Source: Myxococcus guangdongensis (GTDB lineage Bacteria; Myxococcota; Myxococcia; Myxococcales; Myxococcaceae). From it: a DNA stretch of 64,000 bases. Both the position numbers and the translations under genes were made by a program. Below are positions 1-64,000 of the stretch, one piece after another. Within the stretch, counting starts at the first letter, position 1. Each line of letters opens with the position of its first letter. The notes under the pieces are model-generated. The model was given only the letters and a program-made list of their open reading frames with translations, ran no database searches and was not told where the DNA came from. The stretch lies in NCBI RefSeq assembly GCF_024198255.1, contig NZ_JAJVKW010000001.1, positions 1,116,001 through 1,180,000 of the forward strand. The letters are read 5' to 3'.

Positions 1-25
1 GCCTCTTCCGGCGAGTAGTAGCCGC

Positions 26-1894
26 TCACGCCCAGCCCTCCATGGCCGCGACCGCCGCGTCCATCACCTTCTGCCGCGCCGCCGCGTCACCACCGCCGCC
101 GTAGCGGCCCAAATCACACGCCTCCAGCACGTACAGCACCTGAGCGCGGCGCTCGTCCGCCACGCCCGCCGCCTTCATGCGCTCGCCGATGACCTCCCGG
201 GTGAGGCCGATGACGGGCCCGCCCAGCCGCGCGCCCAGGAAGCCCTGCAGCGCCTTCTCCACCTCGGCGTAGAAGGCCCCCGCGTCCGCGCCCGCCTGGA
301 GCTTCTCCGCCTCCACCAGTCGCTTGCGCGCGGCCTTCGCCTGCTGACGGCTCTTGTCCGACTCGGTGCGCGTCGCCAGCCGGCCACGCAGCCCGCCGAT
401 GAGCGCCACGCCCGCGAGCAACCCCAGCGGCGCGAGCACCACCGGGACGAAGAAGCCACGCTTCCACGGCGGCTCGGACGGCGCCACGAAGCGCGCCTGG
501 TAGCGCACCGGCCTGAGGCCTCCCGCCGTCAGCACGTTCTTCTGCTCGTTGGCGGCGTCCGCCACCTGCCCGGAGGTCGTGGGCAGCGACGTGGGGCTGC
601 CCGCCGCGGACTCCACCGTGAGGGTGATGGGTTCGGTGCGCGCCACCTCGTAGGAGCGGGCGCGCGCGTCGAAGAAGGGGAACTCCAACGCGGGCAGCGT
701 GAAGGTGCCCGTGCGCTGCGGCATCACCAGGTACTCCACCACGCGGCGGCCCTGCACCTTGTTGCGCTGCGGCGCCACCTTGTCCGTCGTCGTGGGGTCA
801 TAGATTTTCAGCGCGGAGGGGCCCGTGAGCTTCGGCGGGGTGACGTTCTTCACGTTGCCCGTGCCCTCCAGGATGACCTTCACCGTGACGGGCTGGCCCA
901 GCTCCACGCGCGTCGTCGACACGTCCGTGGACAGCCGCCACGCGCCCACGTTCGCATTGGACATCCCCGGCGGCGCACCGGGCGGCAACGGCGACACCTT
1001 CACCTTGAGCCCGTTGGACACGCGGTGCACGCGGTGGCCCGCGAAGAGGAAGCCCGTGGTGATGTCCGCCTCCGCCGGGGAGATGGCCAGCGAGCCGGCC
1101 TTCACCGGGAAGAGCGCGCGGCGGCGCAGGAGATAGGCGCGGTACGGCACGCCATCGACCACCTTCTGCTCACCCGACAGCTGCGTGGGGCTCTCCACCT
1201 CCTCCGTCCAGAAGCCCTCCAGCTTGGGCATCGTGACGGCGTCCACGCTGGTCAGGTCCACGCGCGAGTAGATGTAGAGCGACAGCGTCACCTGCTCGCC
1301 CACGTAGACCTGGTCCCGGTCCAGGCTCGCGCGCAGGAACAGGTCCGAGTCGCCGCGCGGGATGCTCGGCGTGTCCTCATCCTCGTCGTTGGCGAACGGG
1401 TCCGGCAGGCGCGAGGGGAAGTTGGCGAACGGGTCCGGCAGCCGCTGCGGATTGCGTCCCGACTGCGCGGGCGCGGACCCCAGCTTCCCCGGCATCACCA
1501 CCAGCTGCACCGAGTCCGTGCGGTGCGTCTTGCCTCCCGCCGTCATCTCCGCGGGCGGAATCGTCAGCTTCCCCGTCCGGTTCGCCCGGAGCGTCATCAC
1601 GTACTTGGTGACCTCCTGGATGTTGGCGGGACCACCGCCGGACCACGACACCGAGCGCTGGGTGCTGCGCGAGCTGTTGAGCACCTCGAAGTCGTCCGAC
1701 TGCGGCAGCCGGACCTTGGCGTCCGGGGGCGCGTCCGCCGTCACCACCGTGAGGCGGAAGGTGTCCTCGCTGCCGACCTCGGTCCGGTCCACCGTCTGGT
1801 AGAACTCGAGGCCCGCCGCCCACGCCGGCCCCGAGACCAGCAGGGCCAGCACGGCCAACACCACCCCGGCGCCGAAGCTACCAGTCCTTCTCAT
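26..1894 (-). CDS. batD: BatD family membrane protein
   Basis: 622-residue protein with an N-terminal signal peptide (hydrophobic stretch at residues 9-27 ending AWA), a long periplasmic beta-rich region and one transmembrane helix near residues 480-505, followed by a roughly 110-residue cytoplasmic tail. This is the layout of BatD (BatD/oxygen-tolerance family), which works with vWA proteins in MoxR-associated envelope-maintenance systems. It is the last gene of the operon and its start overlaps the end of the TPR gene by 17 bp, so coupling is likely. Odd detail: the motif RLPDPFAN occurs twice in tandem near residues 150-170, a small internal duplication. Family assignment is good. The exact role in this organism is unknown. 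Confidence 0.85.
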   Translation of the reverse strand: MRRTGSFGAGVVLAVLALLVSGPAWAAGLEFYQTVDRTEVGSEDTFRLTVVTADAPPDAKVRLPQSDDFEVLNSSRSTQRSVSWSGGGPANIQEVTKYVMTLRANRTGKLTIPPAEMTAGGKTHRTDSVQLVVMPGKLGSAPAQSGRNPQRLPDPFANFPSRLPDPFANDEDEDTPSIPRGDSDLFLRASLDRDQVYVGEQVTLSLYIYSRVDLTSVDAVTMPKLEGFWTEEVESPTQLSGEQKVVDGVPYRAYLLRRRALFPVKAGSLAISPAEADITTGFLFAGHRVHRVSNGLKVKVSPLPPGAPPGMSNANVGAWRLSTDVSTTRVELGQPVTVKVILEGTGNVKNVTPPKLTGPSALKIYDPTTTDKVAPQRNKVQGRRVVEYLVMPQRTGTFTLPALEFPFFDARARSYEVARTEPITLTVESAAGSPTSLPTTSGQVADAANEQKNVLTAGGLRPVRYQARFVAPSEPPWKRGFFVPVVLAPLGLLAGVALIGGLRGRLATRTESDKSRQQAKAARKRLVEAEKLQAGADAGAFYAEVEKALQGFLGARLGGPVIGLTREVIGERMKAAGVADERRAQVLYVLEACDLGRYGGGGDAAARQKVMDAAVAAMEGWA

Positions 1895-2867
1895 TGGGCT
1901 TCCTCTGCTTCTTCTTCTGCTGGAAACGCCAGAGCTGGAGATTCTTCTCGTTCTGCTTCATCGCATCCAACAGGCGCTCCGCCTCCTGCTGGTCCAGGTC
2001 CGACGGGCTCACGCCCGCATCCGCGCCCGACGACTCCGAGTCACCCTCCGACTCGCTGCCGCCATCCGTCCCGCCATCTCCCGGGTCGCCATCTCCGTCA
2101 TCGTCGCCGCCATCCGCGCCACCGTCGCTGCCGCCATCCCCCTTCTGAGGAGGCCCCTGGTCGCCGCCGTCGCCGCCATCCGCGCCGCCGTCCCCTCCGC
2201 CGTCCGCGCCACCGTCGCCGCCGCCATCCGCGCCGCCGTCACTGCCTCCGTCCTCCATCCCGCCGTCGGTGCCACCATCCGCGCCGCCGTCGGTGCCGCC
2301 GTCCACCGGCGCGCCGCCGTCCGCCTTGGTGCCGCCATCCTCGCCACCATCCGGTCGCCCGCCATCCGTCCCGGAGTCTCCCCCACCGTCCGTTCCTCCA
2401 TCCGCCGAGTTGTCCTGCGGCGGAGGCAGGTTGCGCAGCACCACCTCGTAGTTGTGCCGGGCCTGGATGTCCTGCGGGTCCAGGGTCAGCGCGCGTCGGT
2501 AGGACTTCAGCGCCTCCACCCGGTCCCCCGTCGTGGCCGCGAGGTTGCCCAGGTTGTACCAGGCCTTCTGTCGCAGGTCGGGCCGGTTGGACTCCGTCAC
2601 GCCGCGGAACACCTCCTGCGCGTCCTTCACCCGGCCCAGCTTCGCCAGCGCGTCGCCCCGGTTGAAGTCCACCGTCGGGTCGTGCGGACGCTCCTTCTTC
2701 GCCTCCTCGAAGGCCTTCAGCGCCTCCTCGTAGTTGCCCGCGAGGTACGCCTCACGCCCCTTCTGGACCATCGGATGGTCGCGCTCCAGCGGCCCCGCGC
2801 CGAGCGCCGTCCACGGCAGCACCAGCACGCACGCAAGCCCCATCCACCGTGAGAGCCGCGCGCTCAT
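1878..2867 (-). CDS. BatC-like TPR protein with Asp-Gly repeat region
   Basis: 329 residues. A signal peptide (residues 1-24) is followed by about three TPR units (residues 33-140, for example the KAWYNLGNLA and EALKSYRRALTLDP helices). Then comes a low-complexity region of about 115 residues built of DGG/DGGT/DGGAD repeats (residues 153-270). A charged C-terminal helix (QQEAERLLDAMKQNEK) ends the protein and is typical of BatC proteins. The TPR part probably mediates contacts between the vWA proteins BatA and BatB. The Asp/Gly tract looks disordered and could bind calcium, but that is inference. It overlaps batB by 4 bp (ATGA) and batD by 17 bp. Confidence 0.85.
   Translation of the reverse strand: MSARLSRWMGLACVLVLPWTALGAGPLERDHPMVQKGREAYLAGNYEEALKAFEEAKKERPHDPTVDFNRGDALAKLGRVKDAQEVFRGVTESNRPDLRQKAWYNLGNLAATTGDRVEALKSYRRALTLDPQDIQARHNYEVVLRNLPPPQDNSADGGTDGGGDSGTDGGRPDGGEDGGTKADGGAPVDGGTDGGADGGTDGGMEDGGSDGGADGGGDGGADGGGDGGADGGDGGDQGPPQKGDGGSDGGADGGDDDGDGDPGDGGTDGGSESEGDSESSGADAGVSPSDLDQQEAERLLDAMKQNEKNLQLWRFQQKKKQRKPNEKDW
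2057..2411 (-). repeat. Asp-Gly-Gly coding repeat inside batC
   Basis: About 355 bp of degenerate 9-bp units (seen on the + strand as variants of gccgccgtc/gccgccatc) encode roughly 115 residues of DGG-type repeats. The units are imperfect and vary in spacing, so this is a protein-coding simple repeat, not a CRISPR array or a satellite. Such tracts can change length by slippage. Confidence 0.85.
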
Positions 2868-3925
2868 GGCGTCGACCTCCGGCGCGTGGACGGCAAGAGC
2901 ACCATGCCCAACACGAGCAGCACCAACCCGGGCACCGCGAAGGTCTGGAAGCGCTCGTCGTAGCGGACCGTCACCCGGCTCTCCAGCTCACTCTTCTGCA
3001 TCTGGTCGATGCGCTCCACCACCTGCCCCATGGCCACGCCGCGCGGCTGGAAGAAGAACGCGCCCCCCGTGGCCTCCGCGATGGCCGTCAGCCCCGCGCG
3101 GTCCAGGCGGGTAATCACCGTCTCGCCCGCGCCGTCCTTCTTGTAGTCCACGAACTCGCCGCGCCTGTCGTACACGGGGATGGGCTCGCCGGACTCGGAG
3201 CCCACGCCCACCGTCAGCACCTGCACGCCCGCTTCCTTCAGCGCGTCGCTGGCCTCGCCCACCTCGCCGACCAGGTCCTCGCCGTCCGACAAGAGCACCA
3301 CCACGCGCTCCTTCGAGCCGCGGTCCGCGTTGTCCAGCACCTGCTTGGCCAGCCGGAGCGCCGAGCCCACGTTGGTGCCGCCCTGGGGCATCACCTCCGG
3401 GTCCACCGCGCGCAGGAACAGCTTCACCGCCGAGTAGTCCGACGTCAGCGGCGACTGGATGAACGCATCCCCCGCGAAGACCACCAGGCCCACGCGGTCG
3501 CCCTTGAGCTCGTCGAGCAGCGTCGTCAGCTCCAGTTTGGCGCGCTCCAGCCGGCTGGGCTGCACGTCGCGCGCGAGCATGGACTTGGACGCATCCAGCG
3601 CCACCACCACGTCGATGCCGCGCCGCTTGGTCAACTCGCTCTTCGTTCCACACTGCGGCTGCGCCAGCGCGAAGCCGAACAGCATGAGCCCCAGGCCGTA
3701 CAGCCCGCCCTGCGTGGCCGGACGCCACACGGAGATGCCCGCCGTGAAGCGCTCGGCGTGGCGCTCATGCAGCACCGCGCGCACGCGCGAGCGGCGCCGC
3801 AACGACAGCATGAGCGCGAGCAAGCCCAGCAGGGCCCCCACCAGCACCAGGCCGAGGAACACCGGCTGGGCCAGTCCCGCCTGATAACCGAGCACGGTGA
3901 AGCGCCAGGGTTCCACGGGCGTCAC
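2864..3925 (-). CDS. vWA-domain membrane protein (BatB type)
   Basis: 353 residues starting at a GTG (3925) that overlaps the upstream stop as GTGA. An open frame extends further upstream but only antisense-like sequence lies there, so the coupled GTG is chosen. N-terminal membrane segment (residues 12-35) and a second near residue 80 flank a von Willebrand factor A domain with an intact MIDAS motif DASKS after VVVAL. A C-terminal hydrophobic helix ends the protein. BatA/BatB proteins are paired vWA proteins of aerotolerance/MoxR systems and are thought to assemble in the inner membrane with the MIDAS domain in the periplasm. Second of the two vWA genes here. Confidence 0.88.
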   Translation of the reverse strand: MTPVEPWRFTVLGYQAGLAQPVFLGLVLVGALLGLLALMLSLRRRSRVRAVLHERHAERFTAGISVWRPATQGGLYGLGLMLFGFALAQPQCGTKSELTKRRGIDVVVALDASKSMLARDVQPSRLERAKLELTTLLDELKGDRVGLVVFAGDAFIQSPLTSDYSAVKLFLRAVDPEVMPQGGTNVGSALRLAKQVLDNADRGSKERVVVLLSDGEDLVGEVGEASDALKEAGVQVLTVGVGSESGEPIPVYDRRGEFVDYKKDGAGETVITRLDRAGLTAIAEATGGAFFFQPRGVAMGQVVERIDQMQKSELESRVTVRYDERFQTFAVPGLVLLVLGMVLLPSTRRRSTP

Positions 3926-4932
3926 GGGAAGACCCTCAGGAAGGTGGAGCGCAGGAGCAGCTCCAGGGCGAGCAGGCCGAAGGCGGCCAGGAGGAACGGG
4001 TGGAACTCCTCGCGGTAGGTGGCGGACGCGCCGCCCTCCATCAGCTTGGAGCGCTCCAACGAATCGAGCACCTTCTGCAGGCCGCGCCTCAGGCCCTCCG
4101 GGTCCGTCGCGCGGTAGTACTCGCCGCCCGTGCGGTCCGCGATGTCCTGCATCAGCTCCGGGTTGATGGGAATCTCCGTCTCGCGCCACACGGTGTTGCC
4201 AAACAGGTCCGTGCCCTGCGGGAAGGGCACCTTGCCGCCCTTGCCCACCAGGATGGTGTAGATGGGCACGTGGAGCGCCTGCGCCATGTTCGCGGAGTCC
4301 ATGGGCGACAGCTTCCCCGCGTTGTTGTCGCCGTCCGTAATCAGCACCACCACGCGGCTCTTCGCCTCCGAGTCGCGCAGGCGGTTGAGCGAGGTGGCCA
4401 GCGCGTCACCAATCGCCGTGCCGTCCTCCAGCACGCGGGTGCGCAGTTGCTTGATGACCTCCTTCAGCACGCCGTAGTCCAGCGTGAGCGGCGCCTGCGT
4501 GTACGCCGCGCCCGCGAAGACCACCAGGCCGATGCGGTCATTCACGCGGTTGGCGATGAACTCGGTGAGCACCTCCTTGGCCACGTGCAGGCGGTTCTGC
4601 GGACGGAAGTCGCCGGCCTCCATGGAGGTGGACAAGTCCAACGCCACCACGATGTCGATGCCCTCCACCGACAGGTCGCGCACGCGCGAGTCGCGCACCT
4701 GGGGCCGGGCGATGGCGAGCACCGCCGCCGTCACCGCCACCACGCGCAACAGAGGCAAGAGCGGCAGCATGTACGTGCGCAGGCCCTTGCCGCTCTTGGC
4801 GAACACGTGCGCCGCGGAGAAGCGCAGGGGCGCGCGAGCGCGACGCTCCCGCCAGGCCTGCACCAAGAGGAGCGGGACGAGCAGCAGCCCCCAGAGCGCC
4901 TCGGGGTTATTGAACGCGGGGAGCGGCGGCAT
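3922..4932 (-). CDS. vWA-domain membrane protein (BatA type)
   Basis: 336 residues from ATG 4932 (MPPLPAFNNPEALWG). N-terminal helix, a second membrane segment near residue 60, then a vWA domain with MIDAS DLSTS (VVALDLSTSMEAGD), a conserved TDGDNNAG loop, and a C-terminal transmembrane helix. The layout matches BatA. The first 26 bp overlap the end of the BatD-like gene upstream, and its stop overlaps the next vWA gene by 4 bp, so the two vWA proteins should be made in similar amounts. Confidence 0.88.
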   Translation of the reverse strand: MPPLPAFNNPEALWGLLLVPLLLVQAWRERRARAPLRFSAAHVFAKSGKGLRTYMLPLLPLLRVVAVTAAVLAIARPQVRDSRVRDLSVEGIDIVVALDLSTSMEAGDFRPQNRLHVAKEVLTEFIANRVNDRIGLVVFAGAAYTQAPLTLDYGVLKEVIKQLRTRVLEDGTAIGDALATSLNRLRDSEAKSRVVVLITDGDNNAGKLSPMDSANMAQALHVPIYTILVGKGGKVPFPQGTDLFGNTVWRETEIPINPELMQDIADRTGGEYYRATDPEGLRRGLQKVLDSLERSKLMEGGASATYREEFHPFLLAAFGLLALELLLRSTFLRVFP

Positions 4933-5932
4933 TGTCGGGAGCTTGAATCGGCTGGGGCGGAACGTAGGTCTTGTCGACGAGCTCGTAGCCGAACAGGAGC
5001 GCGTCACGACAGCTCTCGGGCGTGGCGTCCGCCCGCGCGTACTTCACCATGTCCGACTCGGACACGAAGCGCATGAGCTTGTCCTCGGGAAGTCCCGGCG
5101 GGGCCAGGCGGCGCAGCGAGGACATCAGCTCGGAGCTGGTGCACTCCAACGCCTCGAAGCCATAGCGCTCGCCCAGGTAGCCCCGGACGATTTCGGACAG
5201 GCGGAAGTAGTGGTCCTTCACGAGGCCGCGAGCGGGCAGGTTCTCCGTCTTGAGCGTGTCCAGCGCCTTGCGCGTGCGCACGTCCAGCGGCAGCGGGGGC
5301 GGCACGAACACGTGCTTGGGGCGGTTCCTCCACCAGCGGATGAGCGCCCACGCCAACAGGCCCGCCGCGAGCGCGCCCAGCAGCGCCAGCACCAGCCGCC
5401 ACGAGCGGATGGGCACCTCCTGCGGCGGCTGGATGTCGAACAGGTCCGCGCCCTGCCCCTCCGCCTCCGGCGGCAGCGTGGACGTCACTTCAATCTGCCG
5501 GCCCGGCAGCGAGTACTGGCGAGGGCCCTCCGGCGTGGCCACGTCGAACGCGAGCGCGGGCACCTGCACCGTCCCCAGCGCGAAGGCCGACATGCGCACC
5601 GCGAACGTGGTGGTGGCCGAGTCCGCGCCGTCCTGCCGCTGGCGCGTCTGGTCCAGGAACTCGAAGTCACCCGTCTCCTTGGGCACCGCCAGTTCGTAGC
5701 GGTGGTCCTTCGGGTGGGTGAGCACCACGTGGTACGTGAACGGGTCGCCGATGCGCACCTGCTGCGGGTCCACGCGCACCGACACGTCCAGCGGCTGCGT
5801 CTGTTCGTGCGTGGGAGCCCCGGGCGGGCTCGCGGGCGGAGTCCCCTTCGGAGCCTGGGCCCCGGCCGACGACGCGAGCGTCAGCACGCCCACGCACAGC
5901 ACCATCCCGATGCGCGCCATCCACCGGCTCAT
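4907..5932 (-). CDS. BatD-like/DUF4381-type membrane protein
   Basis: 341 residues. Signal peptide (residues 1-25), a periplasmic beta-sandwich-like part (residues 45-155), one transmembrane helix (about residues 180-203, ending in WWRNR) and a cytoplasmic helical tail (residues 220-330) that includes YFRLSEIVRGYLGERYG. This arrangement is seen in small BatD-like proteins placed between DUF58 and batA genes. It overlaps the DUF58 gene by 4 bp (ATGA) and batA by 26 bp. It probably bridges the MoxR side in the cytoplasm with the periplasmic vWA proteins, which is inferred from topology and operon position. Confidence 0.75.
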   Translation of the reverse strand: MSRWMARIGMVLCVGVLTLASSAGAQAPKGTPPASPPGAPTHEQTQPLDVSVRVDPQQVRIGDPFTYHVVLTHPKDHRYELAVPKETGDFEFLDQTRQRQDGADSATTTFAVRMSAFALGTVQVPALAFDVATPEGPRQYSLPGRQIEVTSTLPPEAEGQGADLFDIQPPQEVPIRSWRLVLALLGALAAGLLAWALIRWWRNRPKHVFVPPPLPLDVRTRKALDTLKTENLPARGLVKDHYFRLSEIVRGYLGERYGFEALECTSSELMSSLRRLAPPGLPEDKLMRFVSESDMVKYARADATPESCRDALLFGYELVDKTYVPPQPIQAPDNAAAPRVQ

Positions 5933-6810
5933 GCCGCCATCCTCCGGGCCCGCGCGCGGAAGAACTGCGCGAGCGCCTTGCCGTGGTCGTCTCCGGCGCG
6001 CAGCTCCACGTGGTCCAGCTCCAGCTTCTTGAAGAGCTTGCGGCGCTCGTCGCGAGCGGCCTGCATGGCGCGCGCGTAGCGGCCCCGCACGCGCGGGTCG
6101 CTCGTGTCCACGACGAAGCGGTCTCCGGTCTCCGGGTCCTCCATCTCCACCAGCCCCAGGCGCGGGAAGGCCTCCTCCAGCGGGTCCTCCACCACGACGG
6201 GGACCAGGTCGTGCTTGCGCCCCACCAGCCGCAGCGGCTTCTCGTAGTCGCGCGCCTGGAAGTCGGAGACGAGGAAGGTGACGGCCTTCCGCTTCGCCAC
6301 CTGCGTCAGGTACGTCAGCCCCGCCGACAGGTTCGTGCCCTTGCCCTGGGGCTGGAAGGTGAGGATGTCGCTCACCAGCCGGAGCACGTGCGTGCGGCCC
6401 TTGCGCGGCGGCACCACCTTCTCCACCCGGTCCGAGAAGAGGATGAGCCCCACCCGGTCATTGTTGGCGATGGCGCTGAAGGCGATCTGCGCGGCGACCT
6501 CGGCGGCGATCTCCGCCTTGGTGCGCTCCTTCGAGCCGAACTCCTTGGAGGCGGACACGTCGACCAGGAGCATCACCGTGAGCTCGCGCTCCTCGGTGAA
6601 GACCTTGACGTAGGCCTCGTTCATGCGCGCGGTGACGTTCCAGTCGATGATGCGAATCTCGTCGCCGGGCTGGTACTGCCGCACCTCGGAGAAGGCCATG
6701 CCCCGGCCCTTGAAGACCGAGTGGTACTGGCCCGCGAGCATGTCGGAGACCACCTTGCGGGTGCGAATCTCCAGCTTGCGGATGCGGCGGATGAGGTCCT
6801 TGGGCAGCAC
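5929..6810 (-). CDS. DUF58 domain protein
   Basis: 293 residues with GTG start at 6810. The N-terminal part has the DUF58 hallmark GRGMAFSEVRQYQPGD followed by IRIIDWNVTAR. The middle holds a vWA-like fold with the metal-site motif DVSAS (LLVDVSASKEFG). DUF58 proteins are encoded beside MoxR ATPases almost universally and are their presumed partners. Here the gene lies 18 bp downstream of moxR and overlaps the next gene by ATGA. No membrane segment is visible, so it is probably cytoplasmic. Confidence 0.9.
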   Translation of the reverse strand: MLPKDLIRRIRKLEIRTRKVVSDMLAGQYHSVFKGRGMAFSEVRQYQPGDEIRIIDWNVTARMNEAYVKVFTEERELTVMLLVDVSASKEFGSKERTKAEIAAEVAAQIAFSAIANNDRVGLILFSDRVEKVVPPRKGRTHVLRLVSDILTFQPQGKGTNLSAGLTYLTQVAKRKAVTFLVSDFQARDYEKPLRLVGRKHDLVPVVVEDPLEEAFPRLGLVEMEDPETGDRFVVDTSDPRVRGRYARAMQAARDERRKLFKKLELDHVELRAGDDHGKALAQFFRARARRMAA

Positions 6811-6828
6811 GGGGCGCTCGGCGGGAGG

Positions 6829-7818
<990 letters not shown>

Positions 7819-7995
7819 GACGCCTCGGATGAGACTGGCGGCGGGCAGCCTAGGGTTGACCGGGTATCGGGCTCAACACCGCAGAAGGCCGGGCATTCCA
7901 GTAAGTTGGGTCCCCTTGTCCCCGAGGACCGTGTCCATGGCCCCATTGTCCCCCAGTTCTCGTCCCACCTCGCGAATTTCCGGGGACTCGCGGCC

Positions 7996-8904
7996 ATGAA
8001 GCGCTCGGCCTGGGCCCAGGCGCCCTCGGCGGGGGCCGTGGAGGCGGGGCTGTTGGCCCAGCTGGCCCCGGCGGTGACGGCCACGGTGCACTGGCTGCCC
8101 GGAGGGGGAGCGCTGCGGGTGCTGGAGGGGGGCCAGGGGCCCACGGTGGTGCTCCTGCACGGGCGCGGCGGGGCGGCCTCCACATGGTTCGCGTACCTGA
8201 CGGCGCTCTCGCGGGGGCACCGGGTGCTCGCGGTGGACCTGCCCGGCTTCGGGATGTCCTCGCCGACCGAGGGGCCCGTCCGCTCGGCGGAGGAGGGAGT
8301 GGGGTTCTTCACCGCCCCCGTGGAGGCGCTGCTCGAACAGCTCGCCCCGGGGCCCGTGTCCGTGGTGGGCCACTCGCTGGGCGGGCTGGTGGGGGTGGAG
8401 CTGGCGCTGCGCGCGCGTGTGCCGGTGGAGCGGTTGGTGCTGGTGGACGCGATGGGGCTGGGGCCGGACATGGCGCGCAAGGCTCGGGCCTTCTTCCGCG
8501 CGGGACCGGAGCGGCTGGCGCGCTCGTTGGGGCCGTGGGCCTGGGCTCGGATGATGCCCCCCGCGCCGACGCCGCTGGGGGAACGGCTGGGCGCGCTCGA
8601 CTACGAGCTGATGTCGGCGCCGGGTGGGCACGATGAAGCCGCGCGGGCCTTCGACAGCCTGGTGCCGCTGATGGGGCCGGTGTTCCACCGTCGGGAGCGG
8701 CTCGATGGAATCACGGCGCCGGTGCTGCTCGTCTGGGGTGAGCGGGAGGAGGTGCTGCCCCTGTCACTCGCCGAGGAGGCGTCCCGGCGCTTCCCGAATG
8801 CGCGGCTGGTGCGCGTGGACGCGGGCCACAGTCCCCATCAGGAGCGTCCGGAGCGCGTGCTCCCCGAGCTGAAGTCCTTCCTGGCCGCGCAGGGTCAGCC
8901 GTAG
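7996..8904 (+). CDS. alpha/beta hydrolase
   Basis: 302 residues from ATG 7996. An open frame continues far upstream but is antisense to moxR and DUF58 and is not coding. Oxyanion-hole segment LLHGRGGAAST, nucleophile elbow GHSLGG (Ser near residue 130), acid in VWGEREEVLP and catalytic His in DAGHSPHQERP give a complete triad. No signal peptide is visible, so it is a cytoplasmic esterase/lipase-like enzyme of unknown substrate. Divergent from moxR and convergent with the carboxypeptidase gene. Confidence 0.85.
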   Translation: MKRSAWAQAPSAGAVEAGLLAQLAPAVTATVHWLPGGGALRVLEGGQGPTVVLLHGRGGAASTWFAYLTALSRGHRVLAVDLPGFGMSSPTEGPVRSAEEGVGFFTAPVEALLEQLAPGPVSVVGHSLGGLVGVELALRARVPVERLVLVDAMGLGPDMARKARAFFRAGPERLARSLGPWAWARMMPPAPTPLGERLGALDYELMSAPGGHDEAARAFDSLVPLMGPVFHRRERLDGITAPVLLVWGEREEVLPLSLAEEASRRFPNARLVRVDAGHSPHQERPERVLPELKSFLAAQGQP

Positions 8905-9012
8905 CGCGCCACACGCGAATCAATGCGGAGGATGCGCCTGGGACTCCGCGACATGGCGTGGACGAAACGGAGGATTCGCATGAAGCGAGCGACGACCTCC
9001 GGCGACACGGAC

Positions 9013-9044
9013 CCGCGAGGCACCGTCGGAGCGATGCCTCGCGG
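9013..9044. terminator. bidirectional hairpin between convergent genes
   Basis: A perfect 10-bp inverted repeat (CCGCGAGGCA / TGCCTCGCGG) with a 12-nt loop lies between the hydrolase stop at 8904 and the carboxypeptidase stop at 9046. No T-run follows on either strand, as is common in high-GC genomes, so terminator function is inferred from position. Confidence 0.55.
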
Positions 9045-9045
9045 C

Positions 9046-10449
9046 TCACGGGTCGAAGCGGATGATGCGCTCGATGCGGTACGTGTCCGTTGCGTCCAAC
9101 GGCCGGAGGAGCATCAGGTCCCCGCGCTGGCCCAGGGACAACGACTGACGTGCGGGCTGCGTGAGTCGAACGGTATCACCCGGCTTCGCGCCCTTGCCGG
9201 ACAGTGGCACCGCGAACAGACCCGCGCCGTCCACCGTCTCGACGGCGCCGAGGACGCGCAGATCTCCCAGCTCTTCAATCTTCCCCACGTGCGCCAACAC
9301 GGGCTTCTTGCCCTTGGCGCGCACGGCCCGGTTGACGGCGATGCCCACGTCGCCGGTGAAGGGCTTGCCATCCGCGCCGAACAGGCCGATGCCCTGGAGC
9401 AACAGATGGACGACGCCGGAGCTCTCGTTCTGGGGGATGGACTCGTAGCGCGAGACCTCCGCCGACTCGGCCCGGCCACTCGCGAGCGCGTCCAACGCCG
9501 TGGCCAATGCGACGAAGTTGAGCCGCACCAGGGGCTCGTCCGGCGGCAATGAGGTCCACGCCCCCGTCTCGATGAGCACCGAGGGTGTCCCCCAGCGCGT
9601 CATGTTGTCGCCGAAGGCCCGCGACTCGAAGCTGTCGTCGTAGCGCCCCACCTGTCCAGGCGCGAGCGGCTCCACCGCGTCGCGAATCACCGCGCAGACC
9701 TTCTTCGCGAGCAGACGCCCGGGGTTGTCGCTCCGCGCCTTGTCGAACGCGGCCGCGAGCACGGAGATGGACGCGGGCCGGCCCGTGTCCCCTACCCCGT
9801 GACGCCAGCCCTGGTTGTGCAGGTTGAAACCGATGAACGGCTGGAGCTCGTCGCGCAGCTTCTTGAGCGTCCTCGCCTCGGGCGTCTGGAGCGCGAGCGC
9901 GTCGCGGTTGATGTCGATGCCCTGCGCGTTGCGGCGCTGGAAGCGCTCGGCGCCATCCGGGTTGAGCATGGGCACCGCGTGGAGCGTGAGCGAGGACAGC
10001 AGCCTCGCCACCCAGGGTTCGTCCCGGTGTGTCCTCAGGTACTCGAGCAGGTCCAACAGCGCGGTGGTCGCCGTGGGCTCATCCCCGTGCATCTGCGACC
10101 AGAGCAGGACGTGACGCGAGCCCGTACCCAGCGCGACATGGTGGAGCGCGCGCCCCTCCACCGAGTGCCCCACCACTTCGAGCCGGAAGAAGTCAGGTGA
10201 ACGCGCCTTCAAGTCCTTCAGGTGCCGCGCCACGTCGGCGTGCCGGACGAGCGGCGCCACCGGGAGCGACTCGAGATGGACCTGGTCCCACCGCTCCGCG
10301 AGCGCGTGGGGTTCGGGGACGAGGACGACCGGAGAGGTGGACATGGGCGAGGCCACGGACTGCGCGGTTCGAGCGAGGGCCGGTGCGGGCACCAGCCCCC
10401 AACAACAGACGACGACACGAAGCAGACGACTGCGTCCACCCTGGACCAT
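9046..10449 (-). CDS. M14 family zinc carboxypeptidase
   Basis: 467 residues. An N-terminal hydrophobic stretch ending ALA suggests export. Zinc ligands are visible as HGDEP (H-x-x-E, near residue 140) and the later His in GFNLHNQG. The catalytic Glu lies in VLIETGAW. The INRDAL segment is typical of M14 substrate binding. After about residue 330 there is an extra region of about 135 residues, possibly a beta-sandwich cap, ending in a basic/aromatic tail. Likely a secreted or periplasmic peptidase acting on peptides or cell-wall peptides, which would suit a predatory or scavenging lifestyle. Confidence 0.85.
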   Translation of the reverse strand: MVQGGRSRLLRVVVCCWGLVPAPALARTAQSVASPMSTSPVVLVPEPHALAERWDQVHLESLPVAPLVRHADVARHLKDLKARSPDFFRLEVVGHSVEGRALHHVALGTGSRHVLLWSQMHGDEPTATTALLDLLEYLRTHRDEPWVARLLSSLTLHAVPMLNPDGAERFQRRNAQGIDINRDALALQTPEARTLKKLRDELQPFIGFNLHNQGWRHGVGDTGRPASISVLAAAFDKARSDNPGRLLAKKVCAVIRDAVEPLAPGQVGRYDDSFESRAFGDNMTRWGTPSVLIETGAWTSLPPDEPLVRLNFVALATALDALASGRAESAEVSRYESIPQNESSGVVHLLLQGIGLFGADGKPFTGDVGIAVNRAVRAKGKKPVLAHVGKIEELGDLRVLGAVETVDGAGLFAVPLSGKGAKPGDTVRLTQPARQSLSLGQRGDLMLLRPLDATDTYRIERIIRFDP

Positions 10450-10473
10450 GGCGCGCTCCGGTTCCTGGAGCCC

Positions 10474-10911
10474 TCAGGACTTCTGGGCAGGGTGCAGCAG
10501 TGTTTCGAGGAAGCGCAGGTACTTCGGGTCCTCCTGCTCGAAGATCTCCTTGTCCGCGCCCATGAAGGCCCGCGCCAGTTCATCACCGGCGCGCCGCATG
10601 TCTCCGAGCTCGAACTCGCACTGTCCCAGCCGCAGGTGGATGAACGGGTTGCCCAGGCCATCGGGCGCGTGGACGGCGTCCTTGAGCGCGGCGCGTGCTC
10701 GCGAGAACTCTCCCATCTGGAAGAGCGTGTCGCCGATGGCCGTGCAGACCCACGTGGTCGCCTCGTACTCCATCCATGGCTCGGGGATGAGCTGGAAGGC
10801 GGACTTGAAGGACCGCAGCGCCGCGGCGAGGTCTCCCTTCTCCGCGAGCTCATCTCCCTCGGCGCAGAGCGCCTGGATGCGCTCGTGGACCTCGTCCGGA
10901 ATCTCGGGCAT
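10474..10911 (-). CDS. small TPR-like protein
   Basis: 145 residues, all helical in appearance, with about three TPR-like helix pairs (GDLAAALRSFKSAFQLIPEP; GEFSRARAALKDAV; GDMRRAGDELARAFMGADK). No signal peptide. The closing motif FEQEDPKYLRFLETLL is reminiscent of small TPR proteins often found next to polymorphic toxin genes, but no toxin is next to it here. Lies 24 bp downstream of nothing co-directional except the carboxypeptidase, which follows it, so the two may be co-transcribed. Function unknown. Confidence 0.75.
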   Translation of the reverse strand: MPEIPDEVHERIQALCAEGDELAEKGDLAAALRSFKSAFQLIPEPWMEYEATTWVCTAIGDTLFQMGEFSRARAALKDAVHAPDGLGNPFIHLRLGQCEFELGDMRRAGDELARAFMGADKEIFEQEDPKYLRFLETLLHPAQKS

Positions 10912-10974
10912 GCGGACCTCACCTCACCGCCGGCGAGCACCGCCGTGCGCGACTGCGTATACCACCCTTCCCGG

Positions 10975-10992
10975 TGTGCAGCGCGCTGCACA
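10975..10992. promoter_or_regulatory. 18-bp perfect palindrome in divergent promoter region
   Basis: TGTGCAGCGCGCTGCACA reads the same on both strands. It sits in the 175-bp gap between the leftward TPR gene (start 10911) and the rightward DUF2157 gene (start 11087), where an operator for a dimeric repressor would be expected. No regulator gene is adjacent, so the partner is unknown. Confidence 0.45.
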
Positions 10993-11086
10993 ACCCGTGG
11001 GCAGGCGGCCATCCCACCGCGTGTCCCCGCGCCTTGTGCCGAGGAGAGCCCCCGGATGGGTACGACTCTTGGATAGACTGCGGAGC

Positions 11087-12094
11087 GTGCCGAAAGACCT
11101 GCTCGAACTCGATGCGACACCCGAGCGACTGCGCGCGCTCACCGAGGCCCGCGTCATTCCTCCCGAAGCCCTGGAGCGCGCGCTCGCCCTCTCCACGGCC
11201 TCTCCGACGCCCGACGCGTGGCGGCGCTTCGTGTCCACCGTGCTGCTCGGCCTCGGCGCGCTGCTGCTGCTCTCCGGCGTCATCTACTTCTTCGCCTACA
11301 ACTGGGCGGAGATGCACCGCTTCGCCAAGCTGGGGCTCATCGGCGTCGGCATCCTCGGCACCGCGCTGCTCTCGCGCAGACTCGGCGACACGCTCGCCGG
11401 ACAGTGCAGCCTGTTCGCCTCGGCGGTCCTCGTCGGCGCGATGCTCGCCGTCTACGGACAGGCGTATCAAACGGGCGCGGACGCGTTCGAGCTGTTCGTC
11501 GGCTGGGCCGCGCTCATCCTGCCCTGGGTGCTCGCGGCGCGCTTCGCGCCCCTGTGGCTGCTCCTCCTCGTGCTCGCGAACACCGGCATCGCGCTCTTCC
11601 AGGACCAGGTCCTCGGCGGTGGCGACGACGCGAAGGGCTGGCTCGCCGTGGTGCTCGGGTTGCTCAATGGCCTGGCGTGGGCCACCCACGAACACTTCGC
11701 CAACCGGGGCGTCTCCTGGCTCCAGGGGCGCTGGCTGCCTCGCGTCCTCGCGACGATGGGCGTGCTGCCCCTGCTTGCCGTCGGCACGTCGTTCATCATC
11801 ATCCCCGACGAGGTGGGACTCAGCGGGCTCACCGCCCTGGTGCTGCTCCTCGGGACCTTCGCCGCGGAGTACGCGCTCCACCGGCACCTGCGCGGCGAGC
11901 TGTTCCTGCTCACCCTCGGTGCGCTCTCGGTGATGACGCTCGTGACGACGGGCCTGGGCCGCGTGGTGTTCGAGGGCACGAAGGACGAGCTGGGACTCTT
12001 CATCCTCCCCATCTTCATCATCATCCAGGTGGCCATCGCCGTCAGTTGGCTGCGCGCCGAGGCCCGCGCCACGGGCGCCTCCGAGGAGTCCTGA
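11087..12094 (+). CDS. DUF2157 membrane protein
   Basis: 335 residues from GTG 11087; a TTG at 11069 in the same frame is an alternative and neither has a strong ribosome site. A short soluble N-terminus with the DUF2157 signature (ALTEARVIPPEALERAL) is followed by about ten hydrophobic segments starting at residue 48 (FVSTVLLGLGALLLLSGVIY, then FAYNWAEM). This family is commonly followed by DUF4401 and GDYXXLXY genes, exactly as here. The function of the trio is unknown. The stop is 1 bp before the next ATG. Confidence 0.85.
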   Translation: MPKDLLELDATPERLRALTEARVIPPEALERALALSTASPTPDAWRRFVSTVLLGLGALLLLSGVIYFFAYNWAEMHRFAKLGLIGVGILGTALLSRRLGDTLAGQCSLFASAVLVGAMLAVYGQAYQTGADAFELFVGWAALILPWVLAARFAPLWLLLLVLANTGIALFQDQVLGGGDDAKGWLAVVLGLLNGLAWATHEHFANRGVSWLQGRWLPRVLATMGVLPLLAVGTSFIIIPDEVGLSGLTALVLLLGTFAAEYALHRHLRGELFLLTLGALSVMTLVTTGLGRVVFEGTKDELGLFILPIFIIIQVAIAVSWLRAEARATGASEES

Positions 12095-12095
12095 C

Positions 12096-13190
12096 ATGTC
12101 CCTGCGCCCGTCCATCCAACAGGTCCTCGAGGGTCTGCGAAGCGAAGGTCAGGTCGATGAGCTCGCCGAGGCCCGCGCCCGCGCGACGCTCGAGGTGCAC
12201 CAGCGCACCAGCACCGCCTCGCCCTGGTTCGTGAAGGCCTTCGCCGCCTTCGGCGCCTGGCTGTCCGCGATCTTCCTGGTGAGCTTCTTCGTCTGCGTGG
12301 GACTCTGGAAGGAAGAGGAGGTCTTCTCGGGGGTCGGCCTCGTCCTCGTCATCGCCGCCGTCGCGCTCCGACGCACCATCCAGGGCGTGTTCCTCGAGCA
12401 GCTCACGCTCGCGGTGACGCTGGCTGGCGTGGGCATGGCAGCGACCGGGGTCGCTCATTTCGGCTCGGACCTCGCCGGTGTCGGAGCCCTCCTCGTCATC
12501 AGCCTGGCCCTGCTCTTCGTCTATCCGGACGCCACGCTGCGCTTCCTCGCCACGCTCGGCGCGGCAGGGGCAAGCTTCTACCTCCTGATGGAGCTGGTGC
12601 CGGGCCCGGGGATGGACCTGTGCATCCTCGCGTGCGCTGCGCTCCTCTACTGGCTCTTCCTCCACCAGGCACGGCTGAGAACGGGCAGGCTCGGTGACCT
12701 CGTCGGCCCCGTCGCTTTCGGGCTCGCCTGCGGTCTACCCGCCGCGATGGTCACGCGCGTTTCGCATTTCCTCCTCACCCCCGACCTGCATGAGTCGCTG
12801 CCAATGCCCCTGCTCACACTGGGCCTCACCGCGCTCACCCTCGTCACGGCGTGGCAGGTCATGAGGGAGCACGACCTGCCGCCCTCGGGCCCCCAAGGCG
12901 CGGCCGTCTTCGCCGCGCTCACGCTCGTCGCCGTCCTCACCGCTCAAACCCCTGCGGTCATCACCTCGGTGGGCCTCTTGGTGCTCGGCTTCCATCGGCG
13001 CAGCAGCCTGATGGTGGGCATCGCCACTGCGTTCCTGCTCGCCTCGGGCACCTGGTACTACTACGACATGAGCGTCACCTTGCTCGCCAAGGCGCTCGCG
13101 CTCATGGGCAGCGGGGTCATCCTGCTCGGCCTCCGACTCTTCCTCTCGCGCCGCTTTCCCCAGACGCCGTCCACCGTGGAGGCACGCTGA
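12096..13190 (+). CDS. DUF4401-type polytopic membrane protein
   Basis: 364 residues with a soluble N-terminal segment of about 45 residues and roughly ten transmembrane stretches from residue 47 (FAAFGAWLSAIFLVSFFVCVG) onward. It matches the DUF4401 partner seen next to DUF2157. The start lies 1 bp after the previous stop, and its stop overlaps the next start as TGATG, so the three genes form a coupled operon. Confidence 0.8.
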   Translation: MSLRPSIQQVLEGLRSEGQVDELAEARARATLEVHQRTSTASPWFVKAFAAFGAWLSAIFLVSFFVCVGLWKEEEVFSGVGLVLVIAAVALRRTIQGVFLEQLTLAVTLAGVGMAATGVAHFGSDLAGVGALLVISLALLFVYPDATLRFLATLGAAGASFYLLMELVPGPGMDLCILACAALLYWLFLHQARLRTGRLGDLVGPVAFGLACGLPAAMVTRVSHFLLTPDLHESLPMPLLTLGLTALTLVTAWQVMREHDLPPSGPQGAAVFAALTLVAVLTAQTPAVITSVGLLVLGFHRRSSLMVGIATAFLLASGTWYYYDMSVTLLAKALALMGSGVILLGLRLFLSRRFPQTPSTVEAR

Positions 13191-13852
13191 TGCGCTCGAC
13201 CCTCTTCTTCGTCGGATTGCTGCTCGCGCTCGCCGTGCCGCTGGGCCTCGTCGTCCAGAAGGAGCGAGTGCTCTCCACCGGCAAGGGCATCCTGCTGGAG
13301 CTCGCGCCCAGGGACCCGCGCTCGCTGATGCAGGGCGATTACATGGTGCTCGACTACGCACTCACCCGGGACCTCAACGACAAGCGCGAGTCGTTTCCCC
13401 ACGACGGCGTGCTCGTGTTGAAGCTTGATGGCGATGGTGTGGGGACCTTCGCGCGCATGGACTCGCCCGATGTCCCGCTGGCGCCTGACGAGCACAGGCT
13501 GCGCTACCGCATCCGGGACAGCCGCTTCCGACTGGGCGCGGAGTCCTTCTTCTTCCAGGAGGGCCACGCCGGGCGATACCAGCGCGCGCGCTACGCGGAG
13601 CTGAAGACCGCCGACAACGGCAACAGCGTCCTCGCGGGCCTGCGCGACAAGGAACGGCAGCCGCTTGGCGCCGACTCCGCGGAAGACGTCGACGCGACGG
13701 CCATTACCGACACTCCCGACGACGTCGATGCGAACTCCATCATCGATGCGCCCACCACGGTCGATGCGCCGACCATCGACAGCCCCACCGAGGCCGACGC
13801 GGCCACCCACGTCGGCGCTCCCGCCGACGCGTCGCCCGCTGTCATCGAGTAA
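13190..13852 (+). CDS. GDYXXLXY domain protein with Asp/Ala/Thr-rich tail
   Basis: 220 residues from ATG 13190. The N-terminal helix (residues 4-20) is a signal anchor or signal peptide. The signature GDYMVLDY fits the family motif GDYxxLxY. The family is expected to be periplasmic and to act with DUF2157/DUF4401 membrane proteins. Unusual here is an added tail of about 55 residues (from about residue 163) made of degenerate repeats such as EDVDATAITD, DDVDANSIID and TTVDAPTID. The tail has no hydrophobic segment and is probably disordered. Confidence 0.85.
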   Translation: MRSTLFFVGLLLALAVPLGLVVQKERVLSTGKGILLELAPRDPRSLMQGDYMVLDYALTRDLNDKRESFPHDGVLVLKLDGDGVGTFARMDSPDVPLAPDEHRLRYRIRDSRFRLGAESFFFQEGHAGRYQRARYAELKTADNGNSVLAGLRDKERQPLGADSAEDVDATAITDTPDDVDANSIIDAPTTVDAPTIDSPTEADAATHVGAPADASPAVIE

Positions 13853-13956
13853 CCCTCCCGAGGGCTGCCTCCCGACAACGGCGCAGCCTGCGCATCATCC
13901 ACCAACCCGCGCGGGGCTTGCGCCGCATCCCCGCTGTCGCCCCGTCCCCCTCGGGA

Positions 13957-13985
13957 TTGACTCCCGAGCGGGTTTCGCGCATCAT
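13957..13985 (+). promoter_or_regulatory. candidate promoter of heme oxygenase unit
   Basis: TTGACT, 17 bp, then CATCAT gives a fair -35/-10 pair upstream of the small Cys-rich gene at 14036. The Fur-like site starts 5 bp after the -10, where a repressor would block initiation. Confidence 0.45.
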
Positions 13986-13989
13986 CATG

Positions 13990-14020
13990 TTGATTTCGAT
14001 AATCAAAATCAAAATCATCA
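13990..14020. promoter_or_regulatory. Fur-box-like operator
   Basis: An AT-rich island in otherwise GC-rich DNA contains the inverted repeat TTGATTTCGATAATCAA (13990-14006), continuing into AATCAAAATCATCA as repeated hexamers of the GATAAT/CAAAAT/CATCA kind. This resembles the classical Fur box (arrays of GATAAT-like hexamers). Its position over the expected transcription start and the downstream heme oxygenase gene support iron-dependent repression. Binding is inferred, not shown. Confidence 0.6.
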
Positions 14021-14035
14021 AGAAGGAGACACGCG

Positions 14036-14290
14036 ATGCTCGGTCAGGGATGCGGCAAGAGGGTGCTCGCGCGGGGGCCATGCGCCGAGGTGACGCGTTG
14101 CACCTGTGGTCACATCCATCTGGCGATGGGGCCGGTGACGATTCGTGTCGAAGAGGAAGTGCTGCGCGCCATCGGCATGACGCTGGTCGAGGCGGTGCAC
14201 AACCTGGATGAGCCCGAGCGCTCGCACGCGGACGACGCGGAGAGCGCGCCGTCGATGCAGTCCCCGACGTTCGGCGGGTGGAAGCAGTGA
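14036..14290 (+). CDS. small Cys/His-rich protein upstream of heme oxygenase
   Basis: 84 residues from ATG 14036 with an ideal ribosome site AAGGAG at 14023-14028 (7-nt spacing). The N-terminal third has four Cys and two His (CGK, PCAEV, RCTCGHIH), followed by a short strand-helix part (GPVTIRVEEEVLRAIGMTLVEAV). The spacing suggests a metal or heme site, but I do not recognise a named family. Its stop overlaps one possible GTG start of the heme oxygenase gene, so the two are coupled and presumably act in the same iron/heme response. Confidence 0.8.
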   Translation: MLGQGCGKRVLARGPCAEVTRCTCGHIHLAMGPVTIRVEEEVLRAIGMTLVEAVHNLDEPERSHADDAESAPSMQSPTFGGWKQ

Positions 14291-15102
14291 GCGGCACCAC
14301 GGGGACGTTGCGTCTGCCGCGCAACGAGCAGTCCGCGCGCGTGCGTCGGCTGAGCGAGAGCGAGGCGGAGGCCCTCCAGCCGGTGGCCCCCACCTCCGCG
14401 CCGCTGTCCGTGCTGCTCACGGAAGGCACGGCGCGAGCCCACGAGCAGGCCGAGCGCTCGGTGTTCCTCCAGTCGCTCTTCGGCGGCACGTGGGAAGGCG
14501 TCTATGGCCAGTACGTCCGCGCCCAGCACTACGTCAGCTACCTGCGCCAGCTCCACATGCTCTACGCGACGTACGAGAGCGTGCTGCCCCACGCCGCGCG
14601 CACGTCGCTGACGCCCGTGCTGCTGATGCCGGAGCTGCGGCGCGCGGACGCGCTGGAGGCGGACCTGGCGTACTTCTGCGGCGAGACGCGCACGGAGACC
14701 TTCGCGTGCGTGGAGACGCGCCTGCACGCCGAGCGTCTGCGCGAGGTGGCCGAGGACGCGCCGCACCTGCTCGTCGCGCACGTCTACGCGCGGTGCGTGT
14801 TGGACCTGTTCACCGCGCCGGAGCGGGCGGGCATCGTCGCCAGCGCCTTCGAGCTCGAGGACTCCCGAGGCACGCTGTTCCACGGCTCCGCCACGCCCGG
14901 CGAGCTGACGGCGCTGCGCGTGCGGCTGCACTCGCGCATCGACGGCCTGGAGCTGGAAGAAGACGAGGCGCGCGAAATCATCCAGGAGGCGCGCATGGCC
15001 TTCCGGCTCCAGGCGCTCGTGTGCGACGAGCTGGCCCGGGGCGCGACGGGAATCTCCCCGCCGTCGGGTGGCTACCGGGGCGGGTTCAGCGCCTCCCAGT
15101 AG
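14278..15102 (+). CDS. heme oxygenase (biliverdin-producing type)
   Basis: 274 residues from GTG 14278; GTG 14287, which overlaps the upstream stop as GTGA, is equally likely (271 residues). The proximal-His motif of heme oxygenases is seen as ARAHEQAERS (His near residue 55), followed by helices with YVRAQHYVSYLRQL and the distal segment VAHVYARCVLDL. The usual DLSGGQ glycine-rich motif is not conserved (LDLFTAPE), so the distal pocket may differ. Heme oxygenases open heme to biliverdin, CO and iron using a reductant. Behind a Fur-like site it would release iron from heme during starvation, or feed biliverdin to phytochromes. Confidence 0.8.
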   Translation: MEAVSGTTGTLRLPRNEQSARVRRLSESEAEALQPVAPTSAPLSVLLTEGTARAHEQAERSVFLQSLFGGTWEGVYGQYVRAQHYVSYLRQLHMLYATYESVLPHAARTSLTPVLLMPELRRADALEADLAYFCGETRTETFACVETRLHAERLREVAEDAPHLLVAHVYARCVLDLFTAPERAGIVASAFELEDSRGTLFHGSATPGELTALRVRLHSRIDGLELEEDEAREIIQEARMAFRLQALVCDELARGATGISPPSGGYRGGFSASQ

Positions 15103-15884
15103 TTGGGCAGTCCGCGCAGGTGGTTGCCGCCGTCCACGTCCAGGCTCTCGCCCGTCATCCAGGCGGAGTCGTCGGAGCACAGGAACATCACCACCCGCGC
15201 CACCTCGTCCGCCAAGGCATGCGCGCGCCCCAGCGGCGTGCGCGCCAACAGCTCGCGGTGCATCGTCGGCCCCTCGATGAAGGCCGCGGCCTGGGGCGTG
15301 TGGGTGGCGCCCGGGGCGACGACATTCACGCGGATGTTGTGACGCCCCAGCTCCAGCGCCGCCGCGCGTGAGAGCTGGGCGAGCGCCGCCTTCGACGCGC
15401 TGTAGTGCCCCAAGCCCTCCGACACCACCGTCTGGCACAGCGACGAGACATTCACGACCGCGCCCGGTTGTCCCCGGGCGATGAGCGCGCGGGCGAAGGT
15501 CTTCAGGCAGAGGAAGGGCCCCTTCAGGTTCACCGCGAACAGCCTGTCCAGTTCGTCCTCGGGCAGGTCCATCAGCAGTGACAGCGACACCGTGCCCGCG
15601 TTGTTCACCAGGATGCCGGGCAGCCCCAGCTCGCGCGTGGCGAGCTCGTGGGCACGGTGGACGTCGTCCACCCGACACACGTCTCCGGCGAAGGGCACGG
15701 CGCGCGCGCGGCCCTCCGCCTCGCGGTTGAGACGTTCGGCCGCCTCCACCACCTTCGTCTCCGTGCGTCCGAAAACGAGCACGTGGGTGCCCTCGCGCAT
15801 GAGCCGCGAGGCGACGGCCAGACCGATTCCCTGCGCGCCACCGGTGACGATGGCGCATTGTGAGAGGAGCTTCACTGTTCTCAC
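15072..15884 (-). CDS. SDR family oxidoreductase
   Basis: 270 residues from GTG 15884; GTG 15875 has a better purine-rich upstream region. Rossmann motif TGGAQGIG, NNAG, catalytic Ser in VNVSSLC and YSASK catalytic pair are intact, with the closing DVDGG typical of classical 3-ketoacyl-reductase-like SDRs. Substrate cannot be told. Its last 31 bp overlap the end of the convergent heme oxygenase gene. Confidence 0.88.
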   Translation of the reverse strand: MRTVKLLSQCAIVTGGAQGIGLAVASRLMREGTHVLVFGRTETKVVEAAERLNREAEGRARAVPFAGDVCRVDDVHRAHELATRELGLPGILVNNAGTVSLSLLMDLPEDELDRLFAVNLKGPFLCLKTFARALIARGQPGAVVNVSSLCQTVVSEGLGHYSASKAALAQLSRAAALELGRHNIRVNVVAPGATHTPQAAAFIEGPTMHRELLARTPLGRAHALADEVARVVMFLCSDDSAWMTGESLDVDGGNHLRGLPNYWEALNPPR

Positions 15885-15962
15885 CCCCGAGTGTCGTGTC
15901 TCTCGGAAGCTAGCAACGGCTCCTCTCAGCGAGCATTGTACCGCGGGCCACTTGGCGCCGGC

Positions 15963-17687
15963 TCAGGCCGCCTCGTCCTCGGAGAGCAGGTCCGCGAACG
16001 GCGAGGCGTCCTCCCCCAGTGCCTTGTAGAGCGCCTCCACCTTTTCCAGCTCGCGCTTGAGCGCCTTGTGGTGGTTGCGGTTCTTCACCAGGCTCTCGCG
16101 CCCCAACAGCTTGAAGCCGTCGTCGCGCCCCACCTGCCGGATGGCCACGCCCAGCACCAGTCCACGGAACGCGTCCGCGAGGTCCAGGTCCAGGGGCGCG
16201 TTGCGACGGCGCGCCTCCGCGACGAAGGCCTGGGCCGCCGCCTTCAGCGCGTCCGGCAAGGGCTTGCCACCCGGCGCCTGCTCGTAGTCGAGCGCGCGCG
16301 CCACGTGCTTCTCGTGGAGCACCAGCTCACCACCGGACACGGCGTGCTCCACCATGGCCAGCGTGTACGCACGGCGGACGATGTTGTCGAGCTGACGCAG
16401 GTTGCCCGGCCACGCGCTGCCGACGAGCAGCCGCTCCGCGTCCGGCGTCACGCGCGCGTTGCCCTCGGGGGAGCGCTCGCGGTGGCGGCGCTTCACCATG
16501 TACTGGGCCCAGAGCGGGATTTCGTCCTGACGCTCCTGCAGCGCGGGCATGCGCACCGGCAACACGTTGACGCGGTAGTAGAGGTCCTCGCGGAAGCGGC
16601 CCGCGCGCACCTCGGCGTGCAGGTCCGCGTTGGTGCCGATGATGAAGCGCACGTCCGCCTGACGCTCACCGGTGCCCTCGCCCAGCGGGCGGTAGCTGCG
16701 CGACTCCAACAGGTGCAGCAGGCCCGCCTGCGCCTTGAGCGACAGCTTGTCGATTTCGTCGATGAACAGCGTGCCGCCGTCCGCGCGCGCCACGCTGCCG
16801 GGCGCGTCACGCACCGCGCCCGTGAAGGCGCCCTTCTTCCAGCCGAAGAGCTCCGCCATCTGGAGGTCCTCGGGCACCGTCACCAGGTCCAACGTCTCGA
16901 AGGGCTTGCCCCGACGGTTGGAGCGCTCGTGGCACCAGCGCGCCAGCCGCGACTTGCCCGCGCCCGTCGCGCCGCTGATGAGGATGGTCTCGTCCTGCAG
17001 CGCGAAGACGCGCAGGATGGGCAGCAGCTCCGCCATGGAGCGGCCCACCACCGGCAGGTACTCGTCCACCTCCGGAGTCGCCACCGGACGCTGCGGCAGG
17101 CCGGCCAGGTACGGCGCCGCCACGTCCGCCAACAGCTGGAGCCGCTCGCCGGACTCGCGCCAGACGAACTCCTGCCCCATGGCGGCCAGGCAGTCCGCCT
17201 CCAGGGAGATCATCCCCTCGATGCTGCCGCCCGGCGTGCGCAGGGGCAGCACGCACACGTGCGTGGCGTGACGGCCCAGGAAGCGCTGACGGCTCTCGTT
17301 GCTGTGGAACCCCGCGAGCCCCGGGTCACCCGTCACCGGGGCGTCCGGCGCGTGCGGCTGCACCGTGCCCACGTTGACGTCGATGGACACCGCGCAGCGG
17401 TGCTCCACCACCGCCCTCCACGCCGTGGCCGACGTGAAGAAGGGGGTCCCCACACTCGCATCCGTAATCTCAGTGGCGCCCACATCCAGCGCGGCCAGGC
17501 GGCGGTAGGCTTCCCCCGGGCGCAAGTGGACGATTCCGCGAAGCACGCGGGCGCGGGCTGCGTACCGACTGGACGCAACGGCGTCCTGCGCCACGGCCAA
17601 CATGTGCTTGAGGGTGGTGGTCGCCGCGGTCTCGAAATCCTTCGCCCCCCGCAGCGCGCTCATGAGCTGCGGCATCTCCTCGTGCAT
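15963..17687 (-). CDS. GAF-domain sigma-54-dependent activator
   Basis: 574 residues. ATG 17687 is chosen because GGAGG lies 7 nt upstream (17695-17699); the upstream ATG 17711 lacks this. Residues 30-190 look like a GAF sensor domain. The AAA+ domain has Walker A GATGAGKS (about residue 236), the sigma-54 contact loop GAFTGA (about 285), Walker B GTLFIDEID (about 307) and the WPGNLRQLDN segment. The C-terminus (residues 470-574) contains RESLVKNRNHHKALKRELEK, a likely DNA-binding helix region but not a standard Fis domain. No receiver domain, so the signal is probably a ligand of GAF. Target promoters are unknown; the divergent kinase is a candidate. Confidence 0.9.
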   Translation of the reverse strand: MHEEMPQLMSALRGAKDFETAATTTLKHMLAVAQDAVASSRYAARARVLRGIVHLRPGEAYRRLAALDVGATEITDASVGTPFFTSATAWRAVVEHRCAVSIDVNVGTVQPHAPDAPVTGDPGLAGFHSNESRQRFLGRHATHVCVLPLRTPGGSIEGMISLEADCLAAMGQEFVWRESGERLQLLADVAAPYLAGLPQRPVATPEVDEYLPVVGRSMAELLPILRVFALQDETILISGATGAGKSRLARWCHERSNRRGKPFETLDLVTVPEDLQMAELFGWKKGAFTGAVRDAPGSVARADGGTLFIDEIDKLSLKAQAGLLHLLESRSYRPLGEGTGERQADVRFIIGTNADLHAEVRAGRFREDLYYRVNVLPVRMPALQERQDEIPLWAQYMVKRRHRERSPEGNARVTPDAERLLVGSAWPGNLRQLDNIVRRAYTLAMVEHAVSGGELVLHEKHVARALDYEQAPGGKPLPDALKAAAQAFVAEARRRNAPLDLDLADAFRGLVLGVAIRQVGRDDGFKLLGRESLVKNRNHHKALKRELEKVEALYKALGEDASPFADLLSEDEAA

Positions 17688-18017
17688 CCACTCGCCTCCG
17701 TCCGGTGCCATCCGAGAGTACCCGCCAAGGGCCGCATCGGAGGGGAGGCAGTGTAGCGGAGATGAAGAACGCGGAAGGAGCGGCCCCTCCTTCCGCGTTC
17801 CCGAACCTCGCTGACGGCTGGGCACCCGGTTTCCCGTGGCGCCGCGCCGAAACCCCATGCGCGATTCATGCCAAACACGCATTTTACGTCTTTTCAGGGG
17901 TTTGACTCGAAATGCGACCCTTGGAGGCCCCAAACCGCGTCCAACTGGTACGCAGCCGCGTCCCAACGCAACGCAGATGGGACGTGCCAGGGGGGCTCGC
18001 TATGCTCGATGCCCTTT
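17688..18017. other. divergent intergenic region, 330 bp
   Basis: Shared upstream region of the sigma-54 activator (leftward) and the large kinase (rightward). It contains the strong hairpin at 17767-17800 and a relatively AT-rich patch (17880-17905, attttacgtcttttcagg). No convincing gene is present. I found no sigma-54 promoter with correct GG-N10-GC spacing. Confidence 0.7.
17767..17800. promoter_or_regulatory. 14-bp perfect inverted repeat (hairpin)
   Basis: GAACGCGGAAGGAG and its exact reverse complement are separated by 6 nt (CGGCCC). It lies 80 bp upstream of the sigma-54 activator start. No T-run follows. It could be an operator, an attenuator in the activator leader, or a terminator shielding the divergent promoters. 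Confidence 0.55.
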
Positions 18018-21000
18018 ATGACGGAGTCTTCTCGGATTCCCACGCTGCCTGGGGTGGGGGCGACCATCGGCCCATACACACTGCTCGAGGTGCTCGGGCA
18101 GGGGGGCATGGGCGTCGTCTACCGGGGGCAGCATCCGGAGACGGGCGAGGGGGTGGCGGTGAAGACGGTGCGCGCGGCCTCGGAGGTTCCGTTGGCCAGC
18201 ATCCGTCGGGAAATCCATGCGTTGCGCCGGCTCCGGCACCCGGGCGTGGTGCGAATCGTCGCCGAGGGCGTGACGCGGGGGCTGCCCTGGTACGCCATGG
18301 AGTTGCTCCGGGGGCAGACGCTGCGGCTGGCCACACCCGCGCCGGGGACGGGGCCGCTGGACGGCGAGCGGCTGAGGGGGACGCTCAATCTGACCCGGCG
18401 GCTGTGCTCGGCGCTGGCGTTCCTGCATGGCAACGGGCTGGTGCACCGGGATCTCAAGCCGGAGAACGTCTTCCTGCGTCCTGATGGGACGCCGGTGCTG
18501 GTGGACTTCGGCATCGCCGCGCGCTTCGGCGGCTCACGGGGGCGGGAGACGCTGGACGTGAGCGGCGTGGTGGTGGGCAGCGACACGTACATGGCGCCGG
18601 AGCAGCTCCGGGGCGACTACGTGGACGCGCGGGCGGACCTCTACGCCCTGGGCTGCATCCTCTACGAGCAGCTCACGGGACGGCCGCCCTTCGTCCCCGG
18701 CCGCGAGGGGCCGCTGCCCCATCAGCACCTGCACCTGACGCCCGTGCCGCCGGGCCTGCGCGTGGAGGGGGTGCCCACGGCGCTGGACGCCTTGGTGCTG
18801 CGGCTGCTCGCCAAGCGCCCCCAGGAGCGGCCGGGATACGCGGAGGACGTGTCGTCCGCGCTCGAGGCCCTGGGCGCGGCGCACGGCGAGGAGGGCGCCG
18901 CCGCGGTGCCCCGGACGCCCGCCTATCTGTATCGGCCTGACCTGTCGGGACGCGGCGGTGAGCTGGGCCGGCTGATGGCGGCGCTCGACGCGGCCGCCCG
19001 TGGACACGGCGGCCGGGTCTTCCTCGGCGGAGAGAGCGGCGCGGGCAAGACGCGGCTGGCGCTGGAGCTGGCGGCGGAGGCCGGCTGGCGACGCATGGCG
19101 GTGGTGACGGGCGAGTGCGTGGCCATGGGCGAGGGCGGCACGGACCTGCACGCCGCGCCCCTGCAGCCCCTGCGTCCGCTGATGCACGCGGTGGCGGACC
19201 GCTGCAACGAGCGCGGCGCGGCCGAGACGGCGCGGCTGCTCGGACCTCGGGGACGCGTGCTCGCGGCGTACGAGCCGTCCTTGTCGCAGCTGCCCGGTCA
19301 GCGCGAGCTGCCCGAGCCCCCTCCCCTGCCCGCGCAGGAGGCGCGCCTGCGCGTGTTGTCGGCGCTGCGCGACACGCTGTGCGCGCTGGCGGAGGCGCAG
19401 CCGCTGCTGTTGGTGCTGGATGACTTGCAGTGGGCGGACGAGCTGACGCTGAGCTTCCTGTTGGAACTCGACGCGCGGCACCTCGCGAAGCGGCCGGTGT
19501 TGCTCGTGGGCACCTATCGGATGGACCAGATGGGGCAGGCCCTGCGCGAGGTGGTGGGCGCGTCCGACGCGGTGCGCGTCGAAGTCGGCCGGCTGGACGC
19601 GAGGAGCGCGGGGCAGATGGTGCGCGACATGCTCGCGCTGCGCGAGGTGCCCGCGCCCTTCGTCGACGCGCTGGTGCAGGAGACGAGCGGCAATCCCTTC
19701 TTCATCGCGGAGTACCTGCGCGCCGCCATCGACGCGGGCCTGCTCTTCCGCGCGCCCTCCGGCGAGTGGCTCTTCGAGGCCCAGGGCAGCGCCGGCGGCC
19801 GTCCCCTGCCCCTGCCCGGCAGCATCGCCGAGCTCATCGAGCGGCGCCTGTCGGACCTGGGCGAGCACGGGCGCGCGCTGGCGGAGGTCGCCGCGGTGCT
19901 GGGGCGCGAGCTGGATGAGGAGCTGCTCTTGTCCGCCACCGCGCTGCCGGAGGGCACGAGCGCGGAGGCCGTGGAGGAGCTGCGGCGTCGGCAGGTGCTC
20001 GAGGAGTCCGGCGGGGGCCGGCTGCGCTTCGTGCACGACAAGCTGCGCGAGGTGGCCTACGCGCGAATCCCCGACACGCGACGACGCGCCCTGCACCATC
20101 GCTGCGCGGAGCACCTGGAGGCACATGGCGAGACTTCACTCTCGGGCCTGACGCCGCTGGCCGCGGGCCTTGCCCACCACTGGTCGCGCGCGGGAGTGCC
20201 CGAGCGGGCCAGCGGCTGGTTCGCGCGGGCGGCGGACGCGGCGCGCTCGGCGTATGCCAATGGCGACGCCATCTCCTTCTACGAGTCCGCGCTGCGCGAG
20301 GCCGCGGCGTCCTCGGGGAACGCGCATGCGTCCGGCCTGGACGCGCCGGAGGTGGCACTGGATGTCGTCTGGGAATCGCTGGGCGAGGTGCTCGCGCTCA
20401 CCGGACGCCAGCAGGACGCGCGTCAGGCCTTCCTCCAATCCCTGGCACGGATTGAGCAAACCCAGCGTGTCCGTCGCGCCAACGTGCTGCGGAAGGTGGG
20501 CAAGTCCTTGCAGACGCACCATCAGAACGAGGAAGCGCTGCGGGTGTATGCCCAGGCACAGGCCGAGCTGGGACCCATGCCCGACAGCGTCTCCTCCGCG
20601 CCCGGACAGTTGGAGGCCGCGTGGTGGCACGAGTGGGTGCAGCTCCAGGGTGAGCGCATCACCGTGCACTACTGGCTGGCCCAGCTCGACGAGATGCGGG
20701 CCCTGGTGGAGGGAGTGCGTCCGGTGATGCGGGCCCACGGCACGCCGCTGCAGCGCGCGCGGTTCTTCAACTCGCTGGTGCAGATGCAACTGCGCAGCGA
20801 ACGCTATCGAGCATCGACAGAGACCGTGGCCCACGCCCGGGCCTACGCGGAAGCGGCGCTGGAGTCCGAGGGGGAAGCGGAGCACGCGGGGGCCCGGTGC
20901 GTGGTCGCCATGGTGTTGCTCTTCCATGGCGCACTGGATGAGGCACAGAGCTGGATGGAGGAGTCCCTGCGCGGAGCCGAGCGGCAGGGAGACGTGACGT

Positions 21001-21476
21001 TGCAGACGCGCTGCCTCACCTACCTCACCGTCATCCTCCGCTTGAGGGAGCGGGTGGCGGAGGCGAGCGAGGCGACGGAGCGCACGCTGGAGCTGGCGAC
21101 GCGCTCCGGCATGTCGGACTACCTGGGCGCGGCGCATGCCACCCGGGCCTGGGTGGCCTCGCGTGCCCAGGACTTCGTCTCGGCGAGACAGGCGGCCACC
21201 GAGTCGCTGCGACTGTGGCAGGCGCTCTCGCTCGTGTACCCCTTCCAATGGCTCGCGCGCTGGCCCCTGCTCGTCGTGGAGCTCTCGGAAGGAGCACTGC
21301 CCCAGGCGCTGGAGCAGGCCCGGGCGATGCTCGAGGGCCACCAGCAGCGACAGCCAGACGTCCTCACGCAGGCGTTGATGCAAGCGTTGGCGCAGGCGGA
21401 CGCGGACCGGATGGACGAAGCGCGGACCACACTCATCCAGGCCTGTGAGTCAGCCCGGCGGCTCTGCTATCTGTAA
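18018..21476 (+). CDS. Ser/Thr protein kinase fused to ATPase and helical repeats
   Basis: 1152 residues from ATG 18018 (ATG 18009 also possible). Residues 20-290 form a Hanks-type kinase with GQGGMG loop, VAVKTV lysine, HRDLKPEN catalytic loop and DFG. From about residue 305 a second module starts with GRGGELGRL and has Walker A GGESGAGKT (about 338) and Walker B LLLVLDDLQWAD (about 467), as in AAA_16/STAND-type signalling ATPases. Residues 680-1152 are TPR-like helices. No membrane segment, so it is cytoplasmic. Such kinase-ATPase-TPR proteins are frequent in myxobacteria and act as large signalling scaffolds. It ends 72 bp before the YcaO-TfuA unit on the same strand. Confidence 0.92.
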   Translation: MTESSRIPTLPGVGATIGPYTLLEVLGQGGMGVVYRGQHPETGEGVAVKTVRAASEVPLASIRREIHALRRLRHPGVVRIVAEGVTRGLPWYAMELLRGQTLRLATPAPGTGPLDGERLRGTLNLTRRLCSALAFLHGNGLVHRDLKPENVFLRPDGTPVLVDFGIAARFGGSRGRETLDVSGVVVGSDTYMAPEQLRGDYVDARADLYALGCILYEQLTGRPPFVPGREGPLPHQHLHLTPVPPGLRVEGVPTALDALVLRLLAKRPQERPGYAEDVSSALEALGAAHGEEGAAAVPRTPAYLYRPDLSGRGGELGRLMAALDAAARGHGGRVFLGGESGAGKTRLALELAAEAGWRRMAVVTGECVAMGEGGTDLHAAPLQPLRPLMHAVADRCNERGAAETARLLGPRGRVLAAYEPSLSQLPGQRELPEPPPLPAQEARLRVLSALRDTLCALAEAQPLLLVLDDLQWADELTLSFLLELDARHLAKRPVLLVGTYRMDQMGQALREVVGASDAVRVEVGRLDARSAGQMVRDMLALREVPAPFVDALVQETSGNPFFIAEYLRAAIDAGLLFRAPSGEWLFEAQGSAGGRPLPLPGSIAELIERRLSDLGEHGRALAEVAAVLGRELDEELLLSATALPEGTSAEAVEELRRRQVLEESGGGRLRFVHDKLREVAYARIPDTRRRALHHRCAEHLEAHGETSLSGLTPLAAGLAHHWSRAGVPERASGWFARAADAARSAYANGDAISFYESALREAAASSGNAHASGLDAPEVALDVVWESLGEVLALTGRQQDARQAFLQSLARIEQTQRVRRANVLRKVGKSLQTHHQNEEALRVYAQAQAELGPMPDSVSSAPGQLEAAWWHEWVQLQGERITVHYWLAQLDEMRALVEGVRPVMRAHGTPLQRARFFNSLVQMQLRSERYRASTETVAHARAYAEAALESEGEAEHAGARCVVAMVLLFHGALDEAQSWMEESLRGAERQGDVTLQTRCLTYLTVILRLRERVAEASEATERTLELATRSGMSDYLGAAHATRAWVASRAQDFVSARQAATESLRLWQALSLVYPFQWLARWPLLVVELSEGALPQALEQARAMLEGHQQRQPDVLTQALMQALAQADADRMDEARTTLIQACESARRLCYL

Positions 21477-21548
21477 CTCGGTTGACCGCAGGTGCTTCCT
21501 TCCACCCGCCAGGGCCTCGGGGCCCGTGGCCTTGTTTCCGAGGTGCGC

Positions 21549-22193
21549 ATGGCAGGCCCGTATGTGTATTTCTTCTTCAAGCCCGAGCGCGTCACGCTGC
21601 TGGAGGGCTTCTCCACCCAGGTCTCCGTGTGGGGCGTCCCGTCGCGAAGCCCCAACGTGCCCGAGAACGTGACGAGCAAGATGAACTTCCGCATCGAGGG
21701 CAACGACGGCTCCATCGGAATCTCCCAGCCGTCGCCGGACGTCCTCCAGATTTCCGGACTGGATGACAACATCAAGCCCGTCACCGTCGTCGCCGCGCCC
21801 AGGAACAACGACACCGAGTTCCCCCGCATCGAGGCGCGCGTGGAGTGCTCGGTGGACCAGTCGGACTTGCTCATCTACGCGCCGGACGGGAACATCTACT
21901 GGCTCAAGCCCGAGGAGTGGCAGAAGGCCCAGAAGCTGTCCCCCACGGACAAGAGCCTGACGGGAGACCTGGACACGCTGTTGAAGAACGAGACGGTGGT
22001 CGCCAACCTCCCGGTGCCCGCCAACGTCGCGGCGCCCACCAACACGGCGGCCGAGAACCTGTCCGACGCCGCCGAGCCCATCACCTGCTTCCTGCTCAAC
22101 CTCAACAGCATCCTCCTGAGCTACAGCCCGAGCCCGAACCTGAAGGCCGGCGAGCAGGGCCCCGTCTACCGCAATCCCGACCCCCAGCCTTGA
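21549..22193 (+). CDS. unknown 214-residue protein coupled to YcaO-TfuA
   Basis: 214 residues from ATG 21549, chosen because CGAGG lies 5 nt upstream; an earlier in-frame start at 21492 lacks support. No signal peptide. Residues 1-90 are strand-rich and aromatic (MAGPYVYFFFKPERVTLLEG, then QVSVWGV), resembling an Ig-like fold in pattern only. Residues 120-145 include IYWLKPEEWQKAQK, and the C-terminal 60 residues are Ala/Asn/Ser/Pro-rich with ITCFLLNLNSILLSYSPSPN. Only two Cys. I do not recognise a family. The stop overlaps the YcaO start as TGATG, which ties the two products together. It may be the substrate, a scaffold or a partner of the YcaO/TfuA enzymes. Confidence 0.85.
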   Translation: MAGPYVYFFFKPERVTLLEGFSTQVSVWGVPSRSPNVPENVTSKMNFRIEGNDGSIGISQPSPDVLQISGLDDNIKPVTVVAAPRNNDTEFPRIEARVECSVDQSDLLIYAPDGNIYWLKPEEWQKAQKLSPTDKSLTGDLDTLLKNETVVANLPVPANVAAPTNTAAENLSDAAEPITCFLLNLNSILLSYSPSPNLKAGEQGPVYRNPDPQP

Positions 22194-23449
22194 TGCGCCC
22201 CTTCTCCTTCGACACCGGTAGCGCGTCCCCCGGGACGACCAAGCAGTTCCGCCAGGGGACCCACCGGGTGATGACGCCCGAGCAGACGCTGGAGCGTGTG
22301 CAACGGCTCATGCCCGTCATGGGAATCACCCGCGTCGCCAACGTCACGGGGTTGGACACGATTGGCCTCCCGGTGGTGATGGTGACGCGGCCCAACGCGC
22401 GCTCGCTGGCGGTGTCGCAGGGAAAGGGCACGAGCCTCGCGGCGGCGAAGGCGTCCGGGTTGATGGAGTCGGTGGAGGCGTACCACGCCGAGCACGTCAC
22501 GCTGCCCCTGAAGCTGGCCACGTACAATGAGCTGCGCTTCCGCTCGCCCGTGGTCGACGTGGACAGGCTGCCTCGACTGTCGGTGAGCCTGTTCCATCCC
22601 AACTGGCGCACGCTCTGGGTGGAGGGCGTGGACCTGTTGGGCTCGGGGCCGCTGTGGCTGCCCTTCGACCTGGTGCACACGGACTTCACGCTGCCCCTGC
22701 CCACGGGGAGCGGCGCGTTCCTCATGAGCAGCAATGGGCTGGCCTCCGGCAACCACGTGCTCGAGGCGATGCTGCATGGGTTGTGTGAAGGGGTGGAGCG
22801 CGACGCGACGGCGCTCTGGCATGCGGGCGGCGAGAAGGCCCAGGCCGCCACGCGACTGAAGCTGGAGTCGGTGGACGACGCCGAGTGCCGGCAGGTGCTG
22901 GACCTCTACGAGCGCGCGGGCGTGGCCGTGGGCGTCTGGGAGACGACGAGCGACATCGGTGTGCCCGCGTTCAGCTGCTACATCATCGACCGGGAGCCCG
23001 AGCCGCTGCGCCCTGTCGCGGTGGCGGGCGGCATGGGCTGTCACCCCTCGCGAGCCGTCGCCCTGCTGCGAGCCCTGACGGAGGCCGCGCAGAGTCGGCT
23101 CACGCGCATCAGCGGCGCGAGAGATGACCTGCACCGCAAGGCGTACGAGGCCGCGCGCGAAGGCGTGACGGCGGAGCGACTGCGCAAGCGGCTGGCCGAG
23201 GAGCCCGCGGTGCGGGAGTTCCAACAAGCGCCGCATCACGACGCGGCCACGTTCGAGGAGGACCTCGCGTGGGTGCTCGCGAGGGTGCGCTCGGTGGGCG
23301 TGAGCCAGGTGGTGGTGGTGGACCTGACGAAGCCGGAGCTGGGGTTGCCCGTCGTGCGGGTGGTGGTGCCGGGGTTGGAGACGACGCACGAAGCGCCCGG
23401 GTATCAACCAGGTCCGCGAGCCCAGCGGATGCGCGGAGGCGCGCGATGA
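22193..23449 (+). CDS. YcaO-domain ATP-dependent cyclodehydratase/thioamidase
   Basis: 418 residues. The YcaO ATP-binding signatures are visible: ASGLMESVEAYHAE (about residues 85-98), EAMLHGLCEGVERDA (about 190-204) and ALTEAAQSRLTRISGARDD (about 293-311). The protein ends GYQPGPRA plus a short tail. YcaO enzymes activate backbone amides with ATP to form azolines or, with TfuA, thioamides. The protein is a stand-alone YcaO without fused cyclodehydratase E1-like domain. It overlaps TfuA by 4 bp (ATGA). With TfuA next door, thioamide formation is more likely than azoline formation. Confidence 0.93.
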   Translation: MRPFSFDTGSASPGTTKQFRQGTHRVMTPEQTLERVQRLMPVMGITRVANVTGLDTIGLPVVMVTRPNARSLAVSQGKGTSLAAAKASGLMESVEAYHAEHVTLPLKLATYNELRFRSPVVDVDRLPRLSVSLFHPNWRTLWVEGVDLLGSGPLWLPFDLVHTDFTLPLPTGSGAFLMSSNGLASGNHVLEAMLHGLCEGVERDATALWHAGGEKAQAATRLKLESVDDAECRQVLDLYERAGVAVGVWETTSDIGVPAFSCYIIDREPEPLRPVAVAGGMGCHPSRAVALLRALTEAAQSRLTRISGARDDLHRKAYEAAREGVTAERLRKRLAEEPAVREFQQAPHHDAATFEEDLAWVLARVRSVGVSQVVVVDLTKPELGLPVVRVVVPGLETTHEAPGYQPGPRAQRMRGGAR

Positions 23450-24783
23450 AGGTCTTCATCTTCACCGGCCCCACGCTGCGAGCCGAAGAGGCGAAGCGGG
23501 AGCTCGACGCGGTGTACCTGCCTCCCGCGCAGCAGGGCGATGTCTACCGCGCGGCCTGCGAGAAGCCGGTGGCCCTGGGTATCATCGACGGGTTCTTCGA
23601 GCACGTGCCCGCGGTCTGGCACAAGGAGATCCTCTGGGCGATGTCGGAGGGCATCCATGTCTTCGGGGCCTCGAGCATGGGGGCGCTGAGGGCCGCGGAG
23701 CTGGCCACCTTCGGCATGGAGGGCGTGGGCTGCGTGTTCGAGGACTTCCGCCAGGGCGTGCTGGAGGACGATGACGAGGTCGCGGTGGCGCACGCGAGCG
23801 CCGAGCACGACTGGCGTCCCCTGTCCGAGGCGATGGTCAACGTGCGCGCCACGCTCGCGGCGGCACGAGCGGCGGGAGTGGTGAGCGAGCCTGTTCGCGC
23901 CTCGCTCGAGCAGCGCGCCAAGGCGCTCTTCTACGTGGAGCGTGCGTGGCCGAAGCTGCTGTCGGGATTTCCTCGCGCGGAGGTGGAGGCGCTCGAGGCC
24001 TGGCTGCCGCGGGGACGCGTGGATGTGAAGCGCGCGGACGCGGTGGCGATGCTGCGCACGATTCGCTCGCGTGTGGAGGCAGGGCTCTCGCCCAAGGAGA
24101 CCCGCTTCCCCTTCCAGCACACGGATGCATGGGAAGAGGCGCGAAGGCGCGCGGCGCGACAGCCGCTTCGACAGACGGCACGCACCTCGGATGGCGTGGG
24201 AACCGAAGCGCTCCTCGATGAGCTCCGCCTGCGCGGAGGGCTGAAGGAGGCGCGGCGGGCGAGCATGGCGCGAGCACTCGCCGTGGAGGAGGCGCGGCGG
24301 GTGGGGCGCGTTCCGGACGCATGGGAGCTCCACGCGACGAAGGAGGCGCTGAGCCACGAGCGGCACCTCACGCCGGAGTCCTTCGAGCTGTGGAAGGCGG
24401 AGCAGCACGTGGACGACGTCGCCCGGCTGCTGCGGGACGAGTCCCATGTGCGCTGGGTGGAGGCGCTCATGGAGCCGGAGGTCTTGCGGCACCTCGCCGA
24501 CCACCTGCGGCTGACGGGTGAGTACGCCGTCTTGTTGGAGCGTGCGCGCGACAAGGAGCAGGTGCTCGAGACGGCGGGGCTCTCGCGGCCCAGGCTGGAG
24601 GACGCGGGCATCACCGAGGGCGCGCTGTGGGCCTGGTACTTCGAGGAGAACCAGGGGCGCATGGTGCCCGTGCAGATGGAGCAGGCTGCGCGCGACGAGG
24701 GCTTCGCCGACGTGGCCTCCATGCGCAGGGCCGCGCTGCGTGAGCTTTGCTATGTGCTCACGAAGGCGGGCGCCGCGGCCTGA
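23446..24783 (+). CDS. TfuA-like protein
   Basis: 445 residues from ATG 23446, with GGAGG 6 nt upstream. The TfuA core is clear: GIIDGFFEHVPAVWHKEIL (about residues 45-63) followed by GIHVFGASSMGALRAAEL (about 70-86). After about residue 215 there is a long, Arg/Glu/Ala-rich helical extension that is not part of the minimal TfuA core. TfuA proteins partner YcaO enzymes in making thioamides (archaeal methyl-coenzyme M reductase and thioamide RiPPs) and are thought to help deliver sulfide. The operon lacks a separate sulfur donor, peptidase or transporter. Confidence 0.93.
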   Translation: MKVFIFTGPTLRAEEAKRELDAVYLPPAQQGDVYRAACEKPVALGIIDGFFEHVPAVWHKEILWAMSEGIHVFGASSMGALRAAELATFGMEGVGCVFEDFRQGVLEDDDEVAVAHASAEHDWRPLSEAMVNVRATLAAARAAGVVSEPVRASLEQRAKALFYVERAWPKLLSGFPRAEVEALEAWLPRGRVDVKRADAVAMLRTIRSRVEAGLSPKETRFPFQHTDAWEEARRRAARQPLRQTARTSDGVGTEALLDELRLRGGLKEARRASMARALAVEEARRVGRVPDAWELHATKEALSHERHLTPESFELWKAEQHVDDVARLLRDESHVRWVEALMEPEVLRHLADHLRLTGEYAVLLERARDKEQVLETAGLSRPRLEDAGITEGALWAWYFEENQGRMVPVQMEQAARDEGFADVASMRRAALRELCYVLTKAGAAA

Positions 24784-24899
24784 AGAGCGATTGGACCTCC
24801 CCGACGCAAACTTTGCATGACCGGGTTCACCACGAGCCCGTGCTAGACCCCGCGCGCCTGCCCACGTCGGCGGCGCGAATGCCCTGGGGGAAGCACCAC

Positions 24900-25370
24900 A
24901 TGAACACGACGCCGGAGAATGAATCTCCACGGTCGTCCGGTCTGCTCTTGAAGTGGCTGCCGCTCATCCTGGCCGGTGTCGTCGGCCTTGTCGTCGGCCT
25001 CTTCTGGCGCAGCTCCATCGAGCTCTTCGGAATCCACATCGAGCTCCCAGCGGAGCCTCCGCGCATGTTCCACGTGTACGGCGTCATGCTGGTGCTGTGG
25101 CTCGTCTACGTGGGCCTCCAGAAGGTGCGCGCGCTGTTGAGCGGCGACGGTGAGGCGCAGATTGTCGCGACCTACATCGTGTCGGGCGAGGGCTCATCGA
25201 AGGACATGAGCATCGAGGTCCTCGAGCACCTGAAGGACAAGCACGGCTTCGACGCAGTGGACTGCCCCGACTGCGACGCCGAGGGCTGCAAGCGCTGCGA
25301 CGACGGAGGGCTCCTCCTCGACTACAAGAAGGAGCCCTGCGGAGCGGACTGCCCGCTCCGTCCGCTGTAG
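24900..25370 (+). CDS. two-helix membrane protein with four-Cys motif
   Basis: 156 residues from ATG 24900 (GGGGGA just upstream). Two transmembrane helices at about residues 17-36 and 55-75, then a C-terminal cytoplasmic-looking domain with CPDCDAEGCKRC (C-x2-C-x4-C-x2-C), followed by CGADC. The Cys set could bind zinc or an iron-sulfur cluster. It follows tfuA after 116 bp on the same strand, so it may or may not belong to that unit. No family recognised. Confidence 0.8.
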   Translation: MNTTPENESPRSSGLLLKWLPLILAGVVGLVVGLFWRSSIELFGIHIELPAEPPRMFHVYGVMLVLWLVYVGLQKVRALLSGDGEAQIVATYIVSGEGSSKDMSIEVLEHLKDKHGFDAVDCPDCDAEGCKRCDDGGLLLDYKKEPCGADCPLRPL

Positions 25371-25390
25371 CGCTGACGCACGCGCGTGCG

Positions 25391-26239
25391 TTACTTCTTC
25401 TTCGAGGCGGTGGCGCGCTTGCGACTCGAGGGCGCCTTCACTTCCACCGTCGACGAGGGCGCCGGCTGCAGGACGAAGACCCGGTCCAACCGTCGGCTGC
25501 CACGCTCGACGGGCGCGCTGAGGTCGTAGTCGAAGTCATACGCCTCCACCACGCGCAGGCCCGCGGTGCGGAACAACCGGTTCGCCTGCGCCGCGTCGTA
25601 CGTCCGGAAGAACCAGGTCGTCTCGATGAGCCAGTCCTTCCCTGGCCCCGTGACGCGCAGCCGGTTGCGCATGGGGGAGCGGCGCGCGCGCCGGTCCGGC
25701 AGGCCCTCGTTCGTGTTGCAGACGACCTTGTCCTTGCCCACCGTCCCCAGCCAGCGCTCGTGCTCGGCCGAGGTCCGCGCGTAGTCGGTGAGGTGGAAGC
25801 CCAGCACATAGAGCCCCTGGGGCTTGAGCAGCCGCCGCGTCCCCTTCAGGTGCGCCAGCGCCGCCGCCTCGCTGTCCAGGTAGCGGAAGGTGGAGACCAG
25901 GTTGTGCGCGACGTCCACCTTGCCCTCCAGCGAGGGCTCGAAGAACTCCTCCATGCGCGACACGGAGAGCTTCACCTGACGGCGACGCGCGGGCGTCAGC
26001 CGCTTGCGCGCATGTGCGAGCATCGCCTCGGAGATGTCGTAACCGGCGACCTTCAGTCCCCGGCTCGTGGCCTCGGCCACCAGGCGACCGGCGCCACACG
26101 CGGGCTCCAACCACTGCTTGCCCCCCGTGCCGTGCCGTTCGCTCAGCGCCTGGAGGAAGTCCACCTCGCGCACGGTGTCGGTGCCGAAGATGGCTTCGTA
26201 ATACTCGGGGTGCTCATACCAGTCGGTGCGTTTTTCCAT
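25391..26239 (-). CDS. class I SAM-dependent methyltransferase
   Basis: 282 residues. Motif I is WLEPACGAGRLV, followed by VAGYDISEAML and AHNLVSTFRYL, all typical of class I Rossmann methyltransferases acting on small molecules. The C-terminus is a Lys/Arg/Ser tail (SSRKRATASKKK) that looks disordered and could bind nucleic acid or membranes. Substrate unknown. Convergent with the gene at 24900. Confidence 0.85.
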   Translation of the reverse strand: MEKRTDWYEHPEYYEAIFGTDTVREVDFLQALSERHGTGGKQWLEPACGAGRLVAEATSRGLKVAGYDISEAMLAHARKRLTPARRRQVKLSVSRMEEFFEPSLEGKVDVAHNLVSTFRYLDSEAAALAHLKGTRRLLKPQGLYVLGFHLTDYARTSAEHERWLGTVGKDKVVCNTNEGLPDRRARRSPMRNRLRVTGPGKDWLIETTWFFRTYDAAQANRLFRTAGLRVVEAYDFDYDLSAPVERGSRRLDRVFVLQPAPSSTVEVKAPSSRKRATASKKK

Positions 26240-26314
26240 GGGAGGCGTGCCCGCTCGGGCGCGCGCATCCTCCGGTCCCCCGGCGCGAAAGCCAAGTCAA
26301 AGCGTGCCTCGGCC

Positions 26315-27394
26315 TCACGCGGGCTCCTGCTCCGGTGCCCCCAGCGACGAGCGCTCCGACATCGCCTCGCGCAGGCGCACCCCGAACATCCGGCGCAGGA
26401 GCACCATGCCCAGCGGCAGCGGCAGCCACAGCGTGTATCCACGCAGCAACATCACCGCCGTGAGCGCCACCTCCACCGGCACACCCAGCGACGACAGCGT
26501 GCCCACCGCCGTGGCCTCGAACGTGCCCACGCCTCCGGGGATGATGCTCAGGGTCATCACCAGCGTGGCCAGCATGAACGCGGCGAACACGGCGGCGAAG
26601 TCCACCGGGTGCCCCACCGCCTGGAACATGCACGACAACGTGAGCGCATCCAGCGCGAAGGTCGCGAGCTGGAGCGCGCTCGCGCGGACCAGCAACCAGG
26701 TGTCTCGCACCAGCGAGGGCGAGACCTGGGAGATGGACTCGAGCAGCGCCGTGAGCCCCGGGATGCGGCGCGCCCACCGCGGCGGCTGCCAGCCTCCGTG
26801 CCGCGTCAGCCAGAGGATGGCGAACGGCACCGCGCACGCGAGCGCCGCGAACGCCGTGGCCAGTCCGAGGATGGCCGAGTGCAGCGCCGCGCGATACCAG
26901 AGGATGAAGATGGACGCGGCCACGGCCACGGCGTGCGCCAGGTAGAAGGACACCATGTCGACCAGCAGCGCGCCCGTGGCCACCCGGGGCGGCGCGCCCT
27001 CCCGCTGGAGCCCCTTCATCACCACCACCGAGCCGCCGATGCCCGCGGTGGGCACGAGCTGGTCGAACGAGAGCTTCATCAAGGCCAGGCCCGCGGTGCG
27101 CAGCCAGGGGGCCTTCACGCCCTCCACCTCCAGCACCACGCGCCAGCATCCCGCCATCGTCAGGTATGAGAAGAACTGGAGCACCACGCCCACCAGCAGC
27201 CACTCCGGCCGCGCGCGCTGGAGCATCTGGGCGAACTGCTTCTCCTCCCCGAAGCGCAGCACCACGAACGCCGTGAAGGCGCCCAGCAGCACCACTCCCG
27301 GCAACCAGCCCCACACGCCGTGCCGCCGCGAAGCCCGCTCCGATGGGCCGCGCGCGGAGCGGTCGTCTTCCGTCGCCGAAGAGGCCCCGTGCAT
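26315..27394 (-). CDS. flippase-like/LPG synthase transmembrane protein (UPF0104)
   Basis: 359 residues with about eight transmembrane segments. The family hallmarks are present: FDQLVPTAGIGGSVVVMK, and later SIIPGGVGTFEATAVG, as in the lysylphosphatidylglycerol synthase transmembrane (AglD/UPF0104) family. These proteins lack the aminoacyl-transferase domain and are thought to move lipids or lipid-linked sugars. Downstream of the CBS gene by 19 bp, so possibly co-transcribed with it. Confidence 0.88.
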   Translation of the reverse strand: MHGASSATEDDRSARGPSERASRRHGVWGWLPGVVLLGAFTAFVVLRFGEEKQFAQMLQRARPEWLLVGVVLQFFSYLTMAGCWRVVLEVEGVKAPWLRTAGLALMKLSFDQLVPTAGIGGSVVVMKGLQREGAPPRVATGALLVDMVSFYLAHAVAVAASIFILWYRAALHSAILGLATAFAALACAVPFAILWLTRHGGWQPPRWARRIPGLTALLESISQVSPSLVRDTWLLVRASALQLATFALDALTLSCMFQAVGHPVDFAAVFAAFMLATLVMTLSIIPGGVGTFEATAVGTLSSLGVPVEVALTAVMLLRGYTLWLPLPLGMVLLRRMFGVRLREAMSERSSLGAPEQEPA

Positions 27395-27413
27395 GCGCGC
27401 GCACCGGCCCGCC

Positions 27414-27851
27414 CTAGTGAGCGGCGGCCTCCGTCGCGTCGCCTCGACGGGCCTCCGCGGCCGTCAGCAGCCGCGCGGCCATGCGCATGAAGTCCGCCTC
27501 GGTGATGATGCCCACCAGCCGACGCTCGCGGTCCACCACGGGCAGACAGCCGAAGCGCTGGTCCAGCAGCTTGTAGATGGCCTCTCGCACCGGCAGGTCC
27601 GGCCGCACCATCTCCACGTCGCGCGACATCAGGCGGGAGACCGAGATGGGCTCGGGGTGGGGCGCCGCGAGCTGACGCGACAGCGCGCGGATGAGGTCGC
27701 GATGGCTCACCAGCCCCACCAGCCGGCCCTCGCGCACCACGGGCAGGTGACGGATGTGATGGAGCTTCAACAAGTCATCCACGCGGACCAGGTCATCGGT
27801 CTCTTCCAGCGTGACGACATCCCGGGTCATCAGGTCGCCCACGGTGAGCAT
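27414..27851 (-). CDS. tandem CBS-domain protein
   Basis: 145 residues from ATG 27851 (MLTVGDLMTRD), with GAGGAGG about 10 nt upstream. Two CBS motifs: residues 1-60 (HHIRHLPVVREGRLVGLVS) and residues 75-130 (QRFGCLPVVDRERRLVGII). Pairs of CBS domains bind adenosyl nucleotides and act as energy or redox sensors. Stand-alone two-CBS proteins are usually regulators of partner proteins; the partner here is not evident. Confidence 0.92.
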   Translation of the reverse strand: MLTVGDLMTRDVVTLEETDDLVRVDDLLKLHHIRHLPVVREGRLVGLVSHRDLIRALSRQLAAPHPEPISVSRLMSRDVEMVRPDLPVREAIYKLLDQRFGCLPVVDRERRLVGIITEADFMRMAARLLTAAEARRGDATEAAAH

Positions 27852-28199
27852 GACGCGTCCGCCTCCTCGTCGGACCACGAGCTCCCGCGCACCCCGCGCC
27901 GCTCGGACCGACTCCTCCCGAGGGTGCGCCCGCGCCCCGGTTCGCGCAGCGACAGGGCAGACAGACAGACAGGGGCCGGCGCTGCCTCACGCCCCGAGCC
28001 ATCGCCCGAAATCCAAGGGCTTGCCGCGAGCGGCCGGCAGGTCGCTCACCAGGCGCTCACGCCGTTGCCACATGCGCCAAAGGCATCACACACCTCCAGG
28101 GTCGTGAGCTCACGGCCTCCCCTTGAATTCAGCGCGCCCCCGGCCCGTCACCAGGACAGTGGAACAGCGGCTCGGCCGCCTCTGCTGGAGACACTTGCA
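27852..28199. other. divergent intergenic region, 348 bp
   Basis: Separates the leftward CBS gene from the rightward receiver gene. Contains three AGAC units in a row (27959-27972) and GC-rich sequence. I see no gene, tRNA or clear operator. Confidence 0.6.
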
Positions 28200-28583
28200 A
28201 TGGCTCTCATCCTTCTCGTCGACGATGACTCCACCCTTCTCGAAATCTACACCGAGGCCCTCCGGGGTCAGGGCTGGGAGGTGGCCTCGGTCCGCGACGG
28301 TGAGATGGCCCTCGCGCTCGCGCAGGCATTCCCCCCGGACCTCATCCTCACGGACGTGTCGATGCCGGGGATGAACGGCCTGGAGCTGTGCCGGCACCTG
28401 CGCGCCGATGAGACGCTGCGCCACGTCCCGCGCATCGTCCACAGCAGCATGGAGCGGCTCGCGAGCCTCTCGGGCGACGTCTTCCTGCGGAAGTCCGGGG
28501 ACCTCACGGAGCTGCTCGCCTGCATCACCCGGTGCCTGACCCCGCGCACGCTGGTGCCCACGATGCCGGCGGCGGCGGCGTGA
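28200..28583 (+). CDS. orphan single-domain response regulator
   Basis: 127 residues from ATG 28200. CheY-like receiver: acidic pocket VDDD, phospho-acceptor Asp in LILTDVSMPGMNG, and the conserved Lys in FLRKSG. No output domain. No kinase is adjacent, so it probably works through protein contacts downstream of a distant kinase. Confidence 0.93.
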   Translation: MALILLVDDDSTLLEIYTEALRGQGWEVASVRDGEMALALAQAFPPDLILTDVSMPGMNGLELCRHLRADETLRHVPRIVHSSMERLASLSGDVFLRKSGDLTELLACITRCLTPRTLVPTMPAAAA

Positions 28584-28656
28584 GCGTCCACTCCGCCTCG
28601 AGCCCCCGTGCGACGCACCCCTCGGGCCCCCTCGACGACAGGAGGGCTCGAGGGCT

Positions 28657-29430
28657 TCAGTGCGCCGGGTGGCCCACCAGCCGCGCCAGCGCGAACATGA
28701 GCGCCAGGCCCACGAAGAGCGCCAACACGTTGCGGCCCGGCTGGTCCTTGCCGTGGCGGTGCACGTGCGGCAGCAGGTCCGACACGGCGATGTACAGGAA
28801 CGTGCCCGCGGAGAACGCGAGCGCCTTGGGCGCCATGCTCTCGAAGCGCAGCACCGCATCGAAGCCGAAGTAGATGAGCGCGCCGGCGGGCACCATCAGC
28901 CCGTACAGCGTGGAGAGCAGGAGGATGGAGCCCTTCGAGCGACCCTCCGTCTTCAGGATGGACGCGAGCGACAACGCCGAGGGCACCTTGTGCGCCACAA
29001 TCGCGATGAGCGCCATCAACCCCACGCCCTCCTCCACCGCCGAGCCCAACGCGATTCCGTCGAACAACGTGTGCGTGGACAGGCCGAGGAACGCCGTGAG
29101 CCCCAGCACCTGACCGGGCTCCGTGTGACGCCCGTGGCCGGACATGTGGTCGCCGGGCAGGTCCTCCCCCGCGTGCGCCACCAGGTAGCGCTCCAGCACC
29201 AGCAAGAAGACGAAGCCCCCGGGCACCAGCGCGAAGGCCCACCAGCCTCCGCCCTCGTACGCCTCCGGGAGCATGTGGAAGAACGCCGCGCCCAGCATCA
29301 CCCCGGCGGCGAACGCCAGGAAGCGGACCAGCTGCGTCTGCTTCTGGTTCCACAGCACCACCAGCGCGCCCAACAGCGCGCCGATGACGACGATGAGTGA
29401 GTAGAGGGCCACCGTGGCCAGGACCGACAT
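28657..29430 (-). CDS. ZIP family metal transporter
   Basis: 257 residues with about seven to eight membrane segments. ZIP signature residues are visible: THTLFDGIALG in helix IV and HKVPSALSL in helix V, plus a His-bearing loop (PGDHMSGHGRHTEPG) between helices III and IV. ZIP proteins import zinc or other divalent metals. It starts 31 bp after the end of the COG3014 lipoprotein gene, so it could be the last gene of that transcript. Confidence 0.92.
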   Translation of the reverse strand: MSVLATVALYSLIVVIGALLGALVVLWNQKQTQLVRFLAFAAGVMLGAAFFHMLPEAYEGGGWWAFALVPGGFVFLLVLERYLVAHAGEDLPGDHMSGHGRHTEPGQVLGLTAFLGLSTHTLFDGIALGSAVEEGVGLMALIAIVAHKVPSALSLASILKTEGRSKGSILLLSTLYGLMVPAGALIYFGFDAVLRFESMAPKALAFSAGTFLYIAVSDLLPHVHRHGKDQPGRNVLALFVGLALMFALARLVGHPAH

Positions 29431-29461
29431 GGGGCGCGCACCCTACAACAAATCCGTCACG

Positions 29462-30715
29462 TCAGTAGTAGCGCCTCACCACCAACAACCCCACCCGTCC
29501 CGGCTTCACGTCCACCGTGTGCTCCGACACCCTGCCGCCCCCCTCCACCCGCACCACGTGGCTCCCCGCTGGCACCCGGAAGCGCGCCACCTGGAACTCC
29601 GCAGGCAGGGAAAGCCAGGAACGCAGGTCCGCCGCGTTGCCGGCATTGAGGATGAGGAACGCCAGCGCGCCCAGCTCCTCGCTCTTGGTCGCCGCGCCCA
29701 GGCCCGCCGCCAGTCCCGCCTTCACGGCCACGCCGGCAATCTGCTTCGCCAGCATCCCGCCGATGCGCGTGTCCAGGTGCAGCCGCGCCACGTCCGCCAT
29801 GGACGTCACCGTGACGGCGCTGACGCGCTGCTCGCCCACCGTCACGCCCACCTGCGGCGCGCCGCCGCGGTCGCGGTAGACGGGCACCTCGATGAGATTG
29901 CCGCCGTTGACGTCGCGCGACGCGGGCTGCTTCTCCGGCGACAGCCCGGCCTCCACGACGACGACGATTTGAGCCTCGTCACGCGCCAGCGGAGGGTGCT
30001 CGACGTTCGGGTACTTCGCCTTCAGCTCCTCGTAGAGCTGGTCCCTGCCGGTGTACTTCGCCAGTCGGAGGAGCGGCTCCGCGAGCTCGCCCACGCGCGG
30101 CTCCAGCTCGTACGCCTTCGCGTAGTCGATGTACGCCGCGTCCCAGTCGCGCTGGTCCTCGCGGATGACGCCGCCCAGGTAGCGGGCGATGGCGAGCTGC
30201 TGGTACGGCTTCTTCTCCTCGACGACCATCTTCTGGAGGCGCTCGTTGACCTGACGCACCTCCACCATGGCCGCCTCGTCGTCGCCCAGCTCCGCGTAGT
30301 TGAGCGCCTGGACGACGGAGATCATCAGCTTCTCGAAGTCCTCGCCGCGGTAGGCGCGCTGCCGCTCGTTGGTCACCAGCGCCCCGGCCTCCTCGCTGAC
30401 GGAGACGGCGTCGAGCTGCGCGCTGAGCTTCTCCGCCTCCTCCAGGACCTTGTTGCTCTCCGCCCACTTGCGGGCCGAGTGCAGCACCATCCCCTTGTCC
30501 AACAGGATGAGCAGCGTGTCCTTCGATGAGCCGTCCCGGGCGACGGCGTCCAGCTCCGACAGGGCCTCGTTGTAGTGCCCCGATTGATAGGACATGCGGA
30601 CGCCGCGCGTGCGGGACACGTAGTCCCCCGCGCAGCCGGACAACAGGAGCACGCTCACCAGCGCGAGCGCGCCCCAGCCACGGGGGCGCGCCGGAGGGTG
30701 GTGGAGAGGAGTCAT
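29462..30715 (-). CDS. COG3014-type lipoprotein with TPR-like helices
   Basis: 417 residues from ATG 30715. Lipobox LLLSGC at residues 23-28. The N-terminal half is helical and TPR-like (YQSGHYNEALSELDAVARDG; EALNYAELGDDEAAMVEVRQ; AAYIDYAKAYELEP). The C-terminal half is beta-rich and ends with GRVGLLVVRRYY. It matches the COG3014 proteins found with LpoB. Probably an outer-membrane lipoprotein supporting cell-wall or envelope assembly. Separated by 46 bp from lpoB. Confidence 0.85.
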   Translation of the reverse strand: MTPLHHPPARPRGWGALALVSVLLLSGCAGDYVSRTRGVRMSYQSGHYNEALSELDAVARDGSSKDTLLILLDKGMVLHSARKWAESNKVLEEAEKLSAQLDAVSVSEEAGALVTNERQRAYRGEDFEKLMISVVQALNYAELGDDEAAMVEVRQVNERLQKMVVEEKKPYQQLAIARYLGGVIREDQRDWDAAYIDYAKAYELEPRVGELAEPLLRLAKYTGRDQLYEELKAKYPNVEHPPLARDEAQIVVVVEAGLSPEKQPASRDVNGGNLIEVPVYRDRGGAPQVGVTVGEQRVSAVTVTSMADVARLHLDTRIGGMLAKQIAGVAVKAGLAAGLGAATKSEELGALAFLILNAGNAADLRSWLSLPAEFQVARFRVPAGSHVVRVEGGGRVSEHTVDVKPGRVGLLVVRRYY

Positions 30716-30761
30716 GAGCAGTCGAGCCTTCACCACGAGCCGGCGGCCACCGTCGGCGGAG

Positions 30762-31370
30762 CTACCAGCTCACGCCGCGCTTCTCGAACTTCTTGCGGAT
30801 CTGCTTCTCGTCCGTCCACTCGATGAGGCCGGTGCGCACGTTGCTGAGCTTGGCCGTCATCTTGTAGTACACGAGCTTGTCGCGGCCGACCTCCTGGATG
30901 ATGGAGGCCAGGTCCCCCGACATCAGGAAGTCCACGGACACCTGCTGCCCGGGGCCCTTCGCCGCGTTCGGATTCACGTAGCCGGACTGCTGGTACTCGT
31001 ACTCCTCCGCGATGTCCTGGCGCGCGGCCTGGTCCACCATGGCGAAGCGGCCCGTCTGCGCGAGCGCCGTCTGAATCTTGTCACCCAGCGAGCGCATGTC
31101 GATGTGCTCGGAGGTGCTGTTCTTCAGCTTGCCCACGAGGACGATGGGCAGCGAGCCATCCGGCCGGGGCGTGGAGAAGCGCGGCGAGGAGGCCAGCGAC
31201 TCCGCCATCTTCTTGGCGATGAGCTGCAGGTCGTTCTCGTTGAACTGGTCCGACAGCATCTCGATTTCGTTCGGGTCCTCGTACGTGCCACGCGTGAAGG
31301 CGCGCGGGCCACCACACGCGGCGAGCGAGGCGACGAGGCAGGCAGACAACAGCAGGCGATGAATCTTCAT
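30762..31370 (-). CDS. lpoB: LpoB-type penicillin-binding protein activator
   Basis: 202 residues. Signal peptide and lipobox LAACGG (Cys near residue 19). The body matches LpoB: LPIVLVGKLKNSTSEHIDM, then LAQTGRFAMVDQAAR, and a C-terminal YYKMTAKLSNVRTGLIEW. In enterobacteria LpoB reaches from the outer membrane to activate PBP1B. In myxobacteria a similar periplasmic reach can be assumed but is unproven. Middle gene of a four-gene lipoprotein operon. Confidence 0.9.
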   Translation of the reverse strand: MKIHRLLLSACLVASLAACGGPRAFTRGTYEDPNEIEMLSDQFNENDLQLIAKKMAESLASSPRFSTPRPDGSLPIVLVGKLKNSTSEHIDMRSLGDKIQTALAQTGRFAMVDQAARQDIAEEYEYQQSGYVNPNAAKGPGQQVSVDFLMSGDLASIIQEVGRDKLVYYKMTAKLSNVRTGLIEWTDEKQIRKKFEKRGVSW

Positions 31371-31383
31371 GGTGAGGTGACTC

Positions 31384-32214
31384 CTAGTTCCATTCGCATT
31401 CGAAGCGGCTGCCTTCGAAGTTCCACTTGTAGGCGAGCACCGCGTCGCGACGGTAGCCGGCCGTCAGGCGACACTGGCTCATCAGCGAGGCGCGCGGATA
31501 GTCGAAGCTGTACGTCTGCGCCTTCGAGCGCTCCTGCGCGTTGAGCTGGGAGGGGTGGGTGAGCGTGGGGCTGGCGCTGGCGGCCACCATCACCGAGTGC
31601 TTGCCGTACGTCTTCAGGGGCACGCGGCCGGCCAGCTGCACCCGGCGCACGGTGCGCGCCACCAGGATGTCGCTGCGGTCCACGTTCGTCTCGTGGCGGT
31701 TCCTGCGCTGCAGCAGCTCCGAGATGTTCGCCGTGAAGACGCGGGTGAGGTCCCCATCCTCCACGAAGAAGTAGAGGAACGCCTCGCGCGCCACGCGGCT
31801 CTCACCCGTGAAGTCCAGGGTGATGAGCAGCTCCAGCTCCCGGTTGGGCGTGATGCCGTGGCGGGACACCGCCGCCAGCACCTTCTTGTCCACGCCCGCC
31901 TTCTTCAGCTTGATGAGCCCGTCCGCGCTGGCGTCACACGCGCAGCGGCGCTCTTCAATCATCTTCACCAGGTCCGCCGGCTCGAAGCCCGCCTGGGACA
32001 GCTTGGTCAGCTCCTCGTCCGTCAGGGGCAGCTGGTCCGAGCGCTCGTAGATGCGCGGCAGGTTGTTCGGGTCCCACTGGATGATGTTGTAGGTCTGCAC
32101 GTTCCCTTCGGGGAACGGCAGGGCGATTTGAGGGCTTCCATTCGCCGTGGACAGGCTGACGGGTGACTGGCTTGCCGCCAGCGCCAGGGTCGCCGCGAGG
32201 ACTTGGGCAATCAT
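31384..32214 (-). CDS. exported protein of unknown function in LpoB operon
   Basis: 276 residues with a signal peptide (residues 1-14 hydrophobic, ending ASQSPVS). Two copies of a short helical motif occur near residues 64-110 (LTDEELTKLSQAGFEPADLV and SADGLIKLKKAGVDKKVLAA), a repeat form seen in several exported proteins. The second half is beta-rich (LELLITLDFTGESRVAREAFL) and has a Cys pair near the C-terminus (QCRL, FECEWN). Lies 13 bp upstream of lpoB. I do not recognise the family. Confidence 0.8.
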   Translation of the reverse strand: MIAQVLAATLALAASQSPVSLSTANGSPQIALPFPEGNVQTYNIIQWDPNNLPRIYERSDQLPLTDEELTKLSQAGFEPADLVKMIEERRCACDASADGLIKLKKAGVDKKVLAAVSRHGITPNRELELLITLDFTGESRVAREAFLYFFVEDGDLTRVFTANISELLQRRNRHETNVDRSDILVARTVRRVQLAGRVPLKTYGKHSVMVAASASPTLTHPSQLNAQERSKAQTYSFDYPRASLMSQCRLTAGYRRDAVLAYKWNFEGSRFECEWN

Positions 32215-32230
32215 GTCGGGACCTCCCCCT

Positions 32231-32833
32231 CTAGAAGCGATAACCCACGGCCATGCCCAACCGGTGCGTCACGCCGCCACCGCCGATGGGAATGTCCGGA
32301 GTGTAGAACAACCCGAGCGACACCCGGTCGCGCGAGCCCATGAGCACCTCCGCGCCCACCTGGGGCGAGATGCCGAAGTGCAGCTCCTCCTTATTGCCCC
32401 GGACGTCCTGGTACGTGGTGTCGACGTAGTCGGGCGTGTAGATGGCGCCCGCCTTCAGGCCCAGCGAGAACACCAGCGGCCAGCCCCAGCTGCGGAAGCG
32501 CGGGCCCACCATGACGTTGGTGCGGCCGCCGTCGAAGACGTACGTGACGTTGGCGTCCAGCGCGAACCAGTCCGCGCCCCACCACGACACCGTGGCGCCG
32601 ACATAGAGCGGGGGGCCTTCGGGCGCGTTGCGGGGAGGCTCCTCGGCGTTGACGGCCGCGCCCCACTCGAGCTGGAACGACACGCCCGTGCTGCTCGAAC
32701 CCGAATAGCCGCCCTTGCCATATTCGGATTCCTCGGGCCCATCCGTGCGGCCCCGTTCCTGCGCGGCCGCGGTCAACGGCGCCGCCATGGCCAGCGACAG
32801 GAGGGCTCCGCACAACCTGGAATGACGCTTCAT
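32231..32833 (-). CDS. outer-membrane beta-barrel-like protein
   Basis: 200 residues from ATG 32833 with signal peptide (cut after AAA, residue 23 or so). The rest has alternating hydrophobic/aromatic strands (VSFQLEWGAAV, LYVGATVSWWG, WFALDANVTYVFDGG, TNVMVGPRFR) and ends in aromatic F (GMAVGYRF), the usual C-terminal signature of outer-membrane barrels. Size suggests an 8-strand barrel. First gene of the four-gene operon. Confidence 0.8.
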   Translation of the reverse strand: MKRHSRLCGALLSLAMAAPLTAAAQERGRTDGPEESEYGKGGYSGSSSTGVSFQLEWGAAVNAEEPPRNAPEGPPLYVGATVSWWGADWFALDANVTYVFDGGRTNVMVGPRFRSWGWPLVFSLGLKAGAIYTPDYVDTTYQDVRGNKEELHFGISPQVGAEVLMGSRDRVSLGLFYTPDIPIGGGGVTHRLGMAVGYRF

Positions 32834-32952
32834 CTCGAAGACTCCCACATGCGGTAGGTGCGAAAATTCCACTGCGTCCGACGGTCCGGCCCCCGCCAAT
32901 ATTCAAAACACCGCCCGGGCTGGCAAGCGCACCTTGGCCCAGGCCTGTTCTC

Positions 32953-34599
32953 TCAGGAAGCGCGAGGCCCCGGAGGGGTGGCGTCCTGGGGAGCGTCCGG
33001 CTGGGGGTCGGCCTGCACGGTGGGGGCCTGCCGGGACTCGGTGCGGGTGAAGGGCAGCCACTGGGGGTGGTTCCTCAGGAAGATGACCAGCTTCTCGCGG
33101 ACCAGGGCACGCAGCTCGAAGAGCTTGTCCGGGTTGGCGGCGCTGACGAGCGCGCGGATGGTCAGCGTGCGGTCCTGGGCCTCCAGCACCACGACGGTCT
33201 GCACCCGGCCGTCCCAGATGGCCTTGGCCTCGTTGTCGAGGATGCGCTTGAGCTCCCCGCGCAGCGCGTCCACGTCCGTGGAGTAGTCCACCTGGAGGGT
33301 GACGGCGCCGAGCAGCTCGGGGCTGACCTTGCTCCAGTTCTGGAAGGGCTTGTCCAGGAAGTAGGTGATGGGGATGACCATGCGGCGCTGGTCCCAGACG
33401 CGCAGCACCACGTAGGTGAGGGTGATTTCCTCCACGGTGCCGAACTCGGTCTCCACCACCACCTGGTCGCCGATGCGCACCGGCTGGGTGATGGACAGCT
33501 GGATGCCCGCGAGCAGCGTGGCGATGGACTTCTGCGCCGCCAGACCAATCACGATGCCGGCGATTCCGGCCGAGGCGAGCAGCGACACGCCGACGTTGCG
33601 CACCACCTCGAACTGCATCAGCAGCAGGGCCGCGGCCACCACGTACGTCGCCGCCTCGAAGACGGCGCGCAGCACGGCGAACTGGGTGCGCAGCGAGCGC
33701 GCCCGGGCGGGGTCGCGGCTCTCGGAATTGACCCGGTTCTGGATGAAGTCCGCGAACACCCGCAGGAAGCGCAGGATGAACCACGCCACCGCGACGATGA
33801 TGAGCGAGTAGCTCACCCGGTTGAACAGCGTCTGCGTGGGGCGCGGCAGCAGCAGGAAGGACGTGCCCACCGCCAGGAGCACCGCGAAGAACGGCAGCCG
33901 CAAGGGCCCCTTCCCCGCCGCCACCAGCTGGTCATCCAGCTCGATGCTCGTCCAGCGCGCGAGCCGCAGGCCGAACGCCAGCGACACCTTCTCCAGGAGC
34001 AGCGCCAGCCCCACCGAGCCCAGCAGCACCACCAGGAGGCCCAGCCACTGCCACGGCTCCAGCCCCAGCACCGTGCCGGAGAAGAAGAACGGCGGCAGCC
34101 ACTCCGCCACCCGGGGGCCGTACGCCTCGAAGAGGGGGTCCACCAGCCGGACGGTGGACTCGCTGAAGACCCAGAGCAGCGCGCCGTCCTGCGTCACGCG
34201 CTGGAGCCGGACGCTCACGTTGGCGCCCTCCAGGGGGATGGTGCCCACCTGGTCGAAGCGAGCATCGGCCGGGTCGCCCTCGGGGGCCTTGGAGAGCGCC
34301 GACAGGTCGATGGCGAGCTTGCGGTCCAGCACGAACTTGAGCCGGCGCGCCAGTTGGGCGCCGCGCTCGGGCTGCTGGGCCTTGGGGATGAAGTCCAGGT
34401 CCAGGTAGTGCGCCGCGGTGGCGTAGTCCCCCCGGTGCGCGGCGGACAGGAAGCCCTGCGCCGTGGCATGGGGCGTCTGGCGGTCCATCGGCGCCGCGGG
34501 CGGCGGGAGGCCCGAATTGAGCGCCTGGGAGGGCAGCGCCCCCAGGACGACCCCCATCACGAGGAGGGCCATCCAGGCCCTGCCGTCTGTGTGCATCAT
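32953..34599 (-). CDS. MscS-family mechanosensitive channel with large N-terminal domain
   Basis: 548 residues from ATG 34599 (a second ATG follows directly). Signal peptide, then a periplasmic domain of about 160 residues (residues 30-190), about five membrane helices, and the MscS pore region near residues 340-380 (SAGIAGIVIGLAAQKSIATL), followed by IGDQVVVETEFGTVEEI, the beta domain. The C-terminus is Pro/Asp-rich. Resembles MscK/YnaI-like channels that release solutes on osmotic downshock. Stand-alone gene. Confidence 0.9.
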   Translation of the reverse strand: MMHTDGRAWMALLVMGVVLGALPSQALNSGLPPPAAPMDRQTPHATAQGFLSAAHRGDYATAAHYLDLDFIPKAQQPERGAQLARRLKFVLDRKLAIDLSALSKAPEGDPADARFDQVGTIPLEGANVSVRLQRVTQDGALLWVFSESTVRLVDPLFEAYGPRVAEWLPPFFFSGTVLGLEPWQWLGLLVVLLGSVGLALLLEKVSLAFGLRLARWTSIELDDQLVAAGKGPLRLPFFAVLLAVGTSFLLLPRPTQTLFNRVSYSLIIVAVAWFILRFLRVFADFIQNRVNSESRDPARARSLRTQFAVLRAVFEAATYVVAAALLLMQFEVVRNVGVSLLASAGIAGIVIGLAAQKSIATLLAGIQLSITQPVRIGDQVVVETEFGTVEEITLTYVVLRVWDQRRMVIPITYFLDKPFQNWSKVSPELLGAVTLQVDYSTDVDALRGELKRILDNEAKAIWDGRVQTVVVLEAQDRTLTIRALVSAANPDKLFELRALVREKLVIFLRNHPQWLPFTRTESRQAPTVQADPQPDAPQDATPPGPRAS

Positions 34600-34771
34600 G
34601 CGGTCTTCCTTACTCCTTTTCGGCCCCGTTGCCGGAAGAAGTCGGGGCCCGGCCGCCCGGCGGAGGGGCGCCAAGGGGGACGCCGGGGACACCACCCCCT
34701 CTCACCCCGTGGGAAAGGCGTTGGTGCGCCGGCTGGGGGTAGGATAGAAACGGCGCCCAAGGAAGGTCGAC

Positions 34772-35155
34772 GTGTCCGAGAAGCGAAGAATCCTCCTGAT
34801 TGACGACAGCGAAATCACGCTCGCCATGGAGAAGGCCGTGCTGGAGGCGCGCGGCTACGAGGTCGTCGCCACCTCCACGCTGATGGAGTTCGAGAAGACG
34901 CTCCAGGCGTGGCGCCCGGACCTCATCCTCACGGACATCCACATGCCCGAGGCCAAGGGCACCGACATCTGTCGCACCCTCAAGAACGAGTACGGCACCC
35001 AGGACATCCCCATCGTCCTGTTCTCCAGCCTCCCGGACGTGGAGCTGTCCAAGCTGGCCGAGCAGGTGGGCGCCGACGGCTTCCTCTCCAAGGAGAACGG
35101 GCTGGAGGCCATGGGCGAGAAGATCGACGAGCTGGTGCAGAGCATCCTCTGGTGA
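34772..35155 (+). CDS. orphan single-domain response regulator
   Basis: 127 residues from GTG 34772, with AAGGAAGG upstream. CheY-like fold with DD pocket (LLIDDSE), phospho-Asp in LILTDIHMPEAKGTDI and Lys in FLSKENG. Its stop overlaps a possible GTG start of the next gene (GTGA at 35152-35155), so the two are coupled. No cognate kinase adjacent. Confidence 0.92.
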   Translation: MSEKRRILLIDDSEITLAMEKAVLEARGYEVVATSTLMEFEKTLQAWRPDLILTDIHMPEAKGTDICRTLKNEYGTQDIPIVLFSSLPDVELSKLAEQVGADGFLSKENGLEAMGEKIDELVQSILW

Positions 35156-35160
35156 TTCGC

Positions 35161-36759
35161 ATGCCGCGCCCCGTCCTGGTCGCCGCCCTCTGGGGCCTGG
35201 TGCTGGTGCTCGGAGGCTGCAGGCGCACGGACCCCTCCCCCCGCCCGGCCGACCCCCCCGAGGCGGGCTCGTCCCCGACAGCCGCCGCGTCCTCCACAGC
35301 GGGCGCCATCCTCTTCGTCTCCGCGGACACCCAGGGCTATCTGGGCCCGTGCGGCTGCAGCGAGAACATGCGCGGTGGCATCGCCCGCGCGGCCTTCCAG
35401 GTGAGCGAGGCCCGCCAGGGCGCGCTGCCCGTGCTGTACGTGGATGGGGGCAACAGCCTCTTCGGGGAGAAGACGCTCAAGCCCGGCCAGGTGCCGCAGG
35501 AGGAGCTGAAGGCGAAGGCGCTCGCGGACGCCATGCGGATGATGGGGCTGTCGGTGCGCGCCACCGGCCCGTTGGATGACACGCGCGGCGCGGCCTTCCG
35601 ACAGGGATTGGGTTTGCCCGAGCTGGCGGATGGCACGGTGAAGCTGTTGCCCGCGGGCCCTCGCAAGGTGGGCGTGGTGGCGGCGGACTCGCCGGAGCAG
35701 CTGGTGGTGGCGAGCGCGAAGGCCCGCTCGGACGGCGCGGACTTCGTGCTGGGGTTGTTGGACGCGCCGTTGGAGGAGGCGCAGCAGGCGGCGGAGCTGC
35801 CGGGGCTCGCGGTGGACGTGTTGGTGGCCACCCGCTCCGCCTCGGAGCTGAGCGGCGAGCAGAACCGGCTGGTGAAGGCCACCGTCCCCGTCGTCGCGCC
35901 GCAGAGCAAGGGGCGCTCGCTGGTGCGCGTGGACCTGAGCTACGCGAAGGCGCCCGGGCGCTTCTCGCTCCAGAAGGGACAGGCCGACCTGGAGCGCGAG
36001 GTGGCCGCGCTGGAGCAGCGCACGGCGCTGTTGGACAAGGAGATCAACCTCCCGGGCATCGACCCGAAGCTCAAGGCGCTCAAGCAGGCCAAGCGCGACG
36101 AGCTGGTGGCGCGCAAGCAGGCCCTGGTGTCGGCGCCGCCCGCCGCGTCACCCGACGTCAATGGCTTCACGGTGCGCTTCGTGCCGCTGGAGTCGGGGCT
36201 GCCTTCGCTGCCGGACGCGCAGGCGCTGGTGGCGCGCTACGACTCGGAGGTGGGCAAGCTGAACCTCGCGTGGGCGAAGGAGCATGGCCAGGACTGCCCC
36301 GTTCCCGCGAAGGGACAGGCGGGGTTCGTCGGCAATGAGCCGTGCCGCTCGTGCCACGAGGAGAGCTTCCCCATCTGGGAGAAGTCCAAGCACCACCACG
36401 CGTGGGAGACGCTGGAGGAGGTGGGCAAGCAGCACCACCTCAACTGCGTGGGCTGTCACGTGACGGGCTGGGAGCAGCCGGGTGGCGTGTGCCGGTTGGA
36501 CAAGGTGGCCGGGCGCGAGGACGTGGGCTGCGAGAGCTGCCATGGTCCGGGCTCCGTGCACGCCGACGAGCCGAGCGCGGACAACATCATCGCGTCACCC
36601 GGTGAAGCGCTCTGCGTCACCTGCCACAACCCGGAGAACTCGCCCCACTTCGACTTCGCGACGTACCTGCCGCGAATCCTGGGACCGGGCCACGGGAAGC
36701 CCTCGGACGCCGCGTCACCCGACAAGCCGGCGGACGAGCGGAAACCCGCGAAGCCGTAA
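35161..36759 (+). CDS. lipoprotein with four c-type heme motifs
   Basis: 532 residues from ATG 35161; GTG 35152 is possible. Lipobox LVLGGC. The first domain starts DTQGYLGPCGCSENMRGG and resembles the 5'-nucleotidase/metallophosphatase-like domain found in multiheme proteins. A coiled coil lies at about 265-315 (DLEREVAALEQRTALLDKE). The C-terminal part has four CxxCH heme motifs: CRSCH (about 395), CVGCH (430), CESCH (458), CVTCH (486). A periplasm-facing electron-transfer role is likely. The partners are not visible in the window. Confidence 0.88.
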   Translation: MPRPVLVAALWGLVLVLGGCRRTDPSPRPADPPEAGSSPTAAASSTAGAILFVSADTQGYLGPCGCSENMRGGIARAAFQVSEARQGALPVLYVDGGNSLFGEKTLKPGQVPQEELKAKALADAMRMMGLSVRATGPLDDTRGAAFRQGLGLPELADGTVKLLPAGPRKVGVVAADSPEQLVVASAKARSDGADFVLGLLDAPLEEAQQAAELPGLAVDVLVATRSASELSGEQNRLVKATVPVVAPQSKGRSLVRVDLSYAKAPGRFSLQKGQADLEREVAALEQRTALLDKEINLPGIDPKLKALKQAKRDELVARKQALVSAPPAASPDVNGFTVRFVPLESGLPSLPDAQALVARYDSEVGKLNLAWAKEHGQDCPVPAKGQAGFVGNEPCRSCHEESFPIWEKSKHHHAWETLEEVGKQHHLNCVGCHVTGWEQPGGVCRLDKVAGREDVGCESCHGPGSVHADEPSADNIIASPGEALCVTCHNPENSPHFDFATYLPRILGPGHGKPSDAASPDKPADERKPAKP

Positions 36760-36785
36760 ACCCCGAGCGTCTGCCTGGCGGGCCG

Positions 36786-36800
36786 CACCCACGGTGGGTG
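36786..36800 (+). terminator. short stem-loop after heme lipoprotein gene
   Basis: CACCCA-CGG-TGGGTG forms a 6-bp stem with a 3-nt loop 27 bp after the stop at 36759. No strong T-run follows. Weak candidate. Confidence 0.3.
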
Positions 36801-36900
36801 GTTCATTCGCCATACCGGGCGACTCGTTGTTTGACTGTCAAGAAAAAGGGCGAATACTTGGGGCTTCGCCTGCTTCTGGGCGCACCCTTCTTGCGAACGC

Positions 36901-39219
36901 ATGCTGCCCTTCTGCCTTCTCGTGCTGAACCTGGCCTCGCTCCCCGCCTCGCAGGGAGTGCCGCCACCCATGCCGCCGCCTCCCGCCGGCATGCGCGTGC
37001 TCGCCGCGAGCGAGACGCCGGCGCCCGCCTCGGCTGAGCTGAAGCCCGCGCCCTCGACGGACAACACCGTTGCTCCCGCCGCGCAGCCGAGCATGCCAGA
37101 CACCGGCACGGCCACGCGCCCCACCGGACCGGCAGCCGAGCCGTCGCGCGCGGGCACGGCGGACTTAGCGAAGGGAACGAAGGCCGAGGGCGCCTCGCCG
37201 TCCACAGGCTCGACTTCAGCGACGACCGTGGCGAAGGGCACGAAGGTCGAGGGCTCCTCGACTCCTACGGGCGCGGCCTCCGCGACGACGGTCGCGAAGG
37301 GCACGAAGGTCGAAGGCACCGCGAGCATGGGCGTGGCCCCCACGGCGAGCAAGCAGGAGCCGGTGGCCCCCGCGACCGATGCCGCGCCGGACGATGACGA
37401 AGCCGATGAGGCACGTGCGGTCGCGGGTGCTCCCGATGAAGAGGACGAGGAGCCGGAGGCCACGCGCGAGGTGGTCGAGTCCGAGTCCGCGGAGCTGGAG
37501 GAGATGCGCGCGCTGGAGAGCGTGACGCTGGACCCCACCGCGAAGCCGAGCGCGGAGGTGATGCAGTCGCTGCGGCGCCTGGGCCTCGCCAATCCGCTGC
37601 GCATGCGCATGCTGGACGCGCTCGAGGAGCCCACCTTCCGCGAGGACGACTCCCCCGAGCAGCTCCCGCTCATCACCAACCTGGCCACGTTCGATGTCCG
37701 CAGCATCCAGGACCGCTACGACATCCCGGTGGAGATGCAGCCGCTCGTCGCGCAGTACATCCAGTTCTTCCAGGGGCCCGGGCGTCGCTGGTTCCGCAAG
37801 TGGATGTCCCGCTCCGCGCGCTACCTGCCGGTGATGCAGCCCATCCTCGAGAAGCACGGCATGCCGCTCGACACCGTGTACCTGGCGATGATCGAGAGTG
37901 GCTTCTCCGCGCACGCCTACTCGTGGGCGCACGCCTCCGGCCCCTGGCAGTTCATCTCCAGCACCGGCAAGCAGTACGGCCTCAAGCAGGACTTCTGGGT
38001 GGACGAGCGCAGGGACCCCCTCAAGGCGACCCACGCCGCCGCCACCTACTTGAAGGACCTCTACCGGGAGCTGGGCCACTGGTACCTGGCCTGGGCCGGC
38101 TACAACACGGGCTCCGGCCGCGTGCGGCGCATGATTGACCGCCACGGCACGCGCGACTTCTGGGCGCTCTCCGAGGAGAAGGGCCTGGCGAAGGAGACCA
38201 AGCACTACGTGCCCAAGCTCATCGCCGCCGCGCTCGTCGCGAAGAACCCGTCCGCGTTCGGCTTCTCCGACGAGGAGTTCGACTACGAGCGGCCCCTCGA
38301 GTTCGACGAGGTGGACCTCACCGACGCCACGGACCTGGACGTGGTGGCCCGCGCGGCGGGCGTGAACATCCAGGACGTGCAGGACCTGAACCCGGAGCTC
38401 AAGCGCTGGTGCACGCCGCCCGCGAGCACGAAGCACCCCTACAAGCTGCGGCTGCCCAAGGGCGCGGGCCCCCAGTTCGTCGAGGGGTTCAAGCGCATCT
38501 CCCCCGCGGAGCGGCTGACCTTCCGCGTGCACAAGGTGAAGCGCGGCGACACGCTGTCGCAAATCGCGGAGCGCTACGGCACGGCCTCCGAGGCCATCCT
38601 CCAGATGAACCGGCTCAAGAGCGCGCGGACGCTGAAGCTCGGCGCGGACCTGGTCATCCCCATCCCCGCGAGCAAGGCCGCCGGAACGACGGGCGGCGCC
38701 ATCGCGAGCAAGGTGGCCCAGGCCCGCCGCAGCGGCGTCGTGGCGCACCGCCCCGAGGACGAGGTGCCCGCCGGCACGCCCAAGGGCCCCGTGGCCGCGG
38801 GCCCCGTGAAGACGGAGACGCTCAACGGCCGCACGCGCGTGACGTACGGCGTGCAGTCCGGCGACAGCCTCTGGGTCATCGCCACCAAGTTCAACGTGTC
38901 GGTGGATGAGTTGAAGAAGTGGAACAACCTGCGCCGGCGCAACCCGACACTGCAGGTGGGCTCGCTCGTCTACGTGTGGCCCCAGGGCACGGCCCAGGTG
39001 CAGGAGCGCGCGGGCACCGTCGTGGTGGCCAAGCAGGTCGCGTCGAACGCGGGCAAGCCCGTGAGCGGCGGCAAGGTGCACGCGCTGGCCGAGGGCGAGA
39101 CGCTCTGGTCCGTCGCGCAGCGCTACGGCGTCAGCGTCCAGGACATCATGCGGTGGAACAACATCAAGGACCACCGCACCATCCCCACCGGAAAGGTCCT
39201 CTCGCTGAGCGCGCCGTGA
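36901..39219 (+). CDS. LysM lytic transglycosylase (MltD-like)
   Basis: 772 residues. Short N-terminal export signal, then about 190 residues of low-complexity Ala/Pro/Thr with repeated VAKGTKVEG units (residues 88-142) and an acidic stretch (residues 160-200). The SLT domain spans about 300-420 with catalytic Glu in AMIESGFS (about 331), GPWQFISSTGKQYGL and AWAGYNTGSGR. Three LysM peptidoglycan-binding modules follow at about 541-588, 647-695 and 725-771 (each with RGDTL/SGDSL/EGETLW). It cuts glycan strands and stays bound to the wall. Followed 66 bp later by an L,D-transpeptidase. Confidence 0.93.
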   Translation: MLPFCLLVLNLASLPASQGVPPPMPPPPAGMRVLAASETPAPASAELKPAPSTDNTVAPAAQPSMPDTGTATRPTGPAAEPSRAGTADLAKGTKAEGASPSTGSTSATTVAKGTKVEGSSTPTGAASATTVAKGTKVEGTASMGVAPTASKQEPVAPATDAAPDDDEADEARAVAGAPDEEDEEPEATREVVESESAELEEMRALESVTLDPTAKPSAEVMQSLRRLGLANPLRMRMLDALEEPTFREDDSPEQLPLITNLATFDVRSIQDRYDIPVEMQPLVAQYIQFFQGPGRRWFRKWMSRSARYLPVMQPILEKHGMPLDTVYLAMIESGFSAHAYSWAHASGPWQFISSTGKQYGLKQDFWVDERRDPLKATHAAATYLKDLYRELGHWYLAWAGYNTGSGRVRRMIDRHGTRDFWALSEEKGLAKETKHYVPKLIAAALVAKNPSAFGFSDEEFDYERPLEFDEVDLTDATDLDVVARAAGVNIQDVQDLNPELKRWCTPPASTKHPYKLRLPKGAGPQFVEGFKRISPAERLTFRVHKVKRGDTLSQIAERYGTASEAILQMNRLKSARTLKLGADLVIPIPASKAAGTTGGAIASKVAQARRSGVVAHRPEDEVPAGTPKGPVAAGPVKTETLNGRTRVTYGVQSGDSLWVIATKFNVSVDELKKWNNLRRRNPTLQVGSLVYVWPQGTAQVQERAGTVVVAKQVASNAGKPVSGGKVHALAEGETLWSVAQRYGVSVQDIMRWNNIKDHRTIPTGKVLSLSAP
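37162..37326 (+). repeat. three VAKGTK(A/V)EG coding repeats
   Basis: Three degenerate 60-bp-scale units encode DLAKGTKAEG, TTVAKGTKVEG and TTVAKGTKVEG with Ser/Thr/Ala spacers. A linker repeat in the transglycosylase, prone to copy-number change. Confidence 0.8.
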
Positions 39220-39285
39220 GCACCTTCACACCGGTGCCTTTCGGACACGAGGGCGCCGGGCGAGTGAATTGCATCGGGTGGGCGC

Positions 39286-40743
39286 ATGACTTCGCCCATT
39301 TCGCGGAACGGCGCGCTCACCCATCCCTTCCCGCCCGACGCGGACCCGCTCCTCGCTCCGAGTAGCCTCGGGACACACCTTCCCCGGGCCTCCGGCAACA
39401 TCGTGGAGCCAGCGCCACGGCAGGTCTCCAGTATCCCGGTAACGAGACGGCCCTCCCACGGAATCGGGACGTCTCCCATCGAAGACACCACGGTGCGGGC
39501 CGGCGCCATGCGCGTCGACCTCTCCGGGTCCACTTCACGCCAGGGCCTCCCGTCGGACCCGGTCACCCGCGCCACCCCGTGGTTCGGCGGCCACACGCGC
39601 GCGGCGGGCGTCGGCGAGCCAGATGCCCACCCGCGAACAGTCGCCTCCGTCGAGTCACGAACCGCGCTTCCGCTGTCCGCGAGCCCGGTGGACGCGAAGG
39701 CCCGTGCGTCACGCGAGCCGAGCCACACGCTCCCGCTCTCCGCGAGCCTTGCGGACGCGATGCCCCTGGCGTCACTCGAGCCGAGCTCCACACTCTCGCT
39801 GTCCACGAGCCCGGCCGACGCGGGGGCCCGCGCTTCGCGCGTGTCCGAGGCTGGCTTCAGCGCCATGAACCCAGGAGTCTCGACGCAGGCTCCCTCACGA
39901 GACGCCGCTCCACACGCGGGCGCGGTGGGCGGGTGGGGCATCTCCACGTGGACGCCCGCCCCCTCCCCGCTCGGCAACGCCCGCTTCACCCACGCCGTGC
40001 AGCTGTCGCCCGTGGCCTCGGGACAGGAAGTGCTCGGCCCAGGCTCACGTGGTGAGGGCATCCGCGCGGTGCAGAGCGCGCTGCTGGAGATGGGCTTCGC
40101 CGTGCACGGCGGCGCGGACGGTCAGTTCGGCCCCCAGACGGTCCGCGCGCTGCGCAACTTCCAGGTGCACGCCAGCCGCACGCTTCCAGGCGTCAAGGTG
40201 ACGGGCGCGCTCGACGCGGCCACGCTCAAGGCGCTCGACTCGCTGGCACCCGCGCCCGGTGCTCGAGGACAGTCGCGCGGGATTCCTCCCGCCGTCTACG
40301 AGGGCCAACCCGTGCGCGTCATCGTCGCGCTGCGCGAGCACCGCACGTTCCTCTACGACGCCGAAGGGCGGCTGGTGGACATCTTCCCGAACGCCTCGGG
40401 CACGCAGGCCACGCCCACGCGCGCGGGCCTCAAGGTCGTCCGCTCACGTCTGGACCAGGCCGCCGCCGAGGCCGCCGGGGCGCGCCTCTGGAACGACAAG
40501 CACGTCTTCGGCACGCGCATCCTGGACCTGTCGTGGGCGGACGGACGCCACTCCGCCGAGGAGCTGCATGGCACCAACGCCCCCGCCCTGCTCGGCATGG
40601 ACGTGTCCCACGGCTGCATCCGTCACTCGAACGAGGCCATCATCGTGCTCCACGACGCGCTGTCCGCGGGGGACCGCGTGGCCATCGTGGAGCACGTGAA
40701 CGACCCGCACCTGGGCGCCGTCGCCCCGGTGCCGGTCTCCTGA
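39286..40743 (+). CDS. L,D-transpeptidase (YkuD) with peptidoglycan-binding domain
   Basis: 485 residues. The first 250 residues are Pro/Ser/Ala/Thr-rich and contain three copies of a 22-residue repeat (TALPLSASPVDAKARASREP and variants, residues 122-187). A PG_binding_1 domain lies at about 255-320 (LLEMGFAVHGGADGQFGPQT). The YkuD domain at about 342-478 has the catalytic motif SHGCIR (about 441-446). No clear signal peptide is seen at the N-terminus, which is unusual for a periplasmic enzyme; export may use another route or the start may be further upstream. It would make 3-3 cross-links or anchor proteins. Confidence 0.88.
   Translation: MTSPISRNGALTHPFPPDADPLLAPSSLGTHLPRASGNIVEPAPRQVSSIPVTRRPSHGIGTSPIEDTTVRAGAMRVDLSGSTSRQGLPSDPVTRATPWFGGHTRAAGVGEPDAHPRTVASVESRTALPLSASPVDAKARASREPSHTLPLSASLADAMPLASLEPSSTLSLSTSPADAGARASRVSEAGFSAMNPGVSTQAPSRDAAPHAGAVGGWGISTWTPAPSPLGNARFTHAVQLSPVASGQEVLGPGSRGEGIRAVQSALLEMGFAVHGGADGQFGPQTVRALRNFQVHASRTLPGVKVTGALDAATLKALDSLAPAPGARGQSRGIPPAVYEGQPVRVIVALREHRTFLYDAEGRLVDIFPNASGTQATPTRAGLKVVRSRLDQAAAEAAGARLWNDKHVFGTRILDLSWADGRHSAEELHGTNAPALLGMDVSHGCIRHSNEAIIVLHDALSAGDRVAIVEHVNDPHLGAVAPVPVS
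39648..39845 (+). repeat. three 22-residue coding repeats in L,D-transpeptidase
   Basis: Units beginning TALPLSAS, HTLPLSAS and STLSLSTS followed by DAxxxASxEP-type endings. Imperfect copies of about 66 bp encode a Ser/Ala/Pro linker. Confidence 0.75.
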
Positions 40744-40750
40744 CGAGCCG

Positions 40751-42508
40751 CTACCCCTGCTCGAGCAGCGCCTTGAGCTCACGCACCCGACGGGTGATGA
40801 GGTCGCGGTCCACCGCGCGGTAAACCTCCGGGAGCAGCTCGCGACTGGTGCACTCCTGCACCGCCACCAGGTTCTGCAGCTCGATTTCCAGCGGGTAGCT
40901 GGGCGGCACGAAGTCCGCGAGCACCGCGACCAGGTCCTCCTTGGACACGGCCTCGCGCCCTTCCGCCAGCGCGCGGAACTTCGAGCGCACCATCACGGCC
41001 TCGATGTCCGCGCCGCTGAAGGCGCGCACACCCTCCGGAATCAGCTTGGAGTAGGACTCGATGCCCTCCACGGACACGCCCGTCTTCTTGGACATGGCCT
41101 GGAACAGCTCGTCGCGCTCCGCGTCCGTCTGCGGATAGAAGAGCGCCAGGTGCTCCTCCGCGCGCCCCTGCCGCTTCAGGTCGATGGGCAGCAGGTCCGG
41201 CCGCGCCGTCATCAGGAACCAGACGATTTTGCCGCGGTACTGCGTGTTGCCCATGAAGGAGGCAATCGAGCCGAACACGCGGCTGCTCGTCCCCGAGTCC
41301 CCGCCCGAGTCGCGGTTGCCCAGGAACGTGTCCGCCTCATCGATCATCACCGCCACCGGCCACAGGGCCTTGAGCAGGTTGAAGATCTTCTCCAGGTTCG
41401 CCTCGGTGACGCCCTGCCACTGGCTGCGGAAGTTCAGGAACTTCACCACCGGGATTCCAATCTCCCCGGCGAAGCAGCTCACCATGAACGTCTTGCCCGT
41501 GCCCACGGGGCCTGACAGCAGGTAGCCCATGGGCATGACCTCCAGGCGCCCCTTCTTCAGCGCCGAGGCCGCCTGCCGCAGCATCTGCTTCGCCTTGGCG
41601 TGGCCCGCCACCGCGTCCAGCGTGTGCGCCGGCTCGATGAACTCCAAGAGGCCGTGGCACTCCGCCTGGATGATCTCCTTCTTCTTCTCCTTGAGGAGCT
41701 CCGAGGTGATGCGCACCTCGCGCTCCAGCGCCTCGGTGAGCACCCGGTCCAGGTTGATGCGGGACAGGCCCGCCGTCATCTTCGCCAGGCCCGCGAGCGG
41801 CACGTCGGACAGCGACTGCAGCCGCTTGCCCTCCAGCTTGTAGCGCACGTACTCCAGCCGCTCCTCCTCGGTGGGCAGCGGCAGCTCGATGGGCGCGACG
41901 TACGGGTTGCGGGAGATGCGCGGCGCGATGTCCGCCAGGTTCTCCGCGAGCAGCACCACGGACACGTCACCCGCGAGGAACTGCGGGTCGTGCGCCCACT
42001 TGTCCAGCGTGGCCAGCACGAAGCGGTCCTCGGAGGACAGGTGCGAAATCTCGCCGCCCGGCACCAGCGTCTCGGCGAAGTCGATGATGAGCGCCAGCGA
42101 GCGCCCCTCGCTCAGCCGCATCCGCAGGAAGTTCTCCAATATCTGGAGCGCACGACCCGGGTCTCTCGGCATGACCTTGGCGTAGTCCGTGCCGTACATC
42201 GCGTCGTACCCGGACATCGTCCGCGCCAGGTCCTTCTGCGTCTCCGGCGTGGCCGAGCGGATGCCCGACGAGCGGTCATAGAAGAGGACATGGTCTCGTC
42301 CGCCGAAGAGCTCCTCGGAGAGGAACGTCTTGAGCGTGCCGAAGCCCAGCGACTCGTCCTCCATCTTGAGCGGCTGCAGGTCCCTCACCGCTCCGTAGAG
42401 CAGGAAGGTGCTCACCGTCTTCGTGTAGTACTTGCGCGCAAGCTGCTGCGCCCAGCGGGGGAGGTCCGCCAGCGGATCTTCCTTGTGGACCTTGCGTACC
42501 TTGCTCAC
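40751..42508 (-). CDS. AAA ATPase with degenerate first module
   Basis: 585 residues from GTG 42508 (AGGAGG 9 nt upstream). The second half is a full AAA module: Walker A GPVGTGKT (about residue 337), Walker B VMIDEADTF (about 388) and arginine-finger region LKRQGRAEEHL, similar to FtsH/Cdc48-type ATPases. The first half (residues 20-280) follows the same strand order, with a Walker-B-like ALIIDFAETL, VVLLAENLADI and IELPLPTEEERLEYVRY, but has no Walker A, so it seems to be a catalytically dead AAA-like domain. It lies 86 bp downstream of a PEGA-domain kinase on the same strand. Confidence 0.85.
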   Translation of the reverse strand: MSKVRKVHKEDPLADLPRWAQQLARKYYTKTVSTFLLYGAVRDLQPLKMEDESLGFGTLKTFLSEELFGGRDHVLFYDRSSGIRSATPETQKDLARTMSGYDAMYGTDYAKVMPRDPGRALQILENFLRMRLSEGRSLALIIDFAETLVPGGEISHLSSEDRFVLATLDKWAHDPQFLAGDVSVVLLAENLADIAPRISRNPYVAPIELPLPTEEERLEYVRYKLEGKRLQSLSDVPLAGLAKMTAGLSRINLDRVLTEALEREVRITSELLKEKKKEIIQAECHGLLEFIEPAHTLDAVAGHAKAKQMLRQAASALKKGRLEVMPMGYLLSGPVGTGKTFMVSCFAGEIGIPVVKFLNFRSQWQGVTEANLEKIFNLLKALWPVAVMIDEADTFLGNRDSGGDSGTSSRVFGSIASFMGNTQYRGKIVWFLMTARPDLLPIDLKRQGRAEEHLALFYPQTDAERDELFQAMSKKTGVSVEGIESYSKLIPEGVRAFSGADIEAVMVRSKFRALAEGREAVSKEDLVAVLADFVPPSYPLEIELQNLVAVQECTSRELLPEVYRAVDRDLITRRVRELKALLEQG

Positions 42509-42594
42509 GGACACACGCCTCCTGTCACTCCCCACGGAAGGGAGTCGACACACCCGCTTCCCACGAAGGGAAGCGGGGCTCGATTTCATGGAAT

Positions 42595-45219
42595 CTAACG
42601 GCAGCGCGGCTGGCGCTTGAGCGAAACCGTCGTCGTGGCGATGGATTCTCCGGCCTCGGGCGCCGGGACCTCCACCTCCGCGTCGTTGTGGCAGCGCAGC
42701 TTCAGGATGAGCTGGCGCTCGTTCGGCGACACCTGCACCGTGGTGGGCGTCTCCCCCAGCTCCCGACTGCCCGCGAAGATGACCGCGCCGGCCGGCTTGG
42801 AGTCGATTCGCACCGACAGCTTGGACACCACGGGCTCCAGCTTGACCGACACCTCGGTCGGCCCCTCACCGGACGCTGACACGCGCTTGGACGTGGCCTT
42901 GTGCTGGGGGGCGCTCACCTCCACCACCCACGGGTCCGCGCCCACCGGAACGCCCTTGATGTACGCGTCCGTCTGGCCCTGCTCGCGCACGACCTTTCCG
43001 TCCACCTTCACCTGGGCGTCGGCGGGCTGGGTGGCGAGCACCAGCGACGCGGTGCGCACCAGGCTCTCCAGCACCACCTCCACCGGGATGACTTCCTTGC
43101 CGCTCTTGACCTCGAGCGTGCGGACGAAGGTCTTGTAGCCCTCCGCGCTGACCGTCACCATGACCTGGCCGGCCGTCACCTCGCGCAGCACCGACGTCCC
43201 CGGGCCCTCCACCGCGATGGGCTGGGTGTCCAGCAGCACCTGCACGCGGCCTCGCACCTCCGAGGGCACGCGCTGGAGGTCCAGCATCACGTAGCCCTGT
43301 CCCGGACGGGACAGCGCCCAACCCAGCCCACTGAGCACCAGCAAGGCCACCAGGCCGCCCACGGCGTACAGCACCCGCTTGTCCAGGCCGCGTCGGCCCA
43401 GCGCGGGCACCGCCGTCGTCGCGCGCTCCTCCTCCTCTTCCTCCTCGTGCATTACCGGGCGCGGAGGCGGCTTGGCCACCGGAGCGCCCGCGCCGAGCAT
43501 CGGAGGCGGCGCGGGAGGACGCGAGCCGCCCTGGAGCCCCTCGGTCAGCGCCTGGCGGGAGATGCCCTGCGACACGTCGGGCGGGAGCGCCGAGCGCGAA
43601 ATCCCCTGCGACACGTCGGGCGGCGTCTCGCGGACGATGCGCGGCAGCCCATCCCCACCGCCCCCTCGGCTGCCCCGGGGCGCCGACGCGGCGACCTCCG
43701 GCGGCACCAGCGTGGGCACCGTCGTCGAGGGGCGGACCACCGGCGGTCCGGACGGCGACAACACCGGCATGGACGCCTGGGACAGGCGCGGAGGCTGGGC
43801 CTGGGGCGGAGCCACCGGCAGCACGGCCGTCTTGCCCGTGGTGGGCTCGTCCTCGTCGTCGTCCTGGGTGCGCGTCTCCAGCGGGGTGATGGTGCGGCCC
43901 ACGTTGGCGCCCGGCTGCGTGGTGGGCTCCGGGCTGTCCTCGAAGACGTGGTCGCTGGAGACCAGCTGCGTGGCCTGGACCTCGTCCTCCTTCGGCGCGG
44001 GCGCGGCGGTGGCCGCCGTCAGCTTGGGCAGCGCGGCCAGCGTGGGCGAGCGGCGCACGCCTCCGGGCGACACGGCCCCCATGGTCGCGGTGGCGCGGGG
44101 CTGCGGGGCCACCGGCTGCACCACGGGCACGGCCACCGGCGGCGCCGCGGCGGGCGGCGGCGCGGACTGGTGGGAGGACGGCATGCTGCTGAAGCCGGCC
44201 GCGTCCAGCGCCGCGAGCATGCCGTCGGGGGGACGGATGTCGGCGTAGTCGGACAGGCGCTGCTTCTCGCGCTCCACTTCCTCCGCGAAGGTGGACTTCA
44301 TGTACTGCATGAGGTCCTTGCGGCCGAAGATGGTCTCGCTGGTGATGAGGAAGCGCTGCAGGTCGTCGCCCAGCTCGCTGGCGTACTGGTAGCGCTCGTC
44401 CACGTCCTTGGCGAGCGCGCGCATCACAATCTTCTCGAGGTTCTCCGGGATGCGCCGGTTGTACGTGGACGGAGAGGGGACCTCCGCCTTGCGCACCTTC
44501 TCCAGCACGCTGAAGTCGCTGTCGCCCACGAAGAGGCGCTCGCCCGTCAGCATCTCGTAGAGACACACGCCGATGGCGAACACGTCCGAGCGGCGGTCCA
44601 GCGGCAGGCCGCGGATCTGCTCCGGGCTCATGTAACCGAACTTGCCCTTGAGGATGCCGGCCTGCGTCTTGGTCGCCTTGCCCGCGGCCTTGGCGATGCC
44701 GAAGTCGATGACCTTGACCTCGCCCTCGAAGGACAACAGGACGTTCTGCGGCGAGATGTCGCGGTGGACGATGTTCATGTCCCGCCCCATCCCGTCCTTC
44801 TTCCGGTGGGCGTAGTCCAGGCCCTCGCACATCTTGGAGATGCAGAACGCCACCAGCGGCACCGGCGCCGGCTCCCCCTTCTTCCGGCAGCGGTCGAAGA
44901 TGGCCCGCATGTCCTTGCCGGGGATGTACTCCATCGAAATGAAGTAGCTGCTGGCGATCTGCCCCAGCTCGTAGATCTGGGCGATGTTGGCGTGGCTCAG
45001 CTGGACGCTGATCTTCGCCTCATCGATGAACATCGAGATGAACTCTTCGTCCTCCGCGATGTTCGGCAGGATGCGCTTGATGGCCACGAGCCGCTCGAAG
45101 CCGCTCGCGCCGAACTGCTTGCCGCGCCACACCTCCGCCATGCCGCCAATGTTGATGCGGTCCAGAAGGAGGTACTTCCCAAATGGAATGGGCTGCCGCT
45201 TCGGTTGAGAGGTCGTCAC
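42595..45219 (-). CDS. membrane Ser/Thr kinase with PEGA domains
   Basis: 874 residues from GTG 45219. Kinase domain at about 14-290 with variant glycine loop INIGGMAEVW, VAIKRI lysine, HRDISPQN catalytic loop (Lys replaced by Ser, common in myxobacterial kinases) and DFG. A Pro/Ala-rich linker (about 340-600) has repeats of PDVSQGISR. One transmembrane helix at about 616-638 is followed by PEGA-type beta repeats (SKPAGAVIFAGSRELGETPT) to the C-terminus, which should lie in the periplasm and sense the envelope. Precedes the AAA ATPase. Confidence 0.92.
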   Translation of the reverse strand: MTTSQPKRQPIPFGKYLLLDRINIGGMAEVWRGKQFGASGFERLVAIKRILPNIAEDEEFISMFIDEAKISVQLSHANIAQIYELGQIASSYFISMEYIPGKDMRAIFDRCRKKGEPAPVPLVAFCISKMCEGLDYAHRKKDGMGRDMNIVHRDISPQNVLLSFEGEVKVIDFGIAKAAGKATKTQAGILKGKFGYMSPEQIRGLPLDRRSDVFAIGVCLYEMLTGERLFVGDSDFSVLEKVRKAEVPSPSTYNRRIPENLEKIVMRALAKDVDERYQYASELGDDLQRFLITSETIFGRKDLMQYMKSTFAEEVEREKQRLSDYADIRPPDGMLAALDAAGFSSMPSSHQSAPPPAAAPPVAVPVVQPVAPQPRATATMGAVSPGGVRRSPTLAALPKLTAATAAPAPKEDEVQATQLVSSDHVFEDSPEPTTQPGANVGRTITPLETRTQDDDEDEPTTGKTAVLPVAPPQAQPPRLSQASMPVLSPSGPPVVRPSTTVPTLVPPEVAASAPRGSRGGGGDGLPRIVRETPPDVSQGISRSALPPDVSQGISRQALTEGLQGGSRPPAPPPMLGAGAPVAKPPPRPVMHEEEEEEERATTAVPALGRRGLDKRVLYAVGGLVALLVLSGLGWALSRPGQGYVMLDLQRVPSEVRGRVQVLLDTQPIAVEGPGTSVLREVTAGQVMVTVSAEGYKTFVRTLEVKSGKEVIPVEVVLESLVRTASLVLATQPADAQVKVDGKVVREQGQTDAYIKGVPVGADPWVVEVSAPQHKATSKRVSASGEGPTEVSVKLEPVVSKLSVRIDSKPAGAVIFAGSRELGETPTTVQVSPNERQLILKLRCHNDAEVEVPAPEAGESIATTTVSLKRQPRCR

Positions 45220-45339
45220 GTGGGGGAGGGTCCGTTCAACGCGAGCCTAGCGATCGCCCGTCCGCAGGGTCAACCACACGGCACCTCCCCACGCGCCCTC
45301 CAGGCGAGCAGGCAACAGGCGCGTAGCAGCGCGTTTTTC

Positions 45340-46122
45340 TCAAGGTTGGAGACTGGAGGTGCTCCCCGCGTCCGCGCCGACATCCGTGGAGGGGGGCTCG
45401 GCGTCACGGAAGGCGTTGCCCGGCTCGGGGGCCTCGTCGCCCAGGGCGGGCTGCACGAGCAGGAAGCGCGCCTGTCCCCCGACGGAGAGCACCTCGGGGG
45501 GACCGAAGCGCGTCTCCGCGGCCAGGCCCACCAGCGTCACCCACGCGCCCTTGCGCTCGGGGGCCACGCAATACAGGAGCGTGCCGGGGCGCACCCCTGG
45601 GGCGTCCCGCACCGGGCCCTCGCAGTCCTTTCGGACCTGGAGGGTATACCCGGCGAGCTGCTCCCCCCGCACCAGGTAGGGCGGGCGGCCGAGCTGCTCC
45701 AGGAAGGACTGGAGCACCCGGGGGTCCTCCACGACGGCGTCCTGGGTGGACTGCTCCTGGGCCAGCTTCTGGAAGCGCTGGATGGCCATGGAGGCCGCGT
45801 CCGTGGGGTCGATGGGGATGCGGCTCTCCGCGAGCATCAGGTCGAAGAAGAGCGCGCCCACCAGGAGGATGGGCAAGAGCCGGTAGCCCTTGAAGTCGTC
45901 GGCCTTGCCCCGCGCGAGCCCGCCGACGATGACCACGCCCAGGGCGAGGGCCGCCAGGGTGAGCACCACCGCGGGCCGCACCGGCGAGGGCAGCTCGATG
46001 AGGGCGGACACATCCGCGCTCCGGGCGCGCACGGCGTCCGCGAGGTCTCCTCCGTAGATCCAGGCGAGTGCGGCCAGGCTGAGCAGGTTGCCCAGCAGCG
46101 TCTTACGGGAGGGAAGCGTCAT
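45340..46122 (-). CDS. membrane protein of ABC operon, unknown function
   Basis: 260 residues from ATG 46122, which overlaps the permease stop by 4 bp. Three hydrophobic segments (about residues 7-22, 48-66, 77-93) are followed by a soluble region with a Cys pair (RKDCEGP, LLYCVAPERKGAW) and an acidic/Ser-rich tail. Unknown family, but the strict coupling suggests it is part of the MacB-type transporter. Confidence 0.78.
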   Translation of the reverse strand: MTLPSRKTLLGNLLSLAALAWIYGGDLADAVRARSADVSALIELPSPVRPAVVLTLAALALGVVIVGGLARGKADDFKGYRLLPILLVGALFFDLMLAESRIPIDPTDAASMAIQRFQKLAQEQSTQDAVVEDPRVLQSFLEQLGRPPYLVRGEQLAGYTLQVRKDCEGPVRDAPGVRPGTLLYCVAPERKGAWVTLVGLAAETRFGPPEVLSVGGQARFLLVQPALGDEAPEPGNAFRDAEPPSTDVGADAGSTSSLQP

Positions 46123-47399
46123 CCTGCGAGCGTCCGTGCGGGGTCGGTGGCGGCGGCGCGCCGGCTGGGGAAGTAGGCCCCGGCCAACGCGGCCAGGAGT
46201 CCCAGTACCACACCCCCGAGCACCACGGGCCAAGGGAAGGAGAAGAAGCTGTCCGGCTTGTACGGGAAGTTGGGCAGGTAGCTGGCGGCGAGCCGGTTGA
46301 CGGCGAGGGACGCGGCGAGCGCCACCCCGGTGCCAATGGTGCCCCCGGCGAGCCCCACCACGGCGGCCTCGGCCAACACAATCGCCCGGATGTCCGAGCG
46401 CGACGCGCCCACCGCCTGCATCACGCCAATCTCCTTGGCGCGCGCGCGCACCGAGGCCGACAGCGCGTGGGCGATGTTCACGGCCGCCAGGAAGCAGATG
46501 AGGATGGACAACAGCGCCAGCGCGGACGTGGTGAGCGCCACCGCGGCGCCGGTGTTCTCCGCCATGCGCCGCTCCTGGTCGTCGATTTCCAGCCCCATGC
46601 CCTTCACCGCGTCCACCAGCGCGGGCACGTGGGACGGGTCCTTCGCCACCAGCGTCACGCCCGAGTAGCTGTCCGCGTCCACGCCCGCCGCGCGGTTGAT
46701 GCGCACCGCGGTCTCCAGGGGAATGGTGATGCCGGCGAACATGGCGCGGTCGGACGCGCCCACCACCTGCGTCTGCGCGGACGTGGCGGGGCCGGTGGCG
46801 GACTGGGACACGTAGGAGCGGTTGAACTCCACCGGGAAGCCGAAGCCGACAATCATGTTCGCGGACAGCTGCGGCAGCTTGCGCGCGGGGGCGAAGGTCT
46901 TGTTGTACAGCTCGAGCAGGCGCGTGGACACGAGCGCGGGGATGGGCTGGCCCTCGCCGGGGTCCTTGAACTCGCCCATCTGCACGTCGCCCTTCACGAG
47001 CGCCGGCTCCACGCCCATGGCCAGCACCTCCATGCCCATGCGCAATTTGGTGCCGAAGAAGACGCCGTCGTAGCGCGTCACCGCGGGCACGCGCACGTTC
47101 ATCTTCCGGTACGCGGACTCCACGCCGGGCAGCGCGGTGAGCCGCTCCACTGCCTCCCGGTCCAGCTTGCCGCCGCCGAGCAGCGAGCCCAGCGACACCG
47201 ACGAGGGCACCACGTCCACCAGCCGCGCGTCGGTGGGGAAGATCTTCTCGCGGATGACCGCGCCCACGCCCAGGCCCAGGCCGATGAAGAACACGAGCGT
47301 GCCCACGCCCATGGCCACGCCGAAGGCGGAGAAGAACGCGCCCCGGCGCTCGCGCGCGAGGCTCAGCCGCACCAGTCGAGACAGCGCGTCCAGCCTCAC
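46119..47399 (-). CDS. FtsX/MacB-type ABC transporter permease
   Basis: 426 residues from GTG 47399. An N-terminal transmembrane helix (about 22-44), a periplasmic domain of about 220 residues, and three C-terminal helices around the FtsX domain (SASVRARAKEIGVMQAVGASRSD is the coupling loop). This is the MacB/LolC-like layout used for lipoprotein release or mechanotransmission across the periplasm. Overlaps both neighbours by 4 bp. Confidence 0.9.
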   Translation of the reverse strand: MRLDALSRLVRLSLARERRGAFFSAFGVAMGVGTLVFFIGLGLGVGAVIREKIFPTDARLVDVVPSSVSLGSLLGGGKLDREAVERLTALPGVESAYRKMNVRVPAVTRYDGVFFGTKLRMGMEVLAMGVEPALVKGDVQMGEFKDPGEGQPIPALVSTRLLELYNKTFAPARKLPQLSANMIVGFGFPVEFNRSYVSQSATGPATSAQTQVVGASDRAMFAGITIPLETAVRINRAAGVDADSYSGVTLVAKDPSHVPALVDAVKGMGLEIDDQERRMAENTGAAVALTTSALALLSILICFLAAVNIAHALSASVRARAKEIGVMQAVGASRSDIRAIVLAEAAVVGLAGGTIGTGVALAASLAVNRLAASYLPNFPYKPDSFFSFPWPVVLGGVVLGLLAALAGAYFPSRRAAATDPARTLAG

Positions 47400-48097
47400 G
47401 GGACACCTCCCGAGGCCACCTGGGGCGTGGCGCGCTCCTCCACGAGCTTGCCCTCCTTGAGCCGCAGCACGCGCCTGGCGGCGGCGCTCATCCGGTCCTC
47501 GTGGGTGACGGCCAGCACGGTGAGCCCCTCTTTGTGCAGCTCGCGGAACAACTGGATGACGCCGTCACCGGTGGCCGAGTCCAGGTTGCCGGTAGGCTCG
47601 TCGCACAGGAGCAGCTTCGGGCCGCCGTAGAGCGCGCGGGCGATGGCCACGCGTTGACGCTCGCCGCCCGACAGGCGCACCGGCGCGCGGTCCTTCTTGG
47701 CGCCCAGGCCCACGCGCTCGAGCAGCGCCTCCGCGCGCTTGACGGCCTCCGGCGTGCGAGGGCCGAAGTACGAGGGGAGCAGCACGTTCTCCAGCGCGGA
47801 CAGGTTGGGGATGAGGTGGAAGGACTGGAAGACGAAGCCCACGTGCGTGTTGCGGAAGCGCGCGAGCGCGGCGTCCTTCAAGCCGCTGAGCGTCACGCCG
47901 CCCACCTTCACCTCGCCCCGGTAGTCGATGTCCAGGCCGCCCAACAGGTGCAGCAGCGTGGACTTGCCGCTGCCGGACGGGCCCACCACCGCGACGAAGT
48001 CTCCGTCGTCCACGTCGAGGGACATCCCGTCGAGCACCCGCACCCGGGTGCCATCGCCATCGATGTATTCCTTGGTGACGTCTCGGGCTTGAATCAC
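47396..48097 (-). CDS. LolD/MacB-type ABC ATP-binding protein
   Basis: 233 residues from GTG 48097. Walker A GPSGSGKST, signature LSGGERQRVAIARAL, Walker B LLLCDEPTGNLDS and switch His in TVLAVTHEDR. It matches the FtsE/LolD/MacB group that pairs with FtsX-type permeases such as the next gene. Overlaps the upstream lipoprotein gene as GTGA. Confidence 0.95.
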   Translation of the reverse strand: MIQARDVTKEYIDGDGTRVRVLDGMSLDVDDGDFVAVVGPSGSGKSTLLHLLGGLDIDYRGEVKVGGVTLSGLKDAALARFRNTHVGFVFQSFHLIPNLSALENVLLPSYFGPRTPEAVKRAEALLERVGLGAKKDRAPVRLSGGERQRVAIARALYGGPKLLLCDEPTGNLDSATGDGVIQLFRELHKEGLTVLAVTHEDRMSAAARRVLRLKEGKLVEERATPQVASGGVP

Positions 48098-49752
48098 GGA
48101 GTGGCCGGCTGGGTCGTGGTGGAGGACGGAGCCGTCGGGGTGAGGCGCAGCGACAGCTCGGCCTGGAGCGCGCGCTCCTTGCGCGACACCGCCAGCGTCA
48201 CCGCGCGCAGGTCATCGGTGGCCTCCAGCCAGCGCACGGTGGTGGCCTTGATGGCGAAGCCGCCGATGCCCCACGCCTCCGACGGAAGGTTCTTCACCGA
48301 GTCCGACAGGCGCCGCAAATCGAGCACCGCGCTGAAGGCGGCGTCCTTGCCCACGTCCTTCAGGTCCGCGGCCACCTGGCCCTCCGCGGCCTTCTGGGTG
48401 AGCGCGGCGAGCGAGGCCTCGAGCTGCGACTGGGGCGAGGCCACCAGCAGCTTGCCGTTGGGCGCGAGCGCGAAGTGGGCGCCCTCCCCCGCTCGGTAGG
48501 ACGTGAGGTAGACGCGCTGGCCCTTCAGGTCGGAGGCCTCCACCTTGGCGCCGAAGTCGGTGGCGAGCTGGGGCAGCTTCTCCAGCATCCCCTTCGTGCG
48601 CTCCGGGTTCTCCAAATCGGACAGGGCGACGAGGTTCACGAAGCGGAACGGGTTGGTGCGGCGCAGGTCCAACGCGGGCATGCCCGCGCCCAGCTGCACC
48701 TTGGGCGACAGGGAGACACCCAGCACCGTGCCCGGCTTGAAGTTGTCGAGCACCTCCGCCTTCACGTCGAGCCCGCTCTTCTGCACCGCACGCGTCAGGT
48801 AGTCGCCGACGAGGTAGGGCCACACGCCGTCCAGGTGCGACGGGTCTCCCTGGAAGCGCGCGACGAGGAAGCTGTCGGGGGGCAAGAAGCCGCGCAGGTC
48901 CACGGCGTCCTTCACCGGGTCCAACGCCGCGAGTGACGGCTTGGTGTCCGGCCACGGCGCGTCCGCGTGCACGGTGAGGGCGCGGTCCTCGACGAGGCCG
49001 GTGAGGGTGAGGCCCTGCACCGTGCCCGCGGGCACCAGCAGTCCCGCGCCGCCGGGGAGGTACACATGGAAGTCGCGCTTGGAGGGCAGCCGCGCGAGGG
49101 ACGCGGTGAGGACGGGCTCCTTCGTGAGGGCCTTGTCCTCGGGCTGCGTGGCCAGGGGCCGCAGCGACGCGACGGATGGGCCCACGCCCAGGAGGGCGAA
49201 CTGGCCGCCGTCGATGAAGAAGAGGCCCAGCGCGGCGGTCGTCGAGCCAGGGCGGCTGAAGGTGACGAGCTTGCCGCCCGCGCCGCCTTCTTCCTTCCGC
49301 TCGGAGGCGCCCAGGCGGGTGCGCGCGAAGCCGGCGAAGGTCTCCTCGAGCTTCTGCGCGTCCTTGACGCCGACGACGGAGACGGCGCGGTTGTCACCGA
49401 GGAAGGCCGCGCCGGCGCCCTTCTCCGGGGCGAGTCCGGCGGCCTCCAGGGCCTGGCGGCTGCGCAGGTCCACGCCCACCTGGCGCATCACCGCGTTCAC
49501 GTAGCCCTCCGCGGAGGAGAAGCTCTGCAGCTGCGCGGCGAAGGAGGCGACCTTCAGGTGCTGGAAGCGCGCGAGCTTCTCGCCCAGGGCCCCGAGGTCA
49601 TGGATGACGACGGACGCCTGCGCGTCGCGGGGCAGGTAGCGCGCCGGGCCGGAGGCACTCGGGGCCACGGGGCCCTGGTCCTTGCCACAGCGCGAGCAGC
49701 CCGCGACGGCGAGCAGGAGGAGGAGGGTCGGAAGCCAAGCTCGGCGGAACAT
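48094..49752 (-). CDS. lipoprotein (DUF3352-like) of ABC operon
   Basis: 552 residues from ATG 49752. Lipobox LAVAGC. The body starts ARYLPRDAQASVVIHDLGAL, a pattern like DUF3352 proteins, and alternates strands and helices with no membrane segment. First gene of the four-gene coupled ABC unit, so it may be a cargo or periplasmic partner of the MacB-like transporter. Function not known. Confidence 0.8.
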   Translation of the reverse strand: MFRRAWLPTLLLLLAVAGCSRCGKDQGPVAPSASGPARYLPRDAQASVVIHDLGALGEKLARFQHLKVASFAAQLQSFSSAEGYVNAVMRQVGVDLRSRQALEAAGLAPEKGAGAAFLGDNRAVSVVGVKDAQKLEETFAGFARTRLGASERKEEGGAGGKLVTFSRPGSTTAALGLFFIDGGQFALLGVGPSVASLRPLATQPEDKALTKEPVLTASLARLPSKRDFHVYLPGGAGLLVPAGTVQGLTLTGLVEDRALTVHADAPWPDTKPSLAALDPVKDAVDLRGFLPPDSFLVARFQGDPSHLDGVWPYLVGDYLTRAVQKSGLDVKAEVLDNFKPGTVLGVSLSPKVQLGAGMPALDLRRTNPFRFVNLVALSDLENPERTKGMLEKLPQLATDFGAKVEASDLKGQRVYLTSYRAGEGAHFALAPNGKLLVASPQSQLEASLAALTQKAAEGQVAADLKDVGKDAAFSAVLDLRRLSDSVKNLPSEAWGIGGFAIKATTVRWLEATDDLRAVTLAVSRKERALQAELSLRLTPTAPSSTTTQPATP

Positions 49753-49894
49753 GACGGCAGGACAGGACGGCTGGGCCGGAGAGTCAATGGAATCCTGTGC
49801 GGGGCGGATGTCCGCCACCCCGACGAGGAGGCCGGATGACGGCCAGCCAACGTCCCACGTCTGGCCGCCCCCTTGCCCTGACGCCCCGAGCCGC

Positions 49895-51694
49895 TCAGGG
49901 CTTGTAGGTCAGCTCCGCGATGACGTAGCCCGGCTTCCACTGGTAGGGGAACGGGAGGATGTGCAGCGGACGCATCTCCACCTTGGAGTCATCGAAGTGC
50001 CAGGTGTGGACGTCGATGTAGTAGCGCGGGCGGACCTGCTCCACGTACCGGGCGATGGGCGTCGTGCGGTCCAGCGTGAAGCGCCCCGCCTCGTCGTTCG
50101 CGAGCCCATCCAGGTTGAGCACGGCGCCGGGGAACAGCATGCCGAGCGCTCCACAGCTGAAGCAGGCCACCCGCTCCCCGGGCTGGAGCTGGACGTTCTG
50201 CTTCAGCCAGAGGCCCGCGCGAATCATCGTGTGCTGCCAGGCCTGGGAGTTCTCGTCGAAGGTCGCGAAGGGCTGCAGCGCGGAGAGCTTGCGGTACTCC
50301 CGGGGGACCCGCGCGATGAACACCGCCAGCGCGCTGGCGACCAGCACCCCACCGAGCGTGGCGACGAGCACGGACGGCGCCTTCCACGAGGACTGCTCGC
50401 GCCGCGCCTGCCTCGCGCGCTCCATCGTCGACAGCCCTCGGGCCACCGCCAGCCCCAATGACACCGAGATGAGGACCGGCAGGTCGAAGAGGTACCAGAT
50501 GTAATACGAGTCCTCGCCGGGCCGCCGCGTCGCGATGAGCGCGCCCTGCGCGACGCACGCGGCGAGGATGCCCGCGGTGAGCACCGCCAGCAGCATGACG
50601 ACGAGCGCCCCGGGGCCCGGGGAGCCGTCGCGTGAACGCCGCGCCTGGACCGCCGCCATCACCCCGGCAGCCATCAGGGCCGCGAGCGCCACGACGGTGA
50701 GGGCCAACCAGAGCGAGCCCTGGCGCGAGTTCGTCACCAGGAGCCCCGCATCCACCTGGGGCACGAACATCTTGCTGGGCAACCCCACGGCGAAGGTGAA
50801 CACGGCCTTCAGATACGCCCAGCCCTGGTTCGAGACGACGTCCCAGGTGATGGGCGCGGAGTGTGAGCCGAGGGCCTTCACGCGCGCGGACATCGGCAGC
50901 GGGTGTCCGAACGCGAGGGTGGCGTAGCCGAACCACAGCACGAGCGGCAAGACGAACGAGGCGAGCAGGACCCCAGGCCGCCTCCAGCGCCAGAGCGCCA
51001 TCAGCCCCACGACGCCGAGGACGACGAGCGTCGTCGGGAGCATGCGGCACAGCAGCAGCGCGGAGAGGCTCAAGCCCACCCACATCGAGAGCCGCCGGCG
51101 CTCGACCGGAGTGGACGCCTGGGCCGTGGCGATGAGCAACACGCCCGCCAGGACGAAGGACGTCAGCGCGTTCTCCTTGAGCGTCATCGAGTTGAGCAGG
51201 ACGGTGCCCCGCGTGAAGTAGAAGAGCCCCGCCACCACCGCCGCCCCACGCTGCACCCACTGGAGCCACGCAGCGCGCGCGTCGACCGCGCGCAACACCA
51301 CGCACGTGATGAGCACGCTGGTGAGCACATGGAGCACCAGGCCCATCATCATCGCGCCGCGGAAGAAGGACTCGAAGTCGGAGAAGAAGACGGCCAGCCC
51401 GGCCAATACCAGCTCGTACATCGGCTGGAAGCCATAGCTCGGCGTGATGCCATCGAAGGTGAAGAACAGCTTCGACTTGAAGTGAAATGCCGGCAGCAAA
51501 TAGTAGAAGCTGTCGTCTTGAATCGACGCCGCCAGCTCATGGAAGTTGCTGTCGCGCACCCGCGCCATCAATTGAGGCAGCGCCACGGCCATGACCAGGA
51601 CGACGGCCCCGATGGCCACCAGCGAGGGACTGAATGCCAACCCCCGGCTTCGCGTGGCGTCAGATGAAGGAATGCGCAGCTCGGTATCACCCAT
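49895..51694 (-). CDS. polytopic membrane protein, glycosyltransferase-like
   Basis: 599 residues from ATG 51694. About eleven membrane segments with short charged loops; an early periplasmic loop holds Asp-rich ELAASIQDDSFYYLLPAF, in the place where GT-C glycosyltransferases (PMT/ArnT type) keep catalytic acids. A soluble C-terminal part has CFSCGALGMLFPG. The GT-C assignment rests on layout and not on a complete motif. Stand-alone gene. Confidence 0.65.
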   Translation of the reverse strand: MGDTELRIPSSDATRSRGLAFSPSLVAIGAVVLVMAVALPQLMARVRDSNFHELAASIQDDSFYYLLPAFHFKSKLFFTFDGITPSYGFQPMYELVLAGLAVFFSDFESFFRGAMMMGLVLHVLTSVLITCVVLRAVDARAAWLQWVQRGAAVVAGLFYFTRGTVLLNSMTLKENALTSFVLAGVLLIATAQASTPVERRRLSMWVGLSLSALLLCRMLPTTLVVLGVVGLMALWRWRRPGVLLASFVLPLVLWFGYATLAFGHPLPMSARVKALGSHSAPITWDVVSNQGWAYLKAVFTFAVGLPSKMFVPQVDAGLLVTNSRQGSLWLALTVVALAALMAAGVMAAVQARRSRDGSPGPGALVVMLLAVLTAGILAACVAQGALIATRRPGEDSYYIWYLFDLPVLISVSLGLAVARGLSTMERARQARREQSSWKAPSVLVATLGGVLVASALAVFIARVPREYRKLSALQPFATFDENSQAWQHTMIRAGLWLKQNVQLQPGERVACFSCGALGMLFPGAVLNLDGLANDEAGRFTLDRTTPIARYVEQVRPRYYIDVHTWHFDDSKVEMRPLHILPFPYQWKPGYVIAELTYKP

Positions 51695-52104
51695 GAAAGA
51701 CTGTCCCACGCCCCTCGATTCCGGGGCACAAACTCTTGACGCCGCCACATACCACGACAGCCCTCAAAGATACGCATGCATCGCCTCGGGTCGCGCCGCC
51801 CGAGGAGGAACGGCCCGATGGCGTCATGACCTAGCGACGCATCGCGAGGGCCTCCCACCCGCTGTTTGCCATTCCTGGCATCCGCGCCGGACTCGTGAGT
51901 GGCGCCGACGAGCCCTCGACCTGCCGCCTGTTCGTCGAGCAAGGGCCGCCGGCCGGGTGGCAGCGGGGCTCCGGCCGCCGGTTCACCCTCGACGCGCGAC
52001 CCAGGCGCGAAGCCCGATGCCCTCCGCACCCGCGCTCGCGAGGAACACGCCGTCAGGCGTCACGGCGAGCGGAGCGAATGTCACGCCTGCCCGGGCACGG
52101 GCCT
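51695..52104. other. intergenic region with possible gene remnant
   Basis: 410 bp without a supported gene. On the - strand, 52117 to 51983 reads 44 codons and a stop in one frame that look protein-like: [20 protein letters not shown], then PDGVFLASAGAEGIGLRAWV. This resembles one blade of a beta-propeller-type protein. It has no start codon or ribosome site and overlaps the end of the next gene in another frame, so at best it is a remnant. Confidence 0.4.
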
Positions 52105-52911
52105 TCAGCGCACCCGTGAGCCATGCGGCAGCGGGCCGCGCGTCTCCTCGGTGAACTCGAGGAACTGCTCCATCTGCCGCACGGACTCCTCGGTGGCCTC
52201 GGCCTCCGCGCTCAGCATGGTGAGCTGACGGTTGACCACCTCCGGGTCTCGAATGGCGATGGACTGCTCGTGCGTCAGCCGCATCATGTCCTCGATGCCG
52301 GCCAGCTGGTGGCTCACGACCTCGCGGCTCTCGCTCGCCTGTTCGAAGCGCGCCAGCCGCTTGCGCAGGATGTCCACCCGGTTCTGCTTCACGTCCTTCA
52401 ACCGGGGATTGGTCTCGCGCGCCACGTCCTCCTCCAGCTCGCGCACGTCCTTCTCCAGGTTCCCCCGGTCGGAGCTGTTGAGGTACGAGCGGTACTGGTT
52501 CAGCGTGGAGATGAGCCGCAGGAACGACGTCAGCAGCGCGTCCAGCCGCGGCTCGCTGTCGGACTCCAGCACCTTGCCACCCGGCAGCTTGCGGTAGTTG
52601 GCGAGGATCTTCTCCTTGAGCCCCACCAGCTGCTGGTAGTGCTCGCGCTGCGAGGGCGCCAGGTCCGCCAGCAGCGAGTCCACCGCCTTGCGCGCCGCCT
52701 CCGGGTCCGAGGGCTCACGCGAGCGGATCGCCCGCTGGAAGCGCGGCATCGACGAGAAGAGCGCCAGGTACAGCCCCTCCAGTCCCAGCGCGATGAGCGC
52801 CGGCAACGGCTCGCCCGTCACCGCCGCGGACGCCGCCGCCGTGCCCAGCCCCATCAGGTTGGCGGGCATCATGAATGCGGCCTTGATGTAGTTCGGAGAC
52901 TTCTTCGCCAC
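52105..52911 (-). CDS. coiled-coil protein with N-terminal membrane segment (PspA trio)
   Basis: 268 residues from GTG 52911. Residues 10-55 contain two hydrophobic stretches ([19 protein letters not shown] and [16 protein letters not shown]), suggesting a membrane hairpin. The rest is a long helical/coiled-coil region ([35 protein letters not shown]). No named family recognised. Third gene of a leftward unit after pspA and a solute-binding protein with gaps of only 43 and 39 bp. Confidence 0.82.
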
Positions 52912-52950
52912 GTCCGACCTCCCCTGCCCGGCCGCTCGGTCGACTCTGCT

Positions 52951-54138
52951 TCAGGGACCTCGCGCCTCCGACACGTACTTCAACGCCCCCAGGTCCCTCG
53001 TATCCTCCGCGAGGGGCACCGGGGGTCCCTGCTTGAGCTTCTGGAAGAGCGCGGCGGCGCTCTGGTACAGCTCGTCATAGGTGACCGGCGCCTCGCCGGA
53101 AAGACCGAAGAACGCTCGATTGTCCGCCAGCGTCGCCGGCGGCGCACTGCGGATGGCCTCCGTCGGGTCTCCCAGGTACGGCGCCACCTCCCCCAACATC
53201 CTCGCCCCCGCCGCCGGGTCCTTCAGCACCGCCTGCCCCGCGTCCAGCATCCCTCGCAGCACCCGACGGACGGCGTCCGGGTAGCGCGCCGCGAAGTCAC
53301 CCCGCGCCACCAGCACCGTGGCCACCAGGTGCGGCGCGTCCGCCGTCGTCGCCAGCACCGCCCCGCCCCGGTCGCGCGCCGCCAGCTCCACGTCGCCCCA
53401 CAGCCCCACCACCGCGTCCGCGCGGCCCTCGCGCAGGGCCCGCCCCGCGTCCAGCGTCGACGGCAGGTCCACCCACCGCACGTCCGTCGTCCTCAGCCCC
53501 GCCCGCGCCAGCACCCACAGCGCGAAGTAGTGCGTGGAGCTGAACGGATAGACGCCCACGCGCTTGCCTCGCAGGCCCGCCAGGTCCGTGACGCCCACCG
53601 CCGCGAGCGCCTCCTGTCCCCGGCTGCGCCCCACCAACAGCAACGTGCGCGGCGCGGCGTCCCGCAGCCCCGGCGCCCACGACGCCAGCCGGTCCACCGA
53701 CAGGAAGCCCATGTCCACGCCGCCGTTCTCCGCGCCGATGGCCAGGGCCTGCCGCAGCTCCTCCTCCCGGGCGAAGAGCACCGCGCGCGCGTCCAGCGCA
53801 TAGGCCGTCTTCAGCACGCCCTGCGCCGCGCCTGGAGGCGCCGCCGGGTTGTCCAGGCTCGTCGCGCCACCGGCCGCCACCAGCAGGCTCGCCGCGGAGC
53901 CGCGCGCCGTGAAGCCGATGAGCACGGGCCGCAGCGGCACCGAGGCCACGTCCGCCACCGGGGCCGACACGCCCGCCGGGAAGTCACCGGGTGACAGCCG
54001 CACGGCCTCTCGCACCGAGGGGAAGAAGCGGGCCTGGAGGGTGTCCAGATATCCCATGCGGGACGCGACCACCCAGGCCGCGCCCAGCACACACAGGAAC
54101 AAGAAGAGGAAGAGACCTGGTCCGCGGTGGAGCTTCAT
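52951..54138 (-). CDS. SsuA/NMT1-type solute-binding-like protein
   Basis: 395 residues. N-terminal membrane anchor/signal (residues 8-26, [18 protein letters not shown]). The body has the fold pattern of ABC solute-binding proteins of the NMT1/SsuA group: [55 protein letters not shown]. No ABC permease or ATPase gene is next to it. Placed between pspA and a coiled-coil protein, it could act as a sensor, not a transporter part. Confidence 0.8.
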
Positions 54139-54181
54139 CCGTCAGTGTCCGGGGCTCTTCCCTTCTCCATGCGCCGACACG

Positions 54182-54919
54182 CTACTCGACGCCGACCTTC
54201 TTGCCGATGGTCTTCCCCGTCTGCCCGCTCACGTCGGACACCGGGGCGGGGCTGTCCATCATCCCCATCTCCATCTTGAACTGCTTCACCAGCTCGTTGG
54301 CCTGGATCTTCTCGGCCTCTTCTTCAATCTGCGCGGACTGGTGGTCCACCGACTCGAGCGCCATCTGCATGCGCGCCTCGTTCACGGCGGTGCGCTCCTC
54401 CACCTTGCGCAGCATCTCGTCGTGCGTCGAGTCGATGCCGGCGACGGTGAAGGACTCCATCGTGTCGGCCACCTTGGCCTGCCACTTGGCGCGACGCGCG
54501 TCCCGGATGGCCGTCATGGCCTCCGCCGTCTTCTTGTCCTTCTCCCGCATGAACGCCTTCTTGACGTTCAGCGCCTTCTCGTACGCCAGCTTCGCCGTGG
54601 CCAGCTGCGCCTCGTTGCGCTCCAGCGCTTCCTTCTCCACCTGGAGCTTCGTCGCGTACTGCGCCGCCAGGTCGTCACGACCCGCCTGGATGGCGGCCTT
54701 CACCTTGGCCGTCAGCCCGCGCACGTCGTCCTTGTACTTGGCGTTCTCCTTCTCGAGCAGCGTCACGTTCGCCCGAACCATGGCGATGGACTCGTTCATC
54801 TTCGGGACCTGGTCGTTCAGGTCACGGATGTTCTGCTCGAGGATGAGCTCCGGATCCTCGATGGAGGAGACGAAGAAGCCCGCGAAGCTGCGCAACGCCC
54901 TCTTGAGTCTGTCCCACAT
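54182..54919 (-). CDS. pspA: PspA/IM30 family protein
   Basis: 245 residues of almost pure coiled coil, beginning [19 protein letters not shown], an amphipathic start like PspA helix 0/1, and [20 protein letters not shown] typical of the family. PspA proteins polymerise on damaged inner membrane and limit proton leakage (ESCRT-III relatives). First gene of the trio; its promoter would lie in the divergent gap with the kinase at 55110. No PspF/PspB/PspC gene is nearby. Confidence 0.92.
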
Positions 54920-55109
54920 ATCGCTGGTCTACCTCCGTCCAGACCTACTTGCAGCCACCTTACACGAACTCCGGGGCGTGCAAGCAGCCGCAACCACCCC
55001 TCTGATCAGTGCTACGCGGACTCACCTAAGCCGATTGCCGACCACCCACAAGTCCACCCGCGCTTTCCCGCTCGCAAGCCCCACATGAGGGCCCTCGAGC
55101 CGCCACCCG

Positions 55110-56537
55110 GTGGGCTCCCCGGTTGGGGACTTGCTCCAGGGGCGCGAAGCGGGGAAAACCTCTCCCCGCGTGGACATCGCCCCGGGTTGGACCCACTCCT
55201 CCTACGATGAATCCCTGGCGAGGGCGGTGGATGCCCAGCGCCGGAGTGTCCTGGGCACGGGAGCGGCGGTGCGGCTGGTGGGCGCGTCGCTCTTCCTCGT
55301 CGTCACCACGACGCTCTGGCTGACGGGCGGCGAGGACTGGACGCCCTACCCGCTGCTGCTCGCGCCCTACGTGGGCGTGGCCGCCGTCCTCTTCTTCGTG
55401 AGGCACCGCCCGGAGGCCAGCTGGCTGGGGGTGCTGCAGGCCCCCGTGGACGTCGTGCTGGTGTACGGCCTCCAACACCTGGCGCTGCCCATCTCCCCGT
55501 TCCCCGCGGGCGTGGCGGGGTTCAGCCTGGGCCTCTTCGCGCTGGTGGTGACGCTCAGCGGCCTCACCCTGCGCCCCACCGTCGTCTACGGCACCGCCGC
55601 GCTGTCGTCCGTGGCCCAGGCCGCGCTGATGCGCGAGGCGGGCGTGGGCTGGGGCGCGGTGCTCATCGCCGTCGTCACGCTGATGATGGTGGCCGCGGTG
55701 AAGCACTACGGCACCGGGCGGCTGCGCGTGCTCGCCGGAGCCCTCACCCGCGTGGAGGTGGACCGCGCCCTGGAGGCCCGCCGCTTCCAGGAGGTGGAGG
55801 AGGCGCGGACCCTCATCGCCCGGCTGCTCGACGAGGAGCACGAGAAGAACGACGAGCTGCGCGCGCTCCAGCGCGACAAGGAGCTGCTCACCCAGTTCCT
55901 CGTCCACGACTTGCGCTCGCCGCTGTCGGCCCTGACGATGACGCTGTCGTGGATGCAGCAGGAGCTGCCCCAGGGGCCCCTCAACGAGTCCGCGCACACG
56001 GGACTGGCCGTCACCGCGCGCCTGGACCGCATGATCACCGACTTGATGGACGTGCCCCGGCTGGAGCAGGGGCGGCTGGCGCCCCGCAAGGTGCCGCTCG
56101 ACGCGTTCCGGCTCCTGGATGACGTGCGGCGCTCGCTGGAGAGCGTGGCCCGCGCGCGCCGGCTCACCCTGGACATCACCCTCCCCGAGGGGCTGGCCGT
56201 CCAGGGCGACGCGGACCTGCTCACGCGCGTCGTGGAGAACCTGGCCACCAATGCCCTGCGCTACGCGCCCACCGGCGGCAACGTGCGGCTGGAGGGCGGC
56301 GCCGACGCGAGAGGCCCCTGGCTGGCGGTGCACAACGACGGCCCCCCCATCCCCGCGGACCTGAGGGACAAGCTGTTCGACAAGTACGTGCAGGGCGCCC
56401 CGGAGCGCGACAGCCGCCGGGGCTACGGCCTGGGGCTGTACTTCGCCCGGCTGGCCACCGAGGCCCACGGCGGAAGGCTCGCCGTGGAGGACACGCCGGG
56501 CTGGCCCACCTCCTTCGTGGTGCGCCTGCCCGTCTGA
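55110..56537 (+). CDS. orphan membrane sensor histidine kinase
   Basis: 475 residues from GTG 55110; GTG 55170 is an alternative. Six hydrophobic segments at about 45-190 form a membrane sensor, then a linker coiled coil and the HisKA box [13 protein letters not shown] (His about 267), N-box [14 protein letters not shown] (about 379) and G-box [12 protein letters not shown] (about 440). Complete HK core, but no receiver gene beside it. It is divergent from the pspA unit and might sense membrane state. Confidence 0.9.
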
Positions 56538-56545
56538 CGTCGCCC

Positions 56546-57889
56546 TCAGCCCCGGGCGCGCTGCTTGCGGCGCTTGAGGATGCGCTCCACGTGGGAGTTC
56601 GCGCTGGAGAGGACCGACGCCGCGTCCAGCGTGGTGAGCACGCCGTCCTTGAGCACCGGCCGTCCGTCGATGAAGACGTGGGTGACGTCGCTGGAGCGCG
56701 CCGAGTGCACCAGCGGCACCAGCACGTCCTCCGGCGTGGGCCCCGCGTGCAGACCGCTCAGGTCCACGACGGTGATGTCCGCGCGCTTGCCGGACTCGAG
56801 CGAGCCCACCTCGTCCTCCAGCCCCAGCGCCCGCGCGCCGTGCAGCGTGGCCATCTCCAGCACCCGCATGGGCGTCATCGCCAGCGGGCCCACGCGCGGG
56901 TTGTGCATCACCGCCGCGAGCCGCATCTCGTGGAAGATATCCAGCGTGTTGTTGCAGGGCGCGCCGTCCGCGCCCAGCGCCACCGACACGCCGGCCTCGA
57001 GCAGCTCCGGCACCTTGGCGATGCCGGACGCCAGCTTCAGGTTGGAGCCGGGGCAGTGGCACACCACCGTCTGCGTCTCGCGCAGAATCTCCTGCTCCTC
57101 CGCGGACAGCCACACGCAGTGGGCCAGCGTCACGTGCCGGCCCGTGAGCCCCACCGTGTGGAAGAAGTCGACGTTGTCGCGGCCGCCCGTGTACTGGCGC
57201 ACCGCCTCCGTCTCCTTCGCGTTCTCGCTCGCGTGCGTGTGGATGCGCACGCCCTTCTCACGCGACAGCCGGGCCACCTCGCGCAGCAGCTCCGGCGTGC
57301 ACGACAACACGAAGCGCGGCGCGAAGGCGTAGCGCAGCCGTCCCTCGTGCGTGCCGTGCCACTTCTCCAGGAGCGACTGGCTCTCGGCGAGCGAGTCGGC
57401 GGTGGACTCACGAAGGCCCGCGGGCACGCTGGCGCCCGCGTCCATCATCGCCTTGCCACCCACCAGCCGGAACCCCGCGTCCCGCGCGGACTCGAAGACC
57501 GAGTCGTAGTGGTGCACGCTGCCCATGTCGAGCGCGGCCGTGGAGCCCGAGCGGATGAGCTCCGCGAAGGTCAGGTCCGCCGACGCGCGCATGGAGGCCG
57601 CGTCGTGGGAGGCCTCGTACGGCCAGATGCGCTCGCGAAGCCAGTCGAGCAGCTCCAGCCCGTCCGCGCGGCCGCGGAACAACGTCTGGCAGGCATGCAG
57701 GTGGCCATGGATGAGGCCGGGCAGCACCACCTTGCCCGTCACGTCCACCACGCGCCGCGTGCCCCGGGCCTTCAGGCCCCGGCCCACCTTCGCGATGCGC
57801 CCGTCCTGCACGAGCACGTCCGCGCCCACGAGCACCTCGCGCTCGCGGTTCATCGTCACCACGGTACCGCCGGTCAGAAGCAAATCCAC
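56546..57889 (-). CDS. amidohydrolase (nucleobase/nucleoside deaminase-like)
   Basis: 447 residues from GTG 57889. Metal site motif LIHGHLHACQ (H-x-H near residues 63-65), further His in RIHTHASENAKETEA and TLAHCVWL, and Asp in LGADGAPCNN, as in the SAH/MTA deaminase-chlorohydrolase group. The C-terminal composite-domain segment GSLESGKRADITVVDL is present. Likely deaminates a purine-type compound. It follows cytidine deaminase by 17 bp, which supports a nucleoside-salvage role. Confidence 0.88.
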   Translation of the reverse strand: MDLLLTGGTVVTMNREREVLVGADVLVQDGRIAKVGRGLKARGTRRVVDVTGKVVLPGLIHGHLHACQTLFRGRADGLELLDWLRERIWPYEASHDAASMRASADLTFAELIRSGSTAALDMGSVHHYDSVFESARDAGFRLVGGKAMMDAGASVPAGLRESTADSLAESQSLLEKWHGTHEGRLRYAFAPRFVLSCTPELLREVARLSREKGVRIHTHASENAKETEAVRQYTGGRDNVDFFHTVGLTGRHVTLAHCVWLSAEEQEILRETQTVVCHCPGSNLKLASGIAKVPELLEAGVSVALGADGAPCNNTLDIFHEMRLAAVMHNPRVGPLAMTPMRVLEMATLHGARALGLEDEVGSLESGKRADITVVDLSGLHAGPTPEDVLVPLVHSARSSDVTHVFIDGRPVLKDGVLTTLDAASVLSSANSHVERILKRRKQRARG

Positions 57890-57906
57890 GGGTACTCGCG
57901 CTCTCT

Positions 57907-58311
57907 CTAGAGGAAGTCCTTGGTGAAGGCGTGCGGCAGCAGCTCGCCCAGGGTGTAGCGCGCCTCGTCCCCGCTCGGGGAGCGGCTGCGCACGGGCAGG
58001 TGGGGCCCCGCGAACTCGGCCATCACCTGCCGGCACATGCCGCACGGGGGCACCGGCGCCGCGGGGTTGGCCACCACGGCCACCGCCACCGGCTGCTTGC
58101 GCCCCTGGGCCACGCCCGCGGCCAGGGCGTTGCGCTCGGCGCACACGGTGAGGCCGTAGGTCGCGTTCTCCACGTTGCAGCCCGCCACCACGGAGCCGTC
58201 CGCGTAGAGCACCGCGGCCCCCACGGGGAAGCGGGAGTACGGCACGTGCGCCCGCTCGCGCACCCGGGTGGCCTCCTCGTACAGCCGCTCCCAGGCAATC
58301 TCGTCCGCCAT
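57907..58311 (-). CDS. cdd: cytidine deaminase
   Basis: 134 residues from ATG 58311 (GGAGG at 6-8 nt upstream). Zinc site CAERNA (about residue 55) and PPCGMCR (about 90), with NVENATYG before it: the full CDA signature, normal tetrameric length. Converts (deoxy)cytidine to (deoxy)uridine. In an apparent operon with the amidohydrolase. Confidence 0.95.
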   Translation of the reverse strand: MADEIAWERLYEEATRVRERAHVPYSRFPVGAAVLYADGSVVAGCNVENATYGLTVCAERNALAAGVAQGRKQPVAVAVVANPAAPVPPCGMCRQVMAEFAGPHLPVRSRSPSGDEARYTLGELLPHAFTKDFL

Positions 58312-58345
58312 GTCGCCCTCCTCCAACAAGGTGCCGCGGGTGGAC

Positions 58346-58690
58346 TCAGCCCGGCTCGCCCGCCAGTCGCCGGTCATCCAGGTGGCGGGCGATGGCCAGC
58401 TCCGCCTCCACCGGCAGGTCCACGAAGCGCACGTGCGCCGCGGGCCCCTGGGGACCGTTCGTCACGTGGAGCACCTCGCCGCGGGCCTCGACCTCGTCGG
58501 GGAGGATGGGCAGATGGAAGCGCACCTCCACCTGGGCCCCCGCCTCCAGCCCCGGCCCGTTCCAGGCGCAGCCGCCAATGGACAAATCGCCCTCGCGTGT
58601 CTCGAACTCCGCCGAGCTGCCCACCCGGCGCACCTTCAGGCGCATGGGAATCCGGGGGGAGTCGCGCCGGTCCTCGGCCTTGTCGCTCAT
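58346..58690 (-). CDS. PilZ domain protein
   Basis: 114 residues from ATG 58690 (AGAGGAA 8 nt upstream; ATG 58711 possible). Motifs RRDSPRIPMRLKV (RxxxR) and DLSIGGCAW (D/NxSxxG) are those of c-di-GMP-binding PilZ domains. Single-domain, so it probably passes a c-di-GMP signal to a partner. Ends 34 bp before cdd. Confidence 0.92.
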   Translation of the reverse strand: MSDKAEDRRDSPRIPMRLKVRRVGSSAEFETREGDLSIGGCAWNGPGLEAGAQVEVRFHLPILPDEVEARGEVLHVTNGPQGPAAHVRFVDLPVEAELAIARHLDDRRLAGEPG

Positions 58691-59150
58691 CGAGTCGTTC
58701 CTCTCGGCCATCGCCGTTCCAGTCCTGCCACTCATGCCCGCGTCACCGTCGGAAGCGCCCGAGGGACGGCCCGCCTCCGGAGACATCCTCTCCGGAAGGT
58801 GCGCATCCACACCCGCTCCGCCCGCATGACACCTGGCATCCGTTGAAGTCCCGCCGGGGCGCACCCCGGCACGCGGCGCGCTCGAGGACACGTCACGGGC
58901 CCGCCCGGCCGCGCCAGCAGAAGCCCTGTCGGGAGGTCGAAGCCCGGGTGTGGCTTCCTCTCCCAGGCCCCCCGGCGAACGGCCCTCAGCGCGTCCGTCA
59001 CGTGTTCCTGATGCACCATCTGCCGCCCATCATACGCTTGCCCACCCGCCGGGGAGGCGCCGATTTTCATGGGTGACGCGGGTTTGCCCCAAGAATGTCT
59101 TGTACCGGGAGTGAGACACCTTGCGCCCCGCGTCGGAGCCCCGGGCCCGC
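58691..59150. other. intergenic region, 460 bp
   Basis: No supported gene. A leftward open frame from about 59022 down to 58732 (MVHQEHVTDALRAVRRGAWE) has a fair start context but drifts into Arg/Pro-rich sequence without typical codon use, so I do not call it. The region would contain the promoter of the PilZ-cdd-amidohydrolase group. Confidence 0.5.
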
Positions 59151-59561
59151 TCAGGGAGGGACACCCTGGCCCCGGGAGTCCCACCACTCCTCGCCGTAGC
59201 TGATGAAGATCTGCTCGCCGGGGTGGATGTCCCTCAGGGCGTAGAAGGTGAAGAGGTCCCGGTCCACCGCGCGGTAGTAGGCGGCGCTGGGCTCCTTGGC
59301 GTGGTTGTAGAGCATGCCGTAGCCCAGCACGAGCGCGACCCAGTCCCCCGCGGGCTGCTGCTCCCGGTCGCTCCAGCGAATCTGGAAGACGTAGTCGTCG
59401 AGCGGCGGGTGCCGCGTGTGCTTCTGCAGCACCTTGAGGTAGCGACACTCCTCGATGAGGTCGCCGGCCTTGATGAAGTCGTCGGTGAAGACGCCGTAGC
59501 CCCACTCGCAGGGCCGGACCTTCACACCTGGATGCACATACAGCGCTTCGCCCGTGTTCAT
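59151..59561 (-). CDS. stand-alone SET-domain protein
   Basis: 136 residues, essentially a whole SET domain and nothing else. Motifs: GYGVFTDDFIKAGDLIEE (N-terminal), GYGMLYNHAKEPSA (the N-H active-site motif, usually NHS in eukaryotes) and EQIFISYGEEWW (Tyr region). SET proteins methylate lysine using SAM. In bacteria the substrate is unknown. Lies between the PilZ region and the TetR gene with no coupled partner. Confidence 0.9.
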   Translation of the reverse strand: MNTGEALYVHPGVKVRPCEWGYGVFTDDFIKAGDLIEECRYLKVLQKHTRHPPLDDYVFQIRWSDREQQPAGDWVALVLGYGMLYNHAKEPSAAYYRAVDRDLFTFYALRDIHPGEQIFISYGEEWWDSRGQGVPP

Positions 59562-59628
59562 GCGCCCCTGCCGTTGGCGCGCGCGAAGATGCCTCTTTCC
59601 GGGGCGGAGGAGAAGACTTGAGCGAGGC

Positions 59629-60237
59629 TCAGGTCGGCCACGCCAGCAGCGACGTCCGGGCCACGCGCCGCAGCGACTCGCGGCTGGCCCCGGTGGCGGC
59701 CTGCACGGCCATCCCCTGCGTGACGGTGGTGAAGTAGCGCGCCAGGTCCGCGCAGTCGACGTGCGCGGGGACGTCTCCCTCGCGTTGGCCCCGCTCCAGC
59801 CGCTCGCGCAGGGCCTGCTCCCCCGCCGCGCGCCGGGCCGCCAACTCCCCCTGGATGGGCGCCGCGTCCGCCCCGCTCACCAGCGCGCCCTGCACCGTGA
59901 TGCAGCCCTTGGGCTCGCGGGGCAGCGTCTGCGCGTCCGCCAACCCCAGGAGCAGATGCTCCACGGCGGCCTTGGCCGTCGGCTTCTCGAAGGCGTCGCG
60001 GTAGAGGCACAGGTGGCGCTCGACGTAGCGGTCCAGCGCCTTGCGGAACAGGGACTCCTTGTTCCCGAACGCCGCGTAGAGGCTGGGCCGGTTGATGCCG
60101 AGCTCCTCCGTCAGGTCCGACAGCGAGGTGCCCTCGTAGCCCTGCCGCCAGAACAGGCGCAGCGCACGGTCCAACGCCTCATCCACGTCGAAACCCCGGG
60201 GACGCCCCACCGGGGCGGCTGCCGTCTTTGGTTTCAT
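59629..60237 (-). CDS. TetR family repressor
   Basis: 202 residues from ATG 60237. HTH at about 33-58 (GYEGTSLSDLTEELGINRPS, then LYAAFGNKE), an N-terminal GRPRGFDVDEALD, and a C-terminal ligand domain. Divergent from the SDR gene with two palindromic sites in between, so it very likely represses the SDR gene and itself. Confidence 0.93.
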   Translation of the reverse strand: MKPKTAAAPVGRPRGFDVDEALDRALRLFWRQGYEGTSLSDLTEELGINRPSLYAAFGNKESLFRKALDRYVERHLCLYRDAFEKPTAKAAVEHLLLGLADAQTLPREPKGCITVQGALVSGADAAPIQGELAARRAAGEQALRERLERGQREGDVPAHVDCADLARYFTTVTQGMAVQAATGASRESLRRVARTSLLAWPT

Positions 60238-60249
60238 ACCGTTCGATAC
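60237..60249. promoter_or_regulatory. weak third operator-like site over tetR start
   Basis: TACCGTTCGATA-type half-sites overlap the tetR start codon and resemble half of the main palindrome (TACCG). Low confidence. Confidence 0.2.
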
Positions 60250-60287
60250 TAATCCCCTTGACCCGGGCCGGCCAGGGCTCCATATCT

Positions 60288-60301
60288 GTACCGGCCGGTA
60301 C
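60288..60301. promoter_or_regulatory. palindromic TetR operator 1
   Basis: GTACCGGCCGGTAC is a perfect 14-bp palindrome in the divergent tetR/SDR gap, 51 bp from the tetR start. Confidence 0.65.
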
Positions 60302-60362
60302 GAATTCACTGCGTGCGGCTCGCGTGTCCCGCGCGAAGCGCGCCCGGCGTGCGTCCAATTCA

Positions 60363-60376
60363 GTACCAACTGGTAC
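60363..60376. promoter_or_regulatory. palindromic TetR operator 2
   Basis: GTACCAACTGGTAC shares the GTACC...GGTAC half-sites of operator 1 (75 bp away) with a changed centre. It ends 10 bp before the SDR ribosome site, a position suited to repress the SDR gene. Confidence 0.65.
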
Positions 60377-60399
60377 ACAACCCCTGAAGGATGACGAAC

Positions 60400-61149
60400 A
60401 TGTCGAAGAAGCTCGCAGGCAAGGTGGCGCTGGTGACGGGTGGCTCGCGGGGCATCGGCGCGGCGACGGCGCGGGCGCTCGCGCGGGAGGGCGCGGACGT
60501 GGCCATCAGCTACGTGGCGTCGGCGGAGAAGGCGCAGGCGCTGGTGCGGGAGCTGGAGTCCGAGGGGGTGAAGGCCGCGGCCTTCAAGGCCGACCAGGCG
60601 GTGGCGACGGAGGCGGCGAAGGTCATCCAGGCCGTCACCGAGCGCTTCGGCCGGTTGGACATCCTGGTGAACAACGCGGGCGTGGCGACGCAGAGCCCCA
60701 TCGACGACGCACAGCGCGACGTGGCGGTGCTGGACCGGCAGCTCCAGGTCAACGTCACGGGCGTCATCGCGGCCATCCGCGAGGCGGTGAAGGTGATGGG
60801 CGAGGGAGGGCGCATCATCACCGTGGGCTCGAGCATCACGGGCCGCGTCGGCATGCCTGGGATGGCGGACTACACGGCGACGAAGGCGGCGGTGGTGGGC
60901 TACAGCAAGGGCGTGGCGAGGGACCTGGGCGCGCGAGGCATCACCGTCAACGTGGTGCAGCCGGGCTTCACGGACACGGACATGTCCGCGGGGCTGGAGC
61001 CGCACAAGCCCGCCATCAACACGACCATCCCCCTGGGGCGCTTCGGCCGTCCCGAGGAGGTCGCCGAGAGCATCGTGTTCCTCGCCGGACCGGGCGCCTC
61101 GTACATCACCGGCGCCGTGCTCGACGTCGACGGTGGACAGGGCGCTTGA
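60400..61149 (+). CDS. SDR family oxidoreductase regulated by TetR
   Basis: 249 residues from ATG 60400 (GAAGGA 8 nt upstream; ATG 60391 in frame has no spacing). TGGSRGIG, NNAG, VGSSITGR Ser and YTATK pair are intact, closing DVDGGQ. Belongs to the classical 3-oxoacyl-reductase-like SDR group. Substrate unknown; probably relates to the compound sensed by the divergent TetR. Confidence 0.92.
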   Translation: MSKKLAGKVALVTGGSRGIGAATARALAREGADVAISYVASAEKAQALVRELESEGVKAAAFKADQAVATEAAKVIQAVTERFGRLDILVNNAGVATQSPIDDAQRDVAVLDRQLQVNVTGVIAAIREAVKVMGEGGRIITVGSSITGRVGMPGMADYTATKAAVVGYSKGVARDLGARGITVNVVQPGFTDTDMSAGLEPHKPAINTTIPLGRFGRPEEVAESIVFLAGPGASYITGAVLDVDGGQGA

Positions 61150-61497
61150 GCACGACGGAGTGAGGAGCCTTCATGGCGCGAGCGGTCCGACGAGGGACCG
61201 CTCGGCCCAGGCGGCCTCCCCCACGTCACTCGGCCGGGAGCGCATCGGCAAGCCGCAGAAGACGGCTCCGTGCTCCAAGCGCGTGCCAGGCGCACTGCCG
61301 AGGCCGCGAACACGGAGCGCTTCACCGCGTCGCGGAAAGGGGCTCCTCACTCCAAGCCCGCTGCCTCGTACTCGAGACATCGCTGACACGGAGCGAGGCA
61401 CCGCCTCGTGAAAGGGGCTCTCCACTCCGGGGTTGCGGCCTCACGCCCTCGCGCGAGGCCGTAAACACAATCGGCGGGGCACCGCGCCCCTCCCCAC
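61150..61497. other. intergenic region, 348 bp, between convergent genes
   Basis: Separates the SDR stop from the thymidine phosphorylase stop. It contains two degenerate direct repeats (see the repeat entry) and GC-rich sequence. I see no gene and no clear terminator. Confidence 0.6.
61310..61428. repeat. two degenerate 44-bp direct repeats
   Basis: Copy 1 (61310-61353) and copy 2 (61386-61428) both begin ACACGGAGCG and share GAAAGGGGCTC and CACTCC with similar middle parts, about four-fifths identical by eye. A shorter related piece, GGCTCCGTGCTCC, occurs earlier near 61264. The origin is unknown. Confidence 0.6.
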
Positions 61498-62802
61498 CTA
61501 CTCCACGCGCTCGCGAACCAGGGGACGCGGCGCGGGAGCGGCATCACCGAAGCGATACGCCGCGAGCAGCCGCGCCTTGACGCCCTCGACAGGCGCCTCG
61601 TCGTTGAAGTGCACGCGCACCACGGGCTCGCCCTTCTTCACCGCCTCGCCCGTCTTCTTCAGCAGCGTGAAGCCCACGGCCGGGTCGATCTTGCTGTCCA
61701 CCCGCTGCCGGCCCGCGCCGAGCGCCACGCCCGCCAGGCCCACGCCCTCCGTGTCGATGCCCGTCACGAAGCCCTCCCGGGGCGCCACCACGTCCACCGT
61801 GGCGCGCGCCTGAGGCAGCAGCGAGTAGTCGTCGATGGAGCGCGGGTCTCCGCCCTGCGACTGGACAATCTCCTTCAGCTTGCGGATGGCGCTGCCGTCC
61901 TCCACCGACTTGCGCAGCTTCTCGCGCGCCTCGTCCACCGTGGCGGCCTTCTTGCCCAGCACGAGCATCTCCGCCGTCAGCGCGTAGGTGATTTCGGTGT
62001 AGTCCTCCGGCGCGTCGCCGCGGAGCATGTCCACCGCCTCCATCACCTCCAGCGAGTTGCCCACCTTGCGGCCCAGCGGCTGGTCCATGTCCGTCAGGAG
62101 CGCCACCACCTTGCGCCCCATCTCCGCGCCCAGGCCAATCATCGTCTTCGCCAGCGTGCGGGCATCCTCGTCGCGCTTCATGAACGCGCCGCTGCCCACC
62201 TTCACGTCCAGCACCAGCGCGTCGATGCCCTCCGCCAGCTTCTTGCTCATGATGGACGAGGCAATCAGCGGGATGCAGTCCACCGTCGCCGTCACATCAC
62301 GCAGCGCGTAGAGCTTCTTGTCCGCGGGCGCCACCTGCGCCGTCTGGCCAATCAGGCAGCAGCCCACCTCGCGCACCAGCCGGCGGTACTCGGCCGTGGA
62401 CAGGTTCACGTTGAAGCCCGGGATGGACTCCAGCTTGTCCAGCGTGCCGCCCGTGTGGCCCAGCCCCCGGCCCGAAATCATCGGCACCGGCACCCCGCAC
62501 GCGGCCGCCAGGGGCGCCAGGCTGAGCGACACCTTGTCCCCCACGCCGCCCGTCGAGTGCTTGTCCACCTTCACGGCCGGGGTGTCGGACAGGTCCAGCA
62601 CCTCGCCCGAATTCAGCATGGCCCGAGCCCAGGCCCCCAGCTCCCGGGAGTCCAGCCCCCGGAAGAAGACGGCCATGCACATGGCCGCCATCTGGTAGTC
62701 CGCCACCGTTCCCGCCGTATACGCCTGGATGAACGCGGCGATGTCCGCCGGCTCCAGCCGGCCTCCATCCCGCTTTGCCTTGATGAGCTCGTAGGGTTGC
62801 AC
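61498..62802 (-). CDS. deoA: thymidine/pyrimidine-nucleoside phosphorylase
   Basis: 434 residues from GTG 62802, the family's usual length. The signature VDKHSTGGVGDKVS and SGRGLGHTGGTLDKLE are intact, plus SIMSKKLAEG and the C-terminal biotinyl-lipoyl-like strand region. Cleaves thymidine/uridine with phosphate. The BMP-family binding protein starts divergently 78 bp away, which suggests uptake and breakdown of nucleosides. Confidence 0.95.
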   Translation of the reverse strand: MQPYELIKAKRDGGRLEPADIAAFIQAYTAGTVADYQMAAMCMAVFFRGLDSRELGAWARAMLNSGEVLDLSDTPAVKVDKHSTGGVGDKVSLSLAPLAAACGVPVPMISGRGLGHTGGTLDKLESIPGFNVNLSTAEYRRLVREVGCCLIGQTAQVAPADKKLYALRDVTATVDCIPLIASSIMSKKLAEGIDALVLDVKVGSGAFMKRDEDARTLAKTMIGLGAEMGRKVVALLTDMDQPLGRKVGNSLEVMEAVDMLRGDAPEDYTEITYALTAEMLVLGKKAATVDEAREKLRKSVEDGSAIRKLKEIVQSQGGDPRSIDDYSLLPQARATVDVVAPREGFVTGIDTEGVGLAGVALGAGRQRVDSKIDPAVGFTLLKKTGEAVKKGEPVVRVHFNDEAPVEGVKARLLAAYRFGDAAPAPRPLVRERVE

Positions 62803-62880
62803 GGGGACTGCCCATACCAGGAACAAGGCCCCCCATGCACTTCCGCGAAAGGCGCCGCCGCATCTGGTAGATAGCCAGCC

Positions 62881-64000
62881 ATGATGCTTCGCCTCCAGGT
62901 CCTCGCCCTCACGGCCCTCCTGTGCGCCTGTTCCAAGTCCAAGGAGGAGTCGCCCCCCGCGGGCGCTCCCGCCACCTCCCCGCAGGCGGCGAAGAAGCCC
63001 CTCCCCGTCGGCCTCGTCATCGACGTGGGCGGCCGGGGTGACCACTCCTTCAACGACGCCGCCCTTCGCGGCCTGGAGCTGTGGGCCGCCGGCAAGCGCT
63101 ACGAGGGCGGCAAGTACGTGGACGCTGGGCCGGACGAGGTGAGCAAGTCGCTGCCCGGCCACCTGTCCTCCATCGCCGCCACCCTGAAGCCGCTGCCCAT
63201 CCAGCCCGTCGTCCTCCAGAGCAAGGCCCAGGAGGACTACATCCCCAACCTCCAACTGCTCGTGGACCGGGGCTCGCAGCTGACCATCGGCAACGGCTAC
63301 CTGCTGGCCAACGCCGTACGCACGTCCGCCCAGGAGAACCCGAAGGCGCGCTTCCTGCTCATCGACAGCCAGGTGCTCGACTCGCAGGGCAAGGCGCTGA
63401 AGCTGCCCAACGTGCGCACCGTCCTCTTCAAGGAGCACGAGGGCAGCTTCCTCGTGGGCGCGCTCGCGGGTCTGGTGACGAAGACGAACAAGGTGGGCTT
63501 CGTGGGCGGCATCGAGGTGCCCCTCATCCAGCGCTTCGAGGTGGGCTACCGCGCGGGCGTGAAGACGACGAAGCCCGAGGCCGCCCAGGCCCTGATGTCC
63601 GTCTACACCGGCAGCTTCAACGACATGGCCGCCGGCAAGCAGGTGGCCCAGGACCTCATCGCCAAGGGCGCGGACGTCATCTTCCACGCGGCTGGCTCGG
63701 ACGGCATCGGCGTCATCCAGGCGGTGAAGGAGGCTCGCGCGGCGGGCAAGAGCGTGTATGCCATCGGCGTGGACTCGGACCAGTCGCACGTGGCGCCGGA
63801 GGCCATCCTCACCTCCATGCTGAAGCACACGGACCTGGTCGTGTACCAGACGGCCAAGGACCTGGTGGACGACAAGTTCACCGCCAGCGAGCAGGTGCTG
63901 GGCATCAAGGAGAACGGCGTGGCCATGGCCGAGGTGCGGGTGGACTTCCCGGGCAAGGCGGAGGCGCTCCAGAAGGTGGAGGCCTTGCGCCAGCGCATCA
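62881..64000 (+). CDS. BMP/PnrA-family nucleoside-binding lipoprotein (truncated by window end)
   Basis: At least 373 residues from ATG 62881 (a second ATG follows); no stop before the window end. Lipobox LLCACS, then LPVGLVIDVGGRGDHSFND, FKEHEGSFLVGALAGLVTKT, VIFHAAGSDGIGVIQAVKEA and GVDSDQSHVAPEAIL. This is the pattern of the BMP (PnrA/TmpC) family of ABC solute-binding lipoproteins that bind purine nucleosides. Transporter genes may follow outside the window. Divergent to thymidine phosphorylase. Confidence 0.92.
   Translation, partial: MMLRLQVLALTALLCACSKSKEESPPAGAPATSPQAAKKPLPVGLVIDVGGRGDHSFNDAALRGLELWAAGKRYEGGKYVDAGPDEVSKSLPGHLSSIAATLKPLPIQPVVLQSKAQEDYIPNLQLLVDRGSQLTIGNGYLLANAVRTSAQENPKARFLLIDSQVLDSQGKALKLPNVRTVLFKEHEGSFLVGALAGLVTKTNKVGFVGGIEVPLIQRFEVGYRAGVKTTKPEAAQALMSVYTGSFNDMAAGKQVAQDLIAKGADVIFHAAGSDGIGVIQAVKEARAAGKSVYAIGVDSDQSHVAPEAILTSMLKHTDLVVYQTAKDLVDDKFTASEQVLGIKENGVAMAEVRVDFPGKAEALQKVEALRQRI

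Follow-up and report, generated by a model that had tools for sequence, protein, structure and literature searches.

In the soil bacterium Myxococcus guangdongensis, a 214-residue protein (X214) encoded immediately upstream of a YcaO-TfuA pair is, with a probability of about two in three, the substrate of that pair, its conserved C-terminal core being thioamidated within a signalling cassette. The cassette was found in a window of 64,000 nucleotides (contig NZ_JAJVKW010000001.1, positions 1,116,001 to 1,180,000) and consists of four genes, all on the forward strand, in the order kinase-AAA-TPR, X214, YcaO and TfuA. The last three form co-directional open reading frames joined by TGATG and ATGA overlaps, at the positions given by an earlier sequence-only reading of this DNA. 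That reading had described a three-gene unit and had missed the kinase-AAA-TPR gene, which ends 72 bases before X214. The features, in window coordinates, are:

15963..17687, reverse strand: sigma-54 activator, conserved left flank (Pfam; in 27 of 27 genus genomes).
18009..21476, forward strand: Ser/Thr kinase-AAA_16-TPR protein, 1155 aa, start codon uncertain (Pfam, NCBIfam, intact motifs, co-occurrence).
21549..22193, forward strand: X214, 214 aa, proposed YcaO-TfuA substrate (orthologue conservation, matches to short-peptide model A5 and between profiles).
21549..21857, forward strand: X214 residues 1-103, Ig-like beta-sandwich, fast-evolving (AlphaFold2, Foldseek).
21861..21905, forward strand: X214 residues 105-119, beta-hairpin SDLLIYAPDGNIYWL, proposed recognition element (modelled strands and invariant residues).
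22083..22112, forward strand: X214 residues 179-188, TCFLLNLNSI, proposed modification site or core (invariance, recurrence near YcaO).
22193..23449, forward strand: YcaO, 418 aa (Pfam, NCBIfam, structure match; kept across 21 aligned relatives).
23446..24783, forward strand: TfuA, 445 aa, with a C-terminal extension past residue ~211 (Pfam, NCBIfam, structure match).
25391..26239, reverse strand: methyltransferase, conserved right flank (Pfam; in 27 of 27 genus genomes).

Pfam and structure matches confirm the YcaO-TfuA pair. The YcaO covers the whole of profile PF02624 (E 3.3e-84) and has MJ1094 (6pe3) as its closest solved structure (E 7.2e-39). TfuA matches PF07812 over residues 48-166 (E 4e-47) and aligns with structure 6xp8 across residues 3-211; residues ~212-445 are thus an extension outside the known domain. 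Adjacent genes with conserved domains mark the pair as a probable YcaO-TfuA thioamidation system, but not as a McrA-glycine thioamidation pair, as both proteins score under the cut-offs of their nearest NCBIfam models (YcaO 234.1 bits against 365 for TIGR03266, the McrA-thioamidation YcaO; TfuA 207.2 bits against 235.2 for NF033432). The pair resembles that of methanogens in its nearest models and structures, and also in its likely substrate, which is a protein with a conserved sequence and not a peptide that varies (compare PMC5589413). It differs in falling under both equivalog cut-offs, in having its candidate substrate in the same cassette and in the presence of a kinase. In a YcaO tree built by a quick method, with a midpoint root for drawing only, the X214-type YcaOs cluster together and loci of the CxLLNL type are spread over several branches.

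X214 matched no known family. In Pfam nothing, MCR families included, passed the E 0.1 threshold (best DUF6865, 0.18), NCBIfam and PADLOC gave no match and PDB sequences nothing useful. To this extent the earlier description of the protein as unrecognised holds; it no longer applies to its architecture, which is an Ig-like domain fused to a precursor-related C-terminal module of ~90 residues. Residues 1-100 are modelled by AlphaFold2 with block mean pLDDT values of 72-92, and Foldseek ranks LigA Ig-like domains first for the Ig-like part (E 1.1e-5, with a TM-score of 0.37 by query length). The model places the hairpin strands at residues 105-110 and 116-119, and leaves the C-terminal arm at low confidence.

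We found 17 X214 orthologues in 145 order genomes, and TfuA accompanies every one (on the same contig in 16, the pair in G102 being split by contig ends). Within the hairpin D106, L108, APDG 111-114 and Y117 are invariant. All 17 also share the TCFLLNLNSI end without a change, in contrast to their divergent Ig part; a search for conserved C-terminal positions, suggested by the sequence-only reading, found both Cys and Ser. That reading had proposed as target either the 214-residue protein or one encoded elsewhere, and the TfuA co-occurrence and the invariant end now support the former.

Short peptides homologous to the C-terminal module are encoded immediately before related YcaO genes in alpha- and gammaproteobacteria and in other Myxococcota; in these lineages the module forms a separate peptide of 74-113 aa. 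Comparison by hhalign of the X214 orthologue profile with 13 such peptides, all adjoining related YcaOs and none of them X214 orthologues, gave a probability of 97.65 (E 2.6e-12) over residues 108-197, and a wider X-module profile raised this to 98.95 (E 1e-17). Conversely, A5, which was made without X214 orthologues, detects X214 at E 5.6e-6 and recovers 15 of the 17 orthologues, the two missed (G043 and G074) being those outside the genus. Its matches fall in 23 of 195 phylum genomes, and all 31 of them (E <= 0.01) are X-type loci. X214 shares with this family the hairpin, a helix and a CYLxNL core in one homologous module. Hence X214 is itself precursor-like and most likely a long member of the family, and the earlier characterisation of the system as lacking a classical precursor is not supported. 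Other similarities concern the hairpin: Azospirillum peptides of 65 aa (RGADGRLYAV...) match the X module weakly and over the hairpin only (probability 45, E 2.2e-4), and the peptides of 81-91 aa at L073, L077 and L078 have a similar hairpin and a different C-terminus. Matches to the hairpin pattern were also present in 35 of the 132 control windows.

The core pattern C-x-[LVI]-[LVIM]-[ND]-[LM] was found upstream of YcaO at 24 of 75 loci versus none of the 132 control windows. Of the 553 distinct proteins within three genes of a YcaO, a set that includes truncated copies from overlapping loci, 60 have it among their final 60 residues, compared with 4 of 586 others, and all four of these are family members. 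The motif recurs in YcaO neighbours that are otherwise dissimilar. Among 28 divergent cores selected by the pattern, two positions outside it are also constrained, with Y/F after the Cys in 20 and I/L/V/F at +8 in 27. Taken together, the module homology, the invariant TCFLLNLNSI and the core pattern upstream of YcaO make X214 the most likely substrate.

The Cys varies very little (at least 90% of the A1 rows have C82), which would suit a YcaO that makes an azoline at this residue instead of a thioamide. We consider this very unlikely, given that 78 of the 80 loci in this YcaO's clade have TfuA (the contigs of the other two stop at YcaO), that the closest NCBIfam model is the McrA-thioamidation YcaO and that a Pfam scan of the cassette genes revealed neither a dehydrogenase nor a docking protein. 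Furthermore, L145 (SIMNLSSI) and the second copy of L122 lack the nominal Cys, which is one position off in the second copy of L079, so that no single core residue is fixed.

The thioamidated-RiPP clusters offer another comparison, with adjacent tfuA-ycaO genes and a substrate-like gene upstream (PMC6511847 and PMC8120280, in the text available). X214 could accordingly be a leader-bearing RiPP precursor whose C-terminal part is modified, released by a peptidase from another locus and exported in the form of a small thioamidated peptide. The short, precursor-like members of the family fit such a scheme, as do the classical-looking precursors with tandem repeats typical of RiPP cores at the same position in the same YcaO clade (L177, L183, L211 and L162). 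We nevertheless regard it as unlikely. X214 is long, is fused to a predicted folded Ig-like domain, and has an invariant core that is the most conserved part of the protein, the opposite of what diversifying RiPPs show; several relatives have two tandem modules within one protein. The four genes include no tailoring or transport gene, and no peptidase or exporter was found by Pfam scan among the cassette and the next flanking proteins. X214 and six short relatives gave no match above cut-off to any NCBIfam or Pfam model, NHLP/Nif11 leader models included. Below the cut-offs, only unrelated families were matched, as with the L194 peptide and DUF2459 (E 8.7e-4). The sequence-only reading had allowed for another conserved short precursor nearby, and at six further X214 loci with long flanks (L071, L072, L085-L088) no additional gene was called between kinase and TfuA (ORFs of at least 40 codons). 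With a conserved core and neither exporter nor peptidase gene in the cassette, the product is probably a modified protein that the cell retains, and not a secreted peptide of the diversified kind.

A search for the wider family gave 35 X-module loci at E <= 0.01. YcaO-TfuA lies nearby on the same contig in 32 of them and is split off by contig ends in one. No X214 was found without the pair, as the sequence-only reading expected; two loci of the wider family, L127 and L128, lack it nearby, and are kinase-X pairs whose genomes have other copies elsewhere. Two further matches, G047:C1:8723965 (E 0.018) and G086 (E 0.041), were left out as probable chance matches, their called genes showing neither YcaO nor the module; the former scores E 0.003 on six-frame translation. 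The X module was absent on six frames from the close YcaO-TfuA loci L058/L125, L073, L077, L078 and L057. At L058/L125 the kinase is also absent from the stretch covered, and L057 lies at a contig end. Of 14 loci without a called X, three have the core pattern near YcaO (L051, L055 and L056), three have an X gene beyond the kinase (L052, L053 and L079) and eight have neither.

The kinase-X pairs, and the fact that the kinase belongs to the block, would be explained if X214 were an unmodified adaptor that binds YcaO-TfuA through its hairpin and C-terminal motif and brings another target, such as the kinase, to the enzymes. This we judge quite unlikely, since the module stands alone as a short peptide in other lineages and repeat-core peptides occupy the same position in related loci.

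Within the genus the four genes come and go as a block on the evidence of genome comparison, being present together in 15 of 27 genomes, absent from 11 in which 288-407 bp separate the flanks, and reduced to a decayed kinase in one. This pattern, and the 32 of 35 X-module loci beside YcaO-TfuA, leave a negligible probability that the genes are neighbours by chance in a myxobacterial genome dense with genes, a reading for which nothing was found in favour. Scans for promoters and terminators gave no more in the real sequence than in shuffles.

The kinase-AAA-TPR protein matches Pkinase (3.2e-41), AAA_16 (3e-23) and, just under the cut-off, TPR_12 (7.5e-7), with intact kinase and P-loop motifs. 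PADLOC, run on the four cassette proteins with a defence role in mind, matched solely the kinase, chiefly by its generic kinase domain. Known TOMM clusters with a large kinase have a cyclodehydratase set in place of a YcaO-TfuA pair. The best NCBIfam model of the protein is TIGR03903 TOMM_kin_cyc (8.8e-75), its 252.4 bits falling below the 705.75-bit cut-off for that kinase/cyclase fusion. The cassette is thus like the NHLP-Burk TOMM clusters in having a large Ser/Thr kinase or kinase/cyclase beside a YcaO-type cluster (PMC2887384, in its available portion), and unlike them in this score, in the YcaO-TfuA pair and in the absence of a leader-model match for X214. A 'TOMM kinase cyclase' gene is reported as down-regulated on exposure to methyljasmonate in an Archangium-type myxobacterium (PMC6997564, whose accessible text does not mention YcaO). 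Queries with the kinase, AAA-TPR and cyclase parts matched a large nearby gene at 46 of 56 full-flank YcaO relatives, L200 being counted by its kinase domain alone and many of the 46 being close relatives from Azospirillum. In relatives the kinase's place is taken by an AAA-TPR protein of the cyclase type. At a stricter threshold than that count, the AAA-TPR part has six matches in its whole own genome, its own gene included. These comparisons link the module to a signalling ATPase.

The sequences themselves establish the module homology, the recurrent core, the joint presence or absence of the genes and the link to the signalling ATPase; from these we infer a modification of X214, its nature as a thioamide, the residue that carries it and a part for the kinase. 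In our model the Ig-like domain bears the C-terminal module of hairpin, linker with helix, and core. The hairpin is probably the recognition element; TfuA would hand over sulfur and YcaO would swap a backbone carbonyl oxygen for sulfur, most likely at TCFLLNLNSI. The modified protein may then act with the kinase-AAA-TPR protein encoded upstream, for which it would be a sensor ligand, a scaffold or a target. More tentatively, and at somewhat less than even odds, the family may represent a widespread signalling system in which YcaO-TfuA thioamidates a protein or peptide on the spot, and this unexported product serves as input to, or output from, a regulator of the kinase- or cyclase-AAA-TPR kind, with Ig-fused and tandem-module forms, X214 among them, in myxobacteria.

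There is a bacterial parallel in Escherichia coli, where YcaO thioamidates the folded and conserved ribosomal protein uL16, described as the second protein after McrA to be thioamidated by a YcaO (PMC13063428, available part). As proposed here, a bacterial YcaO acts on a protein substrate; according to the same text E. coli lacks TfuA, and no short peptide gene lies near its YcaO, whereas in this cassette the YcaO gene adjoins both TfuA and the gene of a candidate substrate. Our literature search, with subscription papers, most preprints and supplements outside its scope, found no description of the cassette or core in the text it reached, and some short members may already be in the supplementary precursor networks of PMC6511847 and PMC8120280.

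X214 is therefore a gene-encoded candidate for a third protein thioamidated by YcaO. As substrate, both enzymes and signalling partner are encoded in one small cassette, which some genomes carry in nature and otherwise matching ones lack, direct tests should be easy, and they bear on the modified residue, on substrate choice without a known recognition domain and on a backbone thioamide in signalling. That distant bacteria encode a short version of the presumed substrate next to the same enzymes suggests a type of modified signalling protein not yet described, and the hairpin with the CxLLNL core would provide a sequence handle to annotate precursors at some of the many TfuA loci known from several phyla.

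The enzymes of the cassette, YcaO and TfuA, are already known; they match their own Pfam families and structures 6pe3 and 6xp8, and the nearest named YcaO relatives come from Myxococcus and Pyxidicoccus (79-85% identity). The sequence-only reading's placement of X214, YcaO and TfuA, with their overlaps, was borne out in the sequence. The locus reads as follows:

15963-17687, minus strand: sigma-54 activator, left flank
18009-21476, plus strand: kinase-AAA-TPR gene
21549-22193, plus strand: X214, the 214-residue proposed substrate; proposed core TCFLLNLNSI, residues 179-188
22193-23449, plus strand: YcaO
23446-24783, plus strand: TfuA
24900-25370, plus strand: 156-residue protein, hydrophobic stretches near its N-terminus, Cys-rich tail
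25391-26239, minus strand: methyltransferase, right flank

The 156-residue protein, between TfuA and the right flank, gave no significant family match, and gene calling in the sister loci L085-L088 yielded no counterpart. The genome (11.2 Mb, 53 contigs) holds a second, divergent YcaO-TfuA pair (G000:C5:110536-112463; L089 6438-8701), whose upstream gene we take to be peroxiredoxin-like and whose downstream 666-residue gene is presumably kinase-like, and a third YcaO (L090, G000:C13:85404-86456) with no TfuA called in the 16 kb read.

Both flanks are present in 27/27 genomes of the genus. They lie 7.1-7.7 kb apart in 14 of the 27 and 288-407 bp apart in 11, of which four short sites were read in sequence and the remaining seven judged by coordinates. 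One genome (G096) has 2.15 kb between the flanks with kinase pieces only (tblastn), and in another (G102) the cassette genes are split over two contig ends. Because the kinase, X214, YcaO and TfuA genes are present or absent together between the flanks, the cassette includes the kinase as a fourth gene and all four behave as a single unit.

Searches of Pfam, NCBIfam and PADLOC placed X214 in no family. Orthologues were found in 17 of 145 genomes of the order (E <= 0.001), 15 from the same genus and two from other genera; some TfuA occurs in 107 of the 145, though in many of these the sole kind is a more distant one, like that on G000:C5. The 17 aligned sequences diverge across the first ~100 residues and keep D-L--APDG--Y, NE---AN-P and TCFLLNLNSI--SY-P. 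An Ig-like sandwich is predicted for the first ~103 residues (pLDDT block means 72-92; Foldseek top match LigA, E 1.1e-5, TM 0.37), and a hairpin for the C-terminal arm, with low confidence beyond it.

At more distant YcaO-TfuA loci the neighbouring protein differs from X214 and carries the same C-terminal module, which may be single (L060, L071, L083), present twice within one protein (L059, L061, L074, L079, L082) or encoded by two adjacent genes (L076). Upstream of X in tandem-module loci is a family of uncharacterised ~243-266-residue proteins (L059 6805-7545; L061 8886-9617; L074 4322-5122; L082 4397-5191); a Pfam scan of the one at L074 gave no meaningful match. The X-module model gave 43 matches, equal to 35 loci, in 28 of 195 phylum genomes (E <= 0.01), every one in the window's family. 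X neighbours YcaO-TfuA within one contig at 32/35 loci, including L079, L121 and L122, where X lies past the kinase; one locus (G102) is divided by contig ends, and two, L127 (632-4673) and L128 (4322-8392), are kinase-X pairs with YcaO-TfuA absent nearby. The L127 neighbourhood is incomplete, since its contig starts 0.6 kb from X. Modification in trans, or loss, is possible at these two loci.

Six-frame searches found no X module at the close YcaO-TfuA pairs L058/L125, L057 (contig end), L073, L077 and L078, or at the more distant L062-L067, L069, L070, L084, L089 and L126. Peptides of 81-91 residues lie beside the myxobacterial pairs L073 (5484-5759), L077 (6260-6505) and L078 (5893-6144); they open with a hairpin-like N-terminal stretch of the VVGEDGRLYRV type, followed by a Pro-rich spacer, and their C-terminus differs from that of X. 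At L084 (1655-7216) a 48-residue peptide ending in SICSYCTP lies beside a divergent YcaO-TfuA and a 1061-residue protein, which we take to resemble a lantibiotic dehydratase.

A scan of genome contigs for the YcaO clade, with the best 80 of 266 YcaO loci kept, reached Myxococcota, Azospirillum and other alphaproteobacteria, Gammaproteobacteria, Chloroflexota, Acidobacteriota, Actinomycetota and Balneolota. TfuA is present at 78 of these 80, and the remaining two contigs stop at YcaO. Part of the 80 have a 74-113-residue peptide with a hairpin directly upstream of YcaO, ending for example in GAACYLIDLNSI (L194), SVCYVVNLGSL (L141), AMCYLINLAGL (L188) or ASCYLVNLRSI (L174). A model of 13 such peptides, containing no X214 orthologue, matches X214 at E 5.6e-6, recovers 15 of the 17 orthologues (missing those of G043 and G074) and gave 31 matches in the 195 genomes, all at X-type loci. 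Profile-profile comparison with the X214 orthologues gave a probability of 97.65 (E 2.6e-12, residues 108-197). For the first peptide of the model, structure prediction of moderate confidence (mean pLDDT 65.7) gives a hairpin, a helix and two further strands, the last within the core.

The core pattern occurs in an ORF <=1.2 kb upstream of YcaO at 24 of 75 loci (five with <700 bases upstream excluded) versus 0 of 132 control windows; the less specific hairpin pattern gave 61/75 versus 35/132. Among distinct called proteins (n = 1385), core-type ends were found in 60/553 within three genes of YcaO, a count including some truncated copies from overlapping loci, versus 4/586 others, all four family members. 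Collapsing similar cores left 28, with conservation also at positions outside the search pattern. Cys is absent from the core at L145 and in the second copy of L122, and shifted in the second copy of L079, which would favour a backbone change over Cys cyclisation.

Thioamidation of McrA by YcaO and TfuA is established (PMC5589413, in the part available). Also established is the thioamidation of uL16 by E. coli YcaO without TfuA, described in the available part of PMC13063428, which names ThiS-type carriers and TfuA as the usual sulfur route. The X module holds its hairpin apart from a conserved core, the arrangement to be expected were the enzyme to grip one of the two and modify the other. 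A modified protein fits the core conservation, the tandem copies and the Ig fusion better than a diversified natural product does. The same YcaO clade also has RiPP-like candidate substrates, since tandem-repeat peptides (DAGRMAIEA, DAGRWAITP and SDIIV types) occupy the precursor position beside YcaO relatives at L177 (5515-5820), L183 (5558-5824), L211 (5399-5878) and L162 (5052-5339); these are candidate multi-core thioamidated peptides.

The literature searches, which covered titles, abstracts and passages, turned up no account of the X family, core or cassette; short X-family members may be among the 797 precursor families that the available part of that paper reports. A large kinase beside YcaO-type genes is a feature shared with the NHLP-Burk TOMM clusters, noted in 2010 (PMC2887384, in the part available), and the top model for the cassette kinase is TIGR03903, below cut-off. 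Outside the genus, a large gene hit by one of the kinase, AAA-TPR or cyclase queries (BLAST 1e-8) accompanies 46 of 56 full-flank loci of the clade, L200 by its kinase domain only and many being near relatives within Azospirillum, and 55 of 80 overall. The AAA-TPR part has six matches in the window's genome at E 1e-20, its own gene among them, a contrast that is approximate because the thresholds differ. The partner is cyclase-like at the Azospirillum locus L151, where a Crp-type regulator follows TfuA, and of the kinase type in Azospirillum agricola (L194). As judged by gene neighbourhood, the kinase linkage suggests a signalling role for the cassette.
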